Shown: piece after piece, positions 1 to 64,000 of the stretch | Numbering within the stretch: position 1 is the stretch's first letter | Layout: the number at the start of each line of letters is the position of its first letter | Source of the DNA: Peiella sedimenti | GTDB lineage: Bacteria > Pseudomonadota > Alphaproteobacteria > Caulobacterales > Caulobacteraceae | Direction: 5' to 3' | Length of the DNA: 64,000 nt | Assembly: GCF_030504955.1 (NCBI RefSeq) | Contig: NZ_JAUKTR010000001.1 | Span: 497,501 to 561,500, forward strand | Program-made: the position numbers and the translations under genes | Notes under the pieces: generated by a model | The model's input: the letters and a program-made list of their open reading frames with translations, nothing else | The model's database searches: none | Told to the model about the DNA's origin: nothing

Positions 1-1831
<1,831 letters not shown>

Positions 1832-1887
1832 TTTCATCAAAGCCCATGCATACTGAAGGACTTTGAGTCCTGCAGACAATGTCTTCT

Positions 1888-2039
1888 CGATTGTCCGTCT
1901 TGTTGACCTGGTGGCTTTGTCGGAGGTTCCCCACCCGATCCCATTCCGAACTCGGTCGTTAAGCCCTCCAGAGCCGATGGTACTTCGTCTTAAGGCGCGG
2001 GAGAGTAGGTCGCCGCCGGGTCTACCAGACGGACAATCG
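1888..2039 (+). repeat. Inverted repeat bracketing 5S rRNA (processing stem)
   Basis: A perfect 13-bp inverted repeat, CGATTGTCCGTCT at 1888-1900 and its complement at 2027-2039, encloses the 5S gene. In a transcript it would form a stem bringing the two ends of pre-5S together. By analogy with rRNA precursor stems this is a likely RNase III or RNase E processing site. The role is inferred; the pairing is seen directly. Confidence 0.75.
1905..2022 (+). rRNA. rrf: 5S ribosomal RNA
   Basis: A 118-nt 5S rRNA. The terminal helix pairs GACCTGGTGGC (1905-1915) with GCCGCCGGGTC (2012-2022), and the conserved loop segment CCCGATCCCATTCCGAACTC lies at 1934-1953. It follows the 23S gene by about 75 nt in the standard order 23S-5S-tRNA-fMet. 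The exact ends are set from the helix and may be off by one or two bases. Confidence 0.96.
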
Positions 2040-2080
2040 TGAACTTCTCGGACAACCTTCCCTTTCACGTCCCTGCTTGC

Positions 2081-2157
<77 letters not shown>

Positions 2158-2164
2158 AGTTTCG

Positions 2165-2194
2165 AACGGCCCCAGGAGCAATCCCGGGGCCGTT
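2165..2194 (+). terminator. Terminator of the rRNA operon
   Basis: A 9-bp inverted repeat (AACGGCCCC at 2165-2173 with GGGGCCGTT at 2186-2194) and a 12-nt loop, followed by CTTGCGTTTGCG. It lies 7 nt after tRNA-fMet. The stem is GC-rich, but the T tract is poor, so it may depend on extra factors. Confidence 0.6.
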
Positions 2195-2224
2195 CTTGCG
2201 TTTGCGTTCCGGTCGCGACGTCGG

Positions 2225-2794
2225 CTAGGCGCGCTTCCAGCAACTCATGTCCTGCTTGGCCCTCAGCACCGTGTATTCGTCGAAGGCGAAGATGGCGTCC
2301 CACCACTGGGGCGGCTCAACCGTGCGGTGCAGATTGACGCCCTCGTGGTCGACCGAGCCGGCCAGGCGCAGGCTGATGTTGCAGAAGAGCAGGCCCCCCG
2401 GCTTCAGCAGGCGGAGGAACTCGTCGCGCAGGCCCGGCACGTCCTCGCGGTCCAGATGCTCCAGCACGTCGAAGCAGGTGACCAGGTCGAAGCTGTGGTC
2501 CGGGAAGGGCGCGCGGCCGTTCTCGATCACGGCGGCGGCGCCTTCGCCCATGCGGGCGTTGGCGGTCTCGACGGCCTGGGCGCTGATGTCGGCGCCGACG
2601 CTGTCGAAGCCCCATTCTCGCATCTGCTCGACCACGAAACCGGCGCCGCAGCCCAGATCGATGTGGCGGGGGCCCTCGGCCCTCAGCCGCGCCTCGTTCT
2701 GGCGCACGAGCAGCAGGCCCGGCGAGTGGTGCGGGAGCTGATAGCCCTCGTTCTCGGCGTGAACCCGGTCGTAGATTCCAGCGTAGTCGGCCAT
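2225..2794 (-). CDS. Class I SAM-dependent methyltransferase
   Basis: A 189-residue methyltransferase of the Methyltransf_11/23 type. Motif I reads HIDLGCGAGFV (about residues 48-58) and is followed by an acidic residue ending strand 2 and the FDLVTCFDVLEHL post-I segment, typical of small-molecule or quinone-type methyltransferases. The start is placed at MADYAGIYDRV rather than further upstream, because the longer frame would run into the preceding mutase gene. It lies 49 bp downstream of the methylmalonyl-CoA mutase large subunit on the same strand and is probably co-transcribed. The substrate cannot be told from sequence. Confidence 0.85.
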   Translation of the reverse strand: MADYAGIYDRVHAENEGYQLPHHSPGLLLVRQNEARLRAEGPRHIDLGCGAGFVVEQMREWGFDSVGADISAQAVETANARMGEGAAAVIENGRAPFPDHSFDLVTCFDVLEHLDREDVPGLRDEFLRLLKPGGLLFCNISLRLAGSVDHEGVNLHRTVEPPQWWDAIFAFDEYTVLRAKQDMSCWKRA

Positions 2795-2843
2795 GGCCGC
2801 ATGAAGCACAGGCGGGCGGCGCGCCTCAAGGGCTGGAGGCGCC

Positions 2844-4997
2844 CTACCCCGCCGGAGGCTGGGCGTAGCCGAGGCGGGCATTGAGCCGCTCCAGCAGGTC
2901 GACGGCGGTGTCGGCGATGGTGGAGCCGGGCAGATACACAGCCGCGGCCCCCGAATTGAGCAAGGGCTGGACGTCCTGGGGCGGGATGACCCCGCCGACC
3001 ACGATCAGGATGTCCGGGCGGCCCAGCCGCTCCAGCTCGGCCTTCAGTTCGGGCACGAAAGTCATGTGGCCCGCCGCCAGCGAGCTGGCGCCCACCACGT
3101 GGACGTTCTGGTCCACCGCCATGCGCGCTGCCTCGGCCGCCGTCTGGAACAGGGGCCCGGCCACGGCGTCGAAGCCGATGTCGGCATAGGCCGAGGCGAT
3201 GACCTTCTGGCCCCGGTCGTGGCCGTCCTGGCCCAGCTTGGCCACCAGCACGCGGGGCGGGCCGCCGTCGTTCTCGACGAAGGCGGTGACCATGGCGGCG
3301 GCGCGGTTGAGGCGCGGATCGTCGCCGGCGGCCTGGCGATAGACGCCGGAGACGGTCTTCACCTCGGCCACGTGGCGGCCGAAGGCGCGCTCGACGGCGT
3401 CGCTGATCTCTCCCACCGTGGCGCGGGCGCGGGCGGCCTCCACGGACAGGGCCAGCAGATTGCCGTCGCCCCGGGCGCCGTTGGTCAGGGCCTCGAGCGC
3501 GGCCTGGCAGGCGGCCTCGTCACGCTCGGCGCGCAGGCGCTGAAGCTTCTCGATCTGGCGGGCGCGGACGGCGGCGTTGTCCACCTTGAGCACCGGGATC
3601 TCGTGCTCGTTCTCGGGACGGTAGCGGTTGACGCCCACCACGCTCTGCAGGCCGGTGTCGATGCGGGCCTGGGTGCGGGCGGCGGCCGCCTCGATGCGCA
3701 GCTTGGGGATGCCCTGCTCGATCGCGCGGGCCATGCCGCCGGCGGCCTCGACCTCCTCGATGTGAGACAGCGCGCGCGCGGCCAGGTCGTGGGTCAGGCG
3801 CTCCACATAGAAGGCCCCGCCATAGGGGTCGGCGGTGCGAGTCAGGCCGGTCTCGCGCGCAATGACCAGCTGGGTGTTGCGCGCAATGCGGGCCGAGAAG
3901 TCGGTGGGCAGGGCCAGGGCCTCGTCCAGCGAGTTGGTGTGCAGGCTCTGGGTGCCCCCGGTGACCGCCGCCATGGCCTCGACCATGGTGCGGGGCACGT
4001 TGTTGAAGACGTCCTGGGCCGCCAGCGACCAGCCCGAGGTCTGGCAGTGGGTGCGCAGCGCCAGGGACTTGGCGCTCTTGGGCGAGAACTCCCGCTGGAT
4101 CAGCCGCGCCCAGAGCAGGCGCGCGGCCCGCATCTTGGCCGTCTCCATGAAGGGGTTCATGCCGATGCCCCAGAAGAAGCTGAGGCGAGGCGCGAAGGCG
4201 TCGATGTCCAGACCGGCGGCGACGCCCGCGCGGGCGTACTCGACCCCGTCGGCCAGGGTGTAGGCCATCTCCAGGTCGGCGGTCGCTCCGGCCTCCTGCA
4301 TGTGATAGCCGGAGATGGAGATGGAGTTGAACCTCGGCATCTCCCTGGAAGTGTATGAGAAGATGTCGGAAATGATCCGCATGGAGGGGCCCGGCGGATA
4401 CACGTAGGTGTTCCGGACCATGAACTCCTTGAGGATGTCGTTCTGGATCGTGCCTGAGAGCTGATCCCGGGCCACGCCCTGCTCCTCGGCGGCGACGATG
4501 TAGAGGGCCATGATCGGCAGGACCGCGCCGTTCATGGTCATGGAGACGCTCATCCGATCCAGCGGAATGCCGTCGAACAGGGTCTGCATGTCGAGGATGG
4601 AATCGATGGCCACGCCGGCCATGCCCACGTCGCCGGCGACGCGCGGATTGTCGCTGTCATAGCCGCGGTGCGTGGCCAGATCGAAGGCCACCGACAGGCC
4701 CATCTGACCGGCGGCCAGGTTGCGGCGATAGAAGGCGTTGGAGTCCTCCGCCGTGGAGAAGCCCGCGTACTGCCGGATGGTCCACGGGTTGGTGACGTAC
4801 ATGGTCGGGTAGGGGCCGCGCAGATAGGGCGCAACGCCGGGCAGGCCCGAGACGAAGTCGAGGCCCGCGCGGTCGGCCTCGGAATAGGCGGGCTGGACAG
4901 CGATCTCCTCCGGCGTCAACCATTGACTGGCGGCTGTGGAAGGCGCTGTGGACAGGTCCGGCGCGAAGGGCAGGGCGGCGAAATCAGGAAGCGGCAT
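2844..4997 (-). CDS. mutB: Methylmalonyl-CoA mutase, large (catalytic) subunit
   Basis: A 717-residue adenosylcobalamin enzyme interconverting (R)-methylmalonyl-CoA and succinyl-CoA, the entry of propionyl-CoA carbon into the TCA cycle. The N-terminal part carries the TIM-barrel substrate domain ([18 protein letters not shown] near residue 80, then [17 protein letters not shown]). The C-terminal Rossmann domain has the base-off B12 motif DGHDRG within [18 protein letters not shown]. The start [11 protein letters not shown] overlaps the end of the small-subunit gene by 14 bp, so the two are translationally coupled. The domain order and length match bacterial MutB/ScpA. Confidence 0.97.
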
Positions 4998-6384
4998 GGG
5001 CGGCCTCCTCAAAAGCCTTGAGTTCGAACGCGACGGCGTCCCGACGTAGGGGCAGGGGACAGTCGGCGACGGACACGGGCGGCGGTGGCGCATCGCCCGG
5101 CCGGGGGTGCTGGTTGACGCCGATCATCACCAGATCGCCAGAAGCGATGCGGGCGGCGCGGGCCTCGGCGGCCTCGGCCACCTGATCCGGCAGGCGGCCC
5201 GACAGCAGGGCGGCGTTCAGCCCGCCCTCGGCCTCAATAGCCTGGAAGGCGGCCCAGGCCCGTCGCGCCAGCTGGTCGGTCAGCTGCTCCACCGCGAAGG
5301 CCCCCGCCAGGGGGTCCGCCACCCGGCCCAGATGGCTCTCCTCCATCAGGACCAGCTGGATATTGCGCGACTGGCGCAGGGCCACAGGGCTGTCGATGCC
5401 CAGCACCCGGTCGAAGGGGTCCAGAGCGATGGCGTCGGCTCCGCCGACGGCGGCGGCGAAGCAGGCCGCCGTCTGGCGCAGCAGGTTGGTCTCGGCGTCC
5501 AGCGAGGTCAGCATGCGGCGGCTTCCCCGCGCCTCGATGCGGGCGGGCGCGTCGATGCCCACGGCGCCGGCCAGCTGGCGCCAGATCAGCCGGGCAGCCC
5601 GCAGCTTGGCGATGGTCAACAGTACGTCCTGGTCCGCCGACAAGCCCAGGACGGTGCGCGCCAGGGCCTGAGCCGGATCACCGCCGGCGGCTTCGGCGGC
5701 GCGCGCGGCCTGAACGGCGCCGGCGGCCATGAAGGCCAACTCCTGGACCTCGGTCCCGCCGGCGTCGTGCACCGCCACGCCCGATGCCATGAACAGGCTG
5801 GCCTGCGGATAGGCGGCCGCGTGGCGCAGGGCGGTGTTGGCGAAGCTGATGGTCAGGGCCGCCAGGTCCGCCCCCTCGCTGGTCGCCCAGGCTGAGGGCG
5901 CGTCCAGATGAAGGGCCAGGGCCGCCCGGGGCGACCCCTTGGCCGCCACGGCCAGGGCGTCAGCGGCGCGGGCGCCGTCAGCGCCTGCATCCAGCGCCAC
6001 GGAGGCAAGTTCCAGCAGCACGCCCTTGAGGGCCGGGACCAGCCCGTCCTGATCGGCCAGCGCGCCGCGCGCCTCGACCAGCAGGGAGGCCGCGCCGCCG
6101 TTCAGGTGCTCCAGAGCAATGCGGTTCGCCTCAACAGGATCAGTCGCGCTCACGACGCCGCGCAGATCCCAGGGCCGCGTCACATCGACGGCTGGCGAGG
6201 TCAGCGGGCCGGTGCGGCCGCCCGCGTCAGCCGAGGTGTAGAGGGGCTGAATCTCCAGGCCGTCGGCCGTGCGGTGGATCAGCTCGTCGAAGGGCCGGCC
6301 CTTCAACCCCTTTTCGGCCAGAGCCCGCCAGGCGGCGAGGTCGGCGGGGGCGAAGTCGTCGGCGAGGGAACGGGTGGCGCTCAT
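4984..6384 (-). CDS. mutA: Methylmalonyl-CoA mutase, small subunit
   Basis: A 466-residue, non-catalytic partner of the heterodimeric mutase. It is homologous to the barrel domain of the large subunit ([29 protein letters not shown] early on; [34 protein letters not shown] late) but has no DxHxxG cobalamin motif and a shortened C-terminus, as expected for MutA. The start [11 protein letters not shown] was preferred over an ATG 13 codons upstream because the upstream residues look like leader noise. It is first in the mutA-mutB-methyltransferase operon. No cobalamin riboswitch is recognisable in the short leader. Confidence 0.93.
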
Positions 6385-6441
6385 CACCGCGCGGGTTTGC
6401 GGCGGGGGAGCGCCCCGCGTCAAGGCTGGGATGTGAGGAGA

Positions 6442-6493
6442 TCAGATGGTGCCGCCGGGCAGGATTGAACTGCCGACCTCAGCCTTACCAAGG
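6442..6493 (-). repeat. Distal att-type repeat: 3' half of tRNA-Thr
   Basis: These 52 bp are identical to 8995-9046. They cover the 3' end of tRNA-Thr(GGT), from the anticodon stem-loop to the CCA plus five bases beyond. The match stops sharply at both sides. There is no 5' half, so this is not a working tRNA. The pattern is that left by a tyrosine recombinase recombining within the anticodon loop of a tRNA gene, where the element restores the tRNA and leaves the old 3' end at its far side. Confidence 0.93.
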
Positions 6494-6649
6494 TGGCGAG
6501 AGGTGAATCTGGTGGCTTCAGATTACAGCCGACCGGCCGAGAAAACCTCCAAAATCCAGTAGATAGCGCCCCAAGACACCATTCGGCGAAGGCCTTAGGC
6601 CGGCGCCAGGGGATCGGGGGCCACGGGGATCCGGGATTGGGCTCTGACG

Positions 6650-7072
6650 TCATGTCCGCCCCCGCCGCGACAGCTCGTGCTGTATAACCCCGATCGCGAG
6701 CGCCATCAGAGCCCCAATCGTGTAAGCGACCTGCAGCGCCCAGTAAGCCAGTTCTCCAAACCGCAGATCGATGATGGCTGCGGCGTGCGTCGCGGCGGTC
6801 AAGATCTGGAAGGCGGCCATCGCCATCGCCCACCGCCTGCCGCTCAAGCACGCGATCGTTGCGATGCCGACCGCCAGCACGACGTCGATGACGAGCACAA
6901 ACCACCTCTCCCCGTTCGGTCCCGCGAGCTCGTACGCCATCGGCGTGACCCACCACCCGGCGAGAAAGAGCGCCGCCGCCCCGCGAAGCGCCCAAGTCCC
7001 TCGCCAAAGCGCGACGATGCAGACGAGCGTGCAGATCGCGAGCGAAGTGATCGATAGCGCCGAACTCCACAT
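6650..7072 (-). CDS. Island multi-pass membrane protein, unknown function
   Basis: 140 residues, almost all hydrophobic, with four or five membrane segments (about residues 3-23, 27-47, 57-76, 80-102 and 106-130) and a short basic cytosolic tail (ELSRRGRT). The start MWSSALSITSL has a purine-rich GGGGGAG upstream; starting further upstream would add a charged arginine-rich stretch. It is the last gene of the leftward island operon, 79 bp after the 115-residue protein. I do not recognise a family. Size and topology resemble small holin-like or sensor membrane proteins, but no motif supports a role. Confidence 0.75.
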   Translation of the reverse strand: MWSSALSITSLAICTLVCIVALWRGTWALRGAAALFLAGWWVTPMAYELAGPNGERWFVLVIDVVLAVGIATIACLSGRRWAMAMAAFQILTAATHAAAIIDLRFGELAYWALQVAYTIGALMALAIGVIQHELSRRGRT

Positions 7073-7151
7073 CCCGCCCGTCTCCCCCGTCCGTCTCCCC
7101 CTGCGCCCGTGCAGATGATGCACGAGCGCAGCGGTCGCGGGGAAGGGGGCT

Positions 7152-7499
7152 TTAGGCGGCCGCCGCCCCGCCGCCGTCGATCACCGCGAGCCCACGCGGT
7201 TCGAGGCCGTCTTCGGGCTTATCCGGCACCCCTGTGAGCCCGATGCCGAAGTCCTGTTTAACACCGTTGAGCGTCTTGTGCGCCGCCACGACCCGCCCCC
7301 GCGCGTCAGCGAGACTCGTGATCGCCTGAGCCAGCTCGACGACAGCCTGATGCCCGACCTCACACGCGAAGTTCCCCTGAAGCCTCAGACTCGGGAGCAC
7401 GCTCGTCAGCTCCCCCGTCGCCTCGAGGGCACGGTCGATGGCGGATTCTGCGGTCAGCAGCTTGCGCGCAGCAGCACGCGCGATCGCATTGCGCGACAT
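7152..7499 (-). CDS. Island small soluble protein, unknown function
   Basis: 115 residues starting MSRNAIARAAARKLL, with GGGG about 7 nt ahead of the ATG. Most of the protein looks helical (residues about 5-90, with heptad-like spacing of L, A and V), including VVELAQAITSLADARGRVVAAHKTL. The tail is glycine- and alanine-rich and ends in four alanines. From memory, proteins of this look occur beside LuxR-type HTH genes in other alphaproteobacteria, but I could not check that. It lies 34 bp after the HTH-membrane gene, so the two are probably one transcript. No enzymatic motif is visible. Confidence 0.75.
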   Translation of the reverse strand: MSRNAIARAAARKLLTAESAIDRALEATGELTSVLPSLRLQGNFACEVGHQAVVELAQAITSLADARGRVVAAHKTLNGVKQDFGIGLTGVPDKPEDGLEPRGLAVIDGGGAAAA

Positions 7500-7533
7500 A
7501 GTTTTACCCCGTGTTAGCGAGCCCCTCCCGCCG

Positions 7534-8217
7534 TCACTGCATCGTGACGAGCAACCGCTGGACCCCGTTCGCGACAACGTCGACGAGAAGAACGATTAGG
7601 ACTGTGGCTATGACCGTCCCGAACACCCAGACCCCTAGCCGTCCAAGATTCGATTGAGGTCGGTTGGGTTCATGGAAGGCCCAGAAAGCGCTTGGTCGCT
7701 CTCGTCGAGCGCGATCCAAATCGCGATCGACAGAAGCTTCAGCGTCTCCTCGACCTCCTTGTCCCCAGCGTAGTGAGTCTTCGCCAACCCCAATACCGAC
7801 GTCGCAAACCGCTCCGCTTGCAGCGCTGAGAGCGTATGCGGGATCACGGCGCGAGCCAGTTCCCGCCACGTCACTCGCGGGATTAGGGTGTCCAGAACGT
7901 CCATCACGATCCTCTCGTTGACGTTCCGATCCTGACCGAATGCGCTCGTGATCAGCGACTACCTTCATGAGGGGCCCCTCGACGAGGGGTATCGCGGACG
8001 TCCCATAAGCCTTCACGAGCAGGCGAACGGCGTGATCGCGCGTCGTCGCGCCGAGACGCTGCCGCGCCCTGTCGAGCCGGTCTTTGACGGTGTGCGGGGA
8101 GATCTGTAGCACGCGCGCGATCTCCTTCGTCGAGAGTCGCTGGGCGAGGAGCTCGAGGCACGCTCGCTCCCTGTCTGTAAGCTGCGCTACGCGCGAAAGC
8201 AGATCGTCTTCGGTCAA
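7534..8217 (-). CDS. LuxR-type HTH protein with C-terminal membrane anchor
   Basis: 227 residues. The N-terminus holds a LuxR/sigma-4-type helix-turn-helix (about residues 8-65), with LTDRERACLELLAQRLSTKE followed by an IARVLQISPHTVKDRL recognition helix. The C-terminus (from about residue 189) is one strong membrane helix within SNLGRLGVWVFGTVIATVLI and the following residues. The start is placed at TTG 8217, with GGAGGGG 7 nt upstream; a TTG at 8235 is the alternative. The middle (about residues 95-188) is a composition-poor linker read in the frame that is not the best coding frame there: 7635-7904 encodes a convincing protein in another frame. Either the linker is overprinted or two frameshifts split an older gene. 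Confidence 0.7.
   Translation of the reverse strand: MTEDDLLSRVAQLTDRERACLELLAQRLSTKEIARVLQISPHTVKDRLDRARQRLGATTRDHAVRLLVKAYGTSAIPLVEGPLMKVVADHERIRSGSERQREDRDGRSGHPNPASDVAGTGSRRDPAYALSAASGAVCDVGIGVGEDSLRWGQGGRGDAEASVDRDLDRARRERPSAFWAFHEPNRPQSNLGRLGVWVFGTVIATVLIVLLVDVVANGVQRLLVTMQ
7635..7904 (-). CDS. Nested 89-residue protein inside the HTH gene linker
   Basis: An 89-residue frame entirely inside the HTH-membrane gene, same strand, different frame. The ATG at 7904 has GAGAGG 6 nt upstream. The protein (MDVLDTLIPRVTWRELARAV at its start, a LLSIAIWIALDE segment late) has balanced globular composition. My hand count gives about three quarters G or C at third codon positions, as expected for a real gene here, while the overlapping frame is rich in R, G, S and D, as a shadow would be. 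The function is unknown. The alternative is that it is the true middle part of the HTH protein, displaced by two frameshifts. Confidence 0.6.
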   Translation of the reverse strand: MDVLDTLIPRVTWRELARAVIPHTLSALQAERFATSVLGLAKTHYAGDKEVEETLKLLSIAIWIALDESDQALSGPSMNPTDLNRILDG

Positions 8218-8339
8218 CTCCGCGCCCCTCCGCAAAAGAACCTAGCTGTCAGGCTTCAGGATAGTGTGCTGAAATCCCATTCACTACCTCTGAAAAGAGT
8301 GGGAGGCTTTCGATTGCACACGGGCAGAGGAACGGCGCG
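8218..8339. promoter_or_regulatory. Divergent control region of the island
   Basis: 122 bp between the leftward HTH operon and the rightward XRE gene, which must hold both promoters. It contains an inverted hexamer pair, GTGTGC at 8264-8269 and GCACAC at 8316-8321, and an imperfect inverted repeat around CCTCTGAAAAGAGTGG (8287-8302). Either could bind the XRE protein in the manner of phage-type switches. AGAGG at 8326-8330 is the XRE gene's ribosome binding site. Operator assignment is a guess from position. Confidence 0.4.
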
Positions 8340-8705
8340 ATGACGAGGCTGGGCGCGGATGCTGCAGACGTTGCGATTGGGGCCAGGCTGCGCACGCAAC
8401 GGCGCGCGCTCGGAGTCACGCAACTCGCGCTCGCTGAGCATCTTGGGGTGACGTTTCAGCAGGTCCAGAAGTACGAGAAAGGGGTCAATCGGATGAGCGC
8501 GACCATGCTCGCCTCAGCCGCCAAGTTCCTGAAAACAAGCCTCGCCGCCCTTTTGGGGGAAGACGACGAATCGTCTGTCGCCGAACCGATCCTAAAGAAC
8601 CTTCATGTCGGCGGTGCGACTGAGCTCCTTGCCCTCTATCGCGAACTGAGCCCCCGACGCCGCCGCGCGCTGCTCGAGCTCGCGCGCGCGATGATCGAAG
8701 ACTGA
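8340..8705 (+). CDS. XRE-family transcriptional regulator
   Basis: 121 residues with a cro/C1-type helix-turn-helix at about residues 12-66 (IGARLRTQRRALGVTQLALA, then the recognition segment VTFQQVQKYEKGVNRMS). A short C-terminal helical part ends in LYRELSPRRRRALLELARAM. This type is common in alphaproteobacteria as a small repressor. It is transcribed away from the HTH-membrane operon across a shared 122-bp region, so it is probably its repressor and its own. It is the gene nearest the intact tRNA end of the island, where an integrase gene would normally stand. Confidence 0.9.
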   Translation: MTRLGADAADVAIGARLRTQRRALGVTQLALAEHLGVTFQQVQKYEKGVNRMSATMLASAAKFLKTSLAALLGEDDESSVAEPILKNLHVGGATELLALYRELSPRRRRALLELARAMIED

Positions 8706-8994
8706 AGCGGGATTAGGGTTCGAGTGGCGGCTCGGGGAGAGCCCCGAAGCATCCCAGCGGCTAATGACAGGCACGCCGGTCAGCTGATGATGCTGATCAT
8801 CTGCGAGAGAACACCGCTAGCATGCTGCCTACCATGCAGGCCAACGTGAAACAGTGGTGCAGCGGAGTACCCCGGCACCCCCTAGACAAAGATGATGCTT
8901 GAATGTGAATCTGTGGCTGTGGTGGTTCCGCAGTGGTTCCGACCCGGATGACCGCTACGGAGTCAAATAGGAAAACATCAAAAAAATCATCAAG

Positions 8995-9074
<80 letters not shown>

Positions 9075-9173
9075 CCTTCTGAGGAAGCGCGCTAATAGCG
9101 AACCCAGCCGCCCGTGGGAAGCCCTGATACGCGCGATCTTGACGCGGGGCGGGCGGGGGCGGGAAATCCGCCC

Positions 9174-9308
9174 ATGCCGGACGACTCCAAGCCCAAGACT
9201 CAGAAGCCGGAGCCCGGCAGCCGAGAGGCGCGCCTCGCCGAGGCGCTGCGCCGCAACCTGCGCCGCCGGAAGGCCGCCGACAAGCCGCCCAAGTCCGAGG
9301 CGAACTGA
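9174..9308 (+). CDS. Small basic conserved protein
   Basis: 44 residues (MPDDSKPKTQKPEPG at the start). The first half is charged and disordered, and the second half is a basic helix, REARLAEALRRNLRRRK. Such short proteins with this arginine-rich helix are widespread in alphaproteobacteria as conserved hypotheticals. The stop overlaps the next ATG by one base (TGATG), indicating coupling to the DUF1272 gene. An ATG 20 codons upstream would add a low-complexity stretch and was not chosen. Confidence 0.7.
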   Translation: MPDDSKPKTQKPEPGSREARLAEALRRNLRRRKAADKPPKSEAN

Positions 9309-9619
9309 TGGCGCTGGAGCTGAGGCCCAACTGCGAGCGGTGCGACCGCGACCTGGGCCCCGACAGTCGCGACGCGCGCATCTGCACCTATGAATGCACC
9401 TTCTGCGTCGATTGCGTGGAGGGGGTGCTGAAGAACGTCTGCCCCAACTGCGGCGGCGGTTTCGAGCGCCGACCGATTCGCCCCGCCATCGCCTGGCGGC
9501 CGGGCCTGTCGGTCAACGAACGCCCACCCTCGACGCGGCGGGTGCGCACGGCCTATCAGGATGCTGAGCTGACGGCGTTCGCGGACCGCATCGCGCACAT
9601 ACCGCCCGAGAAACGCTAG
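9308..9619 (+). CDS. DUF1272 cysteine-rich protein
   Basis: 103 residues matching the DUF1272 pattern MALELRPNCERCDRDL, with eight cysteines in the first half (C9, C12, C26, C30, C33, C36, C45, C48) spaced for two zinc sites, and a polar C-terminus. The function of the family is unknown. It follows the 44-residue gene with a one-base overlap and precedes the symporter gene by 21 bp, so the three may be one operon. Confidence 0.9.
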   Translation: MALELRPNCERCDRDLGPDSRDARICTYECTFCVDCVEGVLKNVCPNCGGGFERRPIRPAIAWRPGLSVNERPPSTRRVRTAYQDAELTAFADRIAHIPPEKR

Positions 9620-9640
9620 GTCCGAACCGGGGGAGGGGGC

Positions 9641-11011
9641 GTGGCCGCATCATCGATCGAGGGGGCGCGTCCCGCGGCGCCCGGCGTCGCCCTGCCGCAC
9701 GGCGGACCGCCGCTCAAGCCCCGCCGCTGGTGGGCCAGCCTCTATGTGCAGGTGCTGGCCGCCATCCTGCTTGGGGGCCTGATCGGCCACCTGTGGCCCA
9801 GCTTCGGCGAGAGCCTGAAGCCGCTGGGCGACGCCTTCATCCGGCTGGTGAAGATGATCATCGCCCCGGTGATATTCCTGACCGTCTCGGTCGGCATCGC
9901 GCACCTGGGCGACCTGAGGGCCGTCGGCAAGACGGCCGGCAAGGCCTTCGCCTATTTCATCGTCGTGTCCAGCTTCGCCCTGGTGGTGGGGCTGGGGGTG
10001 GCCAACCTTGTCCAGCCAGGCCGGGGCATGGGGGTCGATCCCGCCACGCTCGATCCGGCGGCGGTGGCGGACTATGCCGCCCGCGCCCACGAGACCACCG
10101 TCACCGGCTTTCTCATGAACGTCATCCCCGAGACGGTCATCGGCGCCTTCGCGGGCGGCGAGATCCTGCAGGTGCTGTTCTTCTCCATCCTGTTCGGGGT
10201 CAGCCTGGCCATGACGGGCGCGCGGGGCAGGCCGGTCGTGGCCCTGCTCGAAAGCGTGTCCGAGGCCTTCTTCAAGCTGGTGGCGATCCTGATGAAGGCC
10301 GCGCCCATCGGCGCATTCGGGGCCTTCGCCTTCACCATCGGCCGCTACGGCATCGAGAGCATCGTCAACCTGGCCGGGCTGGTAGCCACCTTCTACCTGA
10401 CCTCGGCCCTGTTCGTGCTGGTGGTGCTGGGGGCGATCGCCAGGGCCAGCGGATTCTCCATCCTGAAGCTGATCCGGTATCTCAAGGAGGAGTTGCTGCT
10501 GGTGCTGGGCACATCCAGCTCCGAGGCCGCCCTGCCCAGCCTGATGCAGAAGCTGGAGCGCGCAGGCGCCGCCAAGCCGGTGGTGGGGCTGGTCATTCCG
10601 ACCGGCTATTCCTTCAACCTGGACGGCACCAACATCTACATGACCCTGGCGGCGCTGTTCATCGCCCAGGCTTGCGGTATCGACCTCAGCCTTGAGGAAC
10701 AACTGCTGCTGCTGGCCGTGGCGGTGCTCAGCTCGAAGGGCGCGGCCGGCGTCACCGGATCGGGCTTCATCACCCTGGCGGCCACTTTGGCGGTCGTGCC
10801 CAGCGTGCCGGTGGCGGGCATGGCGCTGATCCTGGGCGTCGACCGTTTCATGAGCGAGTGCCGGGCGATTACGAACTTCATCGGCAACGCCGTGGCGACC
10901 CTGGTAGTGGCCCGCTGGGAGAGGGCGCTGGACAAGGGCGCTCTGGACGCGGCCCTGGCCGGAGCGCCCCAGCCTCTGGCGGCGCCTTCAGTTCAGCGGG
11001 ACGCTGATTAG
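9641..11011 (+). CDS. dctA: Dicarboxylate/amino acid:cation symporter
   Basis: 456 residues of the SDF (DAACS) family, which imports C4-dicarboxylates or acidic amino acids with protons or sodium. Eight membrane segments and two re-entrant loops are expected. The serine-rich hairpin [18 protein letters not shown] and the segment [19 protein letters not shown] are signature substrate-site motifs, and [18 protein letters not shown] follows near the end. The start is GTG 9641 after GGGGGAGGGGG. The family is certain; C4-dicarboxylate specificity is the likeliest call but is not proven by sequence. Confidence 0.93.
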
Positions 11012-11026
11012 GACGAGACCGGCGTC

Positions 11027-11677
11027 TCAGTCCCGATCCGGCGCGCCCAGCGGGAAGTAGTGGCGGAAGGGCCGGGCCTCATCCACCGCCCGCTTCACCG
11101 ACGGCCGCGCCAGCAGCCGGGCGCGATAGGCGCGAAGAGTCTTCAACTCCTCCGGGATCGGGCGCGTCCAGTCCGCGTAGAACAGGAAGGGCGCGGCGCC
11201 GCAGTCGGCCAGGCTGAAGCCGTGGGGCGTGGCCCATTCCAGCCCCTCCAGTCGCTGGTCCAGCCAGACATAGACGGTGTCCAGCATCTTCATGGCCTCA
11301 GCCACGCCATAGGGGTCGCGCTGGTCCTCGGGACGAATGATGTCGAAGACCGGCTTGCTCTGGGACGTGGCGACATAGTTGTCGAAGATGCGGTCCATCA
11401 TGCGCACCTGGACCGCCGCGGCCGGATCCTCAGGGATCAGGCGCACAGGGCCGGGATGGTGGACGGCCAGATGCTCGATGATTGCGGTCGCCTCGACGAC
11501 CACCTGGTCCCCGTCCACCAGCACTGGAAAGCGCTTGATCGGCCACAGGGCCGTCAGCTCGTCCATGACGCCGGGGTCTTCAAGGAACCGCGCCTCGAAC
11601 GGCGTCTCGTTTTCGTAAAGGGCGATCAGCGTCTTCTGGCAGTAGGACGAGAAGGGGTGCGAATAGAGGGTCAGCAT
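11027..11677 (-). CDS. Glutathione S-transferase family protein
   Basis: 216 residues. The N-terminal thioredoxin-fold domain (MLTLYSHPFSSYCQKTLIAL; the cis-proline region is RFPVLVDGD) is followed by the helical C-terminal domain (FSLADCGAAPFLFYADW). SSYC near residue 10 is the likely glutathione-activating position. Its ATG shares bases with the stop of the upstream VOC gene (ATGA), so the two are coupled. Likely role: detoxification of electrophiles; the substrate is unknown. Confidence 0.92.
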   Translation of the reverse strand: MLTLYSHPFSSYCQKTLIALYENETPFEARFLEDPGVMDELTALWPIKRFPVLVDGDQVVVEATAIIEHLAVHHPGPVRLIPEDPAAAVQVRMMDRIFDNYVATSQSKPVFDIIRPEDQRDPYGVAEAMKMLDTVYVWLDQRLEGLEWATPHGFSLADCGAAPFLFYADWTRPIPEELKTLRAYRARLLARPSVKRAVDEARPFRHYFPLGAPDRD

Positions 11678-12162
11678 CAGGCGCCCGCCACGGCTTGCTC
11701 GACGGCGGCGATGTCGATGCGCTTCATGGTCATCATGGCCTCGAAGGCGCGCTTGGATCTTGCCGGGTCTGGATCGGCGAGCAACTCGAGCATGCGCCGG
11801 GGCGTGATCTGCCAGGACAGGCCCCAGCGGTCCTTGACCCAGCCGCACTGCTCGGCCTCGGGCACGGCGGACAGGGCGTCGGTCAGACGGTCGTTCTCGG
11901 CCTGATCCTCGGTGACGACCATGAAGGACACGGCCTCCGTGAACTTGAAATGAGGCCCGCCGTTCAGGGCCGAGTATTTCTGCCCGGCCAGGGTGAAGTC
12001 GACCACCAGCACGGCCCCGGCCGGGGTGGAGGGATTGTCGGCGGGCGCACGCACGATTCTGTCGATGCGCGAGTCCGGCAGCAGGCTGCAATAGAACTCG
12101 GCCGCCTCCAGGCCGTCGCCGTCGAACCATAGGACGGAGATGATCTTCTGGGTCGTGGCCAT
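11677..12162 (-). CDS. VOC family protein (PhnB-like)
   Basis: 161 residues of the PhnB/3-demethylubiquinone-methyltransferase-like branch of the vicinal oxygen chelate superfamily. It shows KIISVLWFDGDGLEAAEFYC at the start, ALNGGPHFKFTEAVSFMV in the middle, then CGWVKDRWGLSWQITPRRML. Members are mostly of unknown function despite the methyltransferase name. First of a two-gene operon with the glutathione transferase. A GGAG-containing purine stretch precedes the ATG. Confidence 0.92.
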   Translation of the reverse strand: MATTQKIISVLWFDGDGLEAAEFYCSLLPDSRIDRIVRAPADNPSTPAGAVLVVDFTLAGQKYSALNGGPHFKFTEAVSFMVVTEDQAENDRLTDALSAVPEAEQCGWVKDRWGLSWQITPRRMLELLADPDPARSKRAFEAMMTMKRIDIAAVEQAVAGA

Positions 12163-12189
12163 GGGAGTCTCCTTGGGTTGGGTTCGTCC

Positions 12190-12627
12190 CTAGGACGCTT
12201 TAGGGGAGGCGGAGCCGACATCGCGTGGCGGCGCCCGGTAAAGCAGGCGGCCGGGTGAGGCGTCCTCCGGATGTCCATAGGTGGGATAAGCCCAGCCGAT
12301 GGAGCAGGGGCGGCAGCTGCGCTTGCCCACCACGACTGAGATGCCCTCGTAAATAAAGCCAGAGTCCTCGGGCGGCCAGGGCTGCTGAACAACGACGGAC
12401 GAACCCCGATCAAAAACTTCGTATCCGAGATGTGGGGCGAAGCCCGGACCTTGCGGGTCGCTGGTGGCCCGCCAGGCGGCTTCTACATAGTCGCAGCGCT
12501 TGACCGCGGGGCCTGTGCAGCCGCCGGCCGCGCCGTTGGTGACCACCAGCAGGCTGAGGGCGGCCAGACCCAGCATCAGGCCGAACACGCCTGCTCCGAG
12601 GGTCAGAAGCTCGCCGGGTTTCGGCAT
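12190..12627 (-). CDS. Single-pass membrane protein, unknown function
   Basis: 145 residues from MPKPGELLTLGAGVFGLMLG; an ATG three codons upstream is equally possible. One N-terminal membrane segment (about residues 7-30) precedes an exported domain with several cysteines (GGCTGPAVKRCDYVEAAW, RSCRPCSIGW). The upstream frame extends much further but is arginine- and proline-rich shadow sequence. I do not recognise the family. It lies back to back with the ars operon and is not obviously part of it. Confidence 0.6.
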   Translation of the reverse strand: MPKPGELLTLGAGVFGLMLGLAALSLLVVTNGAAGGCTGPAVKRCDYVEAAWRATSDPQGPGFAPHLGYEVFDRGSSVVVQQPWPPEDSGFIYEGISVVVGKRSCRPCSIGWAYPTYGHPEDASPGRLLYRAPPRDVGSASPKAS

Positions 12628-12875
12628 GGCCCGCATCCTTCGTGTCCACAGAGACGCTAGCAGCGGGCAGAGGGCGTGGCGAGCTTCATGGCGGTTCGTT
12701 CCTGCCATCACCGCGTCGGTTGAGCGGCCTTCAGGGGCTCCAGCGCCGCGCGCAGCATGATCATGGCGGCGCAGGGGCGGATGTGGGGCCACACGGCTTG
12801 GCGCGCCTCGCCCAGGGCCAGGGCAGCCTCGCCAGGTAGGCGCCATTCTTGACGACGGGGGAAGGGCCGGCCCTC

Positions 12876-12917
12876 TTGACGCTTCGATAATCATCGAATA
12901 GTTCGATATCTATCGAA
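12876..12917 (+). promoter_or_regulatory. ars promoter with tandem ArsR operators
   Basis: Two inverted repeats of the ArsR type stand in tandem: TTCGAT-AATC-ATCGAA (12883-12898) and TTCGATA-TC-TATCGAA (12902-12917), 16 bp upstream of the arsR ATG. A TTGACG hexamer (12876-12881) directly ahead of the first repeat fits a -35 box, so bound ArsR would cover the promoter. The rest of the 306-bp gene-free stretch 12628-12933 shows no other gene or structure that I can support. Confidence 0.8.
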
Positions 12918-12933
12918 ACGAGGATGTAGCCCG

Positions 12934-13284
12934 ATGAACCAGGAAACGGCGGTCTCGGCGCTGGCCGCCCTGGCCCAGGACACGCGCCTTTCGGCCTTTC
13001 GCAGGCTGGTCCAGGCCGGCCCAGACGGACTGCTGGCGGGCGAGGTGGCCGAGGCCATGGGCGCCCCGCCCTCGACCATGTCCCACCACCTGGGCCAGCT
13101 TGAGCGCGCGGGCCTGATCCGGTCGCGCCGCGAGGGCCGGACCGTGGCCTACGCCGCCGACTACGACGCCATGCGCCGCCTGCTGGGCTTCCTCATGGAG
13201 GACTGCTGCCAGGGCGCGCCCGAAATCTGCGGCCCCCTCGCCCTATCAACCCCCGCCTGCCCGTCAAAGGAGACCGGCCAATGA
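12934..13284 (+). CDS. arsR: ArsR-family arsenic-responsive repressor
   Basis: 116 residues with a winged helix-turn-helix (about residues 10-80; LLAGEVAEAMGAPPSTMSHH, GQLERAGLIRSRREGRTVAY). It lacks the CVC motif in the DNA-binding helix of plasmid-type ArsR. Instead it has C91, C92 and C99 in the C-terminal helix, close to the Cys-Cys-x5-Cys arsenite site known from Acidithiobacillus ArsR. It should therefore sense As(III) or methyl-As(III) through a separately evolved site. It overlaps arsI by 4 bp and lies just behind two operators it probably binds. Confidence 0.93.
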   Translation: MNQETAVSALAALAQDTRLSAFRRLVQAGPDGLLAGEVAEAMGAPPSTMSHHLGQLERAGLIRSRREGRTVAYAADYDAMRRLLGFLMEDCCQGAPEICGPLALSTPACPSKETGQ

Positions 13285-13757
13285 AACGCCTGCATGTTCA
13301 CGTCAGCGTCGAGGATCTGGCGCAGTCGATCCGCTTCTACTCGACCCTGTTCGCCGCCGAACCGACCGTGACCAAGCCCGACTACGCCAAGTGGATGCTG
13401 GATGATCCGCGCGTGAACTTCGCCATCTCGGCGGGCCGCGTGGGCGAAAAGGGCATCGAGCACCTGGGCATCCAGGTCGAAAGCGAGGAGGAGCTGACCG
13501 AGGTCTACGCTCGGCTCAAGGCGGCGGACCGTCCCGTGCTGGAGGAAGGCGCAACCACCTGCTGCTACGCCAAGTCGCAAAAAAGCTGGATCGCCGATCC
13601 GCAGGGCGTGGTCTGGGAGACCTTCCACACCACGGCTGAAGCGGTGAACTACGGCGTGGGCCCTGAGCTGAACAGGCTGGTCTCGGACAATGCGGGCGAG
13701 GGCGCCTGCTGCGCGCCGGACCTCCAGCCCAAGCCCGCCGTGGCCTGCTGCGGCTGA
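13281..13757 (+). CDS. arsI: ArsI/CadI-family C-As lyase
   Basis: 158-residue VOC-fold dioxygenase that cleaves the C-As bond of trivalent organoarsenicals such as methylarsenite. The vicinal pair C94-C95 (ATTCCYAKSQ) binds the trivalent arsenical, and H5 or H7, H61 (EHLGIQV) and E113 (WETF) fit the Fe(II) triad. A cysteine-rich tail (CCAPD, ACCG) may pass on or hold arsenic. CadI proteins share this fold, but the ars operon context favours ArsI. It begins within the arsR stop and is followed by arsC after 8 bp. Confidence 0.92.
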   Translation: MKRLHVHVSVEDLAQSIRFYSTLFAAEPTVTKPDYAKWMLDDPRVNFAISAGRVGEKGIEHLGIQVESEEELTEVYARLKAADRPVLEEGATTCCYAKSQKSWIADPQGVVWETFHTTAEAVNYGVGPELNRLVSDNAGEGACCAPDLQPKPAVACCG

Positions 13758-13765
13758 GGGCCCCA

Positions 13766-14191
13766 ATGACCGTCACCATCTATCACAACCCCGCCTGCGG
13801 CACGTCGCGCAACACCCTGGCGATGATCCGCGCCACGGGCGTGGAGCCCACCGTGGTCGAATATCTGAAGACGCCGCCCTCGCGCGAACGGCTGCGCGAC
13901 CTGGTGCGCGCGGCGGGCCTGTCGCCGCGCGATCTGCTGCGGGAGAAGGGAACGCCCTACGCCGAGCTGGGCCTGGGCGACCCGTCGGTCAGCGATGACC
14001 GGATCATCGATCTGATGGTCGAGCACCCCATCCTGATCAACCGCCCGCTGGTTGAGACGCCCCGGGGCGTGCGGCTGTGCCGGCCCTCCGAACAGGTGCT
14101 CGATCTGCTGGATGCGCCCCTGCCGGCCGATTTCGTCAAGGAGGACGGCGAGGTCGTGCGCGCCTCAAACGGGGAGCCCGGCGCGCGATGA
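13766..14191 (+). CDS. arsC: Arsenate reductase, glutaredoxin-linked
   Basis: 141-residue ArsC of the E. coli plasmid type, which reduces As(V) to As(III) with glutathione and glutaredoxin. The catalytic cysteine is C11 in HNPACGTSRN. The downstream basic residues that stabilise the arseno-adduct lie in the segments around HPILINRPLVETPRG. It overlaps the acr3 start by 4 bp (ATGA), so reduction and export are made together. Confidence 0.95.
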   Translation: MTVTIYHNPACGTSRNTLAMIRATGVEPTVVEYLKTPPSRERLRDLVRAAGLSPRDLLREKGTPYAELGLGDPSVSDDRIIDLMVEHPILINRPLVETPRGVRLCRPSEQVLDLLDAPLPADFVKEDGEVVRASNGEPGAR

Positions 14192-15258
14192 CCGCCACGC
14201 CGGAACAGGCGCGGCCCGCCATGTCGAGGTTCGAACGTTATCTGACCGTCTGGGTCGCCCTGTGCATCGTCGCCGGGGTGGCGCTGGGCTGGGCCTTCCC
14301 TCAGCTGTTCAGCCTGATCGCCTCGGCGGAAGTGGCCCAGGTGAACCTGCCGGTCGCGGTGCTGATCTGGCTGATGATCATTCCCATGCTGCTCAAGATC
14401 GACCTTGGCGCCATGGGCCAGGTGCGCCGCCACATGCGCGGCGTCGGCGTCACCCTGTTCGTCAACTGGGCGGTGAAGCCCTTCTCCATGGCCCTGCTGG
14501 CCGGGGTCTTCATCGGCTGGCTGTTCAGGCCGCTGCTTCCCGGCGACCAGATCGACAGCTACATCGCCGGGCTGATCCTTCTGGCGGCCGCGCCCTGCAC
14601 GGCCATGGTCTTCGTCTGGTCCAACCTGTGCGAGGGCGAGCCGAACTACACCCTGTCCCAGGTGGCGCTGAACGACGTCATCATGGTCTTCGCCTTCGCG
14701 CCCCTGGTGGGCCTGCTGCTGGGCGTCGCCTCGATCTCGGTGCCCTGGGACACCCTGACGCTGTCGGTCGTCCTCTACATCGTACTGCCGGTGATCGCCG
14801 CCCAGCTGCTGCGCGCCGTCATCCTGCGGCGGGGCGGGCAGGCCTCGCTAGAGCGCCTGCAAAGGGCGCTGGGTCCGGTGTCGCTGGTGGCCCTGCTGAC
14901 GACCCTGGTGCTGCTGTTCGGCTTTCAGGGGGAACAGATACTGGCCCAGCCGCTGGTGATCGCCCTGCTGGCCGTGCCCATCCTGATCCAGGTCTATCTG
15001 AACGCGGGGCTGGCCTACTGGCTGTCAAAGCGGCTGGGCGTAGCCTGGTGCGTGGCGGCGCCGGCGGCCCTGATCGGCGCCTCGAACTTCTTTGAGCTGG
15101 CCGTGGCCGCCGCCATTTCGCTCTATGGCCTCAACTCCGGGGCCGCCCTGGCCACGGTGGTGGGCGTGCTGGTCGAGGTGCCGGTGATGCTGTCGGTGGT
15201 CGCAATCGTGAAACGGTCCAGGGGCTGGTACGAGGGCGGCGCGGCGCGCGCGGGCTGA
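14188..15258 (+). CDS. acr3: ACR3-family arsenite efflux transporter
   Basis: 356 residues, about ten membrane segments. ACR3 signatures include VLIWLMIIPMLLKIDLGAMG early, the conserved cysteine region ILLAAAPCTAMVFVWSNLCEGEPNYTL (C in the fourth and fifth segments) and LIGASNFFELAVAAAISLYG near the end. It exports As(OH)3 using the proton gradient. It is the efflux step for arsenite made by ArsC and for arsenite released by ArsI. The start is fixed by the ATGA overlap with arsC. Confidence 0.96.
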   Translation: MTATPEQARPAMSRFERYLTVWVALCIVAGVALGWAFPQLFSLIASAEVAQVNLPVAVLIWLMIIPMLLKIDLGAMGQVRRHMRGVGVTLFVNWAVKPFSMALLAGVFIGWLFRPLLPGDQIDSYIAGLILLAAAPCTAMVFVWSNLCEGEPNYTLSQVALNDVIMVFAFAPLVGLLLGVASISVPWDTLTLSVVLYIVLPVIAAQLLRAVILRRGGQASLERLQRALGPVSLVALLTTLVLLFGFQGEQILAQPLVIALLAVPILIQVYLNAGLAYWLSKRLGVAWCVAAPAALIGASNFFELAVAAAISLYGLNSGAALATVVGVLVEVPVMLSVVAIVKRSRGWYEGGAARAG

Positions 15259-15275
15259 GATGCGAGAGACCAGAG

Positions 15276-15623
15276 ATGACCCCGACCCTCTACGGCATTC
15301 CGAACTGCGACACGGTGAAGAAGGCGCGCGTCTGGCTGGACGGGCGAGGGATCGCCTACGCCTTCCATGACTACAAGAAGCAGGGCGCGCCGGAGGCGGC
15401 GCTGCGCGCCTGGGTCGATGAGCTGGGGTGGGAGACGGTGCTGAACCGTGCAGGGACCACCTTCCGGGCGCTGCCGGAGGCCGACAGGGCGGACCTGAAC
15501 GCCGACAAGGCCGTGCGGCTGATGCTGGCGCAGCCCTCCATGATCAAGCGGCCGATCCTGGACCTGGGCGACCGCCGCATCGCCGGCTTCAAACCGGAGA
15601 TTTACGAGGCCGCGTTCGGCTGA
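15276..15623 (+). CDS. ArsC-like reductase (YffB/Spx type)
   Basis: 115 residues with the ArsC fold, but starting MTPTLYGIPNCDTVKKARVW, the NCDTVKKA signature of the YffB subgroup rather than the arsenate-reductase CGTSR site. A single N-terminal cysteine (C11) remains. Members have glutathione-linked or unknown activity. It is 17 bp after acr3 and so may be read with the ars operon, though its family is found widely without arsenic genes. Its last 22 bp overlap the convergent pseudouridine synthase gene. Confidence 0.9.
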   Translation: MTPTLYGIPNCDTVKKARVWLDGRGIAYAFHDYKKQGAPEAALRAWVDELGWETVLNRAGTTFRALPEADRADLNADKAVRLMLAQPSMIKRPILDLGDRRIAGFKPEIYEAAFG

Positions 15624-16399
15624 GCCCCACGTGGCTTTGCCCGTTCGATCAGGGCCTGGCGCTCGTCCGCCGTCAGCACCCGCCACTTGCTCTCGGGCAG
15701 ATCGCCCAGCTTCAGCGGGCCGATGCGCACTCGAAACAGGTCCGTGACGCGCAGGTCCACCAGCTCGCACATGCGCCGGATCTGACGGTTGCGGCCCTCC
15801 TTCAGGATGAAGCGCAGGGTGGCCATACCGGTGTGGGTGACACGGGCGGGCTTCAGCGGCTTGCCGTCCAGCGACAGACCGTGACGCAGGCGGCGCACCT
15901 TGTCCGGGGTGATGTGGCCGCGCACCCGAACGATGTACTCCTTCTCCAGGTCCGACTCCGGACCGATGACCGCGCGCGCTAGGACGCCGTCCTCCGACAG
16001 GATCAGAAGTCCGCGCGAATCCATGTCGAGGCGGCCCAGCGGCGGCAGGCTTCGGTCAGGGCCCGGGATGTCGTCGCCGGGGCCGGTCAGGTTCTGGGCC
16101 GTCAGCAGACGCACGGCGGGGGTGTAGCCAGGCTCCGGCTGGCCCGAGACATAGCCCACCGGCTTGTGCAGCACGGCGGTCAGGGCGCCCGACAGCTTCT
16201 GGGCGCCCCGCTCGGCCAGGGTCAGGGTCTGGCCCGGCAGGATCTTGCGCCCCGCGTCCGTCACCACCTCGCCGTCGATCAGAACCAACCCGTCGAGGAT
16301 CAGGGCCTCGGCCTCGCGGCGCGAACAGACGCCGGACTGGGCCAGCCAGCGGTTCACCCGCTGGGGCTCGGGCTCGTCATAGCGGCGGGAAAAGCTCAT
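15602..16399 (-). CDS. rRNA pseudouridine synthase (RsuA/RluB/E/F family)
   Basis: 265 residues. An N-terminal S4 RNA-binding domain (about residues 12-60, VNRWLAQSGVCSRREAEALI) is followed by the TruA-like catalytic domain with GRLDMDSRGLLILSEDG; D125 is the catalytic aspartate. KEYIVRVRG and EGRNRQIRRMCE are further family motifs. The family modifies uridines of 16S or 23S rRNA. The sequence looks closest to RluF, but the target base cannot be fixed. The start is MSFSRRYDEPE. It is transcribed against the ars operon and overlaps its last gene by 22 bp. Confidence 0.93.
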   Translation of the reverse strand: MSFSRRYDEPEPQRVNRWLAQSGVCSRREAEALILDGLVLIDGEVVTDAGRKILPGQTLTLAERGAQKLSGALTAVLHKPVGYVSGQPEPGYTPAVRLLTAQNLTGPGDDIPGPDRSLPPLGRLDMDSRGLLILSEDGVLARAVIGPESDLEKEYIVRVRGHITPDKVRRLRHGLSLDGKPLKPARVTHTGMATLRFILKEGRNRQIRRMCELVDLRVTDLFRVRIGPLKLGDLPESKWRVLTADERQALIERAKPRGAQPNAAS

Positions 16400-16534
16400 G
16401 CGGGATTGACCAAAGGGGCGGCGCACCCGCGCATTACACAAGTTTCACGCAAAGGTCCGCATCCGCGCGGCGCCTCCGCCGCCTCTAGCCCACAGAAGAC
16501 GCGCGAAGCGTGCGTCACATGGAGAGACGAAAAC

Positions 16535-16918
16535 ATGGAAGGCTTCGGCATTCTCATACCCCTGGCCCCCTTCATCATGGTGGTGCTGATCATCGCCATC
16601 CCGGCCTGGCTGAAGAGCAAGGAAAAGCGCGAGATGCAGCAGACGCTGCGCACGGCCATCGAAAAGGGCCAGACCCTGCCGCCCGAGCTGATCGAGCAAC
16701 TGAACAAGGATAGCCAGAAGGTTCAGCCCAGCGCTCAGCGCGACCTGCGCCAGGGCGTGATCTGGCTGGCCGTCGGCCTGGGCATCGCCGCCTTCGCCTG
16801 GTTCGTGGGCATGGAAGAGGGCGACGCGCTGAACCCGATCCTGGGCATGGCGGCGATTCCCACCCTGATCGGCGTGGCCTTCATCGTCCTGAGCTTCTTC
16901 AACAAGAACAAGGACTGA
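16535..16918 (+). CDS. DUF6249-like small membrane protein
   Basis: 127 residues: an N-terminal membrane segment (about 3-25), a cytosolic charged part with KSKEKREMQQTLRTAIEKGQ and LPPELIEQLNKDS, then two more membrane segments (about 72-90 and 100-120) and a lysine-rich end. This matches the layout I know as DUF6249, often found next to ECF sigma factors. GGAGAG precedes the ATG by about 9 nt. It ends 10 bp before the sigma gene, so it is probably the first gene of that operon. Confidence 0.85.
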   Translation: MEGFGILIPLAPFIMVVLIIAIPAWLKSKEKREMQQTLRTAIEKGQTLPPELIEQLNKDSQKVQPSAQRDLRQGVIWLAVGLGIAAFAWFVGMEEGDALNPILGMAAIPTLIGVAFIVLSFFNKNKD

Positions 16919-16928
16919 GGGGCGACCG

Positions 16929-17501
16929 TTGGGCCAGGCTGCGACCATGCGGGACCTGACGCGACTGCACGACGTCGAGCTCGCGGCCCTCGCGGCCGCG
17001 GGCGGGCGCCGTGAGTTCGGCGAACTGGCCCGGCGCCACTCGGCCGGAGTGCGGGCCCTGCTGCGCCGCATGGGCGCCGACCCGGCCACCGCCGAGGACG
17101 TGGCCCAGGACGCCTTCATCCAGGCGTTCCAGAGCATCGCCTCCTTCCGGGGCGAGGGGACGTTCGCGGCCTGGGTCCGGCGCATCGCCGCGCGGCGCTA
17201 TCTGAAGGCGCGAGCCAGGGCCGGCGCCCTTGTGCTGTCCCCCGACGACGCGCCCGAAGAGGCGGCGCCGGAGGGCGCCTACGCCGGCGCCCGCCTCGAC
17301 CTGGATCAGGCCTTGAAAGGCCTCAGCGAGGCGGAACGGCTGTGCGTCTCGCTGTGTTACGGGGCGGGGCTGTCCCACAGCGAGGTGGCTGAAATCCTGG
17401 GGGCCCCCTTGGGAACGGTGAAATCCCATGTCAAACGTGGTTTGGATAAACTCAAGGCCCGCATGGGCCAGGAGACTTCGCGGAGTGCGGCCGGTGGCTG
17501 A
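16929..17501 (+). CDS. ECF RNA polymerase sigma factor
   Basis: 190 residues with sigma region 2 (AEDVAQDAFIQAFQSIASFR, then GTFAAWVRRIAARRYL) and region 4 (LSEAERLCVSLCYGAGLSHS followed by EVAEILGAPLGTVKSHVKRG). The start is TTG 16929, 6 nt after GAGGGG; an ATG at 16947 is the alternative and loses nothing recognisable. The next gene overlaps it by 8 bp and encodes a membrane protein, the usual place of an anti-sigma factor. Target promoters are not identifiable here. Confidence 0.92.
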   Translation: MGQAATMRDLTRLHDVELAALAAAGGRREFGELARRHSAGVRALLRRMGADPATAEDVAQDAFIQAFQSIASFRGEGTFAAWVRRIAARRYLKARARAGALVLSPDDAPEEAAPEGAYAGARLDLDQALKGLSEAERLCVSLCYGAGLSHSEVAEILGAPLGTVKSHVKRGLDKLKARMGQETSRSAAGG

Positions 17502-17871
17502 CGAGTTCGAACGCGATCTGCAGCGTCTGTTCCAGCAGGCTGAGCCCGGCGGCTGGGACGCCGACGCCTTCGCCCGGCGCATCGAGGCGCGGCTGCAGCG
17601 CGCAGAGCGCCTTCGCCTGGCCGTGCTGCTGCTGGCCGGGCTGGTCGGCGCCGGCCTTGCGGCCCAGCAGATGATGAACTCCACGCTGGGGGCCCAGCTC
17701 ATGGGCCTGTTCCAGAGCGCCGTGAACCTGGGCGGCCAGGCCGAGACGGCGGCCCTGGGCCAGATCGACGCCCTTTCCTTCGGCGGCTCGTCCGTGGTGG
17801 TGATGTGGCTGCTGGCCGCCGCCCTGGCCGGGGCCGCGATCCTCGGCGCCCGCCTGCTGAACGAGTCCTGA
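17494..17871 (+). CDS. Putative anti-sigma membrane protein
   Basis: 125 residues starting at GTG 17494, with GGAG 8 nt upstream inside the sigma gene. A cytosolic N-terminal helix ([19 protein letters not shown], about 1-45) precedes two membrane segments (about 47-65 and 97-118). It has no HxxxCxxC zinc motif, so it is not a classic ZAS anti-sigma protein. The role is inferred from coupling to the ECF sigma gene and from its topology only. Confidence 0.75.
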
Positions 17872-17872
17872 C

Positions 17873-18718
17873 CTGTCCGCCCAGGCACAGCCGCCCAAGG
17901 GGGCCTCGCCCCAGCGCCGCCTGAGCGCGCAGGACATCCGCGCCCGCAAGGGAGGCGATCCGGTGGTCTGCCTGACGGCCTATGACGCGCCCACAGCGGC
18001 GGCCCTGGATGCACACTGCGACCTGCTGCTGGTCGGGGATTCCGTCGGAATGGTGGTGCACGGCCTGCCCAACACCATCGGCGTCACGCTGGAGATGATG
18101 GTCCTGCACGGCCAGGCCGTCATGCGCGGCGCGCAAAAGGCCATGGTCGTCATCGACATGCCCTTCGGCAGCTACGAGGCAGGGCCCGAGCAGGCCTTCG
18201 CCAACTGCGCCCGGGTCATGAAGGAAACCGGCGCCCAGGGGGTCAAGCTGGAATGCGGCCCCGGCGCGGCCGAGACCGTCGCCTATCTGGTGCAGCGGGG
18301 CATCCCGGTCATGGGCCACGTGGGCCTGAGGCCCCAGTCGACCCTGGCGGAGGGCGGCTTCAAGGCCAAGGGCAAGGACGAGGCTGAGGCCAGCCAGATT
18401 CTCTCGGACGCTGAAGCCACCGACACGGCCGGCGCCTTCGCCATCGTGGTGGAGGGGGTGGCCGAGGGGCTGGCGCGCCGGATCACCGCGGCCGTTTCGG
18501 CCCCGACCATCGGCATCGGCGCCTCGGCCGCCTGTGACGGTCAGATACTGGTCACGGACGACATGCTGGGCCGCTTTGAGTGGACGCCGCGCTTCGTGCG
18601 CCGCTACGCCGATCTGCGCGGCGTGATTGATCAGGCGGCGGCGCAATATGCCGAAGATGTGCGCGCTCGCCGTTTTCCCGCCGAAGTCGAGACCTACTTC
18701 TCCAAAAAGCCCGGCTAA
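17873..18718 (+). CDS. panB: Ketopantoate hydroxymethyltransferase, CTG start
   Basis: 281 residues if started at CTG 17873. It adds the hydroxymethyl group of methylene-tetrahydrofolate to ketoisovalerate in pantothenate and CoA synthesis. Family motifs: [54 protein letters not shown] and [15 protein letters not shown]. No ATG, GTG or TTG exists between the in-frame stop at 17858 and a GTG at 17963. That GTG would remove the helix and the first barrel strand that all PanB proteins have. The reading MSAQAQ...[12 protein letters not shown] from CTG gives a normal N-terminus. It starts 1 nt after the stop of the membrane-protein gene. Confidence 0.93.
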
Positions 18719-18802
18719 AGCGCCCCTCGGTGCGTTGCAGGGCGGCGGCGGACCCTCTAGGTTCGCGGCGGTTCAACAAGCCCTTTGGGGAGAGCGGCGC
18801 CC

Positions 18803-19588
18803 GTGGTCGATGTTTTCGAGGAAGTGGAGGAGGATCTCCGCTCTGATCGCTGGCGCCGGTTGTTCCGCCAGTGGTGGCCCTGGGCCGCGGGCGTTCTCGC
18901 CCTGGCCCTGATCGCCGCCCTGTCCGTCTGGGGCTATGACGCCTGGCGCACCCGCGCCGCCGGCGAGGCCTCCGAGGCCTATGACCGGGGCATGACGGCG
19001 TTGCAGGAGAACAACCTGACGGCCGCCGAGGCCGCCTTCACCGAGGCGGGCGACACCGGATCGGGCGCCTACAAGGCCCTGTCGCTGATGCAGCGCGCCG
19101 GCATCGCCGTTCAGCGCAACCAGAACGACCAGGCGCTGGCGCTGTTCGACGAGGCCGCGGGCGCCTCGCGCGCGCCCCTGATCGCCGACGCCGCCCGGCT
19201 GAAGGCCGCCTATCTGGCCATGGACACCGCCTCGCTGGCCGACGTCACCGCCCGGCTTGAGCCGCTGGCGGAGGAGGGGCGTCCCTATCGGCCCCTCGCG
19301 CGTGAGGCTCTGGCTCTGGCGCGGCTTCAGCACGGTCAGGCCCAACAGGCCCGCGCCGAGTTCGTCAGCCTCTCCCTGCTGCCTGACGTGCCGGACGGCG
19401 TGCGCGAGCGCGCCAACGCGGCCATCCAGCTGATCGATTCCGGCGCGGGCGCTTCGCTCGGCCAGATCGTGACCGCCGCCGGCCGCCTGCCCGAGGCGGA
19501 GCGCGCAACGCCGTTCAATCCCTTCGCCCCCCAGCAGCCGTCGGCGCCGACCCAGGCGCCGCAGGGCGCTCCCAGCCCAGCTCAATAA
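18803..19588 (+). CDS. YfgM-like tetratricopeptide membrane protein
   Basis: 261 residues from GTG 18803, with GGAGAG 8 nt upstream. A cytosolic acidic N-terminus (VDVFEEVEEDLRSDRWRR), one membrane helix (about residues 29-48), and a periplasmic TPR-type helical domain follow. The tail is proline-rich (PQQPSAPTQAPQGAPSP). This is the layout of the YfgM/AncA group that helps SecYEG and periplasmic chaperones. The neighbours bamB and der downstream are the usual alphaproteobacterial and enterobacterial context. Confidence 0.87.
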   Translation: MVDVFEEVEEDLRSDRWRRLFRQWWPWAAGVLALALIAALSVWGYDAWRTRAAGEASEAYDRGMTALQENNLTAAEAAFTEAGDTGSGAYKALSLMQRAGIAVQRNQNDQALALFDEAAGASRAPLIADAARLKAAYLAMDTASLADVTARLEPLAEEGRPYRPLAREALALARLQHGQAQQARAEFVSLSLLPDVPDGVRERANAAIQLIDSGAGASLGQIVTAAGRLPEAERATPFNPFAPQQPSAPTQAPQGAPSPAQ

Positions 19589-19601
19589 GGTGGCTTCCGT
19601 G

Positions 19602-20987
19602 ATGGATCGTACCCTGTCCAAGACCGCGCCGCGCCTCGCCGTGCTGGCCCTGACCTGCGTCTCGCTGGCCGCCTGTTCCACGGTGCAGCGCCTGAACCCC
19701 TTCGGCCGTGACACCGGTCCGCGCGCCCAGGCCGCCGCGGGCGAGCGCATTCCGGTGCTGACGGCCGAGAACGCCCTGACGCCCAACCCGGCGCTGGCGA
19801 ACGCCACCTTCTTCCTACCCGCGCCCCAGCCGGTGACGGCCTGGCCGCAGCCCGGCTCGGTGCCGTCCCTGGCGGTCGAGAACATCCAGGCCGCCCAGGC
19901 GCTGGAAGTGGCCTGGCGCCGCGATGCGGGGGCCGGCTCCAGCCGCACGACCCAGGTCACGGCGCCGCTGGTGGCCGCTGACGGCCGCATCTTCGTCCTC
20001 GACGGCGAGGCCACGGTCAGCGCCTTTGACGCCGCCACCGGTGATCGCGTGTGGAGCCGCAGCCTGCGTCCTGAAGGCCGCGACCGGGACGGCTTCGGCG
20101 GCGGTCTCACCGTCTTCGGCGGCAAGGTGTTCGCTGTTTCGGGCTATCGCGTCGCCGCGGCGCTGGACGCCGCCACCGGCGCCCCCGCCTGGACGACGGA
20201 ACTGGAATCGCCCGTGCACGGCGCGCCGACCGTCGCCAACAATCGCCTCTACGCGGTCGATGTCGACAACCAGATCATCGCGCTGGACATCAACTCCGGC
20301 CAGCAGGCCTGGTCCGACCAGGCGATTGCCGAACCCGCCCGCATCCTGCGCGCCTCCAGCCCGGCCGTATCCGGCGAAACGGTGGTCGCGCCCTTCTCCT
20401 CCGGTGAACTGATCGCCTTCCGCGCCGCCAACGGCCAGCAGCTGTGGCAACAGGTGTTGTCGCGCTCCAGCCGCACCAACGCCCTTTCGGAGATCCGCGA
20501 CATCGCCGGCCGCCCCGTGATCAGCCGCAACACGGTCTACGCCGCCAGCCACTCGGGCGTCATGGCCGCGGTGGACCTGCGCACCGGCGCCCGCCGCTGG
20601 GAGCTGCCGATCGCCAGCGTCAACGCGCCCTGGCCGGCCGGCGACGTGGTCTATGTGATGTCGCTGAACGGTGAACTGGTCGCCGCCAACCGCGAAAACG
20701 GCCAAGTCTACTGGGTGCGCAACCTGAACGAGGGCCGCGTTCGCCAGGAGGGCGGCTTCCTGGGCGCCTTCGACCGCACCGTGCGTCCCCAGTGGTCGGG
20801 TCCGATCCTGGCCGGCAACCGCCTGCTGCTGGTCAACTCTGACGGCGAGCTGGTCGCGCTCGACGCTCGCACGGGCGTGGAGCAGCGCTCGATCCGGATC
20901 GGCGGTCCCAGCTTTGTGGCGCCCATCGCCGTGGGCGAGATGGTTTACGTGTTGACCGACGAGGGTCAGCTCGTCGCCGTCCGCTAA
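19602..20987 (+). CDS. bamB: Outer membrane assembly lipoprotein BamB
   Basis: 461-residue lipoprotein. The signal peptide ends in the lipobox SLAAC (cysteine about residue 25). The rest is a beta-propeller of PQQ-like repeats, with AADGRIFVLDGEATVSAFDA, TGAPAWTTELESPVHGAPTV, RTGARRWELPIASVNAP and similar units. It scaffolds BamA in insertion of outer membrane proteins. The start is ATG 19602; a GTG at 19590 would lengthen the signal peptide by four residues. It stands between the YfgM-like gene and der as one operon. Confidence 0.93.
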   Translation: MDRTLSKTAPRLAVLALTCVSLAACSTVQRLNPFGRDTGPRAQAAAGERIPVLTAENALTPNPALANATFFLPAPQPVTAWPQPGSVPSLAVENIQAAQALEVAWRRDAGAGSSRTTQVTAPLVAADGRIFVLDGEATVSAFDAATGDRVWSRSLRPEGRDRDGFGGGLTVFGGKVFAVSGYRVAAALDAATGAPAWTTELESPVHGAPTVANNRLYAVDVDNQIIALDINSGQQAWSDQAIAEPARILRASSPAVSGETVVAPFSSGELIAFRAANGQQLWQQVLSRSSRTNALSEIRDIAGRPVISRNTVYAASHSGVMAAVDLRTGARRWELPIASVNAPWPAGDVVYVMSLNGELVAANRENGQVYWVRNLNEGRVRQEGGFLGAFDRTVRPQWSGPILAGNRLLLVNSDGELVALDARTGVEQRSIRIGGPSFVAPIAVGEMVYVLTDEGQLVAVR

Positions 20988-21005
20988 GTTCAAAAGGGGC
21001 GCGCC

Positions 21006-22646
21006 GTGACCGTGAAGGTCGCCATCGTCGGCCGCCCCAATGTGGGCAAGTCCACGCTCTTCAACCGGCTGGTGGGCAAGCGCCTGGCCCTGGTCGACGA
21101 CCGGCCGGGCGTGACCCGCGACCGTCGCTATGCCGACGGCCGGCTGGGCGATCTCGATCTGACCCTGATCGATACGGCCGGCTTCGAGGATGTCTCGGAC
21201 CAGAGCCTGGAGGCGCGCATGCGCACCCAGACCGAGCGGGCGCTGGACGAGGCGGACTTGGCGCTGTTCGTGATGGACGCGCGCGAGGGCGTCGTGCCGC
21301 TGGACCGCATCTTCGCCGACCTGCTGCGCAAGCGGGACATGCCGGTGGTCCTGATCGCCAACAAGGCCGAGGGCCGCCAGGGCGACCACGGCGTGGGCGA
21401 GGCGGCGGCGCTGGGTTTCGGCGAGGCGGTGCCCCTGTCGGCTGAACACGGCGAGGGCATGGCCGATCTGTTCGCCGCCGTGGTCGAGGCCCTCGGCGAG
21501 CAGGGCGTGCCCTTCGGCGACCAGCCGGACGACGAGAGCGAAGCCTCCAAGCCGATCCGCATCGCCGTCATCGGGCGGCCCAATGCGGGCAAGTCCACCC
21601 TGATCAACCGGCTGATCGGCGACGAGCGTCTGCTGACCGGCCCCGAGGCCGGCATCACCCGCGACGCCATCGCCGTGCAGTGGGAGTACCAGGGCCGCCC
21701 AATCCGCTTGGTGGACACCGCCGGCCTGCGCCGCAAGGCCCGCGTCCAAGAAGGCCTGGAGAAGCTGTCGGTCGCCGACACCATCCGGGCCATCACCTTC
21801 GCCGAGGTCGTGATCCTGGCCATGGACCGGGCCAACGCCTTCGACACCCAGGACCTGCAACTGGCCGACCTGGTGGAGCGTGAAGGTCGGGCGCTGATCT
21901 ATTGCGTGACCAAGTGGGATATGGAGGAAGAGCCTCAGGAGCGTCTGGCCGAGATGCGCGAGACCGCCGAGCGCATGCTGCCCCAGTTGCGCGGCGCGCC
22001 CCTGATCGCCCTGTCGGCCCATACCGGGCGCGGCATGGATCGGCTCATGCCCGCCGTTCTGAAGGCCCACGAGACCTGGTCGGTCAAGGTAAAGACGCGC
22101 GACCTGAATGATTGGCTGGCCATGGCGGTCCAGCGCCATCCGCCGCCCGCCGTGAACGGCCGCCGCATCCGGCCCAAGTACATGGCCCAGACCAAGGCGC
22201 GGCCGCCGACCTTCGTGCTGTTCGCCAGCCGCGCCTCGCAGATGCCGGACAGCTACCGCCGCTATCTTATCAACTCCCTGCGCGACAGCTTCGACCTGCC
22301 GGGCACGCCCATGCGCGTGATCATCAAGTCCGGCGCGAACCCCTATGCCGAGGGCGGCGACAAGGCAGGCCCTGGCCGGTTCAAGGGCGCTGCCAAGACG
22401 GCCCCGCGCCGCGTCGCCAAGGCGCAGAAGGCTGAGAGCCTGTCGGGTCTGCCCGGCAAGGCGCTGGAGGAGAAGGCCAAGCGCGGCAAATCCATCAAGG
22501 CCAAGCCGCTGGGAGGCCTGAAGGCCTCGGCGGCCAAGAAGGCCGGAACCAAGGTGGTGGTGGGCAAGGGCGCGCGCGGCGGCGCCCGTCAGGTCTCACG
22601 CTCGGGCCGCGTCCGGACCGGCCACAAGGGCGGGCCGAAGCGCTAA
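21006..22646 (+). CDS. der: Ribosome-assembly GTPase Der (EngA)
   Basis: 546 residues from GTG 21006. Two tandem GTPase domains: G1 motifs GRPNVGKST (about residues 9-17) and GRPNAGKST (about 192-200), DTAGF and DTAGL G3 motifs, NKAE and TKWD as G4. A KH-like domain follows. Der acts in 50S subunit maturation. The C-terminal tail beyond about residue 450 is unusually long and basic, rich in K, A, G and R, ending RTGHKGGPKR. It probably binds rRNA. The stop overlaps the convergent SDR gene by 4 bp. Confidence 0.97.
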   Translation: MTVKVAIVGRPNVGKSTLFNRLVGKRLALVDDRPGVTRDRRYADGRLGDLDLTLIDTAGFEDVSDQSLEARMRTQTERALDEADLALFVMDAREGVVPLDRIFADLLRKRDMPVVLIANKAEGRQGDHGVGEAAALGFGEAVPLSAEHGEGMADLFAAVVEALGEQGVPFGDQPDDESEASKPIRIAVIGRPNAGKSTLINRLIGDERLLTGPEAGITRDAIAVQWEYQGRPIRLVDTAGLRRKARVQEGLEKLSVADTIRAITFAEVVILAMDRANAFDTQDLQLADLVEREGRALIYCVTKWDMEEEPQERLAEMRETAERMLPQLRGAPLIALSAHTGRGMDRLMPAVLKAHETWSVKVKTRDLNDWLAMAVQRHPPPAVNGRRIRPKYMAQTKARPPTFVLFASRASQMPDSYRRYLINSLRDSFDLPGTPMRVIIKSGANPYAEGGDKAGPGRFKGAAKTAPRRVAKAQKAESLSGLPGKALEEKAKRGKSIKAKPLGGLKASAAKKAGTKVVVGKGARGGARQVSRSGRVRTGHKGGPKR

Positions 22647-23374
22647 GCGCTTATGTTCCTGAAATCCACGTCCAGCGGCGGCGTCTTGTCCGGCCGGCAA
22701 AGGTCCACGATCAGCGGGGCGATGACGTCGGGGTGCTGCAGCGTCATCGGGTCTTCGCCCGGATAGGCCTGGGCCCGCATCTGGGTGCGCAGGCGGCCCG
22801 GATCGAGCACGGCCACGCGGATGGGCGTGCTCTCGATCTCGTCGGCCCAGCACTTCATCAGCATTTCCGCGCCCGCCTTGGTGGCCGCATAGGCGCCCCA
22901 GAAGGCGCGCGGCGCCTTGGCCAGGCTGGTGGTCAGGTGCACGACCCGACCGGCGTCGGACTGGCGCAGCAGGGGCTCGAGCGATCGGATCAGGCGATAG
23001 ACGCCGGTCAGGTTGATCTTCTCGATCTTGGCCCATTCGCGCAGGTCGGCGTGGGCCACCGGCGACAGTCCCGACGCTCCCAGGGTCGCCGCCGTATGCA
23101 CCCAGGCGTCGACCCGGCCGAAGCGTTCGTAGAGGGCGCCGCCCATGCGGTCGATGGCGCCACCGTCCACCAGATCGAAGGGGATCAGGGTCGCCGACTG
23201 TCCAGTGGCCCTGCGGATGTCATCGTCCAGCTCCTCCAGCGCGCCCTGGGTCCGGGCGGTCGCCACCACGTGGGCGCCGGCCTTGGCCAGGCCCAGCGCC
23301 GCCGAATAACCGATGCCGCGCGAGGCGCCGGTGACGAGGGCGATGCGCCCGGAGAGGGGGAGGTCGTCAGTCAT
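22643..23374 (-). CDS. SDR-family oxidoreductase
   Basis: 243 residues of the classical short-chain dehydrogenase fold: the nucleotide motif TGASRGIGYSAALGLA, an NNAG-like position replaced by VHTAATLG, and the active site YAATKAG with a serine upstream in TTSLAKAPRAFWG. It probably uses NADP(H) (SRG after TGA). The substrate is unknown. It is the last gene of the dnaB-alr-radA-cvpA-purF direction, 33 bp after purF. Confidence 0.9.
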   Translation of the reverse strand: MTDDLPLSGRIALVTGASRGIGYSAALGLAKAGAHVVATARTQGALEELDDDIRRATGQSATLIPFDLVDGGAIDRMGGALYERFGRVDAWVHTAATLGASGLSPVAHADLREWAKIEKINLTGVYRLIRSLEPLLRQSDAGRVVHLTTSLAKAPRAFWGAYAATKAGAEMLMKCWADEIESTPIRVAVLDPGRLRTQMRAQAYPGEDPMTLQHPDVIAPLIVDLCRPDKTPPLDVDFRNISA

Positions 23375-23407
23375 GGCGCCGCTGATAGACCAGCGGCGGC
23401 CCCAAGC

Positions 23408-24877
23408 CTAGGCGCTGGCCAGCAGGGACAGCTGCGGCTGGGGATCGTGGCGGCCCTCGGCGATCTCGCGGTCCAGCAGGCGGGTGGGATACTCGCCCGT
23501 GAAATAGTGGTCCGTGAACTGCGGGTGCTCGGCGTTGCGGGCGCCGGCCTCCATGGCCTCGTAGAGACCGTCGATGGACAGGAAGCCCAGGGTGTCGACC
23601 TCCAGATACTGGCGCATCTCCTCCAGGGACTTCTGCGCCGCCAGCAGCTTGTCCCGGTCCGGCATGTCGATGCCGTAGAAGTCGGGGAACTTGATGGGCG
23701 GGCTGGCCGAACGCAGGTGCACCTCTGCCGCGCCCGCCGCGCGCACGGCGCGGACCAGTTTCACCGAGGTGGTGCCGCGAACGATGGAGTCGTCGATCAG
23801 CACCACCCGCCTGCCCGCCAGCGCCGCCTTGTTGGGGCTGTGTTTCATGCGCACGCCCAGCTCGCGCACGCCTTGCGTCGGCTGGATGAAGGTGCGGCCC
23901 AGGTAGTGGCTGCGGATGATGCCCATTTCGAAGGGCAGGCCGCTTTCCTGGGCGAAACCAAGGGCTGCGGGCACGCCCGAGTCCGGCACCGGCACGACGA
24001 TGTCGGCCTCGACACCGGTCTCGCGGGCCAGGATGCGGCCCATGCGCTTGCGCACCTCGTAGACGGACGTCCCGTTCACGATGCTGTCGGGGCGCGAGAA
24101 ATAGACATACTCGAACAGGCAGGGCCGGGCCGGCTGGCGGCCAAAGGGCCGTTGCGAAGTGACCCCGGTCTCGTCGATGACCACGACCTCGCCATTCTCG
24201 ATATCGCGGACGAACTCAGCGCCGATCATGTCCAGGGCGCAGGTCTCGGAGGCCAGGACATAGTGTTCGCCCAGCCGGCCCAGCACCAGCGGCCGGATGC
24301 CCAGCGGGTCGCGGGCGCCGATCAGCTTCTTGTTGGTCAGGGCCACCAGCGCATAGCCGCCTTCGATCCGCGACAGGGCGTCGATGAAGCGCTCCATGAT
24401 GCGGCGGCGGCGCGAGCGGGCGATCAGGTGCAGGATGATCTCGGAGTCCGAGGTCGACTGCATGATGGCGCCGTCGGCGATCAACTCGGTCCTCAGCGCC
24501 ATGAAGTTGGTCAGGTTGCCGTTGTGCGCCAGGGCGATGCCGCCGGTGTCCAGGTCGGCGAACATGGGCTGGACGTTGCGCAGGAACGAGCCGCCCGCCG
24601 TGGAGTAGCGCGTGTGGCCGATGGCGGCGTTGCCGGGCAGGCGCTCGGAGACGTCGCCCGAGAAGTTCTCGCCCACCAGGCCCATGTGGCGCTCTGTGTG
24701 GAAGCGCTGGCCGTCGGTGGCGGCGATGCCGCAGGCTTCCTGCCCTCGGTGCTGCAGGGCGTGCAGGCCCAGGGCGGCGACGGCGGCGGCGCCGTCAGGC
24801 CCGTAGACGCCGAAGACGCCGCACTCCAGGCGCATGGTCTCGTCGTCGGCTTCCCTGTGGTCGGCGGGGTTGTACAT
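23408..24877 (-). CDS. purF: Amidophosphoribosyltransferase
   Basis: 489 residues. First committed step of purine synthesis: PRPP plus glutamine gives phosphoribosylamine. The N-terminal Ntn glutaminase has its nucleophile at C19 after an 18-residue propeptide (MYNPADHREADDETMRLE, then CGVFGVYG), which is removed in the mature enzyme. The PRPP loop VVLIDDSIVRGTTS lies in the C-terminal domain. The start 24877 has GAGG 5 nt upstream, better than the ATG at 24892. It follows cvpA by 7 bp, the old cvpA-purF pairing. Confidence 0.97.
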   Translation of the reverse strand: MYNPADHREADDETMRLECGVFGVYGPDGAAAVAALGLHALQHRGQEACGIAATDGQRFHTERHMGLVGENFSGDVSERLPGNAAIGHTRYSTAGGSFLRNVQPMFADLDTGGIALAHNGNLTNFMALRTELIADGAIMQSTSDSEIILHLIARSRRRRIMERFIDALSRIEGGYALVALTNKKLIGARDPLGIRPLVLGRLGEHYVLASETCALDMIGAEFVRDIENGEVVVIDETGVTSQRPFGRQPARPCLFEYVYFSRPDSIVNGTSVYEVRKRMGRILARETGVEADIVVPVPDSGVPAALGFAQESGLPFEMGIIRSHYLGRTFIQPTQGVRELGVRMKHSPNKAALAGRRVVLIDDSIVRGTTSVKLVRAVRAAGAAEVHLRSASPPIKFPDFYGIDMPDRDKLLAAQKSLEEMRQYLEVDTLGFLSIDGLYEAMEAGARNAEHPQFTDHYFTGEYPTRLLDREIAEGRHDPQPQLSLLASA

Positions 24878-24884
24878 GACAGCC

Positions 24885-25463
24885 TCAGGCATCGGGGTCA
24901 GGCGACATAGATGGGGATTGCGGCCCGCTTGCGGCGCCCCTTCTAACAGAGCCTGCGACAACTGGCGCCACCCGGTCGGCGGATCGGCCGATTCCGGGCA
25001 GCAGATTCTGGATGGCGCGGGCCGAGGCGACAGCCAGGGGATAGACGGCGGCGTTGCGGTACCAGCCCGGTGCGCTTTCCGGCGGCGTCACGGCGTGGAC
25101 CGCCAGATGGATGGCCCCCAGCATGACCAGGGCGCGCCCCCCGCCGAAGACCGCGCCCACGCCCCGGTTCGCATTGCCCAGGTGGTCGGTCTGCTCCATG
25201 GCGCGGGTGGCCCAATGGCCCGCCAGCTTGATGCCCCAGTAGACCAGCAGGAACACCGCGACGGCGGCCATCAGCGACCCCAGCCAGTCGGGGTTCAACA
25301 AGGCCCGCCCCAGCGGCCCGGTGAAGGGCAGGGTGATCAGGCTGACCAGGGCCGACAGGATGAAGGCCAGGAGGGTGACGATCTCGCGCGCGCCGCCGCG
25401 CACCCATCCGGCCGCCACCGATCCCAGGATCAGCAGGGCGGCGAACAGGTCATAGGCGCTCAC
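24885..25463 (-). CDS. cvpA: CvpA family membrane protein
   Basis: 192 residues with four membrane segments in the first 130 residues (YDLFAALLILGSVAAGWVRG, then a segment with VTLLAFILSALVSLITLPF and others) and a polar, disordered C-terminus. The family was named for colicin V production and is linked to envelope homeostasis. It overlaps radA by 4 bp at its start and lies 7 bp before purF. Confidence 0.93.
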   Translation of the reverse strand: MSAYDLFAALLILGSVAAGWVRGGAREIVTLLAFILSALVSLITLPFTGPLGRALLNPDWLGSLMAAVAVFLLVYWGIKLAGHWATRAMEQTDHLGNANRGVGAVFGGGRALVMLGAIHLAVHAVTPPESAPGWYRNAAVYPLAVASARAIQNLLPGIGRSADRVAPVVAGSVRRGAASGPQSPSMSPDPDA

Positions 25464-26830
25464 GGCCAGCGGCCTTCAGCGATGCAGGAGATGGCGTCGG
25501 CCAGGCGGCTGACGCGCGCCGTCTTCAGCACGCCGGATTCCGCGGCGGCCGAAGGCGCCAGCGCCGTGTCGAAGCCCAGCTTGGCCGCCTCGCGCATTCG
25601 CGCCTCCATCCGACCGACCGCGCGAACCTCGCCCGACAGGCTGATCTCGCCGAAGACGACGCACCCCTGGGGCAGGGGCATGTCCAGCGCCGACGAGGCC
25701 AGGGCGGCCGCGGCCGCCAGGTCCGCGGCGGGCTCGCCGATCCGCAGGCCGCCCGCCACGTTCAGGTATACGTCGCGGTCGCCAAAGCCAAGGCCGCAGC
25801 GCGCCTCCAGCACCGCCAGCACCATGGCCAGGCGCCCCGAATCCCAGCCCACCACCGCCCGGCGCGGGGTGCCGTAGGCCGAGGGGGCCACCAAGGCCTG
25901 AAACTCCACCAGCACTGGGCGCGAGCCTTCAATGCCCGCGAACACCGCCGCCCCGGCGGCGCGCTCGCCACCCTCGCCGAGGAACAGGGCCGAGGGGTTA
26001 GGCACTTCACGCAGGCCGGCGTCGCCCATCTCGAAGACGCCGATCTCCTCGGTGGCGCCGAAGCGGTTCTTGCCCGCGCGCAGGACGCGGAAGGGGTAGC
26101 CGCGCTCGCCCTCGAAGGCGAGGACGGCGTCGACCATGTGTTCGACCACGCGCGGCCCGGCCACCTGGCCGTCCTTGGTCACGTGCCCCACCAGGATCAG
26201 CGCCACGCCCTGGGTCTTGGCCAGCCGCACCAGCTCGCCGGCGCAGGCGCGCACCTGGGCGACGGAGCCCGGCCCCGCTTCGTGGCTGTCGCTCCACAGG
26301 GTCTGGACGGAATCGACGATGACCAGGTCGAAGGGTTCGCGCTTGAGCGTCTCGACAATGCGCCGCAGCGACGTCTCGGCCGCCAGTTCGACCGGCGCCT
26401 GCGCAAGGCCTAGCCTGCGGGCGCGGCCGCGGATCTGCTCCACCGCCTCCTCGCCAGAAATATAGGCCACGCGCGCGCCGCCGGTCGCGGCCCTGGCGGC
26501 CACATCGAGCAGCAGGGTGGACTTGCCGACGCCCGGATCGCCCGCCAGCAGCAGGGCCGAGCCCGGCACCACCCCGCCGCCGCAGACGCGGTCGAACTCG
26601 CCCACGCCGGTCTGAATGCGAGGCGGCTCGGGGCTCTCGGACTGCAGCGACTGGAATTCCAGGCCCCGACGGCCGCTGGCGCGGGCCGCCGGCTTCAGGG
26701 CTCCGGGCGGGGCTGAACGGGTCTCTTCGACGAGGGTGTTCCATTCCGAACAGGCGGAGCACTGGCCGGCCCACTTGGCGTGGACGGCCCCACAGGCCTG
26801 GCAGACATAGAGGGCGCCGTCGCGGGCCAT
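25460..26830 (-). CDS. radA: DNA repair protein RadA (Sms)
   Basis: 456 residues. Zinc finger C10, C13, C24, C27; a RecA-like core with Walker A GDPGVGKST at 97-105; the RadA-specific KNRFG motif in RAGKNRFGATEEIGVFEM; and a C-terminal Lon-protease-like domain that is inactive in this family. It is a branch-migrating helicase acting on recombination intermediates. It sits between alr and cvpA in a conserved run; cvpA begins within its stop. Confidence 0.97.
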   Translation of the reverse strand: MARDGALYVCQACGAVHAKWAGQCSACSEWNTLVEETRSAPPGALKPAARASGRRGLEFQSLQSESPEPPRIQTGVGEFDRVCGGGVVPGSALLLAGDPGVGKSTLLLDVAARAATGGARVAYISGEEAVEQIRGRARRLGLAQAPVELAAETSLRRIVETLKREPFDLVIVDSVQTLWSDSHEAGPGSVAQVRACAGELVRLAKTQGVALILVGHVTKDGQVAGPRVVEHMVDAVLAFEGERGYPFRVLRAGKNRFGATEEIGVFEMGDAGLREVPNPSALFLGEGGERAAGAAVFAGIEGSRPVLVEFQALVAPSAYGTPRRAVVGWDSGRLAMVLAVLEARCGLGFGDRDVYLNVAGGLRIGEPAADLAAAAALASSALDMPLPQGCVVFGEISLSGEVRAVGRMEARMREAAKLGFDTALAPSAAAESGVLKTARVSRLADAISCIAEGRWP

Positions 26831-26861
26831 GGGCCATTCTCCGCCGATTCGAACGGCCGCC

Positions 26862-27926
26862 TCAGACTTCCCCGATCCAGCGGCGGCGGACGCGGGGCGA
26901 GACGGAGGTCAGCAGCTCGTAAGCCAGGGTTCCCGCCGCCTGGGCTGCGTCCTCGACGCGGCGGTTGGGACCGAACACCTCGCCCATGTCGCCCGGCTTC
27001 ACGTCGCAATCGGACGCATCGACCACCGTCAGATCCATGGAGACCCGGCCCAGGACAGGGCACAGGACGCCATTCAGCCAGACGGCCCCGCGTCCATTGC
27101 CGTGCGCGCGGCTGAAGCCGTCCGCATAGCCTACCGCCAGGACGGCGGCGGTCAGGTCGCGCTCGGCCGTGAAGGTGGCGCCGTAGCCCACGGTCTCGCC
27201 CGCCTTCACGTGCCGCACTTGCAGCACTTCAGCCGAAAAGGTCGCAACCGGCTTGAGGCGCGGTTCGGGATGGCCGCACGGTCCTGCGCCGTAGAGGGCG
27301 ATGCCCGGCCGCACCGCATCGAAGGCATATGGCTGCCCAAGCAGTATGCCCGCGGAATTGGCCAGGGACCGGCGTGCGTCCGGGAAGATTTGGCGCAGGG
27401 CGCGGAAGGCGTCCAGCTGACGGGCGTTGGCGGGATGATCAGGCTCGTCGGCGCAGGCCAGATGGCTCATCACCAGTTCCACGTTCAGGCCCGCCGGATC
27501 GAGCGTCTGCGCCTGCTCAGGCCGCAGACCCAGACGGCTCATGCCCGTATCGACGTGCAGGACACAGGAACGGCCCCGGCCCTCCGCGCGCCAGCGCTCG
27601 ACCTGCTCCAGTGAGCTCAGCACGGGCGTCAGGTCCGACTGGATCAGGGCGTCCACATCGCCCTGCCGACAGCCGTCCAGGACATAGACAGTCGGGCCGG
27701 GCCCCAGCGCCTCGCGCCCCACAAGCCCACCCGTCAGCCGGGCGGTGAAGAATCGCACGGCCCCCTCGGCCTTCAACCTCCGAGCGGCGGGCCCGGCGCC
27801 CACGCCATAGCCGTCGGCCTTGATGACCGGCGCCACCTCGGCCCCGCTCGCCAGTGCGCGCAGGGTGTGGAAGTTGGCCGCGAGCGCGTCCAGATCAACA
27901 GTCAGAAGGGCGGCGGGCGCGGTCAT
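26862..27926 (-). CDS. alr: Alanine racemase
   Basis: 354 residues. PLP enzyme making D-alanine for peptidoglycan. The PLP lysine is K36 in APVIKADGYGVG, and the second catalytic base is the tyrosine region VGYGATFTAE/LAVGYADGFSRA. Further motifs are HVDTGMSRLGL and LGRVSMDLTVVD. The start MTAPAALLTVDLDAL is chosen because the N-terminal strand of the barrel begins right there; an in-frame ATG eight codons upstream only adds noise. It lies between dnaB and radA. Confidence 0.96.
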   Translation of the reverse strand: MTAPAALLTVDLDALAANFHTLRALASGAEVAPVIKADGYGVGAGPAARRLKAEGAVRFFTARLTGGLVGREALGPGPTVYVLDGCRQGDVDALIQSDLTPVLSSLEQVERWRAEGRGRSCVLHVDTGMSRLGLRPEQAQTLDPAGLNVELVMSHLACADEPDHPANARQLDAFRALRQIFPDARRSLANSAGILLGQPYAFDAVRPGIALYGAGPCGHPEPRLKPVATFSAEVLQVRHVKAGETVGYGATFTAERDLTAAVLAVGYADGFSRAHGNGRGAVWLNGVLCPVLGRVSMDLTVVDASDCDVKPGDMGEVFGPNRRVEDAAQAAGTLAYELLTSVSPRVRRRWIGEV

Positions 27927-27971
27927 CAGGGGCGCCCTATAACCTCCCACCGCCTGCCTTGCCTATGCGCC

Positions 27972-29459
27972 TTATCGCGGCTCGTAGCGCCCCTCGCGCG
28001 CCAGGTTGCCGAAGCGGGTGGTGTTCTCGTCGAAGCTGAGCTTCACCGTGCCGATGGGACCGTGGCGTTGCTTGCCGATGATGACCTCGGCCTGGCCCCG
28101 CACCCGGTCCATGTCCTCCTGCCACTTGAGGTGATCCTCCGTCCCCTCGCGGGGCTCGGCGCGGCCCAGGTAATAGCTCTCACGATAGACGAACATGACG
28201 ATGTCGGCGTCCTGCTCGATGGAGCCGGATTCGCGCAGGTCCGACAGCTGGGGCCGCTTGTCTTCGCGGTTCTCCACCTGACGCGACAGCTGCGACAGGG
28301 CGATGACCGGCACGTTCAGCTCCTTGGCCAGAGCCTTGAGGCCTTGCGTGATGGCCGAGACCTCTTGCACCCGGTTCTGCTCGCGCGAGCTGTCGCCAGC
28401 GGTCACCAGCTGCAAGTAGTCGACGACGACGCAGTCCAGCCCGTGCGGCTGGCGCTTCAGGCGGCGGGCGCGGGCCGCCAGCTTGGAGATGGACAGACCG
28501 CCGGTGGCGTCGATGTAGAGCGGGCTCTCGCCGATCTCGACGGCGGCGTCGCGCACCCGGCCGAAGTCGGCGGCGTCGATCTCGCCCTTGCGCAGGCGGT
28601 CCGACGAGACGCCCGACGCATCGGCCAGGATACGCATGGCCAGCTGTTCGGAGGACATTTCCAGCGAGTAGAACGCGACCACGCCGCCGTTGACCGTGCG
28701 CCGTCCGCCGTCGGCCTGGGGCTCCCAGGCGTACTTGCGGGCGATGTTGAAGGCGATGTTTGTGGCCAGGGCCGTCTTACCCATGGAGGGGCGTCCGGCC
28801 AGGATGATCAGGTCCGACTTGTGCAGGCCGCCCAGCTGGCGGTCCAGGTCCATCAGACCGGTCGACAGGCCCGCCAGGCCCCCGTCGCGCTCGAAAGCCT
28901 CGGCCGCCATCGCCACGGCGCCGGTCAGGGCCTCGGCGAAGCTGACGAAGCCCTGCGACGGCTGGCCGGTCTCGGCCAGGGTGTAGAGCTGCTGCTCGGC
29001 GGTCTCGATCTGGTCCTTGGCGGCGGTCTCAGGGTCGGGGGCGGTCTTGATGATCTCGCCGCCGATGCGGATCAGGTCGCGCCGCAGCGCCAGGTCATAG
29101 ATGACGCGCGCATAGTCCGGCGCGTTGGCCGAGGGCGGCGCCCGGTCCACCAGGTCGGCGAGGTAGCGCAGGCCGCCGAACTCGTTGAAGGCCGGGTCCT
29201 GCTTGAAGCGCTCCATCAGGATCGGCGGATCGGCCAGCAGCCCCTGGCGGATGTGATCCTCGATGGCGTCGAACAGGCGCTGGTGGAACGGCTCAAAGAA
29301 GTGATGCCCGCGCAGACGGTCGGACAGCCGCTCATAGGCGGCGTTGTCGAACATCAGCACGCCCAGCAGGGCCTGCTCGGCCTCCAGATTGTGGGGCATG
29401 GACGCGGGGGTGCGGGCGTCCTCGACGGAGTTCAGCAGGGCGACGGGCATGGGCGTCAC
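27972..29459 (-). CDS. dnaB: Replicative DNA helicase DnaB
   Basis: 495 residues. The N-terminal primase-interacting domain (PHNLEAEQALLGVLMFDN) precedes the RecA-type motor with Walker A GRPSMGKTA (222-230), Walker B DCVVVDYLQL and the loop SQLSRQVENREDKRPQLSDL. It unwinds DNA at the fork. GTG 29459 has AAGG 5 nt upstream; ATG 29450 is the alternative. No intein is present. It leads the alr-radA-cvpA-purF run. Confidence 0.97.
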   Translation of the reverse strand: MTPMPVALLNSVEDARTPASMPHNLEAEQALLGVLMFDNAAYERLSDRLRGHHFFEPFHQRLFDAIEDHIRQGLLADPPILMERFKQDPAFNEFGGLRYLADLVDRAPPSANAPDYARVIYDLALRRDLIRIGGEIIKTAPDPETAAKDQIETAEQQLYTLAETGQPSQGFVSFAEALTGAVAMAAEAFERDGGLAGLSTGLMDLDRQLGGLHKSDLIILAGRPSMGKTALATNIAFNIARKYAWEPQADGGRRTVNGGVVAFYSLEMSSEQLAMRILADASGVSSDRLRKGEIDAADFGRVRDAAVEIGESPLYIDATGGLSISKLAARARRLKRQPHGLDCVVVDYLQLVTAGDSSREQNRVQEVSAITQGLKALAKELNVPVIALSQLSRQVENREDKRPQLSDLRESGSIEQDADIVMFVYRESYYLGRAEPREGTEDHLKWQEDMDRVRGQAEVIIGKQRHGPIGTVKLSFDENTTRFGNLAREGRYEPR

Positions 29460-29571
29460 AAAAGCCTTAAAGTCGCCGCGGCCTCCATGGGCGAAATGCG
29501 CCTATCCAGAGCTTTCCGGGCGCCTGTGAATAAGATCATGGGCCGCGCATGCGTCAGGATCGGTGACAGGC

Positions 29572-29952
29572 TCAGGACTTTGGCTTGAGACCGCTGTGAA
29601 ACCAGGGAATCCGCTCTTCGATGAACACCTCGCCCTTGGGCGGCAGGTCCGAAGGGTCGTCAAAGCCGCCCACGTGCAGATGGATCTCCGTCGGCCAGCG
29701 GTCGCCCTCATAGGCCAGGGTCGAGCCGCACGCGGCGCAGAAGCCGCGACGCACGCCCGGTGACGAGGCGTACCAGGCCGGTTCGCCCGACCAGCGCACG
29801 TTCGACTTCTCGAAACCGGCATAGGCCGAAGCCGGCGCGCCCGAGTGGCGGCGGCAGCTCTGGCAATGACACCAGGCCGTCCACTTGGGATCGCCCGTGG
29901 TCTCGAAACTGACGGCGCCGCACAGGCAGCGGCCGGGTCGGGTGGCGGTCAT
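29572..29952 (-). CDS. GFA-family protein (glutathione-dependent formaldehyde-activating type)
   Basis: 126 residues with the zinc cysteine pattern of the GFA fold: CLCGAVSF near the start, WCHCQSCRRHSGAP, then GFCAACGSTLAYEG. Family members bind zinc; the founder accelerates formation of S-hydroxymethylglutathione, but most have no proven activity. It stands alone between dnaB and the repeat region, with about 110 bp to the dnaB start. Confidence 0.92.
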   Translation of the reverse strand: MTATRPGRCLCGAVSFETTGDPKWTAWCHCQSCRRHSGAPASAYAGFEKSNVRWSGEPAWYASSPGVRRGFCAACGSTLAYEGDRWPTEIHLHVGGFDDPSDLPPKGEVFIEERIPWFHSGLKPKS

Positions 29953-30170
29953 GCTGAAAAGCTACGCCAGTCTAAGGCGCAGGAGAATGCCCACCCGGCT
30001 GGAGCGTGCTCGGGCGTAGCGGATGTCCACGTATCGCCGACAGCAGAGCCGCGAAAAATCGATCACATGGTCGGCGAGGCGGCGCGCAGGTCCACGGCCT
30101 CCGTACCAGCCTCACCATACGCGCCATGAACGCCACGGCCCGCAGCGCTCTCATCTCGATGACGCCGAAA

Positions 30171-30232
30171 TGGCGCGGTCTGGCGCGGTTTGGCAGGGTT
30201 TGGCGCCCCGTTTTTCCCTTGGCGCCCTGCCA
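30171..30232. repeat. Tandem decamers with a hairpin; dispersed repeat copy
   Basis: Four tandem 10-bp units begin at 30171: TGGCGCGGTC, TGGCGCGGTT, TGGCAGGGTT, TGGCGCCCCG. The third and fourth also form the left arm of a hairpin, TGGCAGGG plus GGCGCC (from 30191) against GGCGCCCTGCCA (30221-30232). An 18-bp piece (30197-30214) recurs inverted at 40016-40033. The unit lies between sufE and the GFA gene, both minus strand, in the otherwise empty 29953-30238. Confidence 0.75.
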
Positions 30233-30238
30233 GGGCCG

Positions 30239-30664
30239 TCAGGCCAGGGCGGCCTGAGCCGCCTGGCGGATGCGGTTCACCATGGCGTTCAGGCCGTTGG
30301 CGCGCTGGGGCGTCAGGGCCGAGGGCAGGCCCAGCTGGTCAAGGGCGGCGCGGATATCGAAGTCGAGGATGTCCCGCGGCCGTTGCCGGTCGAAGAGGGC
30401 CAGCACCAGGGCCACGTTGCCCTTGGAGAGCTGAGAGTCCGAGTCCGCTGCGAAGGCCAGCGTCCCCTCAGGCCCCGGGCGCACCGCCAGCCACACCTTC
30501 GACGCGCAGCCGGACACGCGGTTGGCCTCGACGCGGTCCGCCTCGTCCATGGGGGCAAGTCCCTGGCCGAGGTCGATCACGTACTCGATGCGCTGCTCCC
30601 AGTCGTCGAGCAGGTCGAAGTCTTCCTTCAGCGCCTGGAAGGCCGTGTCGATCGGGGAGGGCAT
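30239..30664 (-). CDS. sufE: SufE-family sulfur acceptor
   Basis: 141 residues. SufE takes persulfide sulfur from cysteine desulfurase SufS for Fe-S cluster assembly. C53 in ANRVSGCASKVWL is the acceptor cysteine. The N-terminus EDFDLLDDWEQRIEYVIDLG and the segment ALFDRQRPRDIL are typical. It is not next to the suf operon here; the downstream histidine kinase gene is on the same strand. The stop lies 6 bp from the hairpin repeat, which may also help end its transcript. Confidence 0.94.
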   Translation of the reverse strand: MPSPIDTAFQALKEDFDLLDDWEQRIEYVIDLGQGLAPMDEADRVEANRVSGCASKVWLAVRPGPEGTLAFAADSDSQLSKGNVALVLALFDRQRPRDILDFDIRAALDQLGLPSALTPQRANGLNAMVNRIRQAAQAALA

Positions 30665-30699
30665 GGGGGGCAGATAGAGCTCAGGCGGCGCCGGCGCAA

Positions 30700-31446
30700 T
30701 CAGCCGGCCTTCAGCACCAGCCGCGCGGTCAGGCCCTGGCCGGGCGCTGTGTCCACTTCGAAGCGTCCACCCATGGCCCGCGTGGTCAGATCGACCACGG
30801 TCCAGCCGAGGCCCGCCCCACGCGCGCTGGCCACCAGGGCGTCTCCGCCGCGCTCAAAGGGCCTCATGAGGCGGCTGACGCTGTCCGGATCCAGGCCGGG
30901 CCCGTCGTCGCGCACCGTGATCTCGACCTCGCCTGGACGGTGCTCGATCGAGATGAAAATCTTGGCGTTCTCGGGGCCGTAACAGATCGCGTTCTGAATG
31001 AGATGCGCCATGCAGCTCGTCAGGCCCCGTGCGTCGCAGGCCGCCTGGACAGGGCCCTGCGGATGAAACGCGAGCTCCACGCCGCGCCGCCGGGCGTCGT
31101 CCGCGCAGGCGTCGATGGCGTCGTCAATGAAGGGGACCACGTCCTGGCGCTGGACGGACAGGCCGTGATCGCCGTCCTCCAGCCGGATGATGTCCAGCGC
31201 CTGATTGACCAGGCTCAGCAGCCGCCGCCCGCTCAGCCGGACGATCTCCGCGTATTCCTTGTACTGGGGCGCGCCCAGCGGACCGTAAAGCTCGCCGGAC
31301 AGGATCTCGGAAAAGCCGATGATGGCGTTCAGCGGCGTGCGCAGTTCGTGACTCATCACCCGCAAAAAGGCGCCGCGTGCGTCGGCGGGCGCATCGCCCG
31401 GCGTGGGCGGCGAGGCTTCGGTCGCAGACTGGCTCTGGCTACGCAT
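30700..31446 (-). CDS. Soluble sensor histidine kinase
   Basis: 248 residues with no membrane segment and almost no sensor part. The HisKA domain starts at once, with the phosphorylated histidine H33 in VMSHELRTPLNAIIGFSEIL. The HATPase domain has the N box HLIQNAICYG, the G1 box DDGPGLDPDS and the G2 region GAGLGWTV. The start is MRSQSQSATEAS; the longer frame adds a low-complexity stretch. It faces a second kinase of the same H-box type across 148 bp. Without a sensor domain it may act as a partner or phosphatase for another kinase. Confidence 0.87.
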   Translation of the reverse strand: MRSQSQSATEASPPTPGDAPADARGAFLRVMSHELRTPLNAIIGFSEILSGELYGPLGAPQYKEYAEIVRLSGRRLLSLVNQALDIIRLEDGDHGLSVQRQDVVPFIDDAIDACADDARRRGVELAFHPQGPVQAACDARGLTSCMAHLIQNAICYGPENAKIFISIEHRPGEVEITVRDDGPGLDPDSVSRLMRPFERGGDALVASARGAGLGWTVVDLTTRAMGGRFEVDTAPGQGLTARLVLKAG

Positions 31447-31594
31447 TACTGGCGGGCCTTTCGGGCTCGGAGCCGCATAGTCTGCCAGACGGCCCTTACC
31501 CGCAGGTTGCCGAGGCTTATCCCCCGGAAGCTCTACGCCTGGTGCGGGAGCGGCCTCGCTCCGACTCACCCGCTACTCTAAGCTGCGAGAGTCA

Positions 31595-33295
31595 ATGAGC
31601 GAGCGCGCCGACCCGATCCTGGAGGCGGACGCCCAAGCGGCGGCCGAGACGCCTGCGCGGCATGCCGTGCTTGGCGGACGCTCACGGATGCTTGTGGCTC
31701 ACCTGGCCGCCTGGGCTTTGCTCACGGGCGGAGCCGCCGCCGCAGCGGGCGCGCGGGGGGATCTGAAGGCCGCCTGGCTGCTCGGCCTCGCCGCAGCGCC
31801 GGGCGTGCTGGGCCAGGCGGCGTTGATCTGGCCGAGCCTGCGGGTGCGCCAGGGGGTGCTGCTCCTCTGGATTATCGTTGTGGCCGTGGCCGCGGGCGCA
31901 TCCGGCGGCCTTTCGGGGCCTATGGCGGCCCTGTGCCTGACGCCCCTGGGCGCCGGCCTCGTTCTCGACGGTCGACGGCTGGGCGCGGCCGGAGCAGGCG
32001 GAGCCGCCTTCGCCCTGGCGGCGGCCTCTGCGGGGGGGCTGGCCCGGCCGCAAGGTGTTGAAGGCGATGCGGTGCTGGCCGCCTGGCTGTGGCTGGTCAG
32101 CCTGGGCTTCGTCGCCATGCCGTTGCTGAACGCCCTTGCCGACGAGCGGCGCGCGGCCGCCAAGGCCCGTCGCACCGCCGCCTGGGCCGAGGCGCTGCTG
32201 GCCGAGCAGCATCCGCTGGTGTTGCTGATGGACGCCGCGGGGCGGGTCCTGCGCCAGGGCGGACAGGCGCCGGAGGGCCTTGCCGGGTTGGACCTTCAGC
32301 AGGCGGGCCTGATGGCCGGCGTGCACGCGCCGGAACGCTCCCACGTGGTGGGGGCTATCGAAACCGCCCTTCGCACGGGCCACGCCCGTACGGAGTTCGC
32401 GCCCCGTCTCACGCCTGACCGACGCATGGAGATGCAGCTCAGCCGCCGGGCTGATGGATCGCTGATCGCCACCCTGACGGACGTGACCGCCGTACGGGCC
32501 CGCGAGGCTGCGCTCGAGACGGCGCGGGCCAACGCTGAAGCGCTGAACGCCGGCAAGTCCCGCTTCCTGGCCAATATGAGCCATGAGCTGCGCACGCCGC
32601 TCAACGCGGTCATTGGTTTTTCCGACATCATGCGGCGCAAGCTGTTTGGCCCGATGCCAGACCGGTACCTCGAGTATGCGGGTCTGATCCACGAATCCGG
32701 CGGGCACCTGCTCGACCTGATCAACGATCTGCTCGACATGTCCAAGATCGAGGCCGAACGGTTCGAACTGGACCGCGAGCCGTTGGACGCGCGTGACGCC
32801 GTGAATGCGGCCCTGCGGCTGGTGCGGCTGCAGGCGCATGACAAGGGCGTCGGGCTGCGGGCCATCCTCCCGGGCGAGCCCCTGATGGTCGAGGCCGACC
32901 GCCGGGCCATGAAGCAGATCCTCATCAACCTGGTGAACAACGCCGTGAAATTCACGCCCAGCGGCGGGACCGTGACCGTTACGGCCGAGGCTCGGGACGA
33001 TGTGCTGGAGCTGGTGGTGGCCGACACCGGCGTAGGCATCGCGGCAGATGATCTGGAGCGACTGGGCCGCCCCTACGAACAGGCGGGCGACGCCGAGCAG
33101 AAGGCTCGCGGCACGGGACTGGGCCTGTCGCTGGTCAAGGCCCTCGCCCAACTGCACGGCGGGCGTATGAGCGTGGAGAGTACGGTCGGCGAGGGCACCG
33201 CCGTCACCGTCCGCATGCCGGTGGTCCTGCCGCCCGAACCCGCGCGTCCCAGCGCCAAGATCATCCCGCTGGAAGCGCGGGGCGACGGCGCCTAG
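31595..33295 (+). CDS. Membrane sensor histidine kinase (DivJ/PleC-like)
   Basis: 566 residues. About six membrane segments in residues 30-190, a PAS-like region (about 200-300, LVLLMDAAGRVLRQ), a coiled linker (EAALETARANAEALNAGKS), HisKA (FLANMSHELRTPLNAVIGFS, then DIMRRKLFGPM) and HATPase (NLVNNAVKFTPSGG, DTGVGIA, GTGLGLSL). The layout and H box resemble DivJ and PleC of Caulobacter, which act on DivK and PleD in cell-cycle control; assignment to one of them is inference. It is divergent from the sensorless kinase gene. Confidence 0.88.
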   Translation: MSERADPILEADAQAAAETPARHAVLGGRSRMLVAHLAAWALLTGGAAAAAGARGDLKAAWLLGLAAAPGVLGQAALIWPSLRVRQGVLLLWIIVVAVAAGASGGLSGPMAALCLTPLGAGLVLDGRRLGAAGAGGAAFALAAASAGGLARPQGVEGDAVLAAWLWLVSLGFVAMPLLNALADERRAAAKARRTAAWAEALLAEQHPLVLLMDAAGRVLRQGGQAPEGLAGLDLQQAGLMAGVHAPERSHVVGAIETALRTGHARTEFAPRLTPDRRMEMQLSRRADGSLIATLTDVTAVRAREAALETARANAEALNAGKSRFLANMSHELRTPLNAVIGFSDIMRRKLFGPMPDRYLEYAGLIHESGGHLLDLINDLLDMSKIEAERFELDREPLDARDAVNAALRLVRLQAHDKGVGLRAILPGEPLMVEADRRAMKQILINLVNNAVKFTPSGGTVTVTAEARDDVLELVVADTGVGIAADDLERLGRPYEQAGDAEQKARGTGLGLSLVKALAQLHGGRMSVESTVGEGTAVTVRMPVVLPPEPARPSAKIIPLEARGDGA

Positions 33296-33352
33296 AGCGA
33301 ATCGCTTCGCGATTCAGCCGATGCCGTGAGTGAGGCTCTCGCCAGGACACTG

Positions 33353-33403
33353 GACCGAAATCTGAACTTCGCAGGCGCACGGCCCGCTCAACCGATTTCG
33401 GTC
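33353..33403. repeat. 10-bp inverted repeat after the kinase gene
   Basis: GACCGAAATC at 33353-33362 pairs with GATTTCGGTC at 33394-33403 across 31 nt. A second small hairpin, GAATCGC-TTC-GCGATTC, lies just before it (33299-33315). Both are between the convergent kinase gene and the exported-protein gene, so they may end either transcript. No T run follows. Confidence 0.5.
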
Positions 33404-34257
33404 TAGACGGTGCCCTGGGCCACGAAGGCGCTGGCGGAGCTGAGGTCGCCCACGCGGAAGACCAGACGGCGCGTGCCGCCGCCCCGGAAGCTGAGCTCGA
33501 CCACGAACCGCTCTCGCGGGTCCAGCCGCGCCAGCTCGCTGATGGCCGCCGACGTGAAGGTGGCCGAGGCATAGCTGCCCACATCGGCCCGTTGATCCTG
33601 AGGCAGGAGCTCCTGCGGCGCGGCGCCGATGCCCGAGGCCATGATGAACCGCGAACCGCGACCCGATGGGGTCGGCTGGCTGTTGAGGTCGCGCGGAAGC
33701 CAGGGCGCCGGCGCGCGCTGCGTATTGCGGAAGATCAGCCGAGCCCCGTTCAGAGGCCGTCCGTTCGTCCGGGCCACGATCCGCGCCTGAAGGTGGCTTC
33801 CCGAGGCGGACAGTCCAAAGGCTTCACCGCCGCCACCCGCCTGGACCAGCCGCCAGACCTGGCCGCCGGCGCGATAACGATCCGCCCGCCAGGGCTGACC
33901 GCCGGTGGGAAATTCCTGGCGCGGCTGCCGCCGCCATGCCTCCCAGGCCGAGGCGGCGCGGCCGGCTTCGGCGCGCAGGGCCGGGGCGGCGCAGTCGGCG
34001 CCCTGCGCGACCCCGCGCGCCCGCGCTTCCGCCTGCCGCAGCTGCGCGTCCGATGCTCCCGCAAGAAGAGCGGCATTCCTCGCTTGCGCCACGCCCGACT
34101 GGACCGCCGTGGCGACAGGGCCCCGCAGATGGCCGCAGCGGCCGCCGGCGCCCGCCAGCACCAGCCGCTCCATGTAGAGATCGAGGGGGCCCGCGAAGGC
34201 CGGACCCGCCGCGGTCACAAGGGCGATGATCAACAGGGGATGGCGCCGCAGGGACAT
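33403..34257 (-). CDS. Exported protein, unknown function
   Basis: 284 residues with a cleavable signal peptide (LLIIALVTAAGPAFAG; AxA near residue 22). The mature part has an alpha-helical, cysteine-containing N-terminal half (ERLVLAGAGGRCGHLRG, then QGADCAAP) and a beta-rich C-terminal half (HLQARIVARTNGRPLNG ... SFRGGGTRRLVFRVG). I do not recognise a family. Convergent to the kinase gene and divergent from the DUF1491 gene. Confidence 0.75.
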   Translation of the reverse strand: MSLRRHPLLIIALVTAAGPAFAGPLDLYMERLVLAGAGGRCGHLRGPVATAVQSGVAQARNAALLAGASDAQLRQAEARARGVAQGADCAAPALRAEAGRAASAWEAWRRQPRQEFPTGGQPWRADRYRAGGQVWRLVQAGGGGEAFGLSASGSHLQARIVARTNGRPLNGARLIFRNTQRAPAPWLPRDLNSQPTPSGRGSRFIMASGIGAAPQELLPQDQRADVGSYASATFTSAAISELARLDPRERFVVELSFRGGGTRRLVFRVGDLSSASAFVAQGTV

Positions 34258-34298
34258 GGGCCTATCCTGCGTGCGAGGTCTCTTGGCGAGGTTAACGG

Positions 34299-34628
34299 GT
34301 GGAGTTGCACACCGAGGTCTGGGTCGCCGCGCTGGTGCGCCGGGCGGAGCTGGACGGCGCCTTCGCCGCCGTGACGCGAAAGGGCGATGCCCGGGCCGGC
34401 CAGGTGCTGGTGCGCGTCTTCAACCAGTCCGACCGATCGGCACAACTGTTCACTGCGGTCGATGATCCCGATGGAACCGCCTGGATGGAGCCCTTGCCCG
34501 GGGCGTCCGAGGGCGACCTTGACGCCTATGTCGAGCGACAGCTGCGTTACGATCCAGACCTTTGGGTGGTGGAGATCGAGGATCGGCAAGGGCGGCACTT
34601 CCTGACCGAGCCGGTGCGAATTCCTTAA
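34299..34628 (+). CDS. DUF1491 family protein
   Basis: 109 residues beginning MELHTEVWVAALVRRAELDG at GTG 34299, with GAGG 7 nt upstream. The block VTRKGDARAGQVLVRVFNQS and the late DLWVVEIEDRQGRHFL are characteristic of DUF1491, a small alphaproteobacterial family of unknown role. It is 90 bp ahead of the next gene. Confidence 0.9.
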   Translation: MELHTEVWVAALVRRAELDGAFAAVTRKGDARAGQVLVRVFNQSDRSAQLFTAVDDPDGTAWMEPLPGASEGDLDAYVERQLRYDPDLWVVEIEDRQGRHFLTEPVRIP

Positions 34629-34718
34629 CCCCGTTCGGAAACGGCGCCGCAAGGGGCCGTCGGTAGACTGCTGATCCTTGGGACGAGGCTTGTCGTCCGT
34701 GGGATCGAAGGTCCGCCG

Positions 34719-35096
34719 GTGCTGTTTCTGCTCAACGACTCTGTATTCGAGGTGGGTCCGACCCTCATGAGCGGCGCCGACGCGCGTCGCTTTGATCGGC
34801 TCAGCTTCGACTTCGTCGTCGAGATGGGCTGCGAGCTGTTCGCCGAGGATCCTCTGTTGCATCGCAACGATCCTGAACGCGCCTTGCGCCTCGCCTGCCT
34901 GATTGCGCATCGCGAGCCGGGGTTGAACGCGGCCCTATTCGCCGCCCCTGCCGAGAATTGCGCGCCCGAGCTGGTCGAGCCGCGCTTCGCGGTGCTGCCG
35001 GATGAAATCCTCAAGCAGTTGCAGAACAAGGCGCGCCGCGGCCGTCTCGACGCCGTGACCGCCGACCGCGCCGTCTGGGGCCGTATGGCCGCCTAA
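34719..35096 (+). CDS. Hypothetical protein
   Basis: 125 residues from GTG 34719 (MLFLLNDSVFEVG). The composition is that of a folded soluble protein; no signal, membrane segment or motif is evident. The ending DEILKQLQNKARRGRLDAVTAD is a charged helix. The family is not recognised. It lies between the DUF1491 gene and the exported metallopeptidase-like gene on the same strand. Confidence 0.75.
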   Translation: MLFLLNDSVFEVGPTLMSGADARRFDRLSFDFVVEMGCELFAEDPLLHRNDPERALRLACLIAHREPGLNAALFAAPAENCAPELVEPRFAVLPDEILKQLQNKARRGRLDAVTADRAVWGRMAA

Positions 35097-35175
35097 GCGG
35101 CTCGACACTCGACCACTGGTAGTGTGTAGTGAGCTCATTGGGCCCATGACCGCCGCCGTTTGTCGAGGTTTTCCA

Positions 35176-36690
35176 ATGTTGAAGCTGCTGCGCGCAGCCC
35201 TGATCGCGGTTGCGGTCTGGGCCGGTCTGGCCGGCGCCGCCGAGGCTCGCTGGCTGAGGGCCGAGAGCCCGCGCTTCATTGTCTACAGCAACGGCGACGA
35301 GCGGGTGCTGCGCGAGTACGTGGCCAAGCTGGAGACCTTCGACACCTTTCTGCGCAACATGCACGGCATTCCTGAGGATCGCCCGGTGGAGCGCAAGCTG
35401 CCGATATATCTGGTGGCTGACGAGGACGAACTGAGGCTCGCCGCCCCCGGCCTGCCGCGCGGTGTCGGGGGGTTCTACCGCAGCGGCGTGCAGGACGCTT
35501 TCGCCATCGGGCGTCGCACGCGCGGCGACGACGCCATCCTTCTCCACGAATACGTGCACCACTTCATGCTGCATCACTTCCCGGACGCCTACCCCGGCTG
35601 GCTCGTGGAAGGGTACGCTGAGTATTACATGTCCGCCGACGTGAACCCCCGCGCCGTTCGGTTCGGGACGCCCCACCAGGGCAGGGTCGACGGCCTGAGA
35701 TTCGGCAACTGGATATCCTTCAGAGATTTGCTGACCAAGCGTCCGGGCGAGCTGGCCAGCGCCGAAGACCGCTCGATGTTCTATTCCCAGGCCTGGTTGC
35801 TGACCCACTACTTCCTCAGCGACTCTAGGCGAAAGGCGCAACTGGCCGAGTACGTGAGGTCGCTCCGGAACGAGGGCGCCGACCCGGTCCAGGCCATGGA
35901 AGAGGCCACCGGTCAGCCGATCGACGAACTGTCCCGGCTCGTGCGGCAATACTCGCTTGGGGACCTGCGGTATCAGCAGGTGAGCTCCGCAGGCTATCGG
36001 CCGCCTGAACCCCAGGTGACTGAGCTTCCAGCGTCGGCCGATGCGCTTCTGCTGGCGCGACTGAGCCTGAGCGGCCCGGTTGATGACGACCAAAAGGCGG
36101 CGCGCCTGGCCGAGATACGGTCTCTGGCGGCCCCGCATGCCGGTGATCGGGTGGCGGAGCTGACCCTGGCTCGTGCTGAGCTCGTGCTCGGTGCGGAGGA
36201 TGCGGCGGGCGAACGTCTTGAGGCCTGGATCGCGGCTCATCCGGAGGATCCCGAGGCTCTCGAGATGCTGGCTGAGCGGCTGATCCAGCGGCAGGAGCCG
36301 GGCGATATCCGCCGCGCCTCGCAACTCCTGGGGCAGGCGCACCAGCTCGACGGTTCGCGGTATCAGACCCTCTATCACCTTGGCCGTCTACGCGAGCGGG
36401 CGTCGGACTATCCGACAGAGAACGATCTGAACATCTGGCTGCTGGCCCTTCAGCTTGCGCCGCAGGTGGGCGAGGTGCGCCTGCGCACCGCAGAGGCCGT
36501 GCTGCGTTCCGGACGGGCGGATCTCGCTGAGCGCATGGTCGGTGTCCTGGTCAATAACCCTCATGGCGGCGGGCTCGTCCAGGCGGCGCGCGATCTGCAG
36601 AGGCGGGCGCGAGCGGCGCAGGGACGCACTGAGCCCGACGCAGCCGAAGACGCGCCGCCGGAGGGCGAAGCCGAGGCTGACGCCGCCTGA
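35176..36690 (+). CDS. Exported HExxH metallopeptidase-like TPR protein
   Basis: 504 residues from MLKLLRAALIAVAVWAG, whose signal peptide ends near AEA. The first half holds a gluzincin-type zinc site: LLHEYVHHFMLHHFP (HExxH) and, about 20 residues later, WLVEGYAEYY with the likely third ligand glutamate. This fits the DUF1570/peptidase MA-like layout. The second half is TPR-like (EDPEALEMLAERLIQRQEPG, YQTLYHLGRLRERA) and the end is acidic. The substrate is unknown. The upstream ATG at 35122 would place a charged stretch ahead of the signal peptide. Confidence 0.85.
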   Translation: MLKLLRAALIAVAVWAGLAGAAEARWLRAESPRFIVYSNGDERVLREYVAKLETFDTFLRNMHGIPEDRPVERKLPIYLVADEDELRLAAPGLPRGVGGFYRSGVQDAFAIGRRTRGDDAILLHEYVHHFMLHHFPDAYPGWLVEGYAEYYMSADVNPRAVRFGTPHQGRVDGLRFGNWISFRDLLTKRPGELASAEDRSMFYSQAWLLTHYFLSDSRRKAQLAEYVRSLRNEGADPVQAMEEATGQPIDELSRLVRQYSLGDLRYQQVSSAGYRPPEPQVTELPASADALLLARLSLSGPVDDDQKAARLAEIRSLAAPHAGDRVAELTLARAELVLGAEDAAGERLEAWIAAHPEDPEALEMLAERLIQRQEPGDIRRASQLLGQAHQLDGSRYQTLYHLGRLRERASDYPTENDLNIWLLALQLAPQVGEVRLRTAEAVLRSGRADLAERMVGVLVNNPHGGGLVQAARDLQRRARAAQGRTEPDAAEDAPPEGEAEADAA

Positions 36691-36770
36691 GGCGTCTGGA
36701 AATCTACGCGCGGCCGTGTCGGTATCGCCTCCAGCCGCCCGTCCTTAGGAGCGGAAGAGGAGACTGACCC

Positions 36771-37154
36771 TTGCTGTACGCCGTGCTCTGTTATGACCGC
36801 GAGGACGTGGTCGGCGCCTGGACGCCCGAGGAAGACGCCGCTGTCATGGAGCGGCTGTTCACCGTGCAGGAGAAGCTGGCCGCCGATGGACGCATCGGCC
36901 CTGTCGCGCGCCTTCTGCCGACGACGGCGGCCACCACGATCCGCAAGGGCAAGGAGGCGTTGGTCCTCGACGGTCCCTTCGCCGAGACCAAGGAACAGCT
37001 GCTCGGCTTCTACCTGATCGAGTGCGAGAATCTCGAGGCCGCGGTGGAGACCGCCAAGGACCTGGCCCGCGCCAGCGGCTCTGCGGGGTCGTACGAGCTG
37101 CGCCCGGTGGACTTCTTCAAGGACTGGGGGGCGTTGCCGGACGCCACGGCATGA
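36771..37154 (+). CDS. YCII/DGPF-domain protein
   Basis: 127 residues from TTG 36771 (MLYAVLCYDREDVVGAW). The YCII-related fold with the DGPFAETKEQLLGFYLIE signature is the partner type encoded beside ECF42 sigma factors. Here the sigma gene starts in its stop codon (ATGA). The joint role is not established; in studied cases the pair takes part in stress responses. GGAGACTGACCC precedes the start. Confidence 0.93.
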   Translation: MLYAVLCYDREDVVGAWTPEEDAAVMERLFTVQEKLAADGRIGPVARLLPTTAATTIRKGKEALVLDGPFAETKEQLLGFYLIECENLEAAVETAKDLARASGSAGSYELRPVDFFKDWGALPDATA

Positions 37155-38410
37155 ACGATCAGGCGTGGATCGAGGCGGCGCTGACGGCGGCGCGCCCCAG
37201 GGCGGTGGCGGCCCTGATGCGTTATTTCCGCGACCTTGATCTGGCCGAGGAGGCGTTTCAGGACGCCTGTCTGAAGGCCCTGCAGAGCTGGCCGAGCAAA
37301 GGTCCGCCCCGCGATCCCGCCTCATGGCTGATCTTCGTGGGACGCAACGCCGGCGTCGACGGGCTGAGACGGCGGAGCAGGCAGACCGAACTGCCGGACG
37401 AGGACCGCCTGTCGGACCTCGACGACGTGGAGACGCCGGCCGCGGAGCGACTGGACGCCGCCGACTATCGCGACGACGTGCTGCGCCTGCTGTTCACCTG
37501 CTGCCATCCGGATCTGCCGGCGACCCAGCAGGTGGCGCTGGCCCTGCGCATTGTCTCGGGCGTGCCGACGGCGCGGATCGCGCGGGCCTTCCTCGTCAGC
37601 GAGGCGGCCATGGAGCAGCGCATCACCCGGGCCAAGGCGCGGATCGCTCAGGCCGGCCTGCCCTTCGAGACGCCCAGCGCCGTGGATCGCATCGAGCGGC
37701 TGGGCCCGGTGGCGGCCATGATCTATCTGGTCTTCAACGAGGGCTATACGGCGCCGCCGCAGCAGGGCGAGCGCGCCGGTTTCGCGGAGGAGGCCATCCG
37801 CCTGGGGCGGCTGTTGCTGCGCCTGTTCCCGGGTGAGCCCGAGATCATGGGGCTGGTCGCCCTGATGCTTTTGCAGCACGCCCGTGGCCCGGCCCGGTTC
37901 GACGCCCAGGGCGCGGTGATCCTGCTGGAGCATCAGGACCGCAGCCTGTGGGACCGCAAGCTGATCCAGGAGGGCCTCGCCCTGCTGGACAAGGCCCTGC
38001 GCCACGTTCGCCCCGGCCCCTATCAGGCCCAGGCGGCCATCGCGGCCCTGCACGCGCGGGCGCGCAGCTTCGATGAGACGGACTGGAACGGCATCGAGCG
38101 CCTCTACGCCAGCCTGGAGGTGATGGAGCCCTCGCCCGTCGTCACCCTGAACCGGGCGGTGGCCGTGATGAAGACCCGCGGCCCGGAGGCGGCGCTGGAG
38201 ATGATCGGGCCCCTGGCGGACAAGCTGGACGGATACTTCTACCTGCACGGCCTGACCGGCGCGCTGTTGAAGCAGCTGGGCCGCCACGACGAGGCGCGCA
38301 CGGCCTTTGACCGGGCGATCGCCCTGGCCAACACCCCGGCCGAGGCGGCCCACATCCGTGACCAGATCGACAGCCTGGCCGCGGGCCAGCAGGCGGCCCC
38401 GGCCACGTAG
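37151..38410 (+). CDS. ECF42-type RNA polymerase sigma factor
   Basis: 419 residues, twice the length of an ordinary ECF sigma factor. Sigma region 2 (FRDLDLAEEAFQDACLKALQ) and region 4 (ALRIVSGVPTARIARAFLVSE) are followed by a long C-terminal helical, TPR-like extension (AIYLVFNEGYTAP-type segment AMIYLVFNEGY, then TLNRAVAVMKTRGPEAALEM). That extension is the mark of group ECF42, which is controlled by it rather than by an anti-sigma factor. Coupled to the YCII gene by a 4-bp overlap. Confidence 0.94.
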   Translation: MNDQAWIEAALTAARPRAVAALMRYFRDLDLAEEAFQDACLKALQSWPSKGPPRDPASWLIFVGRNAGVDGLRRRSRQTELPDEDRLSDLDDVETPAAERLDAADYRDDVLRLLFTCCHPDLPATQQVALALRIVSGVPTARIARAFLVSEAAMEQRITRAKARIAQAGLPFETPSAVDRIERLGPVAAMIYLVFNEGYTAPPQQGERAGFAEEAIRLGRLLLRLFPGEPEIMGLVALMLLQHARGPARFDAQGAVILLEHQDRSLWDRKLIQEGLALLDKALRHVRPGPYQAQAAIAALHARARSFDETDWNGIERLYASLEVMEPSPVVTLNRAVAVMKTRGPEAALEMIGPLADKLDGYFYLHGLTGALLKQLGRHDEARTAFDRAIALANTPAEAAHIRDQIDSLAAGQQAAPAT

Positions 38411-38432
38411 GGCGCCCGGCCGCGGACGAAAA

Positions 38433-38458
38433 CGGCGCGGAGATCGCTCTCCGCGCCG
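38433..38458. terminator. Bidirectional terminator between sigma gene and rplI
   Basis: An 11-bp perfect stem CGGCGCGGAGA/TCTCCGCGCCG with loop TCGC. On the minus strand GTTTTCGTCC follows, and on the plus strand GCATCGTTTC, so it can end both converging transcripts (sigma gene ending at 38410, rplI ending at 38489). Confidence 0.8.
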
Positions 38459-38488
38459 CATCGTTTCAGCCAAACAGCTGGAAGGGAA

Positions 38489-39073
38489 TCAGGCCTCCTG
38501 GCCCAGGCCCTCCTGCTGGCCGGCGCCGCCCTCGACCATGTCCTGGGCGGCCTCGTGGGCGACCTGGCGGTCAGCCTCGAACTGCGAGGTGATGACGTTC
38601 TCGCCGCGCGCCTGACGCTCGGCCTCGTCGGCGGAGCGGGCCACGTTCATCTTCACCGTGGCGGAGACCTCGGGGTGCAGGCGGACCAGCACCTCGTGGA
38701 CGCCCAGCGTCTTGATCGGCGTGTGCAGGACGACCTGCGAACGCTCGACCTTGCCGCCCTCGGCCTGAACGGCCTCGGCCACGTCGCGGCCGGCCACCGA
38801 TCCGTAGAGCTGGCCGGTTTCGCCGGCCTGGCGGATCATGATGTAGGTCTGACCGTCGATCTTGTCGGCGACCTTCTGGGCGTCGGCCTTGTTCTTCTCG
38901 TTGCGGGCCTCGATGGCCGCGCGGTCGAGCTCGAACTTCTTCAGGTTGGCGCTGGTGGCGCGCAGGGCCTTGGTGCGGGGCAGAAGATAGTTGCGGGCGA
39001 AGCCGTCCTTAACAGTGACGACGTCGCCGATGGCGCCGAGATTTTCGACGCGTTCCAGCAGAACGACCTTCAT
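38489..39073 (-). CDS. rplI: 50S ribosomal protein L9
   Basis: 194 residues. N-terminal L9 RNA-binding domain [20 protein letters not shown] with [10 protein letters not shown], the long connecting helix ([20 protein letters not shown]), and the C-terminal domain ([27 protein letters not shown]). It has an extra acidic, glutamine-rich C-terminal tail of about 45 residues, common in Caulobacterales. Directly after rpsR. Confidence 0.97.
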
Positions 39074-39074
39074 C

Positions 39075-39344
39075 TTACTTCACCACGTAGGGCAGGAGGG
39101 CGAGGTAGCGGGCGCGCTTGATCGCCTTGGCCAGCTCGCGCTGCTTCTTCTGGGAGACGGCGGTGATGCGCGAAGGCACGATCTTGCCGCGTTCGGAGAC
39201 GTAGCGCTGCAGCAGCTTCACGTCCTTGTAGTCGATCTTCGGGGCCTCGGCGCCCGAGAACGGGCAGACCTTGCGGCGGCGGAAGAAGGGGCGGCGGGCG
39301 GGGCCGGAGCCGGCCGGCGCGCCGGGAACGGGTGCGTCAGTCAT
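39075..39344 (-). CDS. rpsR: 30S ribosomal protein S18
   Basis: 89 residues. The S18 core [40 protein letters not shown] and [20 protein letters not shown] is complete. It pairs with S6 in the 30S platform. Between rpsF (12 bp) and rplI (1 bp). Confidence 0.98.
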
Positions 39345-39356
39345 ATCCGGGCGTCC

Positions 39357-39740
39357 TTATTGAATTTCTTCATAGCCGGAGCGCGGGGCGCGCTCGCGGT
39401 CGCGTTCACGCTCGCGTTCCTTGCGGGCCAGGATCGGCGACAGGTCCAGATCCAGCGCCTCGACACGGATGGTCAGCCAGCGCAGCACGTCTTCGTTGAT
39501 CGACAGCTGGCGCTCCACCTCGGCCATGGCCGGGGCGGGGGCGTCGATGGCCAGCAGGGAATAGTGAGCCTTGCGGTTCTTCTTCACCCGATAGGCGAGG
39601 TTGCGCAGACCCCAGTACTCGATCTTGGCGACCGTGCCGCCGTTCTCTTCGATCAGAGTCTTGATGGTGTCGTTCAGCGCTTCGGCCTGTTGCGCGCTGA
39701 TGTCCTGGCGCGTCATGACCGTGTGCTCGTAAAGAGCCAT
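39357..39740 (-). CDS. rpsF: 30S ribosomal protein S6
   Basis: 127 residues from [20 protein letters not shown], with the S6 core [20 protein letters not shown] and a charged C-terminal tail rich in R and E ([16 protein letters not shown]). GGGAG precedes the ATG by about 9 nt. The leader is GC-rich and can fold. An S6:S18 autoregulatory RNA is plausible there, but I cannot identify its conserved CCG bulge with confidence. Confidence 0.97.
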
Positions 39741-39880
39741 GCGGTTCGTCTCCCGTTTGAAGGATGGCGGCGCCGCCGGGCCGGGTAGCCCGAGAGGCGA
39801 TGGCTCTCTTGCGCGGCGGACGGGATGTTCCCGCCCCTTTGACGTTCCGCGAAAAGACCGCCGTCCTGGAAAGGCGGGGC

Positions 39881-39908
39881 CTATAGGGGAAAACCCGCGC
39901 GGGGGCAA
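39881..39908 (-). promoter_or_regulatory. Candidate promoter of rpsF-rpsR-rplI
   Basis: On the minus strand TTGCCC (39903-39908) and CTATAG (39881-39886) stand 16 bp apart, about 140 bp ahead of the rpsF start. The -10 box is weak. It is the only -35/-10-like pair I see in the leader 39741-39910. Confidence 0.35.
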
Positions 39909-39938
39909 GGGAGTGAGAGGCGGCAGGCAGTAGGCGCC

Positions 39939-40125
39939 AGGCAACAGGCAACAGGCAACAGGCAACAGGCGTCGGGCGGGGGGCGCCTCGACGCGGCTGG
40001 CGGGGCGCCAGGCCCAAAACGGGGCGCCAAACCGCGCCAAGGGGTGCCGAGGCCGAGGCGAAGTCGGACGGTCCGGACTGAAAAACACCGTCCGAAGCGT
40101 CCGAAGCGTCCGATAAGTCCGGATC
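39939..40125. repeat. Repeat-rich tract ahead of the restriction-modification gene
   Basis: Contains 4.5 copies of the 7-mer AGGCAAC (39939-39970); a GGCGCC-rich stretch; the second, inverted copy of the dispersed repeat AAAACGGGGCGCCAAACC (40016-40033); and 9-bp units CGTCCGAAG (40089-40097, 40098-40106) followed by a degenerate CGTCCGATAAG. No gene fits in 39741-40255. The tract marks the boundary between the ribosomal operon and the restriction-modification insertion. Confidence 0.7.
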
Positions 40126-40255
40126 GGGGCAGGGCGGCTGGGCGAAGGGCGAGCGTAGGGGACCACGCCGCGATTATGGAGCGGCGGGAAGGGGCGGGGA
40201 TATCTTGCCACCACAGCGCGAACCGGGTGATGAAAAAGGCTGGGGGAGTTCCTGC

Positions 40256-43200
40256 ATGAGCGTCACCGTCGAAATCCGCGCCGCGCTGAAAGGTTACGCC
40301 CAGCGCATCCGCAACGAGCGGCGCGCGCACCCCAGCGTGACCGAGCCAGGCCTGGCGCCCGCCTTCAATGAACTGCTCAAGGCGATCCTGCCCCATCTGC
40401 CGGCCGCGCCCTACAATCTTGAGGTGCTGGCCGAGTTCTCTAGCGCCGGCGTCGGCCGCCCCGACATCGCCCTGAAACTGCCCGGCGAGCAGGCCCGCGC
40501 CTTCATCGAGCTGAAGGGCCTGGACAAGACCACCGACGGCTCCAAGTGGAAGAACGCCCACGACAAGCGGCAGTTCGAACGCTTTGCTGAGCTGCCGCAC
40601 TGGACCATCTGCAACTTCCACAACCTGCGCCTCTATGCGCGCGGGGAGGAACTGGCCGCCGCCGACCTCGTGCCCGAGGCGGCGCTTGATCCAAACCGTG
40701 ACGACGCCGCGGCCGCCAAGCTGATCGACGGCCATGATCCGGCGGCGGCGGTGCGCATTATCGAGCGCCTGGCCCAGGTCAGCCCGCCCGAGGCCAAGGA
40801 TGCCGAACACCTGGCCGAGCTGCTCGCCCATTCCGCCAAGCTGGTGCGGGGCATCATCCGTGATCGGCTGGCCGAGCTGGAGGCCGAGGGCAAGACCGAC
40901 ACGCCGCTACACGCCGTGCGCAAGGAGTTTCGCGACGTCCTCTATTCGCACCCTGAGGCGGGCGGCTACTCATCCCCCGACTTCGACGAGCTGTTCTCGG
41001 GCGCCTTCGCCCAAACTCTTGCCTTCGGTTTGCTCCTTGCCCGCGAAGCGGCCGAGAGCGCCGAGACGGAGCGGCGCAAGAAGCTGAAGATCGCCGAATA
41101 CGAGCGGGTGAAGGTCGACAAGAACGCCTACAAGCTGATGCCCGACGAGCATCCCTTGATGCGCACCACACTTCGGGTGCTGAGCATGGACGAGGTGGCG
41201 GCCGAAGTCGGGGCCGGCTTTGAGGTCATGCTCCAGACCGTCAACAACTTCGATCCCGGCATCCTGGCTCTGCGCCCCGGCGGCAAGGATCCGATCCTCT
41301 ATTTTTACGAGTTCTTCCTGGAGACCTTCGACCCCGCCGCGCGGGAGCGGTACGGGGTCTATTACACGCCCATGCCGGTCGTGCGCTTCATGGTCGGCGC
41401 GCTGGACCGGGCGCTGAAGGAGCACCTCAAGACCAGCGGCATCGCCGATCCCGGCGTTCACATTCTCGATCCCGCCACCGGCACCGGCACCTTCCTGCTG
41501 GGCATCGCCGAACGCCTGCGTAACGACGTATCCGAAGAGCACGGCAAGGGTCAGGCGCCCGCCGCCCTGCGCGGGCTGGCCGAGCGCATGTTCGGCTTTG
41601 AGCTGCTGATCGGTCCCTACGCCGTGGCGCATTATCGCCTGCACCACACCCTGGCGCGTGGCGAGGACGGGAAGCCGGACCCAGCCTACAAGCTGCCGCG
41701 CCTAGGCGTCTATCTGACAGACACCCTGGCCAAGCCAGGGACGGCCAGCGTCCTGGGCAGCCTTGGCTTCGTCAGCGAGGGTATCAAGGACGAGCGCCAA
41801 CAATCCGACCAGGTGAAGGCTCGCCAGGAAATCCTCGCCATCATCGGCAACCCTCCATACCGCCGTCTGCTTGCCGGCGAAGAACAGTCACTGGTCGGAA
41901 ACTGGGTCGCCGAGCAGCTGTGGGAAGACCTGAAAAAGCCGGTGCGCGACGCCGGTTGGGGCAACCAGCTGAACACCTTCCCCGAGCTGTCGGTCGCCTT
42001 CTGGCGCTGGTCGATCTGGAAGCTGTTCGAAGCCGAGAACGCGCCCAAGAAGGGCGTCATCGCCTTCATCTCAAACCGCAAATACCTGACGGGAAAGCCC
42101 TATGCGGGCTTGCGCAAGATGCTGCGGGAGCGGTTCGACCGTATCGAGGTTTATGATCTGCGCGGCGACGGCCGGGCGGGGGAACGCGCGGGGGTCGAGG
42201 GAGATCAGAACGTCTTCAACATCCTCACTGGCGTGGCCGTCACTCTCGCCATCGCGGACGGATCCAAGGTCGAAGGGGACCTGGCCTGTGTCGAGTATCT
42301 CGACGCCTGGGCCGAAGGGCGGGTCACGCGCAAGGCCAAGCTGGACTGGATGGATGAAGGCGCCGCCGCCGGAACGCTGCCGGGCGCCGTCCCCGTGGCG
42401 CGTGATGTGCTCGATGACATGCGGCCGGTTCCGTTCTTGAACGGTGACCTGCTCGCGATCAGCGACGCCTTCGCCTACACCCGGGGCGGCATGCAGACGA
42501 AGCGCGACGACTTCATCTATGCCTTCTCCGAGGGCGAACTGCAGGCAAGGATCACCGTATTCAGAACCGCCACTGCTGTCGATGCGGAGCGAATGTTCCA
42601 CAGCACTGGCGAGAACCACTACGCCGACGCCCAGGCCGTGCCTTACTCCAAGGCACACGTGATGTCGGCGAGCTACCGACCGCTGGACCGCCGCTTTATC
42701 TACAATCACCGGGCATTTGGCGCTTACCTGCGCCAGGACATGCAGGCGCTCTGGGGAGACGTCAACGCCGCGCTCTACGCCATGAAGGGCGGGACCGGAG
42801 GCGGGCCCGCAATATGGTGTCATGGCTTGATGCCCGATTATCACGCCTTCAGCGGTCGCGGCGGCTACGCCTTCCCGCTTTATGACCGGCGGCCCGGCCA
42901 CGGCCCCTATAATCTCAAGGTCGAGCTGACCGACGCGCTCAGCGAGGCCTACGGCTCGCCCGTCACACCCGAGGCCGTGTTCGACGCCATCCTGGCCCTG
43001 CTGTCGGCGACCTCCTACAGCACACGCTTCGCCGAGGATCTTGAGGACGTATTTCCGCACATTCCCTTCCCGGCCCAGCGCGCCGTCTTTGACGCCGCCG
43101 CCGCCGTGGGGGCCGAGATTCGCGCGGTCGAGACCTTCGCCCGCCAACCCGCGCCAGCCTATCTGGAGGGCGTCGCCTTGGCCGAGACTCCGCCCTCCGG

Positions 43201-43552
43201 CAAGCTGCGGCCCATCGACCCGCGCGACCTGGATGAGGGCGACGGCCTGTTCCTCTGCGCCGACGGCTCGGGCCGCGTCGCGCCCATTCCGCGTAAGGTG
43301 TGGGAGTTCGCCGTCAGCGGCTATCGCGTCGTGCCCCGCTGGCTGTCGGCGCGCGAGGGGATCGACGCCACGGCCGCCGATTTCATCCCCCAGCTGCGCG
43401 ATCTTGTGGGCCGTGTGGGAGAGCTGATTGACCTGTTCGACAAGGCCGATAGCCTGCTTGAGCAAACCCTGAGCGATCCGCTGAGTCGCGAAAGCCTCGA
43501 TTTCGCCGCGCGGTCCAGCCAGGATGAGGAACTGTCCGGCGACTCTGAATGA
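40256..43552 (+). CDS. Single-chain restriction-modification enzyme (type IIG/ISP-like)
   Basis: 1098 residues from ATG 40256 (GGGGGAG about 9 nt upstream). The N-terminal PD-(D/E)xK nuclease has P69-D70 ([11 protein letters not shown]) and E85-x-K87 (AFIELKG). The gamma-class N6-adenine methylase has motif [10 protein letters not shown] (from D405) and motif IV NPPY (532-535). The C-terminal part looks like a target-recognition region of type ISP enzymes. There is no helicase domain between nuclease and methylase, unlike LlaBIII-type ISP enzymes. One protein could thus cut and protect. The target sequence is unknown. It sits between rpsF and fabD, runs that are often adjacent in alphaproteobacteria, which suggests insertion. 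Confidence 0.9.
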
Positions 43553-43845
43553 CAGACCTTTTCGGCAATCCCACCGGCCCCGCCCAGTTCAGCCTGTTCG
43601 GCGAGGGCGAGGACCGGCTCCAGGCCCCGGCCCGTCCGCCGGTGGACCACGAGGCGCGCGCGCGGGAAAAGCTGAACCGCGTGCTGGCCAAGGCGCGCGC
43701 CGCCCGCACCATGCCCTGGGACGAGCGCAATGTGCGCATGTGGCAGACGGTCTTCCCGCAAATGGCCCAGTGGTTGCCCGCCGAAGAAGCCGAGCAGCTG
43801 AAGCTGGAGTTCTTCCGCGAGCTTGAGCGGCTTAAGGCCGCCTGA
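43549..43845 (+). CDS. Small partner of the restriction-modification gene
   Basis: 98 residues ([20 protein letters not shown]). The N-terminal half is polar and disordered with two LFG motifs (residues 4-6 and 16-18). The C-terminal half is helical and charged (EARAREKLNRVLAKARAART; AEEAEQLKLEFFRELERL). The ATG overlaps the stop of the preceding gene (ATGA), so it is made with it. The family is not recognised; it could also be an ordinary conserved gene that the insertion has joined. Confidence 0.78.
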   Translation: MTDLFGNPTGPAQFSLFGEGEDRLQAPARPPVDHEARAREKLNRVLAKARAARTMPWDERNVRMWQTVFPQMAQWLPAEEAEQLKLEFFRELERLKAA

Positions 43846-43886
43846 GCCGCTTCGCGTTCGCGGAAAGGGGGGCTAGGCTGGCCCCC

Positions 43887-45167
43887 ATGACCGACGCCGA
43901 GCTGACCCCCGATCCCGCCGGGCATCAGAAGCCCAGGTTCAGCCTGATCGGCCCCGGGCTGGTGGTGGCGGCGACGGGCGTGGGGGCCGGCGATCTGGTC
44001 GCCGCCCTGGTGGCGGGCGAACGCTATGGCCACACCCTGCTTTGGGCGGCGGTGGTCGGCTGTGTCATCAAGCTGTTCCTGGCCGAGGGGGTGGGGCGAT
44101 TTACGTTCGCCTCGGGGCGGACCCTGTTCGACGGCTGGGCCAGCCTGGGCCGGTGGGCCAGCGTCTATTTCGGCGCCTACATCATCATCTGGGGCCTGGT
44201 TTACGGGGCGGCGGGCATGACGGCGGCGGGGCTGCCGCTGGCGGCGCTGTTCCCGGTGCTGCCGCTGAAGGCCTGGGCCGCCCTCTGTGGCGTGGCCGGG
44301 CTGATCTTCGTCTGGTTCAACCGCTACGCCGTGTTCGAAAAGGTCATGGCCGGCCTGACGGCGGTGATGTTCGTCACCGTGGTGGGGCTGGCGATCCTGA
44401 GCGCGCCCAGCCTGCCGGAGGTGCTGAGGGGCCTGATCCCCACGGCGCCGGCGGGATCGGCCCTGTACGTGCTGGGCCTGATCGGCGGGGTCGGCGGCAC
44501 CATCACCATGGCGGCCTATGGCTATTGGCTGAACGCCAAGGGCTGGCATGGGCCCGAGCAGATCCCGGCCATGCGGCTGGACAACCGCGTCGCCTATGCG
44601 GCGACGGGGGTGTTCGTGCTGGCCATGCTGATCGTGGGCGCTCAGCTGCTCTACGCCTCGGGCGTGGCGCTCAAGGGCGGGGACCGGGGCCTGCTGGACC
44701 TGGCCGAGGTGCTGGAGGCGCGGTTCGGCCAGCCGGTGGCCATGATGTTCCTCATCGGCTTCTTCGCCACGGCCTTCACCTCGGTGATCGGGGTGTGGCA
44801 GGGGGTCAGCCTGCTGTTCGCCGACTTCTTCGCTCACGTCATGGAGCAGACCGCCAAGAAGCCGGGCGACGGCCGCGCGCCGGTGCGGGGCGAGGGATCG
44901 CCCGCGTTCCGGGGCTATATGCTGTGGCTGACCTTTGCGCCCATGCCGCTGCTGTTCCTGGACCGGCCCTATGCGCTGGTGCTGGCCTATGGCGTCTTGG
45001 GGGCGCTGTTCATGCCCTTCCTGGCGACGACGCTTTTGTGGCTGCTGAACTCGAACCAGACGCCCCGGGCCTGGCGGAACGGCTGGGTGTCCAACGCGGG
45101 GCTGCTGGCGGCCACGGTGCTGTTCGTGGCGCTGGGCCTGAACGAGGTCGTGAAGTCTCTGGGATGA
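43887..45167 (+). CDS. Nramp-like metal ion transporter, non-canonical
   Basis: 426 residues, about eleven membrane segments, similar to Nramp proteins in overall pattern. The first helix reads IGPGLVVAATGVGAGDLVAA, where true Nramp has DPGN. The sixth helix reads GGVGGTITMAAYGYW, where true Nramp has an MPH motif. Both metal-binding motifs are thus missing, so the substrate may not be Mn or Fe(II). It lies between the restriction-modification pair and fabD. Confidence 0.87.
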   Translation: MTDAELTPDPAGHQKPRFSLIGPGLVVAATGVGAGDLVAALVAGERYGHTLLWAAVVGCVIKLFLAEGVGRFTFASGRTLFDGWASLGRWASVYFGAYIIIWGLVYGAAGMTAAGLPLAALFPVLPLKAWAALCGVAGLIFVWFNRYAVFEKVMAGLTAVMFVTVVGLAILSAPSLPEVLRGLIPTAPAGSALYVLGLIGGVGGTITMAAYGYWLNAKGWHGPEQIPAMRLDNRVAYAATGVFVLAMLIVGAQLLYASGVALKGGDRGLLDLAEVLEARFGQPVAMMFLIGFFATAFTSVIGVWQGVSLLFADFFAHVMEQTAKKPGDGRAPVRGEGSPAFRGYMLWLTFAPMPLLFLDRPYALVLAYGVLGALFMPFLATTLLWLLNSNQTPRAWRNGWVSNAGLLAATVLFVALGLNEVVKSLG

Positions 45168-45234
45168 GGGGGCGGCTTGCCCGGCGCGCGCCTTTCGCCT
45201 ACCCCCGCCGCCAGCGGATTCACGGAGGTGATCG

Positions 45235-46179
45235 ATGAGCCTGGCGTTCCTCTTCCCCGGCCAGGGTAGTCAGGCCGTCGGCATGGGCCAGGCGCTGGCC
45301 GAGGCGTTTGGGCTAGTGCGCTGGGTGTTCGACGAAGTCGATGACGCCCTGAACCAGAAGCTGTCGGTGCTGATGCGCGAGGGGCCTGAGGACCAGCTGA
45401 CCCTGACGGAAAACGCCCAACCGGCCCTGATGGCCGTGTCGGTGGCGGTGATGCGCGTGCTGGAAGTCGAATTCGACATGCCGATGACGAGCGCGGCCTT
45501 CGTGGCGGGACACTCGCTGGGCGAGTATTCGGCCCTGTGCGCGACGGGGGCCCTGAGCCTCAGGGACACGGCCCAGCTGCTGAAGCTGCGCGGCCAGTCG
45601 ATGCAGAAGGCCGTGCCGGTGGGCAAGGGCGCCATGGCCAGCCTGATCGGGCCCAAGGCCGATCTGGCCCTGGCCGAGGAGGCCGCCAAGGCGGGCCAGG
45701 CGCACGGCGTCTGCGTGGTCGCCAACGACAATAACGCCGGCAACATCGTCATCTCGGGCGACAAGGCGGCCGTGGACGCGGCCATCGAAAAGGCCAAGGA
45801 GTTGGGCGCGAGGGCCATTCCGCTGAACGTCTCGGCACCCTTCCATTGCCCGCTGATGCAGCCGGCGGCCGATGCGATGGCTGAGGCGCTGGCGGAGGCG
45901 GCGATCGCGGCGCCGGTGGTTCCCGTGGTGGCCAATGTGCCGGCCCGGCCCGTGACCGATCCGGAAGAGATTCGCCGCCTGCTGGTCGAGCAGGTGACCG
46001 GCCGCGTGCGCTGGCGCGAGAGCGTCGAGTGGATGGCCGGAGACGGCGGCGTGACCCGCTTCGCCGAGGCGGGTGCGGGCAAGGTGCTGACCGGCATGGT
46101 CAAGCGCATCGCGCCGGACGCGGAGGCCCTGGCGCTGAACACGCCGGAGGACCTCGAAGCCTTCGCCAAGTCGCTGTGA
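45235..46179 (+). CDS. fabD: Malonyl-CoA:ACP transacylase
   Basis: 314 residues. It loads malonyl units onto ACP for fatty acid synthesis. FPGQGSQAVGMG is the N-terminal motif, S94 in AGHSLGEYSAL the acyl-binding serine, and the histidine partner lies in SAPFHCPLM. It leads the fabD-fabG-acpP-fabF cluster, 15 bp before fabG. GGAGGTGATCG precedes the ATG. Confidence 0.97.
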   Translation: MSLAFLFPGQGSQAVGMGQALAEAFGLVRWVFDEVDDALNQKLSVLMREGPEDQLTLTENAQPALMAVSVAVMRVLEVEFDMPMTSAAFVAGHSLGEYSALCATGALSLRDTAQLLKLRGQSMQKAVPVGKGAMASLIGPKADLALAEEAAKAGQAHGVCVVANDNNAGNIVISGDKAAVDAAIEKAKELGARAIPLNVSAPFHCPLMQPAADAMAEALAEAAIAAPVVPVVANVPARPVTDPEEIRRLLVEQVTGRVRWRESVEWMAGDGGVTRFAEAGAGKVLTGMVKRIAPDAEALALNTPEDLEAFAKSL

Positions 46180-46194
46180 TCAGGAGACGGAAGA

Positions 46195-46935
46195 ATGTTC
46201 AATCTTGAAGGCAAGACCGCCCTCGTCACCGGCGCCACGGGCGGCATCGGCGGCGCGGTGGCTAGGGCGCTTCACGCGCAGGGCGCCAAGGTGGTGCTGT
46301 CAGGCACGCGCGAGAACGTCCTGTCGGACCTGGCGGGAGAGCTGGGCGACCGCGCCGTTTTCGCCGCCTGCAACCTGTCGGACGCCGAGTCCGTGGACGG
46401 CCTGATCGAGCGGGCCGAGGCCGCCGCCGGCCAGCCCCTGGACATTCTGGTGGCCAATGCGGGCGTGACGCGCGACGGCCTACTGATGCGGATGAAGGAC
46501 GAGGACTGGTCCGACGTCATCAAGATCAACCTGGAAAGCTATTTCCGTCTGTCGCGCGCCGTGCTGCGCGGGATGATGAAGCGCCGCACCGGCCGCATCA
46601 TCGGCGTGACCTCGGTGGTGGGCGTGACCGGCAACGCGGGCCAGACCAACTATTCGGCGTCCAAGGCCGGCATGATCGGCTTTTCCAAGTCCCTGGCCCA
46701 GGAAGTGGCCAGCCGGGGCATCACGGTGAACTGCATCGCGCCGGGCTTTATCGCCTCGCCGATGACCGACGTGCTGAACGAACAGCAGCGCGCCGCCATC
46801 ATGGCCAACATCCCGGCCGGGCGGCTGGGCTCGGGCGAAGAGATCGCCGCGGCGGCGGTCTATCTGGCCTCGGACGAAGCGGCCTATGTCACCGGCCAGA
46901 CCCTGCACGTGAACGGCGGCATGGCGATGATCTGA
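46195..46935 (+). CDS. fabG: 3-oxoacyl-ACP reductase
   Basis: 246 residues. NADPH-dependent reduction of 3-oxoacyl-ACP. TGATGGIGGAVARAL is the nucleotide motif, VANAGVTRDGL and the catalytic S-Y-K in VTSVVGVTGNAGQTNYSASKAG are clear, and the C-terminus is GQTLHVNGGMAMI. Directly after fabD. A near copy of its last bases (GGCATGGCCATGATCTGA) follows at 46953-46970. Confidence 0.97.
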   Translation: MFNLEGKTALVTGATGGIGGAVARALHAQGAKVVLSGTRENVLSDLAGELGDRAVFAACNLSDAESVDGLIERAEAAAGQPLDILVANAGVTRDGLLMRMKDEDWSDVIKINLESYFRLSRAVLRGMMKRRTGRIIGVTSVVGVTGNAGQTNYSASKAGMIGFSKSLAQEVASRGITVNCIAPGFIASPMTDVLNEQQRAAIMANIPAGRLGSGEEIAAAAVYLASDEAAYVTGQTLHVNGGMAMI

Positions 46936-47130
46936 CGATCATGCCTTGGGGCGGCATGGCCATGATCTGATCGCAGCGGCGCGCTCGCGCTTTTGTGAGC
47001 GCGCGGAGCGTGCTAGCTGAACGGTACAACCGCCTTTCCGCGACGGAAGGGCTTGCGAAACACGCGGCGTCGTGACACCGGAGGGCCGGAAACACGCCGC
47101 CCCTGGGGCGACTGAGAGAAGGCGAAACGA

Positions 47131-47370
47131 ATGTCCGATATCCTTGAGCGCGTCCGCAAGATCGTGATCGACCACCTGGACGCCGACCCGGACAAGGTCA
47201 CGGAAAAGGCCAGCTTCATCGACGACCTGGGCGCTGACAGCCTGGACAACGTCGAGCTGGTGATGGCCTTCGAAGAAGAGTTCGACATCGAGATCCCGGA
47301 CGACGCCGCCGAGCACATCCAGACCGTGGGCGATGCGGTGAAGTTCATCTCGGAGAAGACCGGGGGCTAA
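47131..47370 (+). CDS. acpP: Acyl carrier protein
   Basis: 79 residues, acidic, four helices. S37 in [19 protein letters not shown] carries the phosphopantetheine. AGAGAAGG precedes the ATG. The 195-bp gap from fabG suggests its own promoter, as is usual for this very abundant protein; I could not assign the boxes. Confidence 0.98.
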
Positions 47371-47395
47371 GCCCCTGGCCTTGTAAAGGCTTTGG

Positions 47396-47446
47396 CGGCC
47401 GCCGCGGCGCTCCGGCATCGGAGAGCGGGCGGCCGTCATCATTTTC
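47396..47446 (+). terminator. Terminator or attenuator after acpP
   Basis: Nested stem: outer CGGCCGCC (47396-47403) with GGCGGCCG (47428-47435), inner CTCCG-GCAT-CGGAG (47410-47423), followed by TCATCATTTT. It would limit read-through from the strongly expressed acpP into fabF. Confidence 0.6.
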
Positions 47447-47491
47447 GCGGTATGCTTTCCTCCCGCCGCGAACCGTTGAAGGAGGCGTCGC

Positions 47492-48772
47492 ATGCGTCGT
47501 GTCGTGATCACGGGTATCGGTCTGCTCACCCCCCTGGGCTGGGGCCGCGAGCTGACCTGGAAGCGGCTGCTGGCCGGAACCTCGGGCGCAGGGCGCATCT
47601 CGACCTTCGACACGACGGACTGGGCCTGTCAGATCGCCTGCGAAATCCCATTCAAGGACGGACGCGGCCACGGCTCGGCCGAGATGGAGGGCGCCTTCGA
47701 TCCTGACGCGGTGATGTCGGCCAAGGACCGCCGCCGCGTGGACGACTTCATCCTCTACGGCATCGCCGCCGCCGACGAGGCGCTGGAGGACTCCGGCTGG
47801 AGGCCTGAAACCGAAGAGGACCGCTGCCGCACCGGCGTCATGATCGGTTCGGGCATCGGCGGGCTGAAGCCCATCGCCGACACCGCCATCGAACTGAAGG
47901 AGCGGGGCGTCCGCAAGGTCAGCCCGTTCTTCATCCCCTCGGCCCTGATCAATCTGGCCTCGGGCATGGTCTCGATCCGCCACGGGCTGAAGGGTCCCAA
48001 CCACGCCGTGGTGACGGCTTGCGCCACCGGCGCCCACGCCATCGGCGACGCGGCCCGGCTGATCAAGTACGGCGACGCCGACGTCATGGTGGCGGGCGGT
48101 GCCGAAAGCGCCATCGTGCCCATCGGCATTGCCGGCTTCATCGCCTGCCGGGCCCTATGCACCGCCTACAACGACGCGCCGGAGAGGGGCTCTCGCCCCT
48201 ACGACCGGAACCGCGACGGCTTCGTCATGGGCGAGGGCGCGGGCGTCTTCGTGCTGGAGGAATACGAGCACGCCAAGGCCCGCGGGGCCAAGATCTACGC
48301 CGAAGTGGCGGGCTATGGCCTGTCGGGCGACGCCTACCACATCACGGCCCCGGCCGAGGACGGCGACGGCGGCTATCGCGCCATGACGGCGGCGCTGAAG
48401 GACGCGGGGCTGAAGCCGTCGGCCATCAACTATGTCAACGCCCACGGCACCTCGACCATGGCGGACGGCATCGAGCTGGGCGCGGTGGAGCGCCTGCTCG
48501 GCGATCACGCCGGCAAGGTGGCCATGTCCTCGACCAAGTCCATGACCGGGCACCTTCTGGGCGCCGCCGGAGCCATCGAGGCGGCCTTCTCGGTGCTGGC
48601 CATGCGCGACGGCGTGGTTCCGCCGACGATCAACCTGGACGACCCTGAGTTCGAGAGCCCCATCGACCTGGTTCCGAACAAGGCCAAGGCGATGACCGTG
48701 GACGTGGCCATGTCCAACTCGTTCGGCTTCGGCGGCACCAACGCCTCCGTCGTCTTCAAGCGCGCCGAATAG
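47492..48772 (+). CDS. fabF: 3-oxoacyl-ACP synthase II
   Basis: 426 residues. Condensing enzyme for chain elongation. The catalytic cysteine is C177 in VVTACATGAHAIG, and the two histidines are in NAHGTSTMADG and TKSMTGHLLGAAGA. The C-terminal SNSFGFGGTNASVVF is the usual end. GGAGG precedes the ATG. MltG starts directly after the stop. Confidence 0.97.
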   Translation: MRRVVITGIGLLTPLGWGRELTWKRLLAGTSGAGRISTFDTTDWACQIACEIPFKDGRGHGSAEMEGAFDPDAVMSAKDRRRVDDFILYGIAAADEALEDSGWRPETEEDRCRTGVMIGSGIGGLKPIADTAIELKERGVRKVSPFFIPSALINLASGMVSIRHGLKGPNHAVVTACATGAHAIGDAARLIKYGDADVMVAGGAESAIVPIGIAGFIACRALCTAYNDAPERGSRPYDRNRDGFVMGEGAGVFVLEEYEHAKARGAKIYAEVAGYGLSGDAYHITAPAEDGDGGYRAMTAALKDAGLKPSAINYVNAHGTSTMADGIELGAVERLLGDHAGKVAMSSTKSMTGHLLGAAGAIEAAFSVLAMRDGVVPPTINLDDPEFESPIDLVPNKAKAMTVDVAMSNSFGFGGTNASVVFKRAE

Positions 48773-49867
48773 ATGGGGCCGATCAGGGGCGGCGGCCCCT
48801 CGACCTTCCTGGCGGGCCTGTTCGGGGCGGGCGTGACCCTGGTCCTGCTGCTGCTGGCGGCGCTGGCCTGGGGCTATGCCGCCTATTCCGGACCGGGCCC
48901 CGAGGCGCGCGAAGGCGAAGAGACCATCGTCGTGCTGCGCTCGGGCTCGGGCGTGTCCGAGATCGGCCAGACCCTGGAGGCGGCGGGCGTCATCCGCTCG
49001 GCCGACGCCTTCCGGGTGGCGGCGACCGTCACGGGCGCGGACCGCTCGCTGCGGGCCGGCGAGTACCGCTTTCCGTCCGAGGCCTCCTTGAGGGACGTGA
49101 TCGGCCTGCTGCGCTCGGGGCGGGTGGTGCGCCACTTCGTGACCCTGCCGGAGGGGCGCAGCGTGGCCCAGGCCATGGACATCCTGATGGCCGAGGACAT
49201 CCTGACCGGCGACATCACCGACATTCCGCCCGAAGGGACGCTGTGGCCCGAGACCTATGAGATCACGCGGGGCGAGGAGCGCATGGAGGTCATCCAGCGC
49301 ATGCGCCGCGAGCACGAGGAGAACCTGGCCCGGCTGTGGGCGCAGCGCGACCCGACGGTCCAGCTGGCCAATCCGCAGGAGGCCCTGATCCTGGCGTCCA
49401 TCGTCGAGAAGGAGACGGGCGTGGCGGCCGAGCGGCCCCGCATCGCCGCCGTGTTCCTGAACCGTCTACGCATCGGCATGCGGCTGGAGACGGACCCGAC
49501 GGTGATCTACGGCGTGACGCAAGGCCGTCCGCTGGGCCGGGGCCTGCGCCTGTCGGAGCTGCGGCGCGACACGCCCTACAATACCTATCTGCGCGGCGGC
49601 CTTCCGCCGACGCCCATTGCCAATCCCGGCGAGGCGGCCCTGAGGGCGGTGCTGCGCCCGCCGCGCACGGACGAGCTGTTCTTCGTGGCCGACGGCACGG
49701 GCGGGCACGTCTTCGCCCGCACCTATGAGGAGCACCTGCAGAACGTGGCGCGCTGGCGCGAGATCGAGCGCAATCGCGGCGCCGCCGCCCGCGCGGCGGG
49801 TGAAGTGACCGGCGAGGGCCCCGACCGGCCGGACGAGGCGGCCCCCGCCGCCGCGGACGCTTCGTGA
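48773..49867 (+). CDS. mltG: Endolytic transglycosylase MltG
   Basis: 364 residues. One N-terminal membrane helix (about 10-32), a LysM-like part (VVLRSGSGVSEIGQTLEAAG), and the YceG catalytic domain with E212 in LILASIVEKETG and NPGEAALRAVLRP near the end. It cuts nascent glycan strands and sets their length. Overlaps yicC by 4 bp. Confidence 0.96.
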   Translation: MGPIRGGGPSTFLAGLFGAGVTLVLLLLAALAWGYAAYSGPGPEAREGEETIVVLRSGSGVSEIGQTLEAAGVIRSADAFRVAATVTGADRSLRAGEYRFPSEASLRDVIGLLRSGRVVRHFVTLPEGRSVAQAMDILMAEDILTGDITDIPPEGTLWPETYEITRGEERMEVIQRMRREHEENLARLWAQRDPTVQLANPQEALILASIVEKETGVAAERPRIAAVFLNRLRIGMRLETDPTVIYGVTQGRPLGRGLRLSELRRDTPYNTYLRGGLPPTPIANPGEAALRAVLRPPRTDELFFVADGTGGHVFARTYEEHLQNVARWREIERNRGAAARAAGEVTGEGPDRPDEAAPAAADAS

Positions 49868-50748
49868 GCGGTCCCCTCTCAAGCATGACCGGCTTCGCCC
49901 GCGTCGAGGGCGGGGAGGCCGGCTACACCTGGGTGGTGGAGGCCCGTTCGGTCAACGGCCGGACGCTGGAGGTGCGTTTCCGTCTGCCGCCGGGTCACGA
50001 CGCCCTGGAGGGCCCCGCGCGCGAGGCCGCCCAGAAAGCGCTGCGCCGAGGCCAGGCCACGATCTCGGTGCAGCTGGCGCGTCCGGCCTCGGCGGCCGAC
50101 CTGCGGATCAATCAGGAGGTTCTCGACCACTGGATGGAGGCGGCGCGGAGCCTGGAGGCCAAGGGCGCCGGGGCCGCCCGCGCCGACGGCCTGCTGGGGC
50201 TGAAGGGCGTCATCGACAGCGCGGAGGCTGATGAGGGCGACCGCGAGGCGCTGCACGCCGCCCTGCTGGGCGATATCGGGCTGGCGGTGGAGCGGCTGGC
50301 CGAGGCCCGCCGGGCCGAGGGCGCGGCCCTGAAGCCGGTTCTTGAGGGGTTCATCGACCGCATCGCCGCCCTGCGCGCAGATGCAGAGGCCGAGGCCGAC
50401 GCCCAGGTCGCCGCCGTGCGCGAACGCTTCACGCGGCGCGTCAGCGAACTGGCGGGCGCCGCCGCCCCCGAGATGGAGGAGCGCATCTTCCAGGAGGCCG
50501 CCGTGCTGGCCGCCCGCGCCGACGTGCGTGAGGAGCTGGACCGCCTGGCCGCCCACCTCGACGCCGCCCGTACGCTGGTGACGGAAGGGCAAGGTGTGGG
50601 GCGCAAGCTGGACTTCCTGATGCAGGAGTTCATGCGCGAGGCGAATACGCTGTGCTCCAAGTCGGCCTCGACGGCCTTGACCGCGATCGGCCTGGAGCTG
50701 AAGGCGGTGATCGAACAGCTGCGGGAACAGATTCAGAATGTGGAGTGA
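49864..50748 (+). CDS. yicC: YicC family protein
   Basis: 294 residues from GTG 49864 (SSMTGFARVEGG, the YicC start motif). The C-terminal DUF1732-type segment VGRKLDFLMQEFMREANTLC, then SKSASTALTAIGLELKAVIE, is nearly invariant in the family, which has endoribonuclease activity. The order mltG-yicC-gmk is conserved; gmk starts inside its end. Confidence 0.95.
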   Translation: MSGPLSSMTGFARVEGGEAGYTWVVEARSVNGRTLEVRFRLPPGHDALEGPAREAAQKALRRGQATISVQLARPASAADLRINQEVLDHWMEAARSLEAKGAGAARADGLLGLKGVIDSAEADEGDREALHAALLGDIGLAVERLAEARRAEGAALKPVLEGFIDRIAALRADAEAEADAQVAAVRERFTRRVSELAGAAAPEMEERIFQEAAVLAARADVREELDRLAAHLDAARTLVTEGQGVGRKLDFLMQEFMREANTLCSKSASTALTAIGLELKAVIEQLREQIQNVE

Positions 50749-51391
50749 AGCGACCAAGATCGGCGAGGGACGGCGCGGCCTGATGCTGATGGTCGTGGCG
50801 CCGTCGGGCGTGGGCAAGACCTCGCTGACCCGTCGCCTGATCGCCGATCACTCGGACCTGCACCTTTCCATATCGGCCACCACGCGCGAACCCCGGCCCG
50901 GCGAGCACGAGGGCCGTGACTATCACTTCGTCAGCCGCGAGACCTTCGACCAGATGGTGGGCGAGGACGCCTTCCTGGAGTGGGCCGAAGTGTACGGCAA
51001 CCGCTACGGCAGCCCCCGAGCCCCCATCATGGCGGCGCTGGAGCGCGGCGAAAGCGTGCTGTTCGACATCGACGACCAGGGCGCCCGGACCATCGCGGCC
51101 CAGGCGCCCGGCGACTGCGTGCTGGTCTATCTGTTGCCGCCGTCCCTGGCGGAAATGAGCCGGCGTCTGCACGCCCGCTCGCAGGACTCCGAAGAGGTGA
51201 TCGCCCTACGCATCGCCCGCGCCAAGGACGAGATCAACCGCTGGGAGACGTTCGACTACGTTCTGCTCAACGACGATTTCGACCGGGCCTATGCGGATCT
51301 GGCCCACATCTATCACGCCGAGCGGCTGAGGCGGGCGCGCAACCCGTGGATCGGAACCTTCGTGGGAAACCTGAGGGGCGAGGAAATCTGA
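50738..51391 (+). CDS. gmk: Guanylate kinase
   Basis: 217 residues. Phosphorylates GMP to GDP. P-loop APSGVGKTS (21-29), the GMP-binding stretch SISATTREPRPGEHEGRDYH, and the lid with ARSQDSEEVIALRIARAKDE. Overlaps the end of yicC by 11 bp. Confidence 0.97.
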   Translation: MWSEATKIGEGRRGLMLMVVAPSGVGKTSLTRRLIADHSDLHLSISATTREPRPGEHEGRDYHFVSRETFDQMVGEDAFLEWAEVYGNRYGSPRAPIMAALERGESVLFDIDDQGARTIAAQAPGDCVLVYLLPPSLAEMSRRLHARSQDSEEVIALRIARAKDEINRWETFDYVLLNDDFDRAYADLAHIYHAERLRRARNPWIGTFVGNLRGEEI

Positions 51392-51434
51392 GGAAGGCGG
51401 CCGGACCGCCTCCCTCTGTGATCGCGGGGCGGGA

Positions 51435-52067
51435 TCAGCCCTGCTCGAGAATGGTGAGCGACGTCGCGTCGATCTCGCGCGCATCCCAAAGGTCTGCATC
51501 ATCGAGTCGACCCGTCACAGAGACGCGGTCGCCCGGGTCAGCGAAATCGAGATTGCTCAAACGATCGGTATCGACCTGGACGGTGACCATGCCGGTGTCC
51601 ACGTGCACCTCGTTCTCCAGAGCGTCCACGCGGGTGACGTCGCCGGTCACCCGGACCCACTCACCCTCGGTCGGCACGGGCGAAAGGCCCGATATCAGGG
51701 CGTAGTCGCCCTCCTCATCGTTGGCATTCGACCAGAAGCGCTCCGGTAGCCGCGAGTGGTACAGCGTTGAGCCTTCAATGGTGCGGCGCTCCCACAGGGC
51801 GTCGTCGATGCGCCCGCTCACCGTCACCCAGTCGCCCGCCTGGAACATGCTCGTGGAAGAGGCGCCGGCGCCGTCCCATTCAATGGGAATTTGGCCCTCG
51901 CCGTAGTCGATGACGAAGCGCTCAGAGGTGATCTGGCTGATGGGGCCGGTGACGGTGATCCACTCCTGATCCTGCTTGGTCATCACCGGGGATTGGGAAG
52001 CCGCGGCGCCAGAGGCTGCGAGGGCCGCGGCGGCCGCGAGCGGGGTGAGCTTGTGCATGGGTGTCAT
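51435..52067 (-). CDS. Exported protein with two OB-fold-like repeats
   Basis: 210 residues with a signal peptide (LTPLAAAAALAASGAAA) and no membrane helix after it. The mature part is two copies of one unit. Copy 1 has WITVTGPISQITSERFVIDY and GDWVTVSGRIDDALWERRTI; copy 2 has GEWVRVTGDVTRVDALENEV and GDRVSVTGRLDDADLWDARE. This looks like tandem OB-type folds of small periplasmic proteins. The role is unknown. The start 52067 has GGAG 8 nt upstream. A 16-bp perfect palindrome lies in its upstream region. Confidence 0.78.
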   Translation of the reverse strand: MTPMHKLTPLAAAAALAASGAAASQSPVMTKQDQEWITVTGPISQITSERFVIDYGEGQIPIEWDGAGASSTSMFQAGDWVTVSGRIDDALWERRTIEGSTLYHSRLPERFWSNANDEEGDYALISGLSPVPTEGEWVRVTGDVTRVDALENEVHVDTGMVTVQVDTDRLSNLDFADPGDRVSVTGRLDDADLWDAREIDATSLTILEQG

Positions 52068-52204
52068 GTGCGTGTCTCCGTGCCGGCTGGCGCCGCGCAA
52101 TAGGCCGGAGGGTGGCTGGTAGGGTGGGGCGGCGCCCGAGCGTGACTGCTGCTCGCCCACCTGCCATGACAACCGAAGCAGCCGAGAGCTGTTCCGAAAT
52201 TCAC

Positions 52205-52220
52205 CTCACAACGTTGTGAG
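52205..52220. promoter_or_regulatory. 16-bp perfect palindrome, putative operator
   Basis: CTCACAACGTTGTGAG, self-complementary over all 16 bp, lies 138 bp ahead of the OB-fold gene and 39 bp after the ksgA stop. A partial TTGTTCAACAA follows at once (52222-52232). Size and symmetry suit a dimeric repressor. The regulator is unknown, and a role for ksgA transcript ending is also possible. Confidence 0.45.
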
Positions 52221-52259
52221 TTTGTTCAACAATGGCCTGAGCCAAGAGCCCTTGTGACA

Positions 52260-53087
52260 TCAGCCGCGCCGGACCGCGGCCAGCCGCAGGAACCCCGCCA
52301 CGTCGATCTCTTCGGCGCGGGCGGTTGGGTCGATGCCGGCCTGTTCGCAAAGCGCTTCGCCGCCCACGGCCTTGAGGCTGGAGCGCAGCATCTTGCGGCG
52401 CTGGCCGAAGGCGGCGGCCGTCACCTTTTCCAGGGAGGCCACAAGGGCCGGCGCGGGCCCGTCGGGTCTGGGGTCCAGGCGCACCACGGCCGAGGCGACC
52501 TTGGGCGGGGGCGTGAAGGCCCGGGCCGGCAGATCCATGACCACGCGCGCCTCGCACACCGCCTGGGCGATGACGCCCAGCCGTCCATAGCCCGACGAGC
52601 CCGGACGCGCGGCGATGCGGTCGGCGACCTCCTTCTGGAACATCAGGGTCATGGAGCGGGGCCGCCAGGGCCCGGTCAGCCACTTGATCAGCAGCGGCGT
52701 GCCGACGTTGTAGGGCAGGTTCGAGACCACGTGTCCAGCGGAACCTGCGAGCGCGGCCTCGTCGGCCTCCAGCGCGTCGCCCTCGACGATCTGCAGGCGG
52801 CCGGCGGCGGCGTCCGCCACCTCCTGAAGCAGGGGGATGAAGCGGCCGTCCTTCTCGATCACGACGACGCGGCCGGCGTCGGTCTCCAGGAGGGCTCGCG
52901 TCAAGCCGCCGGGGCCGGGGCCCACCTCGATCACGGTCTCGCCGTTGAACGGGCCGGCCAGCCGGGCGATCTTTCGCGTAACATTCAGGTCGAGCAGGAA
53001 GTGCTGACCGAAGCTCTTGCGGGCCATCAGGCCATGGGCCTCCAACGCCTCGCGCAGGGGCGGAAGGGCGGCGGCGTCGAAGCTCAT
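52260..53087 (-). CDS. rsmA: 16S rRNA adenine dimethyltransferase
   Basis: 275 residues (KsgA). Dimethylates the two adjacent adenines near the 3' end of 16S r[23 protein letters not shown] at the start, SAM motif [12 protein letters not shown], catalytic motif [16 protein letters not shown], and the C-terminal [12 protein letters not shown]. Its ATG overlaps the pdxA stop by 4 bp; the pair is conserved. Confidence 0.96.
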
Positions 53088-54067
53088 CGGCGCGCCGCGA
53101 TCTCTGCCGCCAGGCGGATGGCGGCGATCAGGCTGTCGGGACGGGCCAGGCCCTTGCCGGCGATGTCGAAGGCCGTGCCGTGGTCGGGCGATGTGCGTAT
53201 GATCGGCAGGCCCAGGGTCAGGTTCACCCCGCCCCAGAAGTCGAGCATCTTCACCGGGATCAGGGCCTGGTCGTGATAGGGGCACAGCGCCGCGTCGTAG
53301 GCCTGGCGCGCCTGCTCGTGGAACAGGGTGTCGGCCGGGGCGGGGCCGCGAATGTCGATCCCTTCGGCGCGCAGGCGCTCGGCGGCGGGCGCAAGGATGT
53401 CCGCCTCCTCAAGGCCGATGCTTCCGCCCTCGCCGGCGTGGGGGTTGAGCCCGGCCAGCACCAGGCGCGGACGTACAATGCCGAAATCACGGCGCAGGGC
53501 CTGATCGACCACGCGGGCGGCGCGCACGACTGTCTCAGCCGTCAACTCGTCCGGGACGCTCCGCAGCGGTGTGTGGATGGTCAGGGGAACGGTTCTGAGG
53601 CCCGGCGCCGCCAGCATCATGACCGGGCCGCGCTCGCCCTCCCAAGGGGCGTCGGCGGTGAGGGCGCCCAGGAACTCGGTATGGCCGGGATAGGCGAAGC
53701 CCCCGGCCTGCAGAACGGACTTGGCGATGGGGGCCGTAACCACGCCCGAGGCTTCGCCCTTGAGGGCCAGGGCGACCGCCGTCTCGATCCAGCCGATGAC
53801 CGCGGGGGCGTTGGCCGGGTCGGGGCGTCCGGGCTGGACAGGGGCGGCGCAGGGGCGGTGAAGGACGGCCAGGCGGTCTGCGCCGTGCGCCTCTTCCAGG
53901 CGGGCGATGCGTCGGACTGGAGCGTGCCGGGCCAGCACGTCCGCGTCCCCAACGGCGGCGAAAGCCGGGCCCTGGGCGCCGAGCGCACGCCAGGCGGCGG
54001 CGATGATCTCCGGTCCGATCCCCGCGGGATCGCCGAGCGTGACGGCCAGGGGCCGCGCCGGCTTCAC
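53084..54067 (-). CDS. pdxA: 4-hydroxythreonine-4-phosphate dehydrogenase
   Basis: 327 residues from GTG 54067 ([20 protein letters not shown]). Step of the DXP-dependent pyridoxal phosphate pathway. Metal-site histidines lie in [19 protein letters not shown] and [13 protein letters not shown]. The ATG at 54106 was rejected because its extra residues are the surA end read in another frame. It starts 1 bp beyond the surA stop. Confidence 0.95.
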
Positions 54068-54068
54068 C

Positions 54069-55388
54069 TCAGGGCGTCTCGACGGTGGCCGAGGCGCGCA
54101 GGTCACGCAGGTAGCGGCGCTCGAGCATGCCCAGCTGCTGGGAGAAGAGTTCGCCCTCGACCTCGTCGCGCGACGGGATGGCCGCGCCGCCCTGACGGCG
54201 GTTGCAGACCGCCACCAGATGAAGGCCCAGCTGGGTGCGCACCGGCTCGCTGATGGCGCCGATCTCCTGGTTGCGGGCGATCGCCTGGAAGGCCGGCAGC
54301 AGGTCGCCCACGTCGGATTCGCCCAGGTCGGTGGCCAGGACGCCCGGCGTCTGGGCGGCCACGGTCGTGATGTTGTCGCAGGTCAGGGTCGGCCGCAGCG
54401 TCTCGAGGGTCTGGGCGGCGCGCGCGACCTCGGCCTGGGGCGCGTCCGCCGGCAGGCGGATGGCCGCCTGCTTGAGGCTGGCGAAGGTGCTGACGCCGCC
54501 GGTCCGCTTGTCGCGCAGATAGACGATCCAGACGCCGCCCTGGACGGGAATCGGACGGGACAGCTGGCCCGGCTCCATCTGCTGCAGGACGGTTTCGATC
54601 TCGGGCTGGATTTCGCCTTCGATCATCCAGCCCGCGTCGCCGCCGGCGGCGGCGGTCGGGGCGGCGGAGAACTGCCGCGCCACGGCGGGGAAGGGCGCGC
54701 CGCGCAGGATTTCCTGCACCAGCTGGGTGGCGCCGTTCATGGCCGTCTGCTGACCGCCCACCTGAGCGGCGTCGAGATAGATCTCGCCTAGCAGATACTG
54801 GGGCCGCTGGGCCGCGGCGGTGATCCGCGCCAGGGCGGCGTCCACCTGCTCCTGGCTGACGCGGGCGCGGGGCGCGTACCGGCCCTGAACCAGACGGCGC
54901 CAGCCGGTCTCGACGCGGATACGCTCGCGGATGGTGGCCGGCTGGATGCCCGCCTGCTGATAGAAGGCGAGCATGGCGTCGACGTCGCCGCCGTTGCCCG
55001 CGGCCATCTGCTGCAGCTGCTCGTTGACCTCTTCGTCACTGGGGATGACCTGAGGATACTGGGCGATTTCCTGGGCCTGAAGGCGGAGGTCGATGAGCTG
55101 GTTCAAGGCGCGCTGCTGGATAGCGGCCAGGTTCTGCTCGGTCGGTTGAATCTGGGTTTCAGACATCACCATCAACATGCGCTGACGCAGGTCGAAGCTG
55201 GTGATCAGCTGGTCGTTGACGGTCGCGACGACGCCTTCGCGCAGGTCGAACTGCGGCGGAGGAGCGGGAGCCTGACTGGGGACGCCGGCAGGGGTCTGGC
55301 CCATGGACTGAGCGGCGACGGGCGCCATGCTCGTTCCGGCGACGATCACGGCGAGGGCGATGCTCGCCGCGTTACGCATGAAGTTCAT
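54069..55388 (-). CDS. surA: SurA-like periplasmic chaperone/peptidyl-prolyl isomerase
   Basis: 439 residues with a signal peptide ([18 protein letters not shown]). The SurA N-terminal domain ([34 protein letters not shown]) is followed by one parvulin domain ([39 protein letters not shown]) and a C-terminal helix. It escorts outer membrane proteins such as LptD, encoded next to it. E. coli SurA has two parvulin domains, this one only one clear copy. Confidence 0.92.
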
Positions 55389-55431
55389 TTATCGCTCACC
55401 CTTTGGGCTGAAGCCCCGCGCCGTCCGCGTG

Positions 55432-57978
55432 TTACCGCGAACTGGTCCGCTCATAGCCTGATACGCCGAATGTGGCGAGGGTTAGACGGAGGAAGACCCC
55501 TTCCGACGCCCGATCCCTGGCCAAGATGGAGTTCTCGTTGCGCTCATAGACCACCTCGACCCGGATGCAGTCATCCTCATAGAGGAAACCGACCTCGGAG
55601 CGCCGCCACAGGTTTTCGTCCAGATCCCGGGTGACATTGGCGGTGAGGCCCCACGGCCCCCGGATGAACAGCTGCCCGCTGGCCTGGACATACTGGAAGT
55701 CCGTCAGGCCGCCGGCCACGGGGTCGGGGTCCGTGCGCTCGATCACGTGACGGATGGAGACGAAGTTGCGCTGATAGAAGGCGGTGACGCCCGTCTCGGC
55801 GCGCCGGATGTCGAACGTATCGCCGTCCAGCCGCGCCCGGCTGAAGCCGTTGACGCGCGCGAAGGGCGTGAAGGTCGCGGCCACCACCCAGTCGGACTCG
55901 GTTTCCGAGATGCCGGTGGGATCATATGTCACGGCCGGATTGCCCGCCGTGGGGCGGCGATAGCCGACTTCCTCATTGGCGCGGTACATGCGCCCGACGA
56001 AGAGGCTGGCGCGGCGGCCCTGGCCCCACTCGGCGCTGAGCCGGCCGCCCAGGCTGACGCGCAGGCCGCCCTCGTAGAGATCGTAGCCGGGGAACTTGCT
56101 GGTCTCGAACAGGGTGGTTTCGTCCAGTTCGACGGCCTGGCTGTCCTCGTTGGGTATGCGCGGGTCGATGTCGGCGTCGGGCGAGATCGCGATCTGGGCC
56201 ATGGGCTCCAGAAGCATGTGGCCCCACCCGAAGCGCCGGATCAGGGGGTAGCGCAGATCGACGCCCAGGGTGGCGCTGGCGCGGAAGATCGACTCGTCCG
56301 GCGCTCCGGCCGCCAACTCGGAGATGCTGTAGGCGTCGCCCCGCGCCTCGGCGAAGGGCTCAAAGCGCAGCCCACCCTCCGTGATCATAACCCGCCGCCA
56401 GTCCAGCACCGCACTGGCCCGGCGGGTGTCGACCCCCGGCAGGCCGGCGGCGCCGTCCGGCGCCCCGGGGACAGCGTAGGCGGGGTTGAGCACCGGGGCC
56501 CCGACGTAATCCGTGCGGGTCAGGGCCACGGCCGAACCGCGCAGCCTGAGACGGCCGCCCGCGATGCGACCCAGGTCGAAGCGCGACTCCACCAGGGGCG
56601 CCACGATGGGCAGCACGCCGTCGTCCTGGAAGCCGATCAGGGTCGGCTGGGTGAAGTCGCCGACGGCCCGGAGGCTCTGGAAGGCCATGGCCGCGATGGA
56701 GAAGTAGGAGGTCGGGGTCTGCCGCTCGGCGTAGATCTGGCTGATCAGCCGGCGATAGTCCGTCAGATAAAGGCCGCGATCCGTATAGACGTCCGAGATC
56801 GAGTAACGGTCGAACATGAACTTGTCGTTCGTCCGCTCGGCCGAGAAGCCCCAGCGCCAGTTCTCGTCGATATTGAAGACGCCGTCGGCCAGGATGTAGC
56901 TGCGCGTGCGCTCCTCGCCGTACTGGACGTTGCGATCGTAGAGGATGTCGCCCGTGACCGGATTGGTCAGCACGTTGCCCGAGCCGTCCCTGAGGGCCAC
57001 GTCGCCGAAATCCTGCTCATAGGTGACGCCGCCGCGCCCGCGCACCTCGCCCGACCAGAACCGCTTTCGCCAATCGAGGTTCAGCAGCGGGTTCACCTCA
57101 GTGTTGATCTGAGGGCTGATGATCAGGTCCTGGTAAGGCGAGATCACCCACAGGTAAGGCTGCTCGTAGGAGACGCCCCGGCGATCCGAGATGGACACCT
57201 CGGGCACCAGCAGGCCCGAGGCGCGCTCGGCCGTGGGGTCGGGGTGCCAGAAGACCGGCGAATAGAACACCGGAACGCCCGCCACGCGGATGACGGCGTC
57301 GCGGTAGTAGACGGTGCGGGCCCCCTGATCCTGAATGACGCGGTCGGCCTGGATCGACCAGGTCGGCTCGCGCGGCTCGCCGTCTTCGGTGCAGATCAGG
57401 CACGGCGTGAAGACGGCGCGGTTCAGCTCATTGACGGTCTCGGAACGGCGCACGGCCGTGGCGGCGGCGAGCTTGACGCCGTCCTCAAGGCGCGTGGCGA
57501 AGCCGGTGGCGACGCCCGCGAGGAGGTCATCGTCCAGCGTCACCGTATCGGCGTACTGCACCGTGCCGTCTGGATTGATGATCTGGGCGTTGCCGCGGGC
57601 GGTGACCAGGCCGCTCTGCCGATTATAGGTCAGGTGATCGGCGCGCAGGGTGCGGCCTTCGTAGCGGGCCTGAACCGAGCCGTCGGCCTGAACCTCATCG
57701 CTGTCCTGCACGCCCGTGACGGCGTCGCCCTCGATGTAGAGTTCGCCCGGGGCCAGGCCGTCAGGACCCTTTTCGCCCGGCGCCAGCTCGGGTGGGGCGG
57801 CCGTCTGAGCTGGCACGGGGATATCGACGCACCGGGTCTGGCAGGACGCCGGCGGTTCGTCGGCCCGGGCCTGTCCGGTCAGCCCCGTCAGCACCGCCGC
57901 CGCCGCCGCGCCCGCGATCAGGCTCAGGCGCGCGTTGGGCCGAGCTCCGGACCGGTCGAGAGGGCGACGTGAGATCAT
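55432..57978 (-). CDS. lptD: LPS assembly outer membrane protein LptD
   Basis: 848 residues with a signal peptide ending near ARA (about residue 39). The N-terminal OstA/jellyroll part (ELYIEGDAVTGVQDSDEVQA, LRADHLTYNRQSGLVTARGN) receives LPS, and a 26-strand barrel of beta-rich repeats follows. Cysteine pairs occur early (SCQTRC) and at CLIC. It inserts LPS into the outer leaflet with LptE. It lies between surA and lptG, the standard alphaproteobacterial order. Confidence 0.95.
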   Translation of the reverse strand: MISRRPLDRSGARPNARLSLIAGAAAAAVLTGLTGQARADEPPASCQTRCVDIPVPAQTAAPPELAPGEKGPDGLAPGELYIEGDAVTGVQDSDEVQADGSVQARYEGRTLRADHLTYNRQSGLVTARGNAQIINPDGTVQYADTVTLDDDLLAGVATGFATRLEDGVKLAAATAVRRSETVNELNRAVFTPCLICTEDGEPREPTWSIQADRVIQDQGARTVYYRDAVIRVAGVPVFYSPVFWHPDPTAERASGLLVPEVSISDRRGVSYEQPYLWVISPYQDLIISPQINTEVNPLLNLDWRKRFWSGEVRGRGGVTYEQDFGDVALRDGSGNVLTNPVTGDILYDRNVQYGEERTRSYILADGVFNIDENWRWGFSAERTNDKFMFDRYSISDVYTDRGLYLTDYRRLISQIYAERQTPTSYFSIAAMAFQSLRAVGDFTQPTLIGFQDDGVLPIVAPLVESRFDLGRIAGGRLRLRGSAVALTRTDYVGAPVLNPAYAVPGAPDGAAGLPGVDTRRASAVLDWRRVMITEGGLRFEPFAEARGDAYSISELAAGAPDESIFRASATLGVDLRYPLIRRFGWGHMLLEPMAQIAISPDADIDPRIPNEDSQAVELDETTLFETSKFPGYDLYEGGLRVSLGGRLSAEWGQGRRASLFVGRMYRANEEVGYRRPTAGNPAVTYDPTGISETESDWVVAATFTPFARVNGFSRARLDGDTFDIRRAETGVTAFYQRNFVSIRHVIERTDPDPVAGGLTDFQYVQASGQLFIRGPWGLTANVTRDLDENLWRRSEVGFLYEDDCIRVEVVYERNENSILARDRASEGVFLRLTLATFGVSGYERTSSR

Positions 57979-58008
57979 GCGGGTGGATACCGAATCCTGG
58001 CGGCCGGG

Positions 58009-59166
58009 TCAGCCGTCCTCGGTGTAGCAGAGCAAGGTGAGAGCGGACAGAAGCACCAGCAGGGGCGGCGCCCAGGCCGCCAGCGGGGTCGGCAGAACCT
58101 CGGCCTGGGCCAGGGCGGCGCAGAACTGCTGGAAGAAGAAGAACATGAAGCCCAGGCCGACGCCCGACGTGGCCAGGGTGGCCAGGTCGCCCAGCCGCAT
58201 CAGGCGCAGCGAGAAGGCCGCCGCCAGCATGGACATGCCCGCGAACAGCAGGGGCGTGGCCAGCAGCTCATGCAGTCGCAACCGGTAGGATGTGGCGGAG
58301 AATCCAGCCGCCTCGATGCGGCTGATCGTGCCCGGCAGGGACCAGAAGGAGATCGACCGCGGCTCGGCGAAGCCTTCGAAGGCGGTCTCCGGCGTCAGGG
58401 TGGAGGGCAGGGACAGGCGATCATAGCGTTCCGCCTGCTCGCCCTGGCGGGCGCCGCGAGCGTTGACCAGCTCCCAGCCGCCGCGCCTGAGGGTGGCGGT
58501 CTGCGCCTCGATCCGCTCGCTGAAGACGCGGCGTCCGTCGGGGCCGGTCGTGTAGATGAAGAAGGAGGCGTCGCGCAGCCGCTGGCCCAGATCGCCTTCG
58601 CGCGCGCGGGCGCGGATCACCACCTGGCGGCCGGCGTCGCCCTCGCGCAGCCAGATCGAGCCCTGCTCGGGCGCGGGCCCGATGCGCGACAGGGTCTCCA
58701 TGCGCCGCTGGTAGTCTCCGTCCAACCACGAGGCCAAGGGATTGAGGGCCGCCACCGTCAGCATGCCGATGACGAAGGCCGCCCCCGCGGCCGGGAAGAT
58801 GAAGCGCCAGGCCGACACCCCGGCGGCGCGCATGGCGATCAGCTCGCTGCGGCGATTCAGCTGCACGAAGGCGGCCAGCACGCCGAACAGGAAGACGAAG
58901 GGCAGAAGCTGCAGGATGATGGCCGGAGAATGCTCCAGGGTCAGGCCCATGAGCGTGATGGCGGACACCTCGACCCGGTCGTTCACGTTGCGAGAGATCT
59001 CGACGAAGTCGATCAGCATGATGACCGCTGCGATGATCGCCAGGGCCGCCGCGATCGAACGCAGGGTGTGGACCAGCACGTAGCGCTCGATGCGCGTCAG
59101 CCGGCCCTGATAGTTGCGCAGCGCGCCGGGCAGGGCGGATGCGCGTCTGAAAGTAGCGGCGGTCAT
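58009..59166 (-). CDS. lptG: LPS export ABC permease LptG
   Basis: 385 residues of the YjgP/YjgQ family: six membrane helices, three at each end, around a periplasmic jellyroll (ERIEAQTATLRRGGWELVNA). Segments RYVLVHTLRSIAAALAIIAA and VQLNRRSELIAMRAAGVSAW are typical. With LptF and LptB it draws LPS from the inner membrane. It overlaps lptF by 4 bp. Confidence 0.95.
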   Translation of the reverse strand: MTAATFRRASALPGALRNYQGRLTRIERYVLVHTLRSIAAALAIIAAVIMLIDFVEISRNVNDRVEVSAITLMGLTLEHSPAIILQLLPFVFLFGVLAAFVQLNRRSELIAMRAAGVSAWRFIFPAAGAAFVIGMLTVAALNPLASWLDGDYQRRMETLSRIGPAPEQGSIWLREGDAGRQVVIRARAREGDLGQRLRDASFFIYTTGPDGRRVFSERIEAQTATLRRGGWELVNARGARQGEQAERYDRLSLPSTLTPETAFEGFAEPRSISFWSLPGTISRIEAAGFSATSYRLRLHELLATPLLFAGMSMLAAAFSLRLMRLGDLATLATSGVGLGFMFFFFQQFCAALAQAEVLPTPLAAWAPPLLVLLSALTLLCYTEDG

Positions 59167-60296
59167 GTCAGGGCCGGGACCAGTTCGTTGCGGTCGGACG
59201 CCAGCGGGATGTACCGCTGGATCTTCTGGCGGAACAGGGCGCGCGAAGCCCAGATGATGGTGCCGATCGGCACGGCGTACTGGAGGATGTTGAGCCAGCC
59301 GTTCGTGGAGCAGGCCGCCAGGACGCCGAAGCCGGTGATGCGAACCACCGCCGCGCCCGCGGCGTGCCAGGCGATGCGGCGCCCATAGCCGCGCCGAGAG
59401 AAGCCGCCGCCCAGAACCGCGTTCAGCGCCAGCAGCATGAAGGCGATGCTGTAGAGGGGCGCGGCGATGCGCGCGTGCCCCTCCGCCAGGGTGGTGAGCC
59501 TGTTGTGACGCTCAAAAGGGATGTCCAGGTTCGGGAAGATCAGCTCGTGCAGCCAGCGATCCGAGTCCTTGAAATTGAGAGGCTCGTCCGTCTGCACATG
59601 CGGACCCAGGTCCAGAACATACTGGTCGAAGGCGAGGAAGTTGAGGACGCCGCTGCCGGAGAATTCCTGTTGGGAGCCGTTGTTCATCAATAGGACCGGT
59701 CGCCCGTCACGCTCGGTGATGCGGCCCTCGGCGGCGTCGTAGACCGTGGCGCCGCCGGGCTCGTCCAGATGGATGTAGACATCGCGCAGCAGCCCGTTCT
59801 GATCCACGCGGGCGACATAGACGGTCAGGTCGTCGGAGGCCTGCACGAACTCACCCTCGCGCACCAGGGTGGAGGCGGCGTCGTGACGGATGCTGAACAG
59901 CTCCTGGCGCATCTGGCGCGCGGCCCAGGGCTGGAGGAAAAGGCTGATCACCAGAGCCAACAGCGCCGCCAGAACCGCCAGCCGCACCGCCGGGTTGATC
60001 ACGCGCCACCGGCTGAGACCCCCAGCGTAGCAGACGACGATCTCCTGTTCCGTGTGCAGCCGATTCAGGCCCAGCAGGGCGCCGACGAAGATGCCGATGG
60101 GCAGGATGACGCCCACGAGCTGGGGCGTCGCCAGAAGCGTGATCTTGGTCAGGGTCCAGGCGCTCTGGCCGCGCTCGACGATCACCTCGAGGTTGTTAAG
60201 GCTCTGACTTAACATGGCGACCGCCGTCAGGGCCGCCACGGCGCCCAGCACCGGAAAGCCAATCTGACGGAAGAGATAGCGGTCTATGAGGGTCAT
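59163..60296 (-). CDS. lptF: LPS export ABC permease LptF
   Basis: 377 residues of the same YjgP/YjgQ family (DRYLFRQIGFPVLGAVAALT; GLNRLHTEQEIVVCYAGGLS, the coupling segment). Periplasmic jellyroll in the middle and three membrane helices at the end (GFSRRGYGRRIAWHAAGAAV, a later YAVPIGTIIW). It leads the operon lptF-lptG-lptD-surA-pdxA-ksgA. Confidence 0.95.
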   Translation of the reverse strand: MTLIDRYLFRQIGFPVLGAVAALTAVAMLSQSLNNLEVIVERGQSAWTLTKITLLATPQLVGVILPIGIFVGALLGLNRLHTEQEIVVCYAGGLSRWRVINPAVRLAVLAALLALVISLFLQPWAARQMRQELFSIRHDAASTLVREGEFVQASDDLTVYVARVDQNGLLRDVYIHLDEPGGATVYDAAEGRITERDGRPVLLMNNGSQQEFSGSGVLNFLAFDQYVLDLGPHVQTDEPLNFKDSDRWLHELIFPNLDIPFERHNRLTTLAEGHARIAAPLYSIAFMLLALNAVLGGGFSRRGYGRRIAWHAAGAAVVRITGFGVLAACSTNGWLNILQYAVPIGTIIWASRALFRQKIQRYIPLASDRNELVPALT

Positions 60297-60430
60297 TTGT
60301 CAGTTCCGGCCCGTTGCAATGGCGGGGCCGGGCGGTCCATGTATTACACGCGCCCGTCGCGGGCCATCAACCTGAAGCCGCCTGTCGCGGCCGGGCCATT
60401 GTCCCTAGTACCTGGAGTCTCCTGAAGCCC

Positions 60431-61906
60431 ATGAAGATCGAGTTCGCCGCAGCGCCCGCCGACGCCCAGGCCCTGGCCGTGTTCACCCACACTGGCGGCG
60501 GCCTGTCCAGCGCCGGCCAGACCTATGATCAGGCCGCGGGCGGCGCCCTGTCGCGCGCCCTGTCGGCCGGCCGATACACCGGCGCCAAGGGACAGAGCGT
60601 CATGGTCGGCGCCGGGACGGGCTCGGGACCGGCGCACATCGCCCTGGTGGGCGCGGGCGATACCGGCGCGTTCGACGAGCTGGCGGCTGAGGCGGCGGGG
60701 GCTTCGGCCTATAACGCCCTGAAGATGTCGGGCGCCCAGGTGCTGGCCCTCGAAGCGCGCGACGTGTCGGCCGCGCAGGCGGCGCGCATGGCCCACGGCG
60801 TCGACCTGGCCTCGTATCGCTTCGATCGCTATCGCACCACCGAGGCGGCCGACAAGAAGCCGTCGGTGGAAACCGTGCGCATCGTCTGCGCCGATCCGAA
60901 GGCGGCCGAGGCGGCCTATGCCGAGCTGGAGCCGGTGGGGAACGCCGTGCGCTTCGCCCGCGACCTGGTGTCGGAGCCGGCCAACGTCCTTTATCCGGAA
61001 GAGTTCGCCCGACGCTGCAAGGCGCTGGAGTCCCTCGGCCTCAAGGTCGAGGTGATGGGCGAGAAGGAACTGGCCAAGATCGGCATGCGAACCCTGCTGG
61101 GCGTGGGCCAGGGCAGCGTGCGCGAAAGCCAGGTCGTGGTCATGCGCTGGGATGGCGCCTCGGACAAGAACGCCCAGCCCCTGGCCTTCATCGGCAAGGG
61201 CGTCTGCTTCGACACGGGCGGCATTTCCATCAAGCCCGCCGAGGGCATGGAAGAGATGAAATGGGACATGGGCGGCGCCGCCGCCGTGGCCGGGCTGATG
61301 CACGCCCTCGCGGGGCGTAAGGCCAGGGTGAACGCCATCGGCGTGCTGGGCCTGGTCGAGAACATGCCCGACGGCGCGGCCCAGCGTCCGGGCGACGTGG
61401 TCATCTCGCTGTCGGGCCAGTCGGTCGAGGTGATCAACACCGACGCCGAGGGCCGGCTCGTGCTGGCCGATGTGCTCTGGTACACGCAGGACCGCTTCAA
61501 GCCGCGCTTCATGATCGACCTGGCCACCCTGACGGGCGCCATGCTGATCTCGCTGGGCACGGACTATGCGGGCGTCTTCTCCAACAACGACGACGTGGCG
61601 AACGGCATTCTCGAGGCGTCGGGCAAGACGGGCGAGAATGTCTGGCGCATGCCGCTGCCCGAGCAGTACGAGCGCATGATCGACAGCCCCATCGCCGACG
61701 TGAAGAACTCGTCCGGCCGGCTGGCCGGATCGATCACGGCGGGCCTGTTCCTGCAGCGCTTCGTCAACAAGACGCCCTGGGCGCACATCGACATCGCGCC
61801 GACCGCCTGGAAGAAGGACTCGCGCGTGCCGACCCAGCCGGACGGCGCGACGGGTTTTGGCGTGCGCCTGCTGAACCGCATGGTGGCCGACCGCTACGAG
61901 GCGTGA
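60431..61906 (+). CDS. pepA: Leucyl aminopeptidase
   Basis: 491 residues of the M17 family (PepA). A macro-type N-terminal domain precedes the catalytic domain with GKGVCFDTGGISIKPAEGME, WDMGGAAAVAG and the signature NTDAEGRLVLAD; two metal ions are bound. It removes N-terminal residues in the cytosol. The start MKIEFAAAPAD is chosen; the upstream frame is unlike protein. Divergent from lptF over 134 bp. Confidence 0.96.
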   Translation: MKIEFAAAPADAQALAVFTHTGGGLSSAGQTYDQAAGGALSRALSAGRYTGAKGQSVMVGAGTGSGPAHIALVGAGDTGAFDELAAEAAGASAYNALKMSGAQVLALEARDVSAAQAARMAHGVDLASYRFDRYRTTEAADKKPSVETVRIVCADPKAAEAAYAELEPVGNAVRFARDLVSEPANVLYPEEFARRCKALESLGLKVEVMGEKELAKIGMRTLLGVGQGSVRESQVVVMRWDGASDKNAQPLAFIGKGVCFDTGGISIKPAEGMEEMKWDMGGAAAVAGLMHALAGRKARVNAIGVLGLVENMPDGAAQRPGDVVISLSGQSVEVINTDAEGRLVLADVLWYTQDRFKPRFMIDLATLTGAMLISLGTDYAGVFSNNDDVANGILEASGKTGENVWRMPLPEQYERMIDSPIADVKNSSGRLAGSITAGLFLQRFVNKTPWAHIDIAPTAWKKDSRVPTQPDGATGFGVRLLNRMVADRYEA

Positions 61907-61928
61907 GCCCGAATCCATCGACCATGAA

Positions 61929-61959
61929 AAAGGGCCGGCGGGATGACCGCCGGCCCTTT
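61929..61959. terminator. Bidirectional terminator after pepA
   Basis: A 13-bp perfect stem AAAGGGCCGGCGG/CCGCCGGCCCTTT with loop GATGA. A-rich on the left and T-rich on the right (CCCTTTGTCTT), so it can stop pepA from the left and the exported-protein gene (ending at 61981) from the right. Confidence 0.9.
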
Positions 61960-61980
61960 GTCTTGGATCGGCGAAGCGGC

Positions 61981-62466
61981 CTACTGGCTGCTGACTTCCG
62001 ATACGTACAGGCGCGCCGGCTGGCTGGAGCCTGCGCGGTAGGTGCCGACCCAGATCTCGTAACGCCCGCCACGCGGATTGTTGAAGCGCACGGCCGGGTT
62101 CATGCCGTTCACGCCGCCGTCGTCATCGCAGTACCAGCGGCCGTCGGGCGCGTTGACGATCAGCGTCGTATCCGATCCCGAATCCACCGAAATGATCAGC
62201 GGCAGGACGCCGGTGCCGCCGGTGTAGTTCAGGCGCACGTCCGGCGCGTTGGTGATGAAGCCGCTGCAACCCGAGGCGGCGTTGCTGGCCGGGATGTCGC
62301 CGCCGGCGCGCAGGGACACCACGCGGGGATCGTTCGGAAATCCGGCGGACAGGGACATCGTCCCGTAGTTCGGGTCGGCGTTCGTGTCCTGGGCGGCCAC
62401 GGGCGCGGCGCAGGCGAGGATGGCGGCGGCGGCGGTCAGGCCGAGCGCCTTATGGATGACGGTCAT
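61981..62466 (-). CDS. Exported protein with PPC-like domain
   Basis: 161 residues with a signal peptide (ALGLTAAAAILACAAPVAAQ). The mature part is beta-rich, with SGFITNAPDVRLNYTGGTGV, SDTTLIVNAPDGRWYCDDDG and RGGRYEIWVGTYRAGSSQPA. It resembles pre-peptidase C-terminal (PPC) type beta-sandwiches; C47 and C118 may pair. The partner is unknown. The terminator at 61929-61959 lies downstream. Confidence 0.82.
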   Translation of the reverse strand: MTVIHKALGLTAAAAILACAAPVAAQDTNADPNYGTMSLSAGFPNDPRVVSLRAGGDIPASNAASGCSGFITNAPDVRLNYTGGTGVLPLIISVDSGSDTTLIVNAPDGRWYCDDDGGVNGMNPAVRFNNPRGGRYEIWVGTYRAGSSQPARLYVSEVSSQ

Positions 62467-62560
62467 GGTGGTCAGTTTCCCCCGAAGGATTAAGATGGCG
62501 CAGTGTGCACGGCGCCAAGCTGAACGCCAGATGAATAATTTAATATTTGGAAGACCTTAG

Positions 62561-63016
62561 ATGGCGGGCGAGGTCTGGTTCTATCATCTGGAGCGCTCGG
62601 TGCTGGACCAGGCGCTGCCCGATCTGCTGGACAAGACCCTGTCCAAGGGCTGGCGCGCCCTGGTCCGAGTGCGCGATCCCGACCGACTGGAGGCGCTGGA
62701 CGACGCCCTGTGGTCGTGGCGGGACGACTCCTTTCTGGCCCACGGCCGCGACGATCAGGCGCATGCCGAGCGCCAGCCGATCCTGATGGGCGGAGAGGGG
62801 GCGGTGAACCTCAACGGCGCTCAGGCGCTGTTCATCGTCGATGGCGCAGAGGCGGGCGACGCGGACGCCTTCGAGCGCTGCGTGATTCTATTCGACGGGC
62901 GCGACCCGGAGCAGGTCGAGGCGGAGCGAGCCAGATGGAAGCGGCTGAAAGGGCAAGGGCTGAAGGTGACCTACTGGCGGCAGGAGGAGTCCGGCCGCTG
63001 GGCGCAGATGGCCTGA
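62561..63016 (+). CDS. holC: DNA polymerase III chi subunit
   Basis: 151 residues: VWFYHLERSVLDQALPDLLD, the HolC start motif, then GWRALVRVRDPDRLEALDDA and LWSWRDDSFLAHG. It links the clamp loader to SSB. The pepA-holC order is common. The stop shares bases with the CTG start of the next lipoprotein gene. Confidence 0.93.
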   Translation: MAGEVWFYHLERSVLDQALPDLLDKTLSKGWRALVRVRDPDRLEALDDALWSWRDDSFLAHGRDDQAHAERQPILMGGEGAVNLNGAQALFIVDGAEAGDADAFERCVILFDGRDPEQVEAERARWKRLKGQGLKVTYWRQEESGRWAQMA

Positions 63017-63357
63017 CGTCTCGCCTGCTCAAGGCTGTCGCCGCGACCGCCCTGCTGGCCCTGAGCGCCTGTGCGGCGGATACGCCCGGCGCCTCGGAGC
63101 CGCGCGTCGTCTACAATCCCGTGCCGGCCGTGCGGCAGTCGGCGCGCGCGCCCCAGCCCGTGCCGGATCAGTGTGGCGCGTCGGACTATCAGGAACTCAT
63201 CGGGCGCCCGCGCACTGAGATTCCATTGGCCGCCGACATCAGCAATCGGCGTGTCGCGTGCACCACCTGCCCCATCACGGAGGAGTACATGCCCCGACGC
63301 CTCAACTTCTTCTACGACCGCGAAACCGGACTTGTGGAGAGTGTTCGATGCGGATGA
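63013..63357 (+). CDS. I78-like inhibitor lipoprotein 1, CTG start
   Basis: 114 residues if started at CTG 63013, the only codon giving a normal signal peptide (LLKAVAATALLALSAC, lipobox LSAC). No ATG, GTG or TTG stands in frame near it. The C-terminal domain matches peptidase inhibitor family I78: CGASDYQELIGRP, then RVACTTCPITEEYMPRRLNF and DRETGLVESVRCG. I78 proteins normally have a proline-glycine near the reactive loop; here a CTTC motif stands there. CTGA overlaps the holC stop by 4 bp. Confidence 0.83.
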   Translation: MTSRLLKAVAATALLALSACAADTPGASEPRVVYNPVPAVRQSARAPQPVPDQCGASDYQELIGRPRTEIPLAADISNRRVACTTCPITEEYMPRRLNFFYDRETGLVESVRCG

Positions 63358-63620
63358 TGCTGGGCTTGCTCGCCCTGGGCGCCACGGCGGCGTGCGCGCC
63401 CGTTCCGGCCCCTGCGCCTCCCGTGGCCGACGACTATTGCCGAGCGCGCGACTACCAGCACCTCATAGGCGCGAACGTCGCCGCTGTGAGCTTTCCGGCA
63501 GGCGCGAACGTCCGAGTGGTCTGCACCACCTGTCCCATGACGAGGGACTATCGTCGTGATCGTCTGAACGTCCTGTTCGACGAGCCTACCGGCATCATTC
63601 GGGAGGTCCGTTGTGGGTAG
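63348..63620 (+). CDS. I78-like inhibitor lipoprotein 2
   Basis: 90 residues from ATG 63348, which lies inside the end of copy 1 (10-bp overlap). The signal peptide MRMMLGLLALGATAAC has the lipobox TAAC. The I78-like domain follows directly: CRARDYQHLIGANVAAVSFP, VRVVCTTCPMTRDYRRDRLN, DEPTGIIREVRCG. It keeps the CTTC motif. It should be anchored in the outer membrane or kept in the inner one; the residue after Cys (A) favours the outer membrane. Confidence 0.88.
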   Translation: MRMMLGLLALGATAACAPVPAPAPPVADDYCRARDYQHLIGANVAAVSFPAGANVRVVCTTCPMTRDYRRDRLNVLFDEPTGIIREVRCG

Positions 63621-63897
63621 ATCGACGCTCATCGGATGGGCGGGCCTGGTCCTCGCGGGTTGCGCGGCCGCCCCTGAACCCATGCCGCCGCCGGGCACGG
63701 GCGAGGGCGATCAGTGCGGCGCGGCCGCCAACCAGCACCTGATCGGGCGAAACATCGCCGCCGTCAGCTTTCCGGCGGACGCCAATGTGCGGGTGGCCTG
63801 CACCACCTGCGCCGTCACCATGGACTACAGTCCCACGCGGCTGAACGTCTTCTTCGATCAGGACAGCGGTCTGATCCGCGAAGTCCGCTGTGGCTAG
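63613..63897 (+). CDS. I78-like inhibitor lipoprotein 3
   Basis: 94 residues from GTG 63613, overlapping copy 2 by 8 bp. Signal peptide with lipobox LAGC (about residues 14-17), a proline-rich spacer, then CGAAANQHLIGRNIAAVSFP, VRVACTTCAVTMDYSPTRLN and DQDSGLIREVRCG. Closest to copy 2 in the mature part. The TMDYSPTRLNV segment is the clearest match to the canonical I78 pattern VTMDFRPNRLNV. Confidence 0.9.
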   Translation: MGRSTLIGWAGLVLAGCAAAPEPMPPPGTGEGDQCGAAANQHLIGRNIAAVSFPADANVRVACTTCAVTMDYSPTRLNVFFDQDSGLIREVRCG

Positions 63898-64000
63898 GTG
63901 GGGACTTCCGGCGGCGCTGACGCTGACCTTATGCGCCTGCGCCGAGCCGCCGCCTGCCAGGTCGGAACCGCCGCCGGGCCGGGTTCCGGCGTCGCCGACC
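63890..64000 (+). CDS. Fourth lipoprotein of the array (partial)
   Basis: Starts at GTG 63890 with 8 bp overlap on copy 3 and runs off the window. The 37 codons visible give a signal peptide with lipobox LCAC (WGLPAALTLTLCAC) and a proline-rich spacer AEPPPARSEPPPGRV, the same build as copies 1 to 3. The I78-like domain, if present, lies beyond the edge. Confidence 0.7.
   Translation, partial: MARWGLPAALTLTLCACAEPPPARSEPPPGRVPASPT

What the first reader, a model, noticed from the sequence alone, without database searches (positions are those of the whole stretch)
63013..64000. Tandem overlapping array of I78-like inhibitor lipoproteins with a CTTC motif
Three, probably four, short lipoprotein genes overlap each other by 8 to 10 bp. 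Copies 1 to 3 share the I78 peptidase-inhibitor pattern (LIGR/LIGA, TxDYxxxRLNxxxD, VRCG end) but replace the reactive-loop proline-glycine with Cys-Thr-Thr-Cys. Besides that motif, each has one cysteine at the domain start and one at the end. Serial duplication of envelope-anchored inhibitors suggests a protective set against several proteases, or a new disulfide or metal-binding variant.
Basis: partly seen in the sequence, partly recalled or inferred. Interest (0 to 1): 0.72.

Follow-up and report, generated by a model that had tools for sequence, protein, structure and literature searches.

The report
Protease-inhibitor lipoprotein set with split specificities
A run of four overlapping genes makes small lipid-anchored proteins that look like protease blockers, each carrying a different key residue where a protease would bite, and related bacteria keep similar sets in which nearly always exactly one copy carries methionine there.

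Summary
Four overlapping genes (overlaps 10, 8, 8 bp) follow holC and run from 63013 to 64345. Copies 1-3 carry CTTC; copy 4 keeps the domain without it. The domain is a divergent relative of Aspergillus elastase inhibitor AFUEI (I78) with a predicted potato-inhibitor-I fold; only copy 3 passes Pfam's I78 cut-off. CxxC is a clade trait of Caulobacteraceae and another family of the order. The new result is P1: E, R, M (and D) in the window; M in 33 of 33 tabulated single-copy loci; mostly E, M, R/K in Brevundimonas arrays. Of 72 distinct multi-copy arrays, 70 hold exactly one M and 71 have all-different P1. Where the usual M paralog is missing, another mostly carries M, as in the window. Best reading: envelope-anchored canonical serine-protease inhibitors with a partitioned P1 set and a CxxC-clamped loop. 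Inhibition, disulfide state and targets are untested; independent evolutionary cases are few.

The parts
62561..63016 (+). holC (DNA polymerase III chi), upstream neighbour whose stop overlaps the candidate start of copy 1
   Evidence: PF04364 E 3.1e-33; found, on the same strand, in 104 of 105 tabulated array loci
63013..63357 (+). copy 1, slot-1-type I78-like lipoprotein, candidate CTG start at 63013 (or 62998); CTTC 63259-63270; P1 = Glu at 63280-63282
   Evidence: (PF11720 16.9 bits, below cut-off 23.6)
63348..63620 (+). copy 2, slot-3-type copy; CTTC 63522-63533; P1 = Arg at 63543-63545
   Evidence: (PF11720 18.9 bits, below cut-off)
63613..63897 (+). copy 3, slot-3-type copy; CTTC 63799-63810; P1 = Met at 63820-63822
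   Evidence: (PF11720 30 bits, above cut-off 23.6); structure model
63890..64000 (+). copy 4, start only; gene runs to window-extended 64345 (L002:6391-6846), 151 aa with a long linker, no CTTC (AQDQ), P1 = Asp at 64268-64270
   Evidence: (46.6 bits, E 1.1e-11 with A2, which does not contain it); no Pfam or NCBIfam match

Best explanation
The array makes four small envelope lipoproteins, each a canonical (standard-mechanism) serine-protease inhibitor of the I78 / potato-inhibitor-I fold. Each presents a rigid convex loop whose P2-Thr, P1, P1'-Asp/Glu bond enters the active site of an attacking protease like a substrate but is cleaved very slowly. P1 sets the target class and differs between copies: Glu (Glu-specific enzymes), Arg (trypsin-like), Met (subtilisin, chymotrypsin or elastase-like), Asp in copy 4. 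In copies 1-3 the usual Pro-Gly turn at the loop's N-terminal hinge (P8-P5) is replaced by Cys-x-x-Cys, most simply a local disulfide that clamps the loop. Selection keeps the set rather than a given gene: one Met copy is almost always present, whichever paralog carries it. Shown: homology, fold prediction, P1 pattern, gene order. Inferred: inhibition, disulfide, target classes, location, selection on the set.
For: Homology: profile A3 finds AFUEI (3w0d) at E 1.6e-8, LUTI at 4.5e-4, eglin c and CI-2 chains at 0.005 and weaker; hhalign to AFUEI 96.4% with the last Cys aligned. Fold: model pLDDT 88.9, pTM 0.74; best Foldseek match AFUEI (E 4e-3, prob 1.00), then CI-2 and eglin c. Register: T-x-D/E of the array aligns with AFUEI TME, LUTI TKD and eglin c-chain TKD/TRD. 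Loop support: P2 Thr 212 of 214, P1' Asp/Glu 209 of 214, P6' Arg 209 of 214 CxxC copies; a P2-P6' contact is described for LUTI (PMC3115953, passages). P1 differs in 145 of 146 within-array pairs while P2 differs in 4 and P1' in 14. Exactly one Met in 70 of 72 multi-copy arrays; in 2000 shuffles the mean was 32.9 arrays and the largest 46. Slot-1-type P1 is Met in 43 copies, none with another Met in the array; of 63 not Met, 61 have one. Of b2-type copies 53 of 54 keep Met. A loose lipobox pattern precedes 210 of 214 domains.
Confidence: 0.68

Rival explanations
1. The copies are inhibitors, but of the bacterium's own envelope proteases (HtrA/Deg-type or secreted S8), acting in housekeeping rather than defence against outside enzymes.
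For: The window genome has 5 trypsin-fold (PF00089) matches, and 94 of 131 genomes of the genus have an S8 peptidase match. The array lies beside housekeeping holC (104 of 105 loci) and I78 matches are found in 122 of 131 genomes of the genus.
Against: The window genome has no S8 match yet keeps the Met copy; of the 20 S8-less genomes listed (17 more are not listed) 19 have an I78 match. HtrA enzymes prefer small aliphatic P1 residues (recalled), not E, R or M. The P1 variety suits several enzymes.
Confidence: 0.22
2. The CxxC makes these metal-binding or thiol-redox proteins that have kept the inhibitor fold but lost inhibition.
For: The two cysteines are kept while the middle pair varies (CTTC 173, CTSC 12, CSSC 7, CSTC 6, CTEC 3 and others among 207 CxxC domains); a sister family has CHDC, CHNC, CAEC, CHAC.
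Against: P2, P1' and P6' of the inhibitor loop stay conserved while P1 between them differs in nearly every within-array pair, which a metal or redox role would not predict. Only two cysteines are available for metal if the other two pair as in the fold's usual form (not tested). Much of the sampling favoured CxxC.
Confidence: 0.1
3. P1 differences are neutral drift after duplication, and the one-Met pattern is shared ancestry counted many times.
For: On the HolC plus slot-1 tree the Met / not-Met label changes only 3 times and the other-Met label 5 times; slot 1 and slot 2 P1 are not among the fastest columns.
Against: Drift would not hold P2 and P1' fixed. b2-type presence changes 6 times and Met on a non-b2 copy 7 times on the tree; of 104 loci none has both and one has neither (53 b2 only, 50 Met on another copy only). 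The window and the B. halotolerans group carry Met on a slot-3-type copy.
Confidence: 0.2

Closest known systems
Aspergillus fumigatus elastase inhibitor AFUEI (I78; PDB 3w0d, 3w0e)
   Same: Similar domain length, R-V near the loop, T-M-E reactive segment, R-L-N after it, terminal cysteines, predicted fold
   Different: HPGD instead of CTTC at P8-P5; a protein purified from a fungus, not a lipoprotein array; P1 Met only
Potato inhibitor I family (eglin c, CI-2, LUTI, rBTI, bitter gourd trypsin inhibitor)
   Same: Fold, P2 Thr, P1' Asp/Glu and P6' Arg; P1 enters the target's pocket (Arg45 of rBTI in trypsin, PMC3115953, passages)
   Different: P8' is Asn, not the usual Arg; rBTI's disulfide (Cys4-Cys49) ties the C-terminal side of the loop to the N-terminus, whereas CxxC here lies on the N-terminal side
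Brucella Omp19, outer-membrane lipoprotein protease inhibitor (PMC6607954, abstract and section list only)
   Same: Lipid-anchored bacterial inhibitor that protects the envelope from outside proteases
   Different: Kinship in sequence or fold was not tested here; not an array as described
Tandemly duplicated serpins that inhibit snake venom (PMC12646145, search listing only)
   Same: Gene duplication giving inhibitors with different function
   Different: Animal serpins, another fold and mechanism

Membership tests
I78 (Pfam PF11720) | Score above Pfam's gathering cut-off, copy 3 | tested here: met
   30 bits against 23.6
I78 (Pfam PF11720) | Score above Pfam's gathering cut-off, copies 1, 2 and 4 | tested here: not met
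   16.9, 18.9 and no match; all four match the family profile A2, so I call the group an I78-related branch, not four certified members
I78 (AFUEI type) | Sequence homology to the characterised inhibitor AFUEI | tested here: met
   E 4e-4 with A2, 1.6e-8 with A3; hhalign 96.4%; copy 3 alone finds nothing in the PDB set
I78 (AFUEI type) | Cysteine at start and end of the domain | tested here: met
   C1 214 of 214 and C60 213 of 214 CxxC copies; present in all four window copies; that they pair as a disulfide was not tested
I78 (AFUEI type) | Pro-Gly-type turn before the reactive segment | tested here: not met
   CTTC in copies 1-3, AQDQ in copy 4; I take this turn as typical of AFUEI and many I78 domains seen, not as a published criterion
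Potato inhibitor I fold | Helix, strands and convex loop matching solved members | tested here: met
Potato inhibitor I family proper | Arg (or Trp) at P8' (as stated in PMC3115953) | tested here: not met
   Asn in 206 of 214, Thr 7, Ser 1
Canonical serine-protease inhibitors | Tight, slowly cleaved binding to a serine protease | not testable with these tools
   needs enzyme assays
Bacterial lipoproteins | Signal peptide with lipobox and Cys | tested here: met
   sequence of all four copies; loose pattern in 210 of 214 copies; lipidation itself not tested

The most novel reading that the evidence does not exclude
Caulobacteraceae carry a heritable antiprotease code: selection acts on the set of P1 residues in the array, not on any gene, so that when one paralog with Met is lost another takes Met over and freed copies move to Glu, Arg/Lys, Gln or His. 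The CxxC at the loop hinge is a redox lock that makes the inhibitor rigid only after oxidation outside the cytoplasm.
Probability: 0.3. Interest if true: 0.78.

Novelty: new variant of a known kind. Interest (0 to 1): 0.6.

Why it matters
I found no functional study of bacterial I78 proteins in the library searched: two searches with I78 terms gave the same 4 papers, two in silico studies of bacterial proteins and two on Aspergillus, judged by title and listing only; subscription journals are mostly not held. Here is a natural series in which scaffold, P2 and P1' are held and P1 varies by gene, over 106 distinct loci, 72 of them multi-copy. It predicts the target class of each gene from one codon and makes the question of what bacterial envelope inhibitors defend against directly testable. 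The CxxC hinge would be another natural way to stiffen this much-studied loop.

Tried and rejected
CTTC as the reactive site: rejected, the alignments put P1 just after the Thr that follows it. CTTC as an oddity of this array: rejected. CTTC as a trait of I78 in general: rejected; of 76 distinct domain matches besides the window's own (some partial; one, L229, from the same order) one has CxxC, L228, of another alphaproteobacterial family. Obligate self-S8 target: weakened, no S8 in the window genome. P1 as the fastest column everywhere: rejected. A partner protease next to the array: none seen among the neighbours looked at, an M17 aminopeptidase, a PPC-domain protein, holC and DUF6481. A single-sequence PDB search with copy 3 found nothing. 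Cysteine distances in the model could not be measured; no coordinates are given out.

Sampling limits. The scan behind L032-L110 used the pattern C[TS][TSV]C[PA]xT[MER]D[YF] and kept the best 80 of 207, so those loci favour CxxC and Met/Glu/Arg. In one search copies without CxxC or under 56 aa were dropped (the cut third copy of L102 among them), so the cysteine columns there are invariant by construction. One search gives the counts by source: exactly one Met in 27 of 28 and 18 of 19 multi-copy arrays in the two sets not found by that pattern, and in 45 of 45 in the set that was. Loci from the genome search are the best-scoring ones, not all: 30 of 122 positive genomes. Single-copy means single in the stretch fetched. 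Identical arrays count once. L153 and L154 were fetched later and are outside the 106-array table. The shuffles ignore relatedness. Sister-family arrays do not all obey the rule: L155 holds two Met, L140 and L151 each hold two Gln.

Full report
Place. The window is G000:C1:497501-561500, a 2.64 Mb genome of Brevundimonas kind: contigs of genus handles agree in length and array sequence with named Brevundimonas records, for example G021 with B. halotolerans and G012 with B. denitrificans. Reading on to 572000 shows the whole array: M17 aminopeptidase, a protein with a weak PPC-domain match on the other strand, holC, copies 1-4, then a DUF6481 gene.

Anatomy. Overlaps are 10, 8 and 8 bp. The GTG starts of copies 3 and 4 lie inside the Cys-Gly codons (TGT GGN) that end the gene before. 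Each protein is signal peptide, lipobox, linker and a domain of about 60 residues. Copies 1-3 end in VRCG, copy 4 in VACY. No other such domain was found in the genome (next hit E 0.41).

Where the reactive bond is. In AFUEI (sequence printed in PMC8954713, passage) the matching stretch is RVLHPGDMITMEY; LUTI has TKD and the eglin c chains shown have TKD or TRD. So array residues T-x-D/E are P2, P1, P1'. CTTC is P8 to P5, where AFUEI has HPGD. In rBTI the binding loop is residues 39-50 with P1 Arg45 (PMC3115953, passages), so CxxC straddles the loop's N-terminal hinge. rBTI has a disulfide, Cys4-Cys49, that ties the other side of its loop to the N-terminus. A local disulfide at the hinge is the simplest reading for proteins outside the cytoplasm; it was not tested.

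How widespread CxxC is. In 30 loci of the genus taken from the Pfam-based search, 76 of 83 distinct domains have it; the other 7 are of the copy-4 type or last copies, one of them (L003) alone in its locus. Over 137 loci, 207 of 216 distinct domains have it, the middle pair varying; most of these loci were chosen with CxxC queries. Caulobacter and Phenylobacterium mostly have one copy. In family f3 of the same order 8 of 9 loci examined have at least one CxxC copy, often beside copies without it; 0 of 8 loci from f4 and f5 do. The loci were best scorers of a CxxC profile. Beyond the order 1 of 75 distinct domain matches has it, from samples in which 23 of 289 genomes of the class and 53 of 299 of the phylum had a Pfam I78 match.

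The P1 pattern. I clustered copies with the P1 column left out. Three types appear: a1 (nearly always the first gene), b2 and c3. Single-copy loci: P1 Met in 33 of 33 tabulated. Multi-copy loci, in gene order: EMR 15, EM 14, EMK 13, MR 9 and 21 others of 72. In 146 within-array pairs P1 differs in 145, P2 in 4, P1' in 14; a few other columns differ almost as often, so it is the contrast with its fixed neighbours that marks P1. Of 72 distinct multi-copy arrays 71 have all-different P1 and 70 exactly one Met; shuffling residues among copies gives means of 39.5 and 32.9 and maxima of 51 and 46. The a1 copy is Met only where no other copy is Met (43 of 43); where it is not Met, another copy is in 61 of 63. 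c3 copies are Met in 7 cases, never beside another Met, and not Met in 47, of which 46 have a Met elsewhere. b2 presence and Met on another copy exclude each other (53 with b2 only, 50 with Met on another copy only, 1 neither, 0 both).

The window is an instructive case: its array is E, R, M. It has no b2-type copy; copies 2 and 3 are both c3-type, one Arg and one Met. The B. halotolerans group also carries Met on a c3-type copy, one member having Leu instead. The group with B. subvibrioides and B. bacteroides instead carries Met on a1.

Statistics told plainly. Arrays are related, so counts overstate the evidence. On the HolC plus a1 tree (a quick tree, many weak forks, the window row on a long branch) Met on a1 needs 3 changes and presence of another Met 5; b2 presence needs 6 and Met on another copy 7. 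The independent-pairs test had 4 well-supported pairs (2 as predicted, 0 against, 2 without difference) and 2 (both as predicted), p 0.5. P1 evolves fast in c3 (differs in 49% and 70% of near and middling pairs), moderately in a1, and hardly in b2 (2%).

Targets. P1 Met suits subtilisin, chymotrypsin and elastase-like enzymes, Arg or Lys trypsin-like ones, Glu the Glu-specific ones (general knowledge; Arg45 of rBTI in trypsin read in PMC3115953, passages). The window genome has 5 trypsin-fold matches and no S8; 94 of 131 genomes of the genus have an S8. Outside proteases, from competitors or predators in water and soil, are my preferred targets; this is inference. Brucella Omp19 (PMC6607954, abstract) shows that a lipid-anchored inhibitor can protect a bacterial envelope; it is an analogy, not a relative that I tested.

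Start of copy 1. In 29 of 33 single-copy loci the codon overlapping the holC stop is ATG; in 65 of 71 multi-copy loci it is CTG, and five codons upstream CTG is again commonest (55 of 71). Both places are mostly forced to NTG by holC's own Trp and stop codons. In the window an in-frame ATG lies further inside holC at 62935. So the first gene in most Brevundimonas arrays starts at CTG or at a start further inside holC; unresolved.

Verdict. A divergent, CxxC-bearing branch related to I78 on the potato-inhibitor-I scaffold, expanded in Brevundimonas into a lipoprotein array with partitioned P1 residues. New variant of a known kind; the P1 partition is what deserves follow-up.

Noticed in passing
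window 62998-63015 and the same place in array loci: The first inhibitor gene in most multi-copy (Brevundimonas-type) arrays has no ATG/GTG/TTG at the place where single-copy relatives start with ATG (ATGA overlap with the holC stop, 29 of 33); CTG stands there in 65 of 71 and CTG also 15 bases upstream in 55 of 71.
   Followed up: partly
L013, L014, L021, L034, L035 (B. halotolerans group), first copy: Slot-1 copies keep Glu at P1 but have Ala at P1' and, in five copies, Leu at P6', so they may be losing inhibitor function.
   Followed up: no
L002:6391-6666 (window-extended 63890-64165), L138 and L157: Copies of the copy-4 type and a sister-family copy share a motif just before the domain (GRQVKTYFGD, GRQTDIYFGD, TGPYYFGD), possibly part of an extra small domain.
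   Followed up: no
window 63606-63620 and 63883-63897: GTG starts of copies 3 and 4 lie inside the Cys-Gly codons (TGT GGN) ending the previous copy, so conserved codons double as start sites.
   Followed up: no
window 61981-62466, - strand: 161-aa protein with a signal-like start and a weak pre-peptidase C-terminal (PPC) domain match (E 0.0014, below cut-off) between the aminopeptidase and holC.
   Followed up: no
L228 (G853): A CxxC (CSTC) copy with P1 Met in a different alphaproteobacterial family, outside the order: separate origin or transfer.
   Followed up: no
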